Virus record (IMG/VR): IMGVR_UViG_3300046318_000393
Span: 1 to 28,732 of that record
DNA: 28,732 bases
DNA from: a virus
Reading direction: 5' to 3' (one strand)
Shown here: piece by piece, positions 1 to 28,732 of the stretch
Layout of the letters: each line of letters begins with the position of its first letter
How positions within the stretch are numbered: the stretch's first letter is position 1
The notes under the pieces: generated by a model
Databases searched by the model: none
The model's input: the letters and a program-made list of their open reading frames with translations, nothing else
Told to the model about the DNA's origin: nothing
Position numbers and translations under genes: made by a program

Positions 1-374
1 TTGACACGAGCACCATGACTTAAATGTCCGCCTGATGCTAGATCCATCCCAACTATCACATCACCGGGCTTTAGGAATGCTTTGAACACTGCTAAGTTAG
101 CATTGGCACCAGAGTGCGGTTGTACATTAGCATGTTTGCAATTGAATAGGGTAGTAGCATATTCAATGGCCAATGTTTCTACTTCATCGACATGCTCACA
201 ACCATTATAGTAACGAGCGCCGGGCAGCCCTTCGGCGTATTTGTTGGTAAAGATGCTACCGCATAACTGCATAACACTGTTGCTGGCAAAGTTTTCACTA
301 GCAATTAATTCGATAGTGTTTTGTTGTCTATGACTTTCTTTTTTGAGAATGTCTAAAATTTTAGAGTCTGTCAT
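1..374 (-). CDS. glyA: Serine hydroxymethyltransferase, N-terminal part (runs off the window)
   Basis: My reading of the minus strand from the ATG at 374 gives about 124 residues, cut by the left edge of the window. They match the SHMT N-terminus closely: IELIASENF near residue 21, then [33 protein letters not shown] and [22 protein letters not shown] is a PLP enzyme that interconverts serine and glycine while charging tetrahydrofolate with a one-carbon unit, which supports thymidylate and purine synthesis. The PLP lysine lies outside the window. The gene is the third in a leftward operon after the peroxiredoxin and the class II aldolase (17 bases from the aldolase stop). Phage-borne SHMT would fit nucleotide and one-carbon supply, alongside RNR and SAH hydrolase elsewhere in the window. 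The identification is firm; whether the gene is full length cannot be seen. Confidence 0.93.
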
Positions 375-391
375 TGTGTTTGTTTTCTTAA

Positions 392-1015
392 TTAGTAATT
401 TCCACTCGCTAAAACTATACGGGCTATGTGCTCAAGGCGTTCAATATGCTCGTAAGCCCGCCATGGGCTGGTGTCTATAGCAACTACGCCGTGTCCTTTA
501 ATGCCAACAATATCATAAGCAATGTTGCCGTATTTGTCTAATTGTAGATTCTCATGGCATCTATCTGCAAGTTCTTGGCTAATAGGAGGAACATCTCCTA
601 CATTAGGCGCTACCTTAGTGTAGCGATTGAGTTCTGGAAAACTATCAACTACTGTACTTAGGTCAATTCCGGCGTGCATTGCTGCTACACAATAAGTAGG
701 ATGCACATGAGCAACAACACGAACATTGTTGCTATGTTGACCCATATTTTTTTGTAAACCAAAATGCAGTGGAATCTCTCCACTGGGCTTTAAATTTGCA
801 CTGATATCAGTGTAGGCTTCTTCTCGCCACATTAGACTACTGACAATTTTAATCTTCTTAAATTGGTCAGGTTGTAGTGTCTGCTTACGAACGCCACTAG
901 GTGTGATATAAAAGTGATCACGGTCGTGATGGCGAATACTAACATTGCCATCACGACTGGTAATCCAGTTGCGTCTATATGCTTCAACTAACGTATCACA
1001 TATAGTTTCTAACAT
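392..1015 (-). CDS. Class II aldolase/adducin-family protein
   Basis: This 207-residue protein has the fold signature of class II (zinc) aldolases. SRDGNVSIR (about 20-28) and ITPSG form the phosphate-binding part, [10 protein letters not shown] carries the likely catalytic Glu, HVHP (about 103-106) gives two zinc histidines, and GIKGHGVVA near 174 supplies the third. Family members are L-fuculose-phosphate aldolase, ribulose-phosphate 4-epimerase and methylthioribulose-1-phosphate dehydratase. The sequence alone does not decide between them. Its start overlaps the peroxiredoxin stop by one base (TAATG), which points to coupled translation, and SHMT follows. It is an auxiliary metabolic gene of uncertain substrate. 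The family call is strong and the exact reaction is unknown. Confidence 0.85.
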
Positions 1016-1554
1016 TACAGAGTCTCACCGCCTACTGTACGGTTACATGCACACAACTCGCCCGTTTGCAATGCATCAAGAATACGCAGAGTTTCTTCTG
1101 GACTACGACCAACGTTCAAGTTGTTTACTGTAACGTGTTGTATTTCGTTGTTTGGATCAACAATGAATGTGGCACGAAGTGCAGCACCTGCCGGAGCATA
1201 GAATACACCAAGTTGTTCGATCAAACTCAACTCGCCGCGCTGTGTGTCAGCAAATTGATGATGTGTGATTTTCTTCAAATCTGCGTGTGCATTTTGCCAT
1301 GCTACTTTGCAGAATTCATTATCTGTTGACCCAGTTAGCAACACTGCATCACGGTCGGCAAAATCACTGGCTAACTTATCGTATGCAACGATTTCAGTTG
1401 GACATACGAATGTAAAGTCCTTTGGGTAGTAGACGATTACTTTCCACTTGCCTTCGAAACTATTTTCCGTAATAGTATAGAACGCATCGTCTGGTTGGCC
1501 AGGGCGTACACCTGTAACTGCAAACGAGTCTAATTTATCACCAACTGTTTTCAT
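1015..1554 (-). CDS. ahpC: AhpC-type 2-Cys peroxiredoxin
   Basis: This 179-residue cytosolic peroxidase reduces hydrogen peroxide and organic peroxides. The peroxidatic cysteine is C51 in FTFVCPTE, with the conserved Pro and Thr beside it. The C-terminal part has ELCACNRT with C168 and C170, the CxC resolving arrangement known from mycobacterial-type AhpC, which is usually recharged by AhpD, thioredoxin or a similar donor. A good ribosome site (AGGAGA, 7-8 bases ahead) supports the ATG at 1554. It is the first gene of the operon ahpC - aldolase - glyA, driven by the promoter at 1611-1639. With the rubrerythrin and rubredoxin at 3308-3916 it suggests a phage-borne peroxide-defence set. The electron donor is not identifiable here; the glutaredoxin at 23277 is one possibility. 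Confidence 0.93.
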   Translation of the reverse strand: MKTVGDKLDSFAVTGVRPGQPDDAFYTITENSFEGKWKVIVYYPKDFTFVCPTEIVAYDKLASDFADRDAVLLTGSTDNEFCKVAWQNAHADLKKITHHQFADTQRGELSLIEQLGVFYAPAGAALRATFIVDPNNEIQHVTVNNLNVGRSPEETLRILDALQTGELCACNRTVGGETL

Positions 1555-1610
1555 ATTTTTTCTCCTGTGTGTTAAAATGAAAATTTTGCAGAACTATTCC
1601 GCATGTGTTT

Positions 1611-1639
1611 ATTGTACATTTATTTACAATAGGAATCAA
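1611..1639 (-). promoter_or_regulatory. Sigma70-type promoter for ahpC operon
   Basis: On the minus strand TTGATT (1634-1639) and TACAAT (1611-1616) are separated by exactly 17 bases. The predicted start is near 1604, giving a leader of about 50 bases before the ahpC ATG. The spacing and elements match several other promoters in this window. Confidence 0.75.
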
Positions 1640-1666
1640 CTAAAAACTCATAGTTTTTCATTGATT
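1634..1666. terminator. A/T-rich stem-loop between two leftward operons
   Basis: An outer 6-bp arm (AATCAA/TTGATT) and an inner 7-bp arm (AAAAACT/AGTTTTT, 3-base loop) are separated by 2-base internal loops. It lies downstream of the zinc-ribbon gene and overlaps the -35 box of the ahpC promoter. No clean U-run follows on the minus strand, whereas a T-run follows on the plus strand. Terminator function is therefore uncertain. Confidence 0.35.
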
Positions 1667-1716
1667 TTTCCTATGACTTCAATAGTTTAAAACTAATTTT
1701 ATTATATAATGATGTC

Positions 1717-2589
1717 TTATGCAAATATTTCCAAACTAGTTCCACACTCGGTGCAGAATTTTGCAATTGCTTTGTTTACCTTGCCACAAGTTTCGCACTT
1801 TGTCTTTTTCTTTACAGTAACTGGTTTTTCAACTGGCTTGTTATCAGCAGTCTCGCCTAACAGTTTTAAAACAATAGTATGCTTTTCACTCTCTAATACT
1901 CCCATAGTAGTAGTGGTGAACTTTTGCTCACTCTTGCTTCCTGGAACAGTAATGCCGACATCGTTCCAATCCATTGTCGCGGCACCGTCGTGATATTCAG
2001 TTGTATCTGGTGCCACCTTGTTAATTGCAGCACTAGCAGATGCTTGCATCGCAGCGCCGTTCTGACTATAGTCAACACCGCGTAGCGCACCATTAACATT
2101 TACTTGACTGTAAGTTGCACCAGTAGTACTGACCCAACTAGTGTTGACATGTTTACTGTATTTGTCAGTGACTCCTCGATACTCGCTGGACATTCTTCGA
2201 ACACCTAGCGGATAATACAATGTATTCAGTGGATGTTGCTTTTCATATTGAAACTCAACTCTAACCAAACCATCTTCTAACTTGATGCCACGAGGGCCTG
2301 CTTCAATTGCACCTGTTCGTTCAATGAACTTTAGTTTGTTACCAGCAGTTAGATTGCCATCTTTGATTGAACGTTCCAGATCAATTTCTTGTCCTGCATT
2401 TAGTACCAATCCATCGGGGACGATATCATCTCCATCGATAAACACATGAACTAATGCTCGTGCTGTATTGAGATTTTTTAATAGTATGGAGTATTCACTG
2501 CCGAATGGAATGTATACTGTGTCTTTGAATTCGCGAAGAATGCGCCCATTAGCTTTTATACTGGCCACCAGTTTGTTGTTGTACATCAT
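1717..2589 (-). CDS. Phage protein with C-terminal zinc ribbon, function unknown
   Basis: This 290-residue protein is mostly beta-rich and polar. It ends in a zinc ribbon, CETCGKVNKAIAKFCTECG (about residues 265-283), with two CxxC pairs as expected for one bound zinc. The N-terminal part (KLVASIKANGRILREF, then SEYSILLKNLN) has no motif that I can tie to an enzyme. It starts with two Met codons; AGGAA five bases ahead favours the first. The gene stands behind a TATAAATA box (2672-2679) that resembles the T4 late promoter, so a virion or late role is possible. I do not recognise a function. Confidence 0.75.
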   Translation of the reverse strand: MMYNNKLVASIKANGRILREFKDTVYIPFGSEYSILLKNLNTARALVHVFIDGDDIVPDGLVLNAGQEIDLERSIKDGNLTAGNKLKFIERTGAIEAGPRGIKLEDGLVRVEFQYEKQHPLNTLYYPLGVRRMSSEYRGVTDKYSKHVNTSWVSTTGATYSQVNVNGALRGVDYSQNGAAMQASASAAINKVAPDTTEYHDGAATMDWNDVGITVPGSKSEQKFTTTTMGVLESEKHTIVLKLLGETADNKPVEKPVTVKKKTKCETCGKVNKAIAKFCTECGTSLEIFA

Positions 2590-2671
2590 GATATTTCCTA
2601 TATTTTAACAGCACACAGAATAAGTGCTCAATGTTTTAATTCTGTTATCCTAGGTGTCTTTGCAGACAGGG

Positions 2672-2679
2672 TATTTATA
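2672..2679 (-). promoter_or_regulatory. T4-like late promoter box TATAAATA
   Basis: A perfect match to the T4 late consensus TATAAATA lies on the minus strand in the 103-base gap ahead of the zinc-ribbon gene, about 80 bases before its ATG. A sigma70-like alternative (TTGAGC, 18 bases, TAAAAT) sits closer to the gene. Eight bases in A/T-rich DNA is weak evidence alone. Confidence 0.35.
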
Positions 2680-2692
2680 TTACAGAATAGAT

Positions 2693-3304
2693 TCATTCTT
2701 TAAATCTCAAACTAATTCCTAATTTTTCACCGTTCATTTTACTGGTGCAATGCACGTGTCTATTATCAAAGATTATTATACTCCCAGGTTCGAACGGATA
2801 TGCGTTACCAGATAATCCAAATAAACAATGTTTAGGATAATGAGACAGATAATGTTGATACAGTATGTCATCAATTTCCATGCCAGTTAACCCATTAACA
2901 GGATATTCACAAGGGCACCCTTTGACTCCTGTATTATAAGTAAAATACTGAACTGGATTATGCATACACCAAGTAACGCTGTCCTGATCCCAGGTCTGAT
3001 CAAACACAACGAGACTAGCTTGTTCTCCTGAATATGATAGTGGTATAACAATATTTAAATAGTTTTGTTCATATGTTTTAAAATCAGTATGAGGCAAATA
3101 AGGAATTGTATGTTTATAAAAATTACCAGTAACAAATTCTAATTTTCTTCCTAATGTGTTTTCTATTATTTCTTGAATTGACAATAATGAATGGCCCGGA
3201 ATAGCCTTGTTCATGGTAGTGGTGTCGTATGTTATTCTGGAATTATAATCCAGAATAACATCAGCTATGATGTCATCTGTTATTACATCAAAGTATTGTT
3301 TCAT
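2693..3304 (-). CDS. 2-oxoglutarate/Fe(II) oxygenase-like protein
   Basis: This 203-residue protein shows the metal-binding pattern of the cupin-fold 2OG-Fe(II) oxygenases. It has an HxD pair (H72, D74 in PHTDF), a distal histidine in NRHVHCTS (H183 or H185) preceded by the typical PGSIIIFDN turn, and an arginine (R200 in ISLRF) where the 2OG carboxylate would bind. Such enzymes hydroxylate proteins, nucleic acids or small molecules using oxygen; T4-like phages often carry several of unknown substrate. It follows the rubredoxin gene by three bases and so is probably in the same transcript. The fold call is reasonable and the substrate is unknown. Confidence 0.7.
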   Translation of the reverse strand: MKQYFDVITDDIIADVILDYNSRITYDTTTMNKAIPGHSLLSIQEIIENTLGRKLEFVTGNFYKHTIPYLPHTDFKTYEQNYLNIVIPLSYSGEQASLVVFDQTWDQDSVTWCMHNPVQYFTYNTGVKGCPCEYPVNGLTGMEIDDILYQHYLSHYPKHCLFGLSGNAYPFEPGSIIIFDNRHVHCTSKMNGEKLGISLRFKE

Positions 3305-3307
3305 TGA

Positions 3308-3436
3308 TTAAATTTCTGTGTAATCAATTTTACCAACACCGCATTCGGGGCAGGTGAAAGTTTCTGGCAATTCGTCCCATTTGCCTTCAAGTTCTTCGTC
3401 GTGTTGGTGTCCGCATACTACGCAAATATGATCCAT
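3308..3436 (-). CDS. Rubredoxin-like 42-residue protein
   Basis: My translation from the ATG at 3436 gives 42 residues, too short for most gene callers. It contains MDHICVVCGHQHDEE at the start and ELPETFTCPECGVGK near the end: two CxxCG knuckles holding one iron, with the DELP...F turn typical of rubredoxins. Rubredoxins pass single electrons. The gene lies 12 bases downstream of the rubrerythrin gene, which itself lacks the usual C-terminal rubredoxin domain. The pair therefore looks like a rubrerythrin split into two polypeptides. This is its likely partner (inference from adjacency). Confidence 0.85.
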   Translation of the reverse strand: MDHICVVCGHQHDEELEGKWDELPETFTCPECGVGKIDYTEI

Positions 3437-3448
3437 AATGTTTTTCCT

Positions 3449-3916
3449 TTACTGTTGAGTGCCTGAATTTACTGCATCCCATACTTGTTGGTATGCCTCG
3501 GCATGACGCTGCTCTACTCGCTTTAGCGCAGCAAATCGTTTTTCTGCCTTTACTAGCAATGCTTTGAATTCCTGAGCATGCAACATTGATTCGCGCCCTT
3601 GTTCATTGAACTCCTTTACAGCTTCAATGTTTTGTTCTGCTTTGGCATTGTTTTCAAACTTTGGATACATAGTAGTGTATTCGTAGGTCTCGCCTTCAAT
3701 TGCTTTTTCGATACATTCTTTAGTTGACGGTTTTCCTACCAATAGCTCAAGATGGCCCCATGCATGCAATAGTTCCTGGTCAGCGGTATGTTCAAAGTGT
3801 TTAGCGACTTCTTCGTACCCTTCTGCCCTGGCAATTTTCGCAAAATAACGATATTTTGTATGCGCCATGGATTCTCCAGCTAGGGCGCTTTCAAGATTTT
3901 GTAATGTAGTTGACAT
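3449..3916 (-). CDS. Rubrerythrin (diiron domain only)
   Basis: This 155-residue four-helix, ferritin-like protein has two diiron half-sites. ESMAHTKYRYFA (Glu near 15) and HFEHTADQELLHAWGH supply the first set; EFNEQGRESMLHAQEF supplies the second. Rubrerythrins reduce hydrogen peroxide to water at a diiron centre and are fed by a rubredoxin. The fused C-terminal rubredoxin domain found in most family members is absent. A free rubredoxin gene follows at 3308-3436. The start overlaps the end of the preceding gene by 26 bases and is preceded by AAAGGAAA. Together with ahpC it points to oxidative-stress defence during infection. Confidence 0.9.
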   Translation of the reverse strand: MSTTLQNLESALAGESMAHTKYRYFAKIARAEGYEEVAKHFEHTADQELLHAWGHLELLVGKPSTKECIEKAIEGETYEYTTMYPKFENNAKAEQNIEAVKEFNEQGRESMLHAQEFKALLVKAEKRFAALKRVEQRHAEAYQQVWDAVNSGTQQ

Positions 3917-4226
3917 GTTTTCCTTTGTTTGGTTTTGTTAAATTAACAGTACTCAAATCGACACCTAATATAGAAGTTTCATCAAATACTGTTAGTTGCT
4001 TTATATCTTTATGCTTGACTATTATAACACTGATTTTTTTGTTGTGCAACTTAATCGGTAAATCTAGTTGAACACTTACTCTTGGTCCATCTAGTTCACT
4101 TACAACAGAATCAGTGCCTACAGATCCGACAAATGGAATTTTATTCCAGTAACCGAATACCCTATCACCAAGATAGTATTTACATTGATATCTATTTTTA
4201 GCAAAATATTCTGCTAGGCTAGCCAT
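3891..4226 (-). CDS. Hypothetical phage protein
   Basis: This is a 111-residue soluble protein with no motif that I recognise. Features are an aromatic N-terminal stretch (AEYFAKNRYQCKYYLGDRVFGYW) and a central beta-rich part, KLHNKKISVIIVKHKDIKQLTVF. The region LGDRVFGYW...GSVGTDS hints at a small beta-barrel. It overlaps the 47-residue membrane gene upstream by 8 bases and rubrerythrin downstream by 26, so all are probably co-translated. The presence of the gene is supported by frame and packing; function is unknown. Confidence 0.7.
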   Translation of the reverse strand: MASLAEYFAKNRYQCKYYLGDRVFGYWNKIPFVGSVGTDSVVSELDGPRVSVQLDLPIKLHNKKISVIIVKHKDIKQLTVFDETSILGVDLSTVNLTKPNKGKHVNYITKS

Positions 4227-4362
4227 GTGGCTTCTTCCATTCTTGTTGTGCTAGTTTGGCTTCGTGCCAAATCTTCTTTGCAATCTTCCAGACAGGATTC
4301 CAGAAGTATCCAGCTGCAAATCCGTAGAAGAACGGTCCGACAATATTTGATAGATGTTCCAT
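4219..4362 (-). CDS. Small membrane protein, 47 residues
   Basis: Translated from the ATG at 4362 it reads MEHLSNIVGPFFYGFAAGYF, then WNPVWKIAKKIWHEAKLAQQ and a basic tail ending KKPHG. One hydrophobic segment (about 7-26) is followed by an amphipathic basic helix rich in Trp and Lys, a common plan for small phage inner-membrane proteins. It overlaps the next gene by 8 bases, typical of this genome, which supports that it is real. No function can be assigned. Confidence 0.7.
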   Translation of the reverse strand: MEHLSNIVGPFFYGFAAGYFWNPVWKIAKKIWHEAKLAQQEWKKPHG

Positions 4363-4368
4363 GGTATA

Positions 4369-4635
4369 TTAAGCACTCCACTTATTTAGATCATAATCCC
4401 AATGCCTGACATCATATATATGTCCTTCAATTTCGTACATTAGAAATGATAGACTAATTCTAATACCTGCATGATCTTTCTTGATATCAATATCTAACCC
4501 TAGACCGATAATAGCCGATGTGTTATAGACGTTAAATTCCCAGGCTTTTGTTGATGTCAGATTACCGTGTTTTTGAACGTTAATTTTCCATCGATTGCTA
4601 AATGGGTTTTTTAATATCAAATGGATATTAATCAT
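4369..4635 (-). CDS. Hypothetical protein, 88 residues
   Basis: A predicted beta-rich protein that ends in HIYDVRHWDYDLNKWSA. The middle has alternating hydrophobic strands (NTSAIIGLGLDIDI, then GIRISLSFLMYEIEGH). No known domain is visible. The start overlaps the upstream gene stop by 8 bases, and the stop lies six bases before the 47-residue gene, consistent with a co-transcribed cluster. Confidence 0.65.
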   Translation of the reverse strand: MINIHLILKNPFSNRWKINVQKHGNLTSTKAWEFNVYNTSAIIGLGLDIDIKKDHAGIRISLSFLMYEIEGHIYDVRHWDYDLNKWSA

Positions 4636-4840
4636 TGTTTAACTCATCGGTTACATCTTTGCCAATCCACGTTTCCATTTTTCTGGAAATGATGGACATT
4701 ATAATTATAGAAACAGCACCAATTAACAAATCAGTTGCCCAGTGTGTTTCTGTATAGTGTATTAGAAATATTATTACTACTATACAGCTAGCATCGAATA
4801 TAGATAATACAGGATTAAATATCTTCTTCATTTTGATCAT
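4628..4840 (-). CDS. Small two-helix membrane protein
   Basis: About 70 residues starting MIKMKKIFNP. Two hydrophobic stretches (SCIVVIIFLIHY and LLIGAVSIIIMSII) are joined by THWATD, with a charged tail. A frame extends 13 codons further upstream, but the Met at 4840 or 4831 fits better because the upstream gene ends at 4815 and a GGAA lies ahead of 4840. The start is therefore a choice, not a certainty. Function is unknown; holin-like or membrane-modifying roles are possible but unsupported. Confidence 0.6.
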   Translation of the reverse strand: MIKMKKIFNPVLSIFDASCIVVIIFLIHYTETHWATDLLIGAVSIIIMSIISRKMETWIGKDVTDELNND

Positions 4841-5075
4841 TTGACACAATTTCCACCTTATATCTTTTTCTAATAGCATGAGCTAAATCTTCTATAAGAT
4901 TAACGGTACCTTGGTCTGTCATTGTTAATGTTGAAAATCCTACTACCAATTGTATTCGTCCACTTTCTGTAAATCCTACAGTATAAGGAGCAACTTCATT
5001 TTTTTCAAAGTTGTCAGTTGACTTAGTAGGTATAGAATAATTTGAAGAACCGATGCCTAGCATATTATGGAACAT
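4815..5075 (-). CDS. Hypothetical protein, 86 residues
   Basis: I set the start at 5075 (MFHNMLGIGSSNYS), two bases after the stop of the upstream membrane gene; the frame is open further upstream, but that part would lie inside the neighbour. The protein is soluble, with a likely two-strand sheet (SGRIQLVVGFSTLTMTDQG) and one helix (TVNLIEDLAHAIRKRYKVEIV). No domain is recognised. It overlaps the following membrane gene. Confidence 0.65.
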   Translation of the reverse strand: MFHNMLGIGSSNYSIPTKSTDNFEKNEVAPYTVGFTESGRIQLVVGFSTLTMTDQGTVNLIEDLAHAIRKRYKVEIVSNDQNEEDI

Positions 5076-5077
5076 AA

Positions 5078-5266
5078 TTAGTGTTTGTTTACGTAATACA
5101 AAATAAGTCTTAGGATCGATGCGACGCACCCTCCGACGAATATAACTCCTATTATGAATACAGGAGCAACAATACACAAAAATGCAGCGACTACAAACAG
5201 AAAAATGTAGGCTGCTCTAACACTAGCAGGAAGATTTTTAAAGTTACTGTACAAATTTTTCAACAT
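5078..5266 (-). CDS. Small hydrophobic membrane protein, 62 residues
   Basis: Positive N-terminus (MLKNLYSNFKNLPASVRAA), then two hydrophobic segments (YIFLFVVAAFLCIVAPVFII and GVIFVGGCVASILRLILYYV) with almost no loop between them. The shape suits a membrane hairpin. It lies downstream of the SPFH lipoprotein gene, separated by the inverted repeat at 5283-5313. Function is unknown. Confidence 0.65.
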   Translation of the reverse strand: MLKNLYSNFKNLPASVRAAYIFLFVVAAFLCIVAPVFIIGVIFVGGCVASILRLILYYVNKH

Positions 5267-5282
5267 GATTTATCTTTTGGTG

Positions 5283-5313
5283 ATGAAAGGCTGATTAATA
5301 CTCAGCCTTTCAT
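5283..5313 (-). terminator. Perfect 12-bp inverted repeat after SPFH gene
   Basis: ATGAAAGGCTGA and its exact complement flank a 7-base loop, six bases beyond the SPFH gene stop. No U-run follows on the minus strand, so it may act as a mRNA-end stabiliser or factor-assisted terminator rather than an intrinsic one. Confidence 0.5.
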
Positions 5314-5318
5314 GTTAA

Positions 5319-6122
5319 TTACTTACTAACGTTGATCATGCCCTTGAATTCGCGCGGCACAATAATAGTGTTAATCTTACCTGCTTTTGCAGCTTCGGAA
5401 TAATTCAATTCAGCCTGTGCCTGAATGTAAGCGATAGATTGCGTTGAATTAGTAGCAAGTGCAGCCATACGTTCTGATTCAAGCTTTGCCAGTTTAACTT
5501 CGTTCTCTTTAATCTTGATTTCATTTTGTGACTTCACGTATTGAGTTGCAGCAGCAAGAATTTCTGCGTTAGGTTGCACGTTTCGAATTTGAACCAATGA
5601 TACACTAACTGATCCATCGAGCTTTTCTTCCTTTAGTGTGTTGGTAACAGTCTCGCGAATTTCACCTTCAATCTTTTGTCGATTGTCGGCAATTTCCAGT
5701 GACTTGTATTGTCGAACAGCTTTATAGGAAGCGTTATTAACTAGGGTAGTAATGTAGTTATACATCAGAAAAGTATCACCTTTATCAACTGCGTGGAATG
5801 CACGTGACTTAGTTGAATACAGTTCAGCTACACTAGAAGGATTAATGTTATATACAACAGTAATGTCAAAGTCGGCAAGTGCTGAATTGTCAGCAGTCAG
5901 CGGAGCTTTGTTCTCCAGAGTCACTGGAATGTCTTTTACTGGGAATGTAATAACTTCACCAACAAGAGTTTGATTCCATGAACCTGGCATCAGTTCCCCG
6001 CTTTGGATCTGTTTAGACATGTCTACTCTAATACCAACCTCACCCGTTTCAATACGAGTACAGGCCGCAGTTAGTGCAACCATTCCAGTAACCAAAGCCA
6101 ATTTCAAAATTCGAGTGTTCAT
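5319..6122 (-). CDS. SPFH/band-7 (prohibitin-like) lipoprotein
   Basis: This 267-residue protein has a signal peptide with a lipobox (LTAAC, Cys21), so a lipid-anchored envelope protein is expected. The body follows the prohibitin/band-7 plan: CTRIETGEVGIRVDMSKQ, a beta domain (ITFPVKDIPVTLENKAPLT, DFDITVVYNINP), then a long helical part (about 155-240) with EGEIRETVTNTLKEEKLDG, VQIRNVQPNAEILAAA and a coiled-coil rich in Lys/Glu/Ala. Band-7 proteins form membrane-associated rings and scaffold or regulate proteases such as FtsH. A phage copy may protect early proteins or reshape the membrane (inference). It has its own promoter inside the upstream small gene. Confidence 0.88.
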   Translation of the reverse strand: MNTRILKLALVTGMVALTAACTRIETGEVGIRVDMSKQIQSGELMPGSWNQTLVGEVITFPVKDIPVTLENKAPLTADNSALADFDITVVYNINPSSVAELYSTKSRAFHAVDKGDTFLMYNYITTLVNNASYKAVRQYKSLEIADNRQKIEGEIRETVTNTLKEEKLDGSVSVSLVQIRNVQPNAEILAAATQYVKSQNEIKIKENEVKLAKLESERMAALATNSTQSIAYIQAQAELNYSEAAKAGKINTIIVPREFKGMINVSK

Positions 6123-6139
6123 TATGTGTGTCCTTTAAA

Positions 6140-6316
6140 TTAAAACAAAATTACTATACCAGTTAGTAGCAACGTTGTCACTACAGCAACTATTGTAGCA
6201 TAACCTGCGGTCTTTGTCAACTGCCATTTTTCTAAGCTAGACATTGAACGGAAAAATTCAATGCCTATATAGACAAAAGCAAAAATCATACAAAATACAA
6301 TTATTACTTTTATCAT
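6140..6316 (-). CDS. Small two-helix membrane protein, 58 residues
   Basis: Translation from 6316 gives MIKVIIVFCMIFAFVYIG, a short polar turn (IEFFRSMSSLEKWQLTKTAG), then YATIVAVVTTLLLTGIVILF. Two membrane helices with a central loop are predicted. It starts four bases after the rIIB stop, which suits the packing here. The DNA for its second half also contains a strong promoter for the SPFH gene. Function is unknown. Confidence 0.7.
   Translation of the reverse strand: MIKVIIVFCMIFAFVYIGIEFFRSMSSLEKWQLTKTAGYATIVAVVTTLLLTGIVILF
6192..6220 (-). promoter_or_regulatory. Sigma70-type promoter for SPFH gene
   Basis: TTGACA (6215-6220), 17 bases, then TACAAT (6192-6197), with TG one base before the -10 (extended -10). 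It lies inside the 58-residue gene and would start near 6185, about 60 bases ahead of the SPFH ATG. Confidence 0.75.
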
Positions 6317-6319
6317 TTC

Positions 6320-7285
6320 TTATTTCCTTGTAGGCTGGGGCCACCCATTAGAAACGGTTTGGTTCGACATTGCTTTTTTTTCTGCTGCACGAGACTGGCG
6401 CTTGCGGATAGCATCCTTAGTCATTGACAGCGGCCTTCCGTACCGATCATACTCTTGTGCTGGATGAATTGTTTGTCCACTTGCAGTCTTAACCACTGGT
6501 GAAGAAACATTTGCTGCAGGCATAGGCCAACTTGTTGTACCATTTGCGTTGGACTGAACAGGCTTAGTAAATGCGCTATCGGCGTCATCGGTACCAGTAC
6601 CAATTTCACCTACTACTTCATAACGGCATGCACGACCCTTAGCATCGTTGTAATCGCTTGGAATAGACACTACATCAGCAGGGTTAATCTTAACGATAAC
6701 AATTCGCTCACCACCAAAATGTTTCAGATAGCTTTGTGCACAGAAGTGCAATCCGGTAGAACATGTACGATCTTTGTCGTCATCGACTGCATTGCGTTCC
6801 ATTTCAACAATCTTACCAACACTATTATCCATAGTGCCACTGTGAACATCAAAATAGTTATCACGAACTTTCTTGTAAGCCAAGAAATGTCCATCCGGAG
6901 TAATCGGCAAGTTGTTCTTTTCCAGGAACCCATAGAGTTCAGTTACTGCCCGACGAGAAGGATTCTTGTAGAGATTTTCCATGAAGTTAACCATTGGCTC
7001 AATCGGAAAGCCTTCCTGTAGCATTGCAATCATGCGTACAGCAAGACCTGTATTCAGAACTTCACCCTTCCAGTACAATGTCTCACCTTGGACACTAACG
7101 TTGCCTTTGCCGTAATTCAAAACTACCTTCTTAGGCTCGATAGTATCCTTGACCTTATCCCAATCCCCAGCCTTGATTGCATCAAGAACCTTTTGATAGG
7201 TAACATGGGTCTTACTGATTGTATGCGGCTTATTACCGATAACAACAGTGATATTAGAACCTTGGATTAGATATGGATAACTCAT
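6320..7285 (-). CDS. rIIB: rIIB-like protein
   Basis: About 321 residues starting MSYPYLIQGSN. The frame is open for eight more codons, but the Met at 7285 sits two bases after the rIIA stop behind an AAGG motif, so I prefer it. The middle carries the diagnostic stretch of rIIB proteins: GHFLAYKKVRDNYFDVHSG, DNSVGKIVEMERNAVDDD and CSTGLHFCAQSYL. The C-terminus is a basic, low-complexity tail. In T4, rIIA and rIIB are membrane-linked proteins acting in lysis inhibition and in resisting the lambda Rex exclusion system; their molecular role is unsettled. The adjacent rIIA confirms the call. Confidence 0.9.
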   Translation of the reverse strand: MSYPYLIQGSNITVVIGNKPHTISKTHVTYQKVLDAIKAGDWDKVKDTIEPKKVVLNYGKGNVSVQGETLYWKGEVLNTGLAVRMIAMLQEGFPIEPMVNFMENLYKNPSRRAVTELYGFLEKNNLPITPDGHFLAYKKVRDNYFDVHSGTMDNSVGKIVEMERNAVDDDKDRTCSTGLHFCAQSYLKHFGGERIVIVKINPADVVSIPSDYNDAKGRACRYEVVGEIGTGTDDADSAFTKPVQSNANGTTSWPMPAANVSSPVVKTASGQTIHPAQEYDRYGRPLSMTKDAIRKRQSRAAEKKAMSNQTVSNGWPQPTRK

Positions 7286-7286
7286 T

Positions 7287-9425
7287 TTAAATACCTTTCT
7301 TTTCATCAATCAAATTAATATATTCGGCAATATCGCCGTGACTAACACTACTGTATGCACTAAAATGCTCGATGAGCGGATAACGCTTTTCCAACGCCTT
7401 CATTTCGGCAGTATACTTAGCAATCAATGCAGACGGATCAACCATTTGTGTGGTAGTAACACCATATACATTGCACAAGAATTCTAGGGCATACTTATTG
7501 GAGGAATCTAGTTCCTTTACATTTTTAAAGGTGTTAAACATCTTCAAGTATGGACTATCTGCATTTAGTTTATCTGATACATTATATATGAAGTATTGCT
7601 TAAAGTCAATAGCTTGTTTGACCAACCCCATTATATCACCTTGACTCAACTTAGACAACCGATCACAAATCAGTACATCCAAATTGACCCAATTCTTTTG
7701 GGTCAGAATAAATTCTATATCTCCTTTGCGAACTCCGTAGATTTCACCAGCGTAGATTCCAGAACTATTCAACTTTTCATGCAATACTTTTACGTCAGCT
7801 ACTTTGCTCAATGCAGTGTAACCGCTCAATGGAACATAGTAGTGTGTAACAGTTTTGTCAAAAGTATCTGCCTTGCCTGCATCTGCCCAGACCATGGTCT
7901 TGGTGCGCCCCCAACTGCCTCGAGTTCGTGGCTCCAGTTTCAAAATTGTAACATTTCGACCCATACTTTTTGCACGATCTTTTTGCTCCATTGTACTGGC
8001 CTGAATAATCTGAGATTCTGGAGGATTAACAATAGCATTAAAGAATGCCACAGTATCCATGTCTTTGGTCTTATCTGCCTTTTCTAGAACAAAAACACTT
8101 CCCAAAAACATCTTTTTCTTGAAGTGATACTTAGCTCGTTCGGTTACCCCTGGCTTTGTATCATTGACTACAAAAGTTACATCTTTATTAACATTGATCG
8201 GCCAAGCACTCATAGTTCCAGGAATACCATTCAGTAAGTCGGTAATGGTCTCTGTCCTACAATTAACAAATCCAGAGTGTGAATATGACCGATGGAAATT
8301 CTTAATAACAATGTTGTACTTAGCTGCTAGTTCATCTACCTTCAATTTAAAAGTTGTGGTGCGAGAAAACAAATTCGGATTGAACAATTCAAACTTAGTA
8401 TCAGTTGCATATTTAGAAACTGCATTACGCCACAGAGACTCGTTGTTCTTTTTTAACAAGAAGTATGCACGTTCCCACAGATTGGTAATCTTGTCCGCTT
8501 CTGCGGCAATATGAACAGCTAATTGACGATTCAATTGGTCCAGCTTAGTCTTGATTGCATTGATAGTAGAAGGAATATAGCTCAGACCTTCACGAGAAGC
8601 CTGAAAGTCAATTTCTCCAATACTGAATTCGATGACCAATCCGCAACTGAGCAACAAGCCTAATTCACCTAGATTGTCCTTGGAGTTTGGAACATCAATT
8701 GGATATGCAATGTTACCCATGATAGCGATACTAGTTCGATTATTACTAGTAGAATGAACTCCGGGGACAATATCTTTGTCAGCATATACAATTTCAGGAA
8801 CTTTGAAGTCATTTGCTCCTGAAACTACAGGTTGCAATTTGAAATACTGGTAAACACTTCGAGCTTCTTGGCGGAATTTGTCAAAGTCTTGATAACTGTT
8901 AACGCTAAACTTTACTTCTACTCCGTTAGGCTCATCTGTAGGGGTGTCGGTCATTAGCGCAATGCTAGGCACACCGTGATCGTTAATAAATGCTGTGTAA
9001 ATTCTCTTGGACTTATCCTTAATGGCAGTTACCGTAAAGTTGTCTGTGTAAGAAAAAGGAGACTTACTACCAAGGCCCAACGCACCAATGAAAGCATTAG
9101 AGTCTGTTTTAGTAGATTCGAAATAGGTGGTGTAGATGTTGATGACTTGTTCATGTGATAGACCCGTGCCATAGTCACGAATAGAAAAATGGGGTTCTAG
9201 GTTATTAGGAAGATGCACATCAAATGGCACAGTAGGCTTACCTGCTGCTACGTGACTGTCTACAGCATTGCAGCTCAGTTCTCGGATAATAGCCTTAATT
9301 TTGTTAGCGTACAGACCGCTAGACAGGATGTTAAATGCTTTGGCACTGTTGCGAATACGAAATTCGCCAATCTGGCCGACATTAGATAGAACAGCTTCGT
9401 TTTGCGGAGCAGAATTAATAATCAT
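7287..9425 (-). CDS. rIIA: rIIA-like protein with GHKL ATPase domain
   Basis: This 712-residue protein has an N-terminal Bergerat (GHKL) ATP-binding fold: IIRELSCNAVDSH (about 47-58, the N-box with E49 and N53), IRDYGTGLS (82-90, the G1 box with D84), and GALGLGSKSPFSY (114-126, the lid). Hsp90, MutL and gyrase B share this fold. The rest has no known catalytic motif. In T4, rIIA works with rIIB in lysis inhibition and exclusion resistance. A strong promoter and AGAGG ribosome site precede it, and rIIB follows directly, so the pair form an early operon. Confidence 0.93.
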   Translation of the reverse strand: MIINSAPQNEAVLSNVGQIGEFRIRNSAKAFNILSSGLYANKIKAIIRELSCNAVDSHVAAGKPTVPFDVHLPNNLEPHFSIRDYGTGLSHEQVINIYTTYFESTKTDSNAFIGALGLGSKSPFSYTDNFTVTAIKDKSKRIYTAFINDHGVPSIALMTDTPTDEPNGVEVKFSVNSYQDFDKFRQEARSVYQYFKLQPVVSGANDFKVPEIVYADKDIVPGVHSTSNNRTSIAIMGNIAYPIDVPNSKDNLGELGLLLSCGLVIEFSIGEIDFQASREGLSYIPSTINAIKTKLDQLNRQLAVHIAAEADKITNLWERAYFLLKKNNESLWRNAVSKYATDTKFELFNPNLFSRTTTFKLKVDELAAKYNIVIKNFHRSYSHSGFVNCRTETITDLLNGIPGTMSAWPINVNKDVTFVVNDTKPGVTERAKYHFKKKMFLGSVFVLEKADKTKDMDTVAFFNAIVNPPESQIIQASTMEQKDRAKSMGRNVTILKLEPRTRGSWGRTKTMVWADAGKADTFDKTVTHYYVPLSGYTALSKVADVKVLHEKLNSSGIYAGEIYGVRKGDIEFILTQKNWVNLDVLICDRLSKLSQGDIMGLVKQAIDFKQYFIYNVSDKLNADSPYLKMFNTFKNVKELDSSNKYALEFLCNVYGVTTTQMVDPSALIAKYTAEMKALEKRYPLIEHFSAYSSVSHGDIAEYINLIDEKKGI

Positions 9426-9455
9426 GTATACCTCTATGTTTGTGTGAATGAAATA

Positions 9456-9484
9456 ATTATAACATGGTTTTACCAGATGGTCAA
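9456..9484 (-). promoter_or_regulatory. Strong sigma70 promoter for rIIA-rIIB
   Basis: TTGACC (9479-9484), a 17-base spacer and TATAAT (9456-9461), with TG at the extended -10 position. The start would lie near 9449, with a leader of roughly 24 bases containing AGAGG. Confidence 0.85.
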
Positions 9485-9494
9485 CTGAAATGGA

Positions 9495-10025
9495 TTATTT
9501 TTGTCTAATTTTCATTTTGGCCATAATATTTTGTACTCCTACTGCTTGGCGAATAGCATCCTGCAATGCATCGTGTTTACCGCCCTTTGGCATATCTGGG
9601 TCAAACCCTAAATCAAATAAAGTACGGGTATCTCGAAGTTGCCAATAACTCCACGGAACAGGCCGGTTTAACTGTCGTAAAATATCTTCGATAATAACTA
9701 GGTCAAATGTTGCTCCGTGAGACCAAAATGCATCACATCCCCAGGCAAATTTATGAAACTTATCCATTGCCTCCGATAACGGTACTCGATCATCTGGACT
9801 AAACGCCTCTTCCATAATTGCAGGGTCTTGTTTTGCCCACCAATCTAATGTATTAGGATCAATTTCTCGTCCAAGCTTGTCCTGATCGTCAATGTCGATA
9901 CGAAAATATATCTTATCTCCGTATCCATTTCCCCAGGGATTGAAATGAACAGCACCTAAACTCAGAACAACTGCATTTGGTGAAACTGCCATAGTCTCAA
10001 GGTCTACCATTAAATGTTTTGCCAT
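9495..10025 (-). CDS. DEDDh 3'-5' exonuclease (Rv2179c/DexA-like)
   Basis: This 176-residue protein has the four acidic positions of DEDDh exonucleases: D8 and E10 in MVDLETM, D108 in GATFDLVIIED, and H151/D156 in HDALQDAIRQ. NTLDWWAKQDP is typical of the Rv2179c-like exoribonuclease branch, to which phage DexA-type nucleases are related. It would trim single-stranded DNA or RNA from the 3' end using two metal ions. It lies two bases after the 188-residue unknown gene and just ahead of the rIIA promoter. The nuclease family is secure; RNA or DNA preference cannot be read from the sequence. Confidence 0.88.
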   Translation of the reverse strand: MAKHLMVDLETMAVSPNAVVLSLGAVHFNPWGNGYGDKIYFRIDIDDQDKLGREIDPNTLDWWAKQDPAIMEEAFSPDDRVPLSEAMDKFHKFAWGCDAFWSHGATFDLVIIEDILRQLNRPVPWSYWQLRDTRTLFDLGFDPDMPKGGKHDALQDAIRQAVGVQNIMAKMKIRQK

Positions 10026-10027
10026 AA

Positions 10028-10594
10028 TTATTTGATTCCGAAGTAATTATAATGATCAGTTAGCGACCATGTGTTTAAATTGATTGTAAGCCCATCATGT
10101 GTTTTAATGACAGGAAGTGTGTTATCGTTTACTGTTCCTTGTACATAACGATGGAAGAAAAAATAAGGATTAGGAGTGGTGTCTACCAACCCTCTATCAG
10201 ATAGCCGTTTGTTATTTGCTCGACTGATTCGGCATGTTGGAACATTTAGTGCTTGTACCACTGTTAATCGGCCTTCAATTAACATATCTCGAACTTCTCC
10301 TGCAGGAACAACGTGCTCAAAAATGCAGTCGCTCGGTTTCAAGCTAATATCAGTTTCGTAGTAATGGCTCTTGATGCTTCCTTGTATAGCATACCCGTGG
10401 TACCGACGTAGGATGCTATCAATGATGTCTCGATAGAATCTATCGCGGAAATCAAAAACGTTCCTATGTAGCGTAACTAATCTTGAAAGTTCTTCTATTG
10501 CAACATCTGCGCATTGTTCGTAGGCAAGAGTATCTCGCTTAACACGCTTTTTTTCAATAGATTTCCAATTTGATAACGATTCTAGTGTATTCAT
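10028..10594 (-). CDS. Hypothetical protein, possibly HNH-like
   Basis: A 188-residue basic protein that I cannot assign. A helical N-terminal half (AYEQCADVAIEELSRLVTLH, then FRDRFYRDIIDSILRRYHG) is followed by SDCIFEHVVPAGEVRDMLIE, where FEHVVP faintly recalls the histidine strand of HNH-like nucleases, and later CRISRANNKRLSD. The second half has HRYVQGTVNDN and WSLTDHYNYFG. Its ATG lies seven bases after a perfect -10 box, so the mRNA is probably leaderless. A 13-bp inverted repeat covers its first codons and promoter, suggesting tight regulation. The nuclease idea is weak. Confidence 0.7.
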   Translation of the reverse strand: MNTLESLSNWKSIEKKRVKRDTLAYEQCADVAIEELSRLVTLHRNVFDFRDRFYRDIIDSILRRYHGYAIQGSIKSHYYETDISLKPSDCIFEHVVPAGEVRDMLIEGRLTVVQALNVPTCRISRANNKRLSDRGLVDTTPNPYFFFHRYVQGTVNDNTLPVIKTHDGLTINLNTWSLTDHYNYFGIK

Positions 10595-10617
10595 TAAACA
10601 TATTATACACTAGAATC
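10578..10617. repeat. 13-bp perfect inverted repeat over promoter and start codon
   Basis: The left arm (10578-10590, GATTCTAGTGTAT) lies in the first codons of the 188-residue gene. The right arm (10605-10617) lies in the promoter spacer and half of the -10. The 14-base loop holds the rest of the -10 and the ATG. As DNA it could be a repressor operator. In read-through RNA from the bS21 gene it would fold with the AUG in the loop. Confidence 0.75.
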
Positions 10618-10630
10618 AGATGATTGTCAA
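10602..10630 (-). promoter_or_regulatory. Perfect consensus sigma70 promoter
   Basis: TTGACA (10625-10630), 17 bases, TATAAT (10602-10607): an exact consensus. The expected start (10594-10595) falls at the ATG of the 188-residue gene, predicting a leaderless or near-leaderless mRNA. Confidence 0.88.
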
Positions 10631-10631
10631 G

Positions 10632-10865
10632 TTAGAACATTTTTTTAGGCAGACTATCATCGCGAAGTTTTTTATTCCATCGCGCTTTAGCAGCGCCTGC
10701 TTTACGTTTTCTAACCGTAGTAGGTTTTTCGTAAAACATTTTGCTACGTACTGTTTCTAAAATACCAGAATCTTCAACTTTTTGTTTAAATTTTCTAAGT
10801 GCAACATTCAGTGGCATGTCGCCTACGATTACTCTATTCCCTAACACTTTATTATTTTTGCTCAT
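10632..10865 (-). CDS. rpsU: Phage-encoded ribosomal protein bS21
   Basis: About 77 residues from the Met at 10865 ([12 protein letters not shown]); the frame is open five codons further, inside clpX. The bS21 family pattern is clear: [20 protein letters not shown], then [17 protein letters not shown], and a basic tail with AKARWNKKL. bS21 sits on the 30S platform near the anti-Shine-Dalgarno end of 16S rRNA and helps initiation. Phage copies are known in large phages and may replace the host protein to favour phage messages (inference). It overlaps the clpX end by 14 bases, so the two are co-expressed. Confidence 0.9.
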
Positions 10866-12081
10866 TTTTCTTCTTATCAAAAATCATTATAGCAGGATGC
10901 CCTTCTATAGTATCTTTAGTTATCCGAATTGACTTCAATCCGCGATCGACTAGTTCAACAGCATCAAATTGGTAAGGCAGCAATGTTTTCTCAATGATAT
11001 TCTTAAGTCCCCGTGCATTTGTCTTTAGTTCCTTTGCTTTTTCTGCAATAGATACCAAACTATCTTGGTCAAATGTTAATTCAATTCCATCTAATTCAAA
11101 TAGGTATTGGTATTGTTTGATCAAGCTATTTTTTGCATCTTTAAGTACTTCTACTAGTTGATCAGTAGTAAGTTCGTCGACATTTATATGCAATCCGAAT
11201 CGTCCTACAAATTCTGGAATAAGTCCATATTTAATTAAATCTTTTGTAGATGTGTGCTTATACCAGGATTCTGCATCATCTTTTTTAGAAACATCAGAGT
11301 GAAATCCAACACTTCTAGCATTCATTCTTTGTTGGATAATTTTATCAAGCCCGACAAATGCTCCGCCACAAATAAACAAGATGCTACGTGTATCAATTTC
11401 CTGCATATCGGACCCAGGATGTTTACGTTTGCCAGATGATGGAATTCGCATGATACTACCTTCGATCATTTTCAGCAACGCCTGCTGCACACCCTCTCCG
11501 CTTACATCTCGACTAATACTAACATTTTCTCCTTTTCTGGAAATCTTATCAATTTCGTCAATATAAACAATACCTCTACTGGCCTTTTCTATATCACCAT
11601 CTGATTCATTGATCAAGCGTGTAAGAATGCTTTCAACATCATCGCCTACATATCCTGCTTCAGTAATTCCTGTGGCATCACAAATGGCAAATGGCAAATC
11701 AAGATATTGTGCAATTTTCCGAGCCATCATAGTTTTGCCGCAGCCAGTTGGGCCTAACATTAATACATTTGTTTTCTCTAGTTCTATATCTTTACTAGGA
11801 TTATTAATGCGCTTGAAGTGCTGACTAACTGCTACACTCAGTGCAATTTTAGCATCATCTTGCCCGATAACATAATCGTCTAGGTAATCCTTGATTGCAA
11901 CTGGATTTAATAGTTTCTTCTCATTAGGAAAAGTTTTAACTTTATCGTCTTTAAGTATATCTTCACAAAGTTCAACGCAGTCATTACAAATGGCTGCATT
12001 TTCTCCAACGATTAACTTTTCTACTGCTTCTTTACTTTTGCCACAGAAATCGCAGATGTGTGAATTTTCAGTTTTTGCCAT
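10852..12081 (-). CDS. clpX: ClpX-type AAA+ unfoldase
   Basis: This 409-residue protein is close to full length (E. coli ClpX is 424). An N-terminal zinc domain has C10, C13, C32 and C35. The AAA+ core has Walker A GPTGCGKT (110-117), pore-1 loop GYVG (143-146), Walker B IVYIDEID (171-178), an RKH loop (219-221), a VGF sequence (258-260) where ClpX has its ClpP-docking IGF loop, and GLIPEFVGR with the arginine finger R294. All parts for substrate engagement and ClpP docking are present, so it could drive host ClpP. No ClpP gene is seen here. ClpX recognises the LAA end of tmRNA tags; this phage also encodes a tmRNA whose tag ends ALAA. Confidence 0.95.
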
Positions 12082-12463
12082 TAAATGCCTTTTCTAGAAA
12101 TGATTGTACATTAGTTATCCTATACTGATTAATATAGTGATAAATTCCTGAAATGTTTTCGTCATCTGTTTTATAAAATGTATTCTTTTTTCCGAGTATA
12201 TATCCACTTAATGCCGTTGTTACATAATTTAAATTATTTAAATCTATGAATTTATATTCGCATCGATTTATTGCATGAAACAACCACGGAGGATCTATTT
12301 CTTGATCGTAAAAATATACATTTATATTTTCTTTTATATTGGAATTTGCCAACCACTCACTTACTAGTGCCTGATCTTCTTCTGATAGATGCATAAACAA
12401 CACGCTATGCAATTCATTTTCAAAAATATCAGGAGGAGTGATTAGTGTAATCTTACCTTCCAT
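12068..12463 (-). CDS. Hypothetical protein, 131 residues
   Basis: Begins MEGKITLITPPDIFENE, contains YDQEIDPPWLFHAINRCEYK and SGYILGKKNTFYKTDDENIS. No known domain is evident. The overlap of 14 bases with clpX and one base of space from the membrane gene upstream suggest a single transcript. The ITLITPPDIF opening and the predicted alpha/beta pattern would suit a small regulatory fold, but nothing visible supports a specific role. Confidence 0.7.
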   Translation of the reverse strand: MEGKITLITPPDIFENELHSVLFMHLSEEDQALVSEWLANSNIKENINVYFYDQEIDPPWLFHAINRCEYKFIDLNNLNYVTTALSGYILGKKNTFYKTDDENISGIYHYINQYRITNVQSFLEKAFNGKN

Positions 12464-12464
12464 A

Positions 12465-13733
12465 TTATACCTTTGCCCTTACTGCTAGTAGCAGAGTTTC
12501 TGGAACGTCACTCATTGATATTCTTTTTTCCTTAATTAATTTGACATAGGTGTCAATTTGTTCTTCTAATTTATCTTGACTGATATTCATGTAATCATCT
12601 TGACTTATAGTCCTAGACCATAAATTACTTTCTTGTTGTTCTTCATTTTGCACAAACAGTCCACTGTCAGTTTCTGCAGGAGGGATAGGTACATAGTTTT
12701 CTGTAGGCGCCGCTATCGGTGCAACAGGATCAATGCCCGGAGGGTGTCTATATTTAGGAACTGTAAACAAATAAGGATGCTTAGAAAAATCAAAAGACTC
12801 GTATGTTGATGTACTAACTGCTGTTTGATCTATATTTGCATCTTTGGTAATAACTGCTTCAGGAGACGGCTGTGTTACTTCTTGTGAAACAACTTCCGGG
12901 GAATAGTCCTGATCAAAAGGCCATTCACCGTATTCTATTCTATCTAATTCTTCTTCCTGCTTTCGGAGATGTTGGAAACTAATTTGACTTGCTAACAGCA
13001 ATATTACTGCCAACGGATCAAATACTGCAATTAAAATTATAATAACCCATGTAACGGCTTTCTCTAGAATTGTAGGATCAGTTGATCCATAAAAAAATGC
13101 AGCTATATATTTAATCGGGCCCACTTCCGCTTCAACTTTTCTAACCTCTGCTGCAATTGGAGCTCGTGCTTCTTTAAGATTAGAGATCGTTTGTTGACTA
13201 GCGGCGATTTCTGTTTGTAAACGAATCCGTTCCTTCTGCTGCGACCTCCTAGTAGCCACTGCCTTGTCGGCACCTGTTTCTGTTGTCGAGCGGCCCATGA
13301 TCTGATCAACTGCCTCATCCATTTGTTTAAGTGCCTTGCGGTTGGCGTCAATGTTCTCTTGTTCAGTTTTAATTTTTTCATCGTATATAGCAATCTTTGA
13401 TAATACATCACCACTAACCAATGTTTGATCACTGTGCGCTTTGCTCAAGAATCCAAATATTCCTATACTAGTAATTAACATAAGAATAATAACAGCAATG
13501 GATAGATACACCCGAATACCTAAGGGTGCAATATTCCAGTTTTGCTTTAGCCACAACGTTCCTGTAATTTTGCTAATACCTATTGCAATCCCCATTATTA
13601 CTACTGGAATTACTGCGGCTGAAAAAATTGAAGTTAACCCAACAATGCTGTAATACTCTGCAACAATGGACAATGTTAGTCCACTAAGTAATGTTAAGTA
13701 TGCAATTAGTCGGTTGGTGTTAAATTCGGTCAT
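12465..13733 (-). CDS. Large membrane protein with coiled coil
   Basis: A 422-residue protein with an ordered layout. Three hydrophobic segments lie at about 9-27, 33-56 and 74-97, then a coiled coil rich in Lys/Glu/Gln runs from about 105 to 205 (KIAIYDEKIKTEQENIDANR, QKERIRLQTEIAASQQTISN), then a fourth membrane helix lies near 228-250 (VTWVIIILIAVFDPLAVILL). The C-terminal cytoplasmic tail is long, acidic and proline-rich and ends in DKLEEQIDTYVKLIKEKR and a small helix. No enzyme motif is seen. It resembles envelope or sensor proteins in architecture only. It is the upstream member of the cluster leading to clpX and bS21. Confidence 0.75.
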   Translation of the reverse strand: MTEFNTNRLIAYLTLLSGLTLSIVAEYYSIVGLTSIFSAAVIPVVIMGIAIGISKITGTLWLKQNWNIAPLGIRVYLSIAVIILMLITSIGIFGFLSKAHSDQTLVSGDVLSKIAIYDEKIKTEQENIDANRKALKQMDEAVDQIMGRSTTETGADKAVATRRSQQKERIRLQTEIAASQQTISNLKEARAPIAAEVRKVEAEVGPIKYIAAFFYGSTDPTILEKAVTWVIIILIAVFDPLAVILLLASQISFQHLRKQEEELDRIEYGEWPFDQDYSPEVVSQEVTQPSPEAVITKDANIDQTAVSTSTYESFDFSKHPYLFTVPKYRHPPGIDPVAPIAAPTENYVPIPPAETDSGLFVQNEEQQESNLWSRTISQDDYMNISQDKLEEQIDTYVKLIKEKRISMSDVPETLLLAVRAKV

Positions 13734-13741
13734 AGCGATAT

Positions 13742-14380
13742 TTATTTAAGTAATCCAGATTTATAAGAAACTTCTACGGATGGATGATTAATGTTTCTTA
13801 ACATCTCTATAAATTTATCGTAGTTAATATCGGTTAGATTATATTGTTCGACAAATTTACAAAAGTTTTTTTTCTTTTTCAATCCCCACGGCCACCATTC
13901 TTGTTTAAAGTTATCCAAGGTGATATGTGACTTTGCACTATCTTGACTAACAAAACTATGAATTTGTTTATTCAAGGTCATAGTGGTCATTAACTCAAGC
14001 AAATCTATTTTTTTACTAGGATTATCTAACTGCACAGCCCTTACAATAGCAGACGGATCGTAATTACGTTTGTCAATGCTAACACCACTTCTGCAACCGC
14101 CGTCTTGGACTTGTCGTATATGGTTGAATTCGCATGTAAATCGTTGTTTATCTTGTTGCGTAACAATGTCGGGAAAATTATAAAATCCAATTTGTTTTGT
14201 AATTAAACATTTAATTGGTTGATACGGCTTTCCATTATACCAATGTTGTAGTATTGGCAAGTTATGATTTTTAAAATTTGCCTTACTAGATTCTCCGTAA
14301 CTATCCTTAGTAGGAGTAAAAAAATATTTAAGTTTTTTATCAGGTGTTTTAAAATATGGATTTTTAATACTGTAGTCCAC
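13742..14380 (-). CDS. Hypothetical protein, 212 residues
   Basis: A basic, Lys-rich soluble protein of unknown role. Notable stretches are KCLITKQIGFYNFPDIVTQQ, FTCEFNHIRQVQDGGCRSG and a Trp/Lys-rich segment (FKQEWWPWGLKKKKNFCKF). Two cysteines flank the FNHI...DGG segment and could bind metal, but the spacing does not fit a finger that I know. It sits between two other unknown genes with 3-8 base gaps. Confidence 0.65.
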   Translation of the reverse strand: MDYSIKNPYFKTPDKKLKYFFTPTKDSYGESSKANFKNHNLPILQHWYNGKPYQPIKCLITKQIGFYNFPDIVTQQDKQRFTCEFNHIRQVQDGGCRSGVSIDKRNYDPSAIVRAVQLDNPSKKIDLLELMTTMTLNKQIHSFVSQDSAKSHITLDNFKQEWWPWGLKKKKNFCKFVEQYNLTDINYDKFIEMLRNINHPSVEVSYKSGLLK

Positions 14381-14383
14381 GTA

Positions 14384-14773
14384 TTACCTCCTCATGCTTG
14401 AAATTTCAATAGCTTGCTCATCAGTGAAAATTGGTACAGCATTAGATTTATGCATAGTACCGATGCCTTTAATATTAGTTCCTGTGTAAACTTTGTCTGG
14501 TAATTTAGTGCAGGCAGTCCACCCTGTATCTTTACTTGGTATTTTAGATACATTTGAACCTCGATAATTGTCTCGCTCGGGTATCCAGGATTCTGCAGAT
14601 ATTGCACGTTTACGTTTTTTTTCGTCTGCTTCAACGTTCCATTTTTTTTGCAGCTCTTTCCAACTAGTATCAAGCTCACGTGCCTTGCGTGCCTCTTCTG
14701 CATTACGAAATTTTACTTTGCCTTTTTTCTTTCCACCAAGACTAAGGCTAGGATGATGCAAATGCATGGTCAT
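14384..14773 (-). CDS. Basic hypothetical phage protein, 129 residues
   Basis: Starts MTMHLHHPSLSLGGKKKG and continues KVKFRNAEEARKARELDTSW, a strongly charged helix, followed by KWNVEADEKKRKR and a glycine/threonine-rich part ending AIEISSMRR. The protein is rich in Lys and Arg and looks nucleic-acid- or protein-binding. A second Met (MHLHH) is also a possible start. I know of no function. Confidence 0.7.
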   Translation of the reverse strand: MTMHLHHPSLSLGGKKKGKVKFRNAEEARKARELDTSWKELQKKWNVEADEKKRKRAISAESWIPERDNYRGSNVSKIPSKDTGWTACTKLPDKVYTGTNIKGIGTMHKSNAVPIFTDEQAIEISSMRR

Positions 14774-14776
14774 TGA

Positions 14777-14902
14777 TTAAAGTCCTGCGATCAGTATCGC
14801 CAAAAGAATCCACCAGCTACTGTATGGGCTAGAAATAATCCACGCAGAAAATGCCAACACAGCAATAATTCTTATGGTCTTTTGTGTTTCTATATTAAAC
14901 AT
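14777..14902 (-). CDS. Very small membrane protein, 41 residues
   Basis: Read from the ATG at 14902: MFNIETQKTIRIIAVLAFSA, then WIISSPYSSWWILLAILIAG and a final Leu. Two short hydrophobic runs span most of it. It overlaps the upstream gene's stop by 8 bases and ends three bases before the next start, a placement typical of real genes here. Function is unknown. Confidence 0.65.
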   Translation of the reverse strand: MFNIETQKTIRIIAVLAFSAWIISSPYSSWWILLAILIAGL

Positions 14903-15230
14903 TATATTCTTCAACTGCAACATTAGATAGAATTACAGGTTCTGATTCTGTAGCGTCTATAATTTGTTGTTGCATTTTTGTTGGCAAGCCTGTAAACCGA
15001 AGAATACTACCGTCAACATCGATCTTAAATGATCCTGCTACTACCCAAATTTCTGCACCTGTGTTATCTTTTCCTATGAGTTTTCTAACAACTCCATTAG
15101 CAACTCCGTTACTACTAGATCGTCCTAGGTTCCATTTGTATGTAGATTTATTTCCATTCCATGTATGCTCGTCACCAGTTGATTGTTGACAAAAGTTACG
15201 AAGTGCGGCAATGATTTTAGTAACATTCAT
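14895..15230 (-). CDS. Hypothetical protein, 111 residues
   Basis: Begins MNVTKIIAALRNFCQQSTGD; the middle (TYKWNLGRSSSNGVANGVVR, GAEIWVVAGSFKIDVDG) is predicted beta-rich. No known domain. The start has a good AAGGA site eight bases ahead and a TATAAT at 15249-15254 without a clear -35, so it may be a first gene of the leftward cluster. Confidence 0.68.
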   Translation of the reverse strand: MNVTKIIAALRNFCQQSTGDEHTWNGNKSTYKWNLGRSSSNGVANGVVRKLIGKDNTGAEIWVVAGSFKIDVDGSILRFTGLPTKMQQQIIDATESEPVILSNVAVEEYNV

Positions 15231-15310
15231 TTTTAATCCTTCTTAAAAATTATATAGTTTAATGTAACACAATTTATTGAAAATACCTACTATTAGTTTT
15301 ACCATGATAC

Positions 15311-15340
15311 TTATATAAGAAAACCCGCCGAAGCGGGTTT
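15311..15340 (-). terminator. Intrinsic terminator of the outer-membrane protein gene
   Basis: AAACCCGC, a TTCG tetraloop (minus strand) and GCGGGTTT form an 8-bp G/C-rich stem, followed by TTCTTATAT. It lies 19 bases after the beta-barrel gene stop. The same core hairpin recurs at 18348-18363. Confidence 0.85.
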
Positions 15341-15358
15341 AGACTGGTTCGTACTAGA

Positions 15359-15808
15359 TTAGAACGAATACTTTAGTCCAGCAGTAACACGATTACCGTC
15401 GAACTGGCTAACTCGATCTTGTCCAATTTGATGAGTTAGATCGAGTGTAGCAGATACAGACTTGGTAACCGGCAAAGATACACCTGCACCTACTGTTAGT
15501 GCATATCCATCTACGCTTGCTTGATTATCAAGATATGCGCCACCGACTTTAACTGCAAGTGTTGCAGATCCAATCTTGGTAACATCATAACTACCGGTGA
15601 GACTGAATCGATCTTGATTATTTGTACCGCCGGTTGCACGATCAAACCCTAGCGTTGCACCAACTTGGCCGTACTTTTGGCCAACAGTTACTCCGAACGC
15701 TTCCCGATCTGCTCCTGAATAATCTTGAGCAGCAGTGACGCCGACTTCTAGTGCAGATGCTGCTGTAGCAGCCAAAACAATCAAAGATGCAATTGCAAAT
15801 TTCTTCAT
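15359..15808 (-). CDS. Outer-membrane beta-barrel protein with signal peptide
   Basis: This 149-residue protein starts with a clear Sec signal peptide (MKKFAIASLIVLAATAASAL; cleavage probably after ASA or ALE). The mature part of about 130 residues alternates polar and hydrophobic residues in about eight strands (FGVTVGQKYGQVGATLGF, FSLTGSYDVTK, ATLAVKVGGAYL, YALTVGAGVSLP, VSATLDLTHQIG, NRVTAGLKYSF). It ends in aromatic Phe, the signal read by the BAM machinery. This suits a small 8-stranded barrel placed in a Gram-negative outer membrane. It has its own strong promoter and terminator and so is expressed alone. In a phage it may alter the cell surface, for example by blocking superinfection (inference). 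Confidence 0.85.
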   Translation of the reverse strand: MKKFAIASLIVLAATAASALEVGVTAAQDYSGADREAFGVTVGQKYGQVGATLGFDRATGGTNNQDRFSLTGSYDVTKIGSATLAVKVGGAYLDNQASVDGYALTVGAGVSLPVTKSVSATLDLTHQIGQDRVSQFDGNRVTAGLKYSF

Positions 15809-15851
15809 ATTAAATTTTTCCTTTTAAAAAATGACTGTGTGTCATTCAATA

Positions 15852-15880
15852 AGTATATATGATTTATATATTCAGGTCAA
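15852..15880 (-). promoter_or_regulatory. Sigma70 promoter for the beta-barrel gene
   Basis: TTGACC (15875-15880), 17 bases, TATACT (15852-15857). The start is near 15845, with a leader of about 37 bases that contains AAAAGGA before the ATG. Confidence 0.82.
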
Positions 15881-15922
15881 TAAAAAAGTGAATTAAATTG
15901 GCTTTTTTATTTACAATGCATT

Positions 15923-16630
15923 TCAAGACTTTTTCATTATGCTCATGATTGCCGAAAATGTATCGTGTCGATTGTCTAACCCGTGTAATCCTGAATTAAT
16001 AGGTTTAGTAACTGCGGCAGTATCGTTAAAGTTTGTTACCTTAGGCTGAACACGAGTTTGCCAAAACCACACAGCCACTTTAGCAGCAACATCTGGACGT
16101 TCTACTAATTCTGGATGTTTTTCTAAAGGTAACCCTAGTGCTTGCCCTGCTCGCGCATAATTATCTCTGCCAGTTAATTGTATGTAACCGCGTCCATGGT
16201 ACTTTACACCATCACCTGTTACCTTGTTTCCTAATATTTTTGCCAGACGCGGATTTGATTTTGGTTCGTATTTTTTAAAATCTAATTTGCCACCTTTTTC
16301 AACCATATGTGTAAAGTTAGCAGTTTCGTGTGCACATTGGGCAACAAATTGAGCTAACTCGGCACCCTTTAACCCTGCTTTTACACCTGCGGAAATTAAT
16401 GCCTTGGCTTGTGGTTTAAGGATGGTCTGAACAACTTTTTTTGTATCTACTGCTGTTTTTTGAACAGCAGGTTGTTGCTTTAATATAGGGTCTTTTGTCG
16501 GAGCTTGAGCAGCATTACTACCAATTGCTGCGGCGCCTAGTGCTGCGCCTGCTACCCAGTCTTTCCACCCTTCTTCTACAGAAGTATTTTGACTGGCATC
16601 GAAAATATTGATAAACTCTGTTGCTCTCAT
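15923..16630 (-). CDS. GH19 chitinase-like lysozyme with MRAxEFI N-terminus
   Basis: This 235-residue protein has a C-terminal GH19 glycosidase domain (about 65-235). The catalytic acid is E102 in AQCAHETANF, a second Glu is E111, and the substrate-cleft motif is YHGRGYIQLTGRDNYARAG (144-162). In phages this family cleaves peptidoglycan. The N-terminus reads MRATEFINIFDASQ, followed by a hydrophobic Ala-rich stretch (WVAGAALGAAAIGS) and a Pro/Lys/Thr linker. The same opening MRAxEFI is found on the two genes upstream, and it resembles the T4 capsid-targeting peptide MKTYQEFI. It could therefore be an ordinary endolysin or a head-packaged enzyme. The start overlaps the previous stop by four bases. 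Confidence 0.87.
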   Translation of the reverse strand: MRATEFINIFDASQNTSVEEGWKDWVAGAALGAAAIGSNAAQAPTKDPILKQQPAVQKTAVDTKKVVQTILKPQAKALISAGVKAGLKGAELAQFVAQCAHETANFTHMVEKGGKLDFKKYEPKSNPRLAKILGNKVTGDGVKYHGRGYIQLTGRDNYARAGQALGLPLEKHPELVERPDVAAKVAVWFWQTRVQPKVTNFNDTAAVTKPINSGLHGLDNRHDTFSAIMSIMKKS

Positions 16631-17574
16631 TGTGCAGTTCCTGGATCAAATAATGGACCTGATACCCAATTACCAGATTCACTGAATACGCCCATGCTTA
16701 ATTGTTTAATCATTTCGGGTGTAATATATTTTCTACGATTGGCGTTACGGAAAAAGATGTTTACTGGAATAGGTTCGTCGCCTTTCATCTGTATCCATTT
16801 TTTCATACGATTTCGACCTTCGTGTGATCTGACCTTGGCTTCATTGGCAAAGTCACCATCTTCCCATTCTTTGGGTTCTTGAATGTCTAAGAAAGGATAA
16901 GCAATCTTACCTCCCTTTTCCATATGCTGTGCTACTTCTGGATTCTCTGCATTAGCAGTTAATGGTGCTGCTAATCGCATGAACATGCTAGGACGCATCT
17001 TAACCTGTATGCCAAAGTAATCTACATCAGTGCCTTGTGGTGTGCTACCCCAACCTTGTGGGTCAAGTTCTGCCTCGTCTAACTCGGGCGACCAGTGCAA
17101 TGACTTGCTGCCCTTTGCTACTGGTTTAAACCCATGCCCTTTGTAAAACTTGGTCAATTTGGCTTGACTAACTTGTCCTTTGTCCCATGGGAATAGTGTT
17201 AGGCTGATTCCATCTTCCCTGGCTAGCTGCTGCAACTCTCTCATTGCTTTTGTACCAACGCCTTGCCGCAATGGATAAGCTTGTATCCATTTTACTTCCA
17301 CTGCACCACGTTTAGACAAACTAGGAACTAACTCAAACACTGCCATTTGCTGGTCCTCACCTTCGCCCCATAGCATTACGTGATTGTTCTGCCACATGGT
17401 TGGATATTTTGCATACACTTTTTCTATCCAAGCTTTTGCTGCTGCATTTCCACTAGTGGATAGTTTTATAACTGGCTGTTCATCTTCGTTAACACGATTA
17501 ATGCACTCTTTGACTCTGGAATCAGGTCCACTAATCTTAATGGTTTCTTCTTTAATAAATTCTGCTGCTCTCAT
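16627..17574 (-). CDS. GNAT acetyltransferase with extra C-terminal domain
   Basis: This 315-residue protein has three parts. MRAAEFIKEE opens it and ends in I-x-E, which fits the T4 head-protease cleavage rule. A GNAT domain (about 38-162) has the acetyl-CoA loop RQGVGT (103-108) and the closing FYKGHGFKPV (143-152). A C-terminal domain (about 175-315) contains DVDYFGIQVKMRPSMFMRL and AKVRSHEGRNRMKKW, which recalls the HEGRHR-type motif of ParB-like or toxin-associated domains. GNAT enzymes acetylate proteins, tRNA or small molecules; the target is unknown. Four-base overlaps on both sides join it to the lysozyme and the kinase-like gene. A packaged effector is a reasonable idea but unproved. 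Confidence 0.8.
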   Translation of the reverse strand: MRAAEFIKEETIKISGPDSRVKECINRVNEDEQPVIKLSTSGNAAAKAWIEKVYAKYPTMWQNNHVMLWGEGEDQQMAVFELVPSLSKRGAVEVKWIQAYPLRQGVGTKAMRELQQLAREDGISLTLFPWDKGQVSQAKLTKFYKGHGFKPVAKGSKSLHWSPELDEAELDPQGWGSTPQGTDVDYFGIQVKMRPSMFMRLAAPLTANAENPEVAQHMEKGGKIAYPFLDIQEPKEWEDGDFANEAKVRSHEGRNRMKKWIQMKGDEPIPVNIFFRNANRRKYITPEMIKQLSMGVFSESGNWVSGPLFDPGTAQ

Positions 17575-18326
17575 CTATCAGTCCCTGTAAAGAATGGGTC
17601 GTTAATAACAATATTCCCGTCGCTACCTAACATAAAGTTGCCAGTGTGAAGGTCAAACCTATAACCTCTTCTTAACGAGATGCGCTGCAAGTCTTTCATT
17701 GTAATAATCAAATCTGATAGCTGATCTACTCCGCCTATGTATAAAATGAATTGTGCAAATTCTTCGTCATCACCCCAACCATCTATATCATGTTCTATCT
17801 GCTGTTCTATATAGTCGATAATAAACCCAGCTGGTCTATGAAGCAAACTTTCAATAGTTTCTAACGGTAGTGACAAGTATGAAGAATGTTTCTGGTTTAT
17901 TTCAAATAACCTTTCGCACCCAATTTTTAAATAATGTCGACCTTTGAATTCAAATTGTTCTATTCCTGTAAACTCTGGCAAAAATAAGTTGTTCGGATGA
18001 GCCATACAATAATTGGCAAAATCAATAAATGATTGTTGACCTTTAGTATAACTGCCCGCAGCTGATCCTTCTTCGGATCCGAATATCTTTAAAATAGTGC
18101 CGTCAGGAGCCAGGAATACATCTTGATCTACGCCTGAATCTAAGAATTTGTATCCCTGTTGTTCAAAGGCAGAACGAACATCAGGGTCCATAAAAGCTTC
18201 TTTGATACTTGGTTGCAGCCCTTTTGTTAATATGCTTTTTAGACCATAAGCTTGATTAGGCAAATAACTGGCATGGTATACATACTCACTAGCTTGATTT
18301 TTGGTAATAAATTCTTTTGCTCGCAT
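17571..18326 (-). CDS. Kinase-like protein with MRAxEFI N-terminus
   Basis: This 251-residue protein opens MRAKEFITKN, followed by YVYHASYLPNQAYGLKSILT (about 16-34), which resembles the first strand and helix of ADP-ribosyltransferase-type folds but is too short for a whole domain. From about 55 it has kinase-like features: FLAPDGTILKIFG with a candidate ATP lysine K80, a catalytic loop FDLHTGN (D225, N230) and a metal-binding D243 in IVINDPFF. This DLHxGN...DP pattern is that of phosphotransferases related to aminoglycoside kinases and protein kinases. No Shine-Dalgarno motif is evident before the ATG. It sits first in a three-gene overlapping set. The true target is unknown. Confidence 0.75.
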   Translation of the reverse strand: MRAKEFITKNQASEYVYHASYLPNQAYGLKSILTKGLQPSIKEAFMDPDVRSAFEQQGYKFLDSGVDQDVFLAPDGTILKIFGSEEGSAAGSYTKGQQSFIDFANYCMAHPNNLFLPEFTGIEQFEFKGRHYLKIGCERLFEINQKHSSYLSLPLETIESLLHRPAGFIIDYIEQQIEHDIDGWGDDEEFAQFILYIGGVDQLSDLIITMKDLQRISLRRGYRFDLHTGNFMLGSDGNIVINDPFFTGTDR

Positions 18327-18334
18327 GATCTATT

Positions 18335-18365
18335 TATTCAATAAGAAACCCGCCGAAGCGGGTCC
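18335..18365 (-). terminator. Intrinsic terminator, probably the original tmRNA end
   Basis: ACCCGC, TTCG loop and GCGGGT (18348-18363), then TTCTTATT on the minus strand. The 16-base core is identical to that at 15323-15338. It lies about 40 bases past the displaced tag relic, where the tmRNA would have ended before the endonuclease insertion. Confidence 0.75.
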
Positions 18366-18432
18366 TTATGCTATTTTTGGTTACAAGGTATAACTACCTC
18401 GGAGATCATGCCGCTAGGGCAAATACCTCATC
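18366..18432 (-). pseudogene. Displaced 3' remnant of the tmRNA coding piece
   Basis: Reading the minus strand, GAT GAG GTA TTT GCC CTA GCG then GCA TGA (18432 to 18406) encodes DEVFALAA-stop, a tmRNA-style tag end. It matches the end of the intact tag (DAVWALAA-stop at 19145-19171) in six of eight residues while differing in nearly every codon. It is followed by a short hairpin (AGGTA/TACCT) and a G/C terminator. No resume signal or tRNA-like domain adjoins it, so it is no longer connected to a tmRNA. The GIY-YIG gene lies exactly between the two copies. I read it as the original tag end, cut off by insertion of the homing element. Confidence 0.72.
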
Positions 18433-18465
18433 ATAATTTGATAAATACTAGAAAGGAAACAATCT

Positions 18466-19125
18466 ATGTTTTTACCATATGTGTACATCGTGAGAAATCG
18501 AAAAACAAAACAATTTTATATAGGCATGAGGTCTGCTAATAAAGTGATTGCAGAACAGGATTTAGGAGTTAATTATTTTACTTCATCCATACGTGTGAAA
18601 AATAATTTTTCAGAATATGACACAGAAATAGTAGCGTATTTCGTTGACCAAATATCAGCATTTGAATTTGAAAATGATCTAATAAAAGAGCATTGGGGAA
18701 ATCCATTGTTGTTGAATAGACATTACCAAAAATCAATGTCTAAATTTTCAATGGCTGGTTCCAAAAGAGAAGATTTAGCAGAGTATAATAGAAAAGCAAA
18801 AACGAAACCAAAAGAGGAACGAACTTATAAATGTGCTATTTGTGAAAATGTTTTCACTAGATTAGAATTTTGCCATTATCCAAAAAAAGAAAATCCTGTA
18901 TGTGGGCAAAAATGCAATGGGGTTCGCAACGGAAAAATGTCTGCAGGAAAGCCTAACTTAAAAATAAGTCAAAGTAGAACCGGTAAATCATCTTGGAATA
19001 AAGGTAAAAAGGGCACTGGATTCGGTGATCCAAATCTAAATCCGATGAAGAATCCGGATATTGTTAAAAAGATGTTAGCGGCTAGAAAACTCAATAGAGA
19101 GAAAAAGAGGGGCATTGGCTTATAA
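18466..19125 (+). CDS. GIY-YIG homing endonuclease inserted in the tmRNA gene
   Basis: A 219-residue plus-strand protein among minus-strand genes. The N-terminal nuclease domain has YVYIVRN...QFYIGMR (about 5-22), the GIY-YIG pair, and a Glu in the helix FEFENDLIKEHW. A cysteine cluster (YKCAICENVF, about 121-130, then CHYPKKENPVCGQKC) looks like a zinc finger. The basic tail has SSWNKGKKGTG and NPMKNPDI, a NUMOD3-like DNA-binding repeat. It has an AAAGGA site before its ATG and a GATAAATA box further up. Its last codons form one arm of the tmRNA terminator, so its 3' end is shared with the tmRNA unit. It would cut an empty ssrA allele and copy itself in. Confidence 0.9.
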   Translation: MFLPYVYIVRNRKTKQFYIGMRSANKVIAEQDLGVNYFTSSIRVKNNFSEYDTEIVAYFVDQISAFEFENDLIKEHWGNPLLLNRHYQKSMSKFSMAGSKREDLAEYNRKAKTKPKEERTYKCAICENVFTRLEFCHYPKKENPVCGQKCNGVRNGKMSAGKPNLKISQSRTGKSSWNKGKKGTGFGDPNLNPMKNPDIVKKMLAARKLNREKKRGIGL

Positions 19126-19135
19126 GGCGCCCCTC
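19101..19135 (-). terminator. Intrinsic terminator of the tmRNA
   Basis: On the minus strand GAGGGGC (19135-19129), a 15-base loop and GCCCCTC (19113-19107) are followed by TTTTT. It lies about ten bases after the tag stop and is built from the end of the convergent endonuclease gene. Confidence 0.9.
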
Positions 19136-19144
19136 AAACCTCAT

Positions 19145-19180
19145 TTAGGCTGCAAGAGCCCAAACAGCGTCATTGGCTGC
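19145..19180 (-). other. tmRNA tag reading frame (AANDAVWALAA)
   Basis: From a GCA resume codon at 19180 the frame reads AANDAVWALAA then TAA. E. coli tags with AANDENYALAA, identical at eight of eleven positions, including the AAND start and the ALAA end that ClpX and SspB read. The tryptophan is unusual. The last eight codons appear to be a recoded replacement of the relic at 18406-18432. Confidence 0.9.
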
Positions 19181-19266
19181 ATTTACTTTGTTTTCTTCTT
19201 TTTACATCGTTGCTGATGTGCTGTCCACTCCGCTACTCTTTGCCCTGTCGAAACCATGGCAGGCCC

Positions 19267-19357
19267 ATTATAAAACACACTATGTGGAATCGAACCACTG
19301 ACCCTTTCACTCCGAAGAGACCGTGCAATACGCTTAGTCGCCGACTAGTATGCTTTA
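19267..19357 (-). other. tRNA-like intervening segment of the permuted tmRNA
   Basis: Between the CCA end and the coding piece, 91 bases contain a 7-bp acceptor-like stem (CATACTA at 19352-19346 with TAGTGTG at 19282-19276) directly joined to a T-arm (AGTGG-TTCGATT-CCACA, one mismatch). I could not form a D arm or anticodon arm; instead there are hairpins TAGTC/GACTA and CTC-TTCG-GAG. It is not a standard tRNA but could attract tRNA-processing enzymes that remove the segment. Confidence 0.6.
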
Positions 19358-19437
19358 TGGTGGACCTGGCGGGAGTCGAACCCGCGTCCAGAACACTTTT
19401 CTCTTTGCTTCATACAGCAATATTTGGTTGTTTATTT

Positions 19438-19466
19438 ATTATACTGTAACTTTATTCGTATGTCAA
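19438..19466 (-). promoter_or_regulatory. Perfect consensus sigma70 promoter for the tmRNA
   Basis: TTGACA (19461-19466), 17 bases, TATAAT (19438-19443). The start would be near 19431, some 40 bases before the T arm of the acceptor piece. An exact consensus suits a highly expressed RNA. Confidence 0.9.
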
Positions 19467-19496
19467 TGCGTTTAAATAATGAGTAAGGAAAGTAAA

Positions 19497-19772
19497 ATGG
19501 ATTTTGTACAAGTAATATCTGACGTAGGATTTCCAATAGCAGGAGCAATTGCTGCTGGCTATTTTATTTTTCTCACACTTAAATTTATATTAGTTGGAGT
19601 AAACGGTGCTATTAGCAGCATAAACGGCATGATTAAAAGACTTGATCACCGTGTAGAGTCCATGAACACAGATATACAGAGATTAGATGTTAAAATAAGT
19701 CATGCACTTGGGTTGCAACCAGATTACGATAGGATATCTAGGGCAGAATTAAATGATCAAAGGATAGACTAA
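19497..19772 (+). CDS. Small membrane protein with coiled coil, paralogue 1
   Basis: Ninety-one residues from MDFVQVISDVGFPIAG; an ATG 18 bases earlier exists, but AAGGA eight bases ahead of 19497 decides for this start. One membrane helix (about 13-34, GAIAAGYFIFLTLKFILVGV) is followed by an amphipathic helix with heptads (INGMIKRLDHRVESMNTDIQ, RLDVKISHALGL). The next gene shares this plan and the GFPI motif near the N-terminus, so the two are tandem paralogues. The layout matches small single-helix phage proteins such as YvrJ-type or holin accessory proteins. Function is unproved. It is divergent from the tmRNA. Confidence 0.72.
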   Translation: MDFVQVISDVGFPIAGAIAAGYFIFLTLKFILVGVNGAISSINGMIKRLDHRVESMNTDIQRLDVKISHALGLQPDYDRISRAELNDQRID

Positions 19773-20083
19773 TGGACGAAATAGCAAATTTAATTAACAA
19801 ATATGGATTTCCAATCATTGCAGCAGTTGGAATGGGAAATCTAATATTTTATGTATGGACCTGGGTAACCAAGGAAATAAAACCACTTATCAAGGAAACT
19901 GAAACTACTATAATAGCACTTATTGATAGAGTGAGAATGCTAGATAATGATATTATTCGATTAAACCAAAAAGTTGAAACAGTGCTGCAACTTAAAAGTA
20001 AATTAATCGAACGTAGCAGACTATTAAGAAAAATGGAAGAACACAATAGATCCTATTCGGAGTCAGACTTAGATTCTGACTAG
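19772..20083 (+). CDS. Small membrane protein with coiled coil, paralogue 2
   Basis: A 103-residue protein, MDEIANLINKYGFPIIAAVG at the start, membrane helix AAVGMGNLIFYVWTWV, then a coiled coil (TETTIIALIDRVRMLDNDII, RLNQKVETVLQLKSKLIERS) and an acidic Ser/Asp tail. It overlaps the stop of the first paralogue by one base (TAATG), so translation is coupled. The shared GFPI, helix and coiled-coil order suggests an old tandem duplication and perhaps a hetero-oligomer. Confidence 0.72.
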   Translation: MDEIANLINKYGFPIIAAVGMGNLIFYVWTWVTKEIKPLIKETETTIIALIDRVRMLDNDIIRLNQKVETVLQLKSKLIERSRLLRKMEEHNRSYSESDLDSD

Positions 20084-20084
20084 T

Positions 20085-20207
20085 ATGGCAAACTTCTCAG
20101 GGCGTGTAGGGCCATTGCCAAGCCTTGCAGTCTTTCACCGCAACAATCTGCTATGCAAATTTACCCCTGCGGAAGTACAGTATTTAACTGATACAGGTCC
20201 AGTTTAA
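20085..20207 (+). CDS. Putative 40-residue protein
   Basis: Read from the ATG at 20085, one base after the previous stop: MANFSGRVGPLPSLAVFHRN, then NLLCKFTPAEVQYLTDTGPV. The tight placement supports translation, but the end overlaps the convergent 48-residue gene by 24 bases and no motif is seen. It may be a chance frame. Confidence 0.4.
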   Translation: MANFSGRVGPLPSLAVFHRNNLLCKFTPAEVQYLTDTGPV

Positions 20208-20330
20208 TACATTACCGACACCATATTGACTTTCTGCAATAAGTTTTGCTTGAAGGTCGTCGTTAGCCTGCACATTTACATGTGCAGTTTGATATTGATT
20301 CAATCTAATCCAAACTTGGTATGTACGCAT
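20184..20330 (-). CDS. Small hypothetical protein, 48 residues
   Basis: Read from the ATG at 20330: MRTYQVWIRLNQYQTAHVNV, QANDDLQAKLIAESQYGVGN and VLNWTCIS. A beta-strand, helix, strand plan is likely. It has an AAGGA site seven bases ahead and a perfect consensus promoter at 20368-20396, strong evidence that it is expressed despite its size. Function is unknown. Confidence 0.75.
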   Translation of the reverse strand: MRTYQVWIRLNQYQTAHVNVQANDDLQAKLIAESQYGVGNVLNWTCIS

Positions 20331-20362
20331 ATGATATCCTTCTTAATAAAAGTATTGCTGTG

Positions 20363-20387
20363 CTGTTATTATACAAATTTATAACAG
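20363..20387. repeat. Palindrome flanking a -10 box
   Basis: CTGTTAT (20363-20369) and ATAACAG (20381-20387) are exact complements separated by 11 bases, covering the -10 and half of the spacer of the promoter at 20368-20396. The position suits a repressor operator. Confidence 0.55.
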
Positions 20388-20396
20388 TCTTGTCAA
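20368..20396 (-). promoter_or_regulatory. Perfect consensus sigma70 promoter
   Basis: TTGACA (20391-20396), 17 bases, TATAAT (20368-20373). It drives the 48-residue gene; the leader is about 30 bases and contains AAGGA. Confidence 0.88.
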
Positions 20397-20402
20397 GAAA
20401 TC

Positions 20403-21314
20403 TTATGCATTTGCTAGATCATATAAACCTTGAACGCCAGGGCCTTTACAATTTTTATCATTCATAAAAGTACATACCTGCCCTCTATTGCCGGATCCTG
20501 AAAAGCTGATATGAATCCACGGATTGCCTGTTCCTGTGGTTTTATATTCTAACAGCAATTGATCGTACGGCACATTGTCTCTAATCCATTGTGCTATGGC
20601 AAAGTAGTCAGATTTAGATGCTCCTGCAAATTGCATGTCACATGCCTGCCCTTTTGGATGTTGGCTTGTTGGACTGCCTGACCCTTTCTTCCTGAAAGAA
20701 CAAGTCATAAAAGCATTAGGGTATTGTACCTTAATAGGATCAAAACAATTGATTACCAATGCTTTTAAATTATCACAGACTTCTTGTACTGTGAATCCAT
20801 TTTCAGGAGCAACAGTAGCAACATCATAAGGGAACACTACTCCAGGGACCTTGGTTACTGTTTTAACGTAATAAGAAATACCTGTAGCACTGCTAGTATA
20901 TAACAATGTATCGTCAACTACTGAATTTAGTGTTGCAGCCGGTGTTGCTGTTCCTGAATCAACTGTACCTGCGGTGGTATCCGATGCAGCAGGAGAACCT
21001 CCTGCTCCTGCACCTTGGTTTAATTTTTCTTGAGTTATCACACCAGCCTCTACTAATTTTTTCTGTTCCTTGGCAACTGCATACTCGTCGCTAGTTTCAC
21101 CTTCTGTTGCTTCCTGAGTTTTTGTTTCATTTGCATATTCTGGATCATTTACTATTGCTAATAGTGCATTTAATACCACAGCATCTGTTCCGCTTGGGTT
21201 ATTCCACAATGCCATAGGAACAAAATTCGCAAATACATTGCTGCTATGATATACGTCTAAAACTTCAGAAGATCCACCAGTTGCTTGTGGGCCGCCGCCT
21301 GCTACATATGGCAT
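20403..21314 (-). CDS. M15-type peptidase, probable virion peptidoglycan hydrolase
   Basis: This 303-residue protein has a C-terminal zinc peptidase domain (about 170-303) with the M15 signature: SQHPKGQACDMQF (H219, D226), E256 in QLLLEY as the general base, and WIHISF (H268). The family cuts peptide cross-links in peptidoglycan. The N-terminal part is different: MPYVAGGGPQATGG, an acidic Glu/Thr-rich region, then a long Gly/Ala/Thr/Ser linker (about 100-130). This suggests a tail or baseplate protein with a tethered lysin, rather than a free endolysin. A GH19 enzyme at 15923 would provide the other lytic activity. AGGAA seven bases ahead supports the start. Confidence 0.85.
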   Translation of the reverse strand: MPYVAGGGPQATGGSSEVLDVYHSSNVFANFVPMALWNNPSGTDAVVLNALLAIVNDPEYANETKTQEATEGETSDEYAVAKEQKKLVEAGVITQEKLNQGAGAGGSPAASDTTAGTVDSGTATPAATLNSVVDDTLLYTSSATGISYYVKTVTKVPGVVFPYDVATVAPENGFTVQEVCDNLKALVINCFDPIKVQYPNAFMTCSFRKKGSGSPTSQHPKGQACDMQFAGASKSDYFAIAQWIRDNVPYDQLLLEYKTTGTGNPWIHISFSGSGNRGQVCTFMNDKNCKGPGVQGLYDLANA

Positions 21315-21329
21315 TATATATTTCCTGTA

Positions 21330-21617
21330 TTACACTAATGCAATGCCAGTAGTACCTTGCATATACTGATCGGCTGCATCTTTTTTACTTGTGCACATTG
21401 CTAGAATATGCGATTGTTTCAACACCACTGTGTCTTTCGCTCCTAGAAACAAAAACGGAATCATACCTAGGCCTTGCGGGCCCAGGCTAACAGTTAAAGG
21501 TTTAGTAACTTTAACAGTGTCTGCGGTTTCTTCTTCTAGACGAGCAATAATTTCTTCACCGTTGATAAATTTAATAGTAACAACATCACCGGCAATTGTT
21601 TGTTTTTCAAATAACAT
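21330..21617 (-). CDS. Sm-like-fold phage protein
   Basis: A 95-residue protein whose first 60 residues look like an Sm/LSm barrel: DVVTIKFINGEEIIARLEEE (about 11-30), then DTVKVTKPLTVSLGPQGLG and a strand pair (MIPFLFLGAKDTVVLKQSHI). The FINGEEI turn is where Sm1 motifs lie, and cyanophages carry similar short proteins. A true RNA-binding role is not shown. AAAGGA ahead of the ATG is a good ribosome site. It lies between the SAH hydrolase and the M15 gene in one transcript. Confidence 0.65.
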   Translation of the reverse strand: MLFEKQTIAGDVVTIKFINGEEIIARLEEETADTVKVTKPLTVSLGPQGLGMIPFLFLGAKDTVVLKQSHILAMCTSKKDAADQYMQGTTGIALV

Positions 21618-21626
21618 GTTTTTCCT

Positions 21627-22913
21627 TTAATATCTGTATGTTTCTGCTTTGTATGGACCATTGACAGCTACACCGATATACTGTGCTTGAGTATCAGTCA
21701 GAGTAGTCAACTCTGCGCCTAGTTTCTCTAAATGTAATCTTGCAACTTTTTCGTCTAGGTGTTTAGGAAGCATATACATTTGACCAATTTCGTATTGACC
21801 GAAGTTTTTCCACAATTCAATTTGAGCAATAACTTGATTGGCAAAGCTGCTACTCATAACAAAACTCGGATGACCAGTTGCACATCCTAGATTGACCAAT
21901 CTGCCTTTGGCTAACATTATAATACGTTTGCCGTCTGGAAAGATTACGTGATCAACTTGCGGTTTAATTTCATCCCATACGCAATCACCTAGGCTAGCAA
22001 CATCAATTTCATTATCAAAATGTCCGATGTTGCAGACAATACTTTGATTCTTCATCTTATCCATATGTGTTCTAGTAATAACATTAACATTACCAGTGGC
22101 AGTTACAAAGATATCTGCTTTATCAGCAGCATAATCCATAGTAACAACACGATAACCTTCCATTGCTGCTTGAAGTGCATTAATTGGATCAATTTCAGTT
22201 ACCCATACTTGTGCACTTAATGCACGTAATGCCTGTGCTGAACCTTTGCCAACATCACCGTACCCTGCAACGACTGCAATCTTGCCTGCAATCATAACGT
22301 CAGTTGCACGTTTAATTCCATCAACTAAGCTTTCACGACATCCATATAGATTGTCAAACTTGCTCTTGGTTACACTGTCATTGACGTTGATGGCTCTTAG
22401 TTTGAATTTGCCTGCCTCGATAGCTTCTTTAATACGATGAATGCCAGTGGTAGTTTCTTCACTTACTCCAACAATACCAGACAACAATTCTGGTTCTTTT
22501 TCATGTACGTACCAGGTAAGATCATGTCCGTCATCTAACAACATATTAGGAGTCCAGTTATCGGGACCGCGTACTGTTTGCTCGATGCACCACCAATATT
22601 CATCTTCAGTCTCACCTTTCCAGGCAAATACTGGAATTCCTAAATCTGCAATGGCCGCGGCAGCGTGGTCTTGTGTACTGAAAATATTACAGCTAGACCA
22701 ACGAACTGATGCTCCTAGTGCAACTAGAACTTTGATCAATACCGCAGTTTGAATAGTCATGTGCAGACTGCCTGCAATTCGTGCACCCGCTAGTGGTTGT
22801 GAGTCACGATATTCATGTAGAATTGCCATTAATCCTGGCATTTCGGACTCTGCAATCTCAATTTCTTTGTGACCCCAGGGGGCTAATGTGATATCTTTTA
22901 CTTTGTAATTCAT
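21627..22913 (-). CDS. ahcY: S-adenosylhomocysteine hydrolase
   Basis: This 428-residue enzyme is full length. It reversibly splits S-adenosylhomocysteine, the product of methyltransferases, into adenosine and homocysteine using bound NAD. Visible are [12 protein letters not shown] (substrate site, about 49-60), [14 protein letters not shown] (75-88), DDGHDLT (127-133), [11 protein letters not shown] (178-188, catalytic Lys and Asp), the Rossmann loop [10 protein letters not shown] (217-226), and the C-terminal YKAETYRY whose Lys/Tyr reach the neighbouring subunit's NAD. All key residues are present, so it should be active. It overlaps the structural-looking gene upstream by one base (TAATG). 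A phage copy would relieve SAH inhibition of DNA or RNA methylation (inference). Confidence 0.97.
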
Positions 22914-23284
22914 TAATTTTCTTTCTTAGGTAATTCGCATAATGCTTCTAACGTTTTATATTGTTGATAGGCCTTTTTTAATGCTTCAAAATGCTCTAAC
23001 TTTTCAGGATCGGGTACCAGTATAGCTAACCGAGCTTGAATTTCTTCAAGAGTGTTTTTCAAACTAGTTCCTCTGATTTTTATATCACCGTTAAAATCTG
23101 CATCCCCTGATACCTGTAAACTAGGATGGGCAGTGCTATTATTAATAGATACAATCGATCCGGTGTGGTTCCCAGTGAAAGGGTTGGCAAATACGTACGA
23201 AGAAGGAAATGTATTTAGAGTGTTATCTAATGTAACACTAGTACTATATGTATCTAAAATACTTGGATCAGTAATGTTATACAT
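22913..23284 (-). CDS. Probable structural (fibre-like) protein
   Basis: A 123-residue protein. The N-terminal half is Ser/Thr/Asn-rich and beta-like ([37 protein letters not shown]), followed by [20 protein letters not shown], a repeat type common in phage fibres and neck appendages, and a C-terminal coiled coil ([39 protein letters not shown]). This order suits a small trimeric fibre or connector part. It overlaps glutaredoxin upstream by 8 bases and ahcY downstream by one. The structural call rests on composition only. Confidence 0.55.
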
Positions 23285-23501
23285 TTAAGTGCACCTTAAG
23301 CTCATTAAACCCTCCAATTAGTGCATCGTCGATAAAGATCTGTGGCACTGTGCGGGCATTGGGAATTGCTTCTAATAATTCTTCCTTGGTATATCCATCA
23401 CCAATTTTCTTTTCTTCAAATGGTATTCCTTTGCTCTTTAACAAGGCTTTTGCTTGATCACAGTAAGGGCAATGGTATTTAGACCACAAAATAGCTTTCA
23501 T
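23277..23501 (-). CDS. Glutaredoxin
   Basis: A compact 74-residue glutaredoxin: active site CPYC (C11, C14 in YHCPYCDQAK), the cis-Pro loop TVPQIFID (about 51-58), and GGFNEL near the end for glutathione binding. It would reduce the class Ia RNR encoded next to it, and may also serve the peroxiredoxin. A promoter lies at 23523-23551 and AAGGA eight bases ahead of the ATG. In T4 the analogous gene is nrdC. Here it is separated from nrdB by a homing endonuclease. Confidence 0.93.
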   Translation of the reverse strand: MKAILWSKYHCPYCDQAKALLKSKGIPFEEKKIGDGYTKEELLEAIPNARTVPQIFIDDALIGGFNELKVHLNV

Positions 23502-23522
23502 TTTATATTCCTTTATATTATG

Positions 23523-23551
23523 AGTTTAATTGACTAAAATTATAATGTCAA
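23523..23551 (-). promoter_or_regulatory. Probable sigma70 promoter for glutaredoxin operon
   Basis: TTGACA (23546-23551), 17 bases, TAAACT (23523-23528). It sits in the gap made by the GIY-YIG gene and would restore transcription of the genes beyond it. TTGAC and GTCAA arms form an inverted repeat here. Confidence 0.55.
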
Positions 23552-23622
23552 CATAAATATTGGTGTAGTTCGCGATACGGGAATATCCAACTACTCTAAG
23601 AGTTTACAAGGAACTATCAGCA

Positions 23623-24321
23623 ATGTATTTACACTTTTACGTCTACGCCTATTTAAGAAAAGATGGATCTCCTTATTACATCGGCAAGGGTTTTAATAAA
23701 AGGGCCTATATCCAACATCGTACGAAAAAAGGCGGAGTACATACTCCTACAGATCATTCTAGGATAGCGTTTTTAGAAACAAATCTAACTGAGCTAGGAT
23801 CACTTGCGTTAGAACGTCGTATGATTAAATGGTACGGCAGAAAAGATTTAGGATCAGGAATTTTACAAAATAAAACAGATGGCGGAGAAGGTACTATTGG
23901 ATTAATACGTTCTCCTCTCCAGATACAACAATCTGCTATTTTTGGTAAACATGCTCGTATAAGAAATAATAAATTAATATCTATTGGTAAACATCCATTT
24001 CAAAATCAATATTGGCTTTCTACAGAAGAACGATCGATGCGATCTAGTAAAACTGCATCTAAACAGAAACTAGAAAATAAATTAGGTTTCCAGTTAGGGC
24101 ATGCAGCATCCGCAGGAAGAATTGGTGGAAAACTCGGTGGTACCATTTCCGGCAAGCTGAATAAAGGTACTATAGGAGTTATCTACAAGGACGGAACTAG
24201 TAAACGCATTTTAGTGAGTGTATATAATCAATACAAAGAGAAAATGATACATGATAAAATTCCAATGATAGAATGGGAATTTGTCACCGTTCGGTCCAAA
24301 GAAAGTAAAAATCGATTATAG
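23623..24321 (+). CDS. GIY-YIG homing endonuclease between nrdB and glutaredoxin
   Basis: This 232-residue plus-strand protein lies between two minus-strand genes. The N-terminal domain has [19 protein letters not shown] (about 5-23, the GIY and YIG parts), a conserved Arg (KRAYIQH), a Glu in [13 protein letters not shown] (near 68) and the [11 protein letters not shown] closing motif. The C-terminal half is basic and Gly-rich ([20 protein letters not shown]), probably DNA-binding. Its end overlaps the nrdB stop by six bases. An AAGGAAC motif precedes the ATG. Free-standing GIY-YIG genes near RNR genes are well known in T4-like phages. No recoded nrdB relic was found. Confidence 0.92.
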
Positions 24322-25416
24322 ATTAGGAAGTGTATCTAGCTCTATGTCTGCTGACATAATTCCTATTATATAATTAGTGCTCTCGTTTTCTTGCAAAGCA
24401 GTCTGTTTTTTTGATATATTAGTATGTTTGTTAAACCACGGAATGGGATTAGATTTAGGATGTTCTTCTAGGTACTTGATGCCTACATCTTTCAATCGCA
24501 TAAACGCAGTGTAGTCAACAAAGTCCTTTAAGATTGCAGAGTTCAGTCCGATTACTACTCCTTTTTTAAACAAGTAGTCTGCCCAGTCCTTTTCTTCACG
24601 AATAACTTCTAAGTACATTTCGTAGACTTCTTCACTGCATTCTTGTTCAATTTTAACAAAATCAGGATCGTCTTTGGTTACAGTATTAATCAACCATGCC
24701 GTCCATTCTGCATGTAACAACTCATCTTGCAAGATAAGAGAAATGATATTTCCGTTGCCTATGTAGATTTTGTTTTCGACCATTGCGAGCGATGTTGCAA
24801 ATGAGACCATGAAGCGCAGCGCCTCGAGTGCATAGCTTGCATGTAAAGCCATCCAAATTGCTCGCTTGTGAACCAACAGATCAACTGTTTCGCCCAGGTC
24901 TTTACGGATGTTAAGTTGATGTAATTTTTCATAGTACCTTCCAATATTTGCAGCCATTCCTATTATTTCTTGCGTATCATGAATCTTATTAAATTCATCT
25001 TTAGGAACGCCGTAGACATTACGAATGATATGACTATAGCTTTTACTATGGATACTGGTTTCGAAAAAGCTCCATGTAAGTGCAAGTGCCTCTAGTTCTG
25101 GAATAGAACTAACGGGCCCAAAGACCTGAAAGGGTGCTCTACCTTGAATGCTATCTAGTGCAGTTTGTCTAAGCAGATTAGACGTAAAAATATGTTTAAC
25201 AGCATCCGTTGCATCTTTGTGATCCATTTTGTCTTTGGTTAGACTAATTTCTTCAGGAACCCAAAAAAATCCACGAGCTAGTTCTTCATACTTTTGTAGT
25301 TTAGGATATTTTACTTCTTCAAACCGTTGGATACTAACAGGACCTTCCGGGTCTAGGAACATCCTGCGTTTCAAATAGTTTGTAGGTTTTGATAGATTGT
25401 ATTGTTCTTTGCTCAT
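24316..25416 (-). CDS. nrdB: Ribonucleotide reductase class Ia, beta subunit
   Basis: This 366-residue radical-bearing subunit is near usual length. The radical tyrosine is Y127 in [11 protein letters not shown]. Metal ligands visible are E119 and H123 on one helix and DELLHAEW on another; LDSIQGRAP and FFWVPEEI are family landmarks. One oddity: E. coli and T4 have E-x-x-H before the tyrosine (ETIHSRSY), while here it is E-T-S-I-H, one residue longer. I confirmed this codon by codon at about 25040-25065. It overlaps the small membrane gene upstream by four bases. NrdB builds the tyrosyl radical that NrdA uses to make dNDPs. Confidence 0.95.
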
Positions 25417-25721
25417 TTTATATATTTGTTTATAATTTTAATTCCTGCAAACAATCCTAAAAAGGTTGTTAGCATCATTCCTACGGTTTTCCAGCTATCG
25501 TTTTCTGAAATTTGTATAGCAATCCCAAGGGCCGATACAGAAGCTGATCCGCCTGCTAATGTTCCACCAGCTGGATCTACTTTAACAATTAGGGTCGGCA
25601 CTGGACGATTTACTATTGCGTTTACCCTTGCCATAAAGCTATCTGCTTGATAATAAAGTAGCCCTAACATAAACGCTACGAATACAGTTATTACAATTTT
25701 CTTCTTTATATGTGTTTCCAT
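25413..25721 (-). CDS. Small membrane protein between nrdA and nrdB
   Basis: A 102-residue protein with an N-terminal membrane helix (KKIVITVFVAFMLGLLYYQ, about 7-25), a soluble middle rich in Gly/Ala/Ser (DPAGGTLAGGSASVSALGIA) and a second hydrophobic segment (VGMMLTTFLGLFAGIKII). Both ends probably face the cytoplasm. It overlaps nrdB by four bases and lies 15 bases after nrdA, so it is co-expressed with RNR. No link to RNR function is known to me; it could be a holin-like or envelope protein caught in the operon. Confidence 0.7.
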   Translation of the reverse strand: METHIKKKIVITVFVAFMLGLLYYQADSFMARVNAIVNRPVPTLIVKVDPAGGTLAGGSASVSALGIAIQISENDSWKTVGMMLTTFLGLFAGIKIINKYIK

Positions 25722-25736
25722 TCTCTATCCCTTAAC

Positions 25737-28109
25737 TCAAAGTTTGCAACTTTCGCAATTTTCGTCTGCTAGTTCTTCGTATAGAATAGCATTGTCTGCT
25801 GTAATAATGCCAGTGGCGTGTCCATTTACTCTAATTTCGTTTGTTCCAGTAACACCTTGTTTTGCACCAACTTTGTTAATCAAACTATAATAAATTGTCT
25901 TTAGACCCCAACGATATGCAAGCATTAGATTCTTTGCAATTAATGTTCCCGGAATTTTACGATCCTTTTGTGGGTCAAGACTGGTAAAATGTGCAGGATT
26001 ATAAAACGTATTTGTACTTAGACTTTGATCGACGTATACAGCCAATACGGCAGCAGTCTTCAAATATTCAATACAGTCTTTTTGGTCCCACATTAACTGA
26101 TAACGATTTTTTAAACGCTTATATTCTGGTACTACTTGTACAAAACTTCCTGCCTTACTTTCTTTTACGCTAATCAATTCCATTGGCATTTCAATACCGT
26201 TAGTAGAGTTTAACACAACAGATGAACTTTCAACAGGGGCTATGGCCATCAATGTTGCATTACGAATGCCAAACTGTTTCATTTTAGTTCTTAATGGTTC
26301 CCAATCTAAGCTAGGTTCGAACCCAGTAAGTTCGTCTACATTCTTATTGCGACGTTCCCAAGGAAACACGCCCTTACCGTACCAAGTGTATTCGCTACGC
26401 GAGCATGGGCCGCGCTCCTGGGCCAGCTCTACACTAGTCTCTGTTAGGTAATATGACTGATGTTCCATCCAACGCTTGACTTCGGCTAACGCATCCTTTT
26501 CGCCGTATTTAAAATTACGCTTTGCATGCCAGTAGGCAAGATTAGTAATGCCGACACCTAACGGTTCAAATTCATCATTGGCTAGTTTGCTTTGTACACT
26601 TAAGAAGTCTTGATAACTGAGTAGATTACTTAAACTACGGACTAGCACTCTGCATGCTTTCTTCATCTCTTGTGGATTACGGAACGCTCCCCAGTTTATC
26701 GACCCAAGAGTGCACAAAGCAATCCGTCCCGTTGAATCTTCAATTCTTTGGAAAGGTTTTGTGGGTAAAAGTATTTCTTGGCATAGGTTTGATTGATAAA
26801 TCGGATCAGTGTTTGTATCAAATGGGCCCTGGTTGATAACGTTGTCAATGTTAACAAGATAGATTCTGCCAGTATCAGTACGTTCTTTAAGGATTCCGTT
26901 TTTGAATATCTCATCTGCTGATACAACTTTCTTTTTAACAGTCGGATGCTTTTCATAATTTAGATATAATTTTTCAAATTCTTCACTGTTTCTATAATAT
27001 GCTTCGTACAAATCAGGCACTTCGTGCGGATCGAACAAACTAATTGTTTCACTATTTTTGTAACGTTTCCAGAACAATGAGCTAATTACCACGCTGTAAT
27101 CCATTTGGCGAACTCGAGTCTCCTCAGTGCCTTGATTGTTCTTTAACACAATCAAGTCTTCAAACTGATAATGCCAAATTGGAAATGTAACTGTGCAACT
27201 AGCATTACGAATTCCACCTTGTGAGCAACTACGTAGGTCAGAGAACCATTTTTTCAAGAATGGAATCATTCCAGTATGTTTGATCTCACCGTTGCGAATT
27301 GGGGCGCCTAAGGGGCGAATTCTGCCTATTTCCAGGCCAATTCCGGCTCGTTTTGAGGCATATTTGGCCATCATTTCGCCAGCAGCGAATATACTATCCA
27401 ATGTATCGTCGCTGCTAATAAGAACGCAACTACTAAATTGCTTAGTAGTAGTACCGAGGCCAGCGAGCACAGGAGTAGCAAGAGTGAAATGACCATCCGA
27501 AGCACACTCATAATATTCCTTTACAAGTTTTAGTCTTTTATCAGCAGGTTCATTGTGAAACGCTGTTGCAGCGGCAATAGCATATCGAACTTGTGGAGTT
27601 TCGTATATTTGACCAGTTGCACGATTTTGCACAAGATACTTTTCTGCTAGCTGTGCAATAGCTGCATATGAATATTGTTCATCCTTGTCATGGTCAATGA
27701 ATAGATTAATAATATCCCATTCTTCTTTAGTATACCAATCTAACAGTTCACTAGTATACATTCCTAATTCAATGTTCTTTTTAACAATAGAATAAAGCGA
27801 TGGAGGTTCGTATTCTCCATAGACTTCTTTACGAAGCATACTTACTTTCTGACGTCCAGCTACATGTTGGTAGTTTACATTGTTAATTTCTGGATTTTCT
27901 GTTTCATCTATTAAGTCGACCATGGCCTTGAGTAGTAACTCATCTATGGTTTCTGTACTCATTCCATCGTGTAATTCAAGTTGTGCCTTGATCTCTATCA
28001 TGCTAGGACTAACTCCATCGATGCCTTTACATGCGTATGCAACCTGCCTTTGTATTTTACTAATATCCAAAGGTACACGGCGGCCACTGCGCTTTATCAC
28101 TGTAATCAT
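25737..28109 (-). CDS. nrdA: Ribonucleotide reductase class Ia, alpha subunit
   Basis: This 790-residue catalytic subunit (E. coli 761) starts with an ATP-cone (MITVIKRSGRRVPLDISKIQ), so dATP feedback may be possible. Active-site residues are C228 (FSSCVL), C443 and E445 (NLCQE), and C466 (IALCTLGS). The radical-transfer pair is Y740-Y741 (LKTIYYSL). The C-terminal CESCKL supplies the shuttle cysteines that pass electrons from glutaredoxin. A GAGG ribosome site lies ahead of the ATG. With nrdB and glutaredoxin it gives the phage its own dNTP supply from host ribonucleotides. Confidence 0.97.
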   Translation of the reverse strand: MITVIKRSGRRVPLDISKIQRQVAYACKGIDGVSPSMIEIKAQLELHDGMSTETIDELLLKAMVDLIDETENPEINNVNYQHVAGRQKVSMLRKEVYGEYEPPSLYSIVKKNIELGMYTSELLDWYTKEEWDIINLFIDHDKDEQYSYAAIAQLAEKYLVQNRATGQIYETPQVRYAIAAATAFHNEPADKRLKLVKEYYECASDGHFTLATPVLAGLGTTTKQFSSCVLISSDDTLDSIFAAGEMMAKYASKRAGIGLEIGRIRPLGAPIRNGEIKHTGMIPFLKKWFSDLRSCSQGGIRNASCTVTFPIWHYQFEDLIVLKNNQGTEETRVRQMDYSVVISSLFWKRYKNSETISLFDPHEVPDLYEAYYRNSEEFEKLYLNYEKHPTVKKKVVSADEIFKNGILKERTDTGRIYLVNIDNVINQGPFDTNTDPIYQSNLCQEILLPTKPFQRIEDSTGRIALCTLGSINWGAFRNPQEMKKACRVLVRSLSNLLSYQDFLSVQSKLANDEFEPLGVGITNLAYWHAKRNFKYGEKDALAEVKRWMEHQSYYLTETSVELAQERGPCSRSEYTWYGKGVFPWERRNKNVDELTGFEPSLDWEPLRTKMKQFGIRNATLMAIAPVESSSVVLNSTNGIEMPMELISVKESKAGSFVQVVPEYKRLKNRYQLMWDQKDCIEYLKTAAVLAVYVDQSLSTNTFYNPAHFTSLDPQKDRKIPGTLIAKNLMLAYRWGLKTIYYSLINKVGAKQGVTGTNEIRVNGHATGIITADNAILYEELADENCESCKL

Positions 28110-28145
28110 TAAGTTAACCTCTTTTTAATTGTTCTAGGTTGATAT

Positions 28146-28580
28146 TTACCTTGGGGTAACAACTTCAACCATATTTTCAAGTCTAAATAAATTAGATATT
28201 TCAGAGGCATGAACAGGTCCGTTATCGTTATAATTTATCACCCAATTTTCATCAATGTATATTAAATTATACTGCTTAGTTTGGGCAGAATCAACTAATG
28301 TACGGATTTCTATTCTACTATTTTTATATTTTTTTGTCAGCTTTAACGTCCAACTTATCATCAATGCTTTTGTAAAATCGTCATATTTGTTTTCTTCAAT
28401 AAGCTCCCATGGACTCGGCCAGCTTCTATAATGATATGGATCAATTTTTCTATTATGTGGAATAAAAGGTGCAGAGTGCCAAAAATCCCATACATCTTGT
28501 AAGGGATTTTCTGATTCATCTAACTGCTTTCTATGATTGATCCATTCTGTAAGTCTCTCTTCTACTGACAGATTAAACAT
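28146..28580 (-). CDS. Hypothetical phage protein, 144 residues
   Basis: A Trp-rich acidic protein with the stretch VWDFWHSAPFIPHNRKIDPY followed by SWPSPWELIEENKYDDFTKA, then LKLTKKYKNSRIEIRTLVDS and a beta-rich end. I have a sense that it is a conserved T4-like phage protein but can give no function. It lies 36 bases upstream of nrdA in the same direction and three bases after the next upstream gene. Confidence 0.7.
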   Translation of the reverse strand: MFNLSVEERLTEWINHRKQLDESENPLQDVWDFWHSAPFIPHNRKIDPYHYRSWPSPWELIEENKYDDFTKALMISWTLKLTKKYKNSRIEIRTLVDSAQTKQYNLIYIDENWVINYNDNGPVHASEISNLFRLENMVEVVTPR

Positions 28581-28583
28581 ATT

Positions 28584-28732
28584 TTATAATATTAAATGTG
28601 ATTGAAATTCTATTTCCACATCGCTACCGCTGCCGCCGTTAGCTAATGATGGATTATATATTGTTACGGTATAAAACTTATAAACATCATCGACAGTTAC
28701 TCCCCAATATAGTCCGCCGTCGGAACTAATTG
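28584..28732 (-). CDS. C-terminal end of a gene running off the right edge
   Basis: The minus strand is open from the window edge to a stop at 28584, giving about 49 residues: SSDGGLYWGVTVDDVYKFYT, VTIYNPSLANGG, then SGSDVEIEFQSHLIL. The Gly/Ser/Asp-rich, beta-like composition suits a structural or fibre protein. The start and function cannot be seen. Confidence 0.6.
   Translation of the reverse strand, partial: ISSDGGLYWGVTVDDVYKFYTVTIYNPSLANGGSGSDVEIEFQSHLIL

Follow-up and report, generated by a model that had tools for sequence, protein, structure and literature searches.

Outer-membrane beta-barrels encoded by phages are already known as a kind of protein. Lom of phage lambda (Ail/Lom family, PF06316) is such a barrel; it alters the host surface and has been termed a lysogenic conversion protein (PMC9836094). 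Cor, also phage-encoded, acts on FhuA (PMC11436027). Cyanophages carry another outer-membrane-like barrel, Phage_OMP (PF24653 / phrog_417), which is annotated DUF680. Its member in P-SSM4 matches 416 cyanophage and marine phage records, and BFVD contains many phage outer-membrane barrels, which contradicts the view, given in a preliminary description of the present DNA, that a phage genome seldom has a complete outer-membrane protein. The eight-stranded barrel is also the fold of the N-terminal domain of OmpA and OprF, of NspA and of OmpW.

The DNA analysed here is a stretch of 28,732 nucleotides (the window) from a large phage of freshwater type. It carries a barrel gene of its own, for which the following features were found by computation.

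15852 to 15880, minus strand: sigma70-type promoter, TTGACC-17-TATACT
15829 to 15847, minus strand: 5' hairpin GAATGAC-ACACA-GTCATTT at the predicted 5' end of the mRNA
15813 to 15821, minus strand: ribosome-binding site region of the barrel gene, AAAGGAAAA
15359 to 15808, minus strand: barrel gene, an ORF of 149 aa for a predicted eight-stranded outer-membrane beta-barrel protein
15752 to 15808, minus strand: Sec signal peptide, residues 1-19, with predicted cleavage between ASA and LE (from sequence and conservation)
15359 to 15388, minus strand: C-terminal strand VTAGLKYSF and stop codon, with the pattern Hyd(-9,-7,-5)-Tyr(-3)-Phe(-1)
15321 to 15340, minus strand: intrinsic terminator AAACCCGCTTCGGCGGGTTT followed by TCTT, -12.7 kcal/mol, z -4.0

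The ORF starts with ATG, its ribosome-binding site is AAAAGGAA and its signal peptide reads MKKFAIASLIVLAATAASA. Like Phage_OMP, the product is a small barrel with a signal peptide, ends in KYxF and is encoded by a single gene amid accessory genes, near glutaredoxin; Phage_OMP differs in its cyanobacterial hosts. The window protein scores 12.1 bits against the Phage_OMP cut-off of 27, and 2 of 57 family members reach E<=0.01. When the profiles of the two families are compared, only the last 42 columns align, with a probability of 93%, and so a common origin is possible. For YfaZ (PF07437), 49 of the 57 members reach E<=0.01, the best at 2.2e-8. The window scores 19.3 bits against a cut-off of 23 and the matching relatives, scored singly, 19.6-22.9, in a comparison that left out this strongest member. 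The YfaZ model is also longer (180), and the family matches it only to about position 120. YfaZ and OMP_b-brl are both weak Pfam matches, below the cut-off for the window and for the singly scored relatives; the Pfam scan of the window protein gave no family above its cut-off, and no match of the barrel family to Lom (PF06316) appeared in the Pfam scans. When compared with OmpA/OprF, NspA and OmpW, the phage barrel shows 12-17% identity, has shorter loops and lacks a periplasmic domain. The best viral structure match in BFVD is A0A6J5QDA5 from an uncultured Caudovirales phage (50% identity, TM 0.88). This near full-length match belongs to the same family, which was thus already public under the automatic name 'Outer membrane autotransporter barrel'. 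The name is misleading, since its 147 residues leave no space for a passenger domain.

IMG/VR contigs were scanned for relatives twice, first using the window protein as query and then a seven-sequence alignment, and of the 100 matches that the second scan reported 80 were retained. The two scans yielded 58 distinct homologous proteins with 41-68% identity to the window protein. Each of 16 contigs of 102-356 kb has exactly one copy of the barrel gene, and 7 of them have a T4-type gp23 capsid gene. We therefore assign the gene to the phage and not to contaminating host DNA. The median dN/dS computed over 219 homologue pairs is 0.30, which indicates purifying selection and hence maintenance of the protein. 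Scans of 84,980 prokaryote genomes for short peptide patterns, which distant homologues can escape, gave no relative; two pattern-guided scans of prokaryote genomes matched 266 and 538 stretches, none of them encoding a relative. Plasmids gave no relative, isolated phages gave no tblastn match to three family members, and the anti-phage defence library gave no match. With no host homologue within reach of these pattern scans, the idea that the gene was recently copied from a host is rejected. The family is uncharacterised and widespread in large aquatic phages, many of which carry it once per genome with its control signals conserved.

The preliminary description had proposed a signal peptide, about eight alternating strands and a terminal Phe, all of which are borne out. 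In an alignment of 57 homologues, A19 of the signal peptide is invariant and A17 nearly so. All 58 distinct homologues have the C-terminal Phe, although 3 of these read Phe-Arg, and the pattern at the C-terminus of the window protein is that of the classical outer-membrane signature. An AlphaFold2 model built from 57 sequences (mean pLDDT 89.5, pTM 0.79) has exactly eight strands, at residues 20-29, 35-46, 49-59, 65-79, 82-95, 101-113, 118-129 and 138-148. With inward and outward residues assigned from strand alternation, the outward ones have a mean hydrophobicity of +1.28 and the inward ones are polar at -0.88, so that the predicted structure is a closed amphipathic transmembrane barrel. A sequence search against solved structures gave nothing significant. 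Structure comparison by VIA-align matched the model to solved outer-membrane barrels in PDB with Z up to 18.4, among them OprF at Z 17.9 (1.8 A over 121 residues), NspA at Z 17.6 (2.3 A over 134 residues), OmpA at Z 17.2 (2.1 A over 123 residues) and OmpW at Z 16.9. Two findings had been named in advance as speaking against a barrel in the outer membrane, namely a predicted structure without a barrel and closest relatives among virion proteins. Neither applies, as the barrel is predicted and the nearest matches are annotated as outer-membrane proteins. The predicted residence in the outer membrane of the host is very probable.

The lumen carries conserved charges (E21, D29, R35, D56, R67, D75, K87, D123 and K146). 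The extracellular loops have about 5 residues each except L4 (130-137), whose motif QxGQDRVxxFDGN ranks among the most conserved segments of the family. When pooled, the loops show somewhat weaker conservation than the strands, with a mean entropy of 1.86 bits compared with 1.32. The loops are short and show no fast evolution, and together with the conserved L4 this points to a constant partner more than to an arms race with receptors. Outer-membrane enzymes of the PagL/PagP kind, which are among the fold matches, were rejected, as the family columns have no conserved His/Ser catalytic pattern.

The gene was also described as an isolated transcription unit, and this agrees with what was found. 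The -35 hexamer TTGACC lies at 15880-15875 and the -10 hexamer TATACT at 15857-15852, with 10 of 12 consensus positions matched. The terminator stem (15340-15321), for which 0 of 200 shuffles were as good, lies just beyond the span 15359-15880 that the preliminary description covered. Promoters of at least 10/12 are kept in 36 of 57 family loci compared with 3.8 in shuffles, those of at least 11/12 in 25 of 57 compared with 0.1, and terminators in 47 of 57 compared with 0.3. Both signals are present in 34 of the 57 loci under the criteria used here.

At 34 of the 36 family promoters, a hairpin begins 1-7 nt past the -10 hexamer. A separate count found it at 31 of 32 barrel promoters, where the chance rate is 0.17 per promoter; other promoter-like sites have a hairpin in 43 of 231 cases. 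The hairpin of the window is not significant by itself (16 of 200 shuffles were as good), and so it is the family on which the case for the element depends. For L039, L075 and L085, ARAGORN gives a tmRNA span that includes the upstream hairpin; it was excluded as a leader and stands outside the promoter-based count. The stem pairs differ between loci while the pairing is kept (ATGAC/GTCAT, ACTGT/ACAGT, AAGTC/GACTT and GCATCCTATA/TGTAGGATGC), which speaks for an element in the RNA rather than for one site bound by a protein, though the commonest stem, ATGAC/GTCAT, could also act as an operator. A 5'-terminal stem-loop is described as stabilising mRNA in E. coli in the part of PMC7509114 that cites Emory et al. 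1992. Two other genes on the minus strand of the window, for peroxiredoxin (1015-1554) and for a band-7/SPFH lipoprotein (5319-6122), have a sigma70-type promoter and then, where the transcript is predicted to start, a hairpin, and so do their relatives. The device is therefore not unique to the barrel gene. Six gp23 capsid genes have no sigma70-type promoter directly upstream and so differ in promoter class from the barrel gene. The T4-type late promoter TATAAATA is not enriched over its reversed control; hence these phages yielded no late promoter class for use in timing. From the promoter consensus only, we infer that the barrel gene may be expressed early.

The barrel gene of the window has a promoter and a terminator of its own, as expected for a "moron" gene, and we give a probability of roughly 0.6 to the reading that it is an autonomous accessory gene of this type, whose product would be inserted in the host outer membrane and alter the surface. 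It would then probably belong to a larger set of small phage genes by which the surface of the host is remodelled. That its role is accessory and host-modifying, instead of one in the virion or in lysis, is likely. In the proposed mechanism, a unit of promoter, 5' mRNA hairpin, ribosome-binding site, barrel gene and terminator would be transcribed by the RNA polymerase of the host, directed by the housekeeping sigma factor, and the 5'-terminal hairpin would probably shield the mRNA, by analogy with the ompA leader. Sec would export the precursor, the signal peptide would then be cleaved, and the BAM machinery would insert the barrel through its C-terminal Phe signature. Both this insertion and the function of the barrel are what we infer. 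The mature protein of about 130 residues, with four short loops and a charged polar lumen, would then lie in the outer membrane of the infected cell. The likeliest benefit would be an altered cell surface during infection, most plausibly one that shields against or excludes competing phages. A phage of virulent type would thus invest in the outer membrane of its host through an independent and apparently strong transcription unit, and the gene offers a clear, small target for work on exclusion, permeability and envelope roles.

Among the possible roles, receptor shielding or exclusion most plausibly leads by analogy, because phage-encoded surface proteins such as Cor are known to act in this way, and envelope maintenance comes next, not far behind. 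Exclusion specifically is a tentative assignment. The preliminary description had suggested blocked receptors, altered permeability or masking of the infected cell, all of which are candidate roles. According to the envelope reading, a narrow OmpA/OmpW-like barrel would keep the outer membrane stable or let small solutes through, and would be needed while envelope synthesis of the host fails during a long jumbo-phage infection. The nearest folds, OprF, OmpA, NspA and OmpW, are consistent with this, the charged lumen and the short loops, both conserved, resemble those of a structural barrel, and stress genes (peroxiredoxin, rubrerythrin-like) lie near several relatives. However, the lumen appears to be plugged by the conserved charges rather than open, and the protein has neither a transport motif nor an OmpA-type periplasmic peptidoglycan-binding domain; we consider this role unlikely.

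The neighbours of the barrel gene are mainly accessory genes, for tmRNA, ribonucleotide reductase, glutaredoxin, peroxiredoxin and a ClpX-like protein. In the window, the next gene upstream encodes a GH19-type endolysin (15923-16630), which would suit a barrel that helps to disrupt or fuse the outer membrane as infection ends; co-transfer of Lom and holin genes has been reported as well, with a suggested link to lysis (PMC9836094). This lysis role is nevertheless very improbable: endolysin is absent from the listed conserved neighbour families, the barrel gene has its own promoter and terminator, and its product has no spanin-like coil, lipobox or transmembrane helix. A virion component, for which one could cite that beta-rich phage proteins are common and that these phages are large, with few of their virion proteins known, is rejected as scarcely credible in view of the signal peptide, the C-terminal signature, the amphipathic barrel fold, the closest BFVD entries annotated as outer-membrane proteins and the mainly metabolic neighbours.

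Apart from the accessory reading of the barrel gene itself, its association with a tmRNA gene was considered. To our knowledge, a tmRNA adjoining an outer-membrane protein gene is undescribed. The window contains the following feature.

19100 to 19473, minus strand: permuted (two-piece) tmRNA gene, RF04321 117.7 bits

Its tag is AANDAVWALAA, and it lies upstream of the barrel gene at a distance of about 3.3 kb. Among 53 loci listed by hand, 39 have a permuted tmRNA upstream of the barrel gene on the same strand, with a gap of at most 150 bp in 19 and at most 1 kb in 27; none of these 53 was reported with a tmRNA downstream. Between the two genes, the barrel promoter often comes directly after a terminator, which suggests that they are transcribed separately. 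That they form a conserved functional pair instead of being chance neighbours, with trans-translation by the phage tmRNA and the barrel acting together, for example to manage both ribosome rescue and the state of the envelope in long infections, is an improbable idea. Permuted tmRNAs as such are already known from aquatic phages (PMC9004378).

Several further observations were made around the tmRNA. A 39-base stretch of the window tmRNA matches Bacillus phage G at 95%, and the opposite strand carries an ORF (18466-19125) that extends into the 3' side of the tmRNA gene. Phage tmRNAs whose tags are unusually long, at 23-31 residues, such as ANADTFDFSAMSFTGNSVTGASKFALAA, occur in L004, L045, L048, L051, L063 and L065 and likewise in L066, L067, L069, L071, L072 and L073. 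Lengths differ by multiples of three, and changes at third codon positions leave the peptide intact, a pattern which suggests that selection acts on the tag. The window also encodes a ClpX homologue with a zinc finger and an AAA domain (10852-12081, minus strand), which together with the tmRNA suggests phage control over the degradation of tagged proteins. The gene at 17571-18326 (minus strand) has a weak match to the T7-type protein kinase/host transcription inhibitor phrog_15752 (E 4.9e-9). Finally, tRNAs with a CTA anticodon, named 'Pyl' by ARAGORN, are found near the barrel gene in L010, L011, L013, L031, L048 and L062, and these are possible amber-reading tRNAs.
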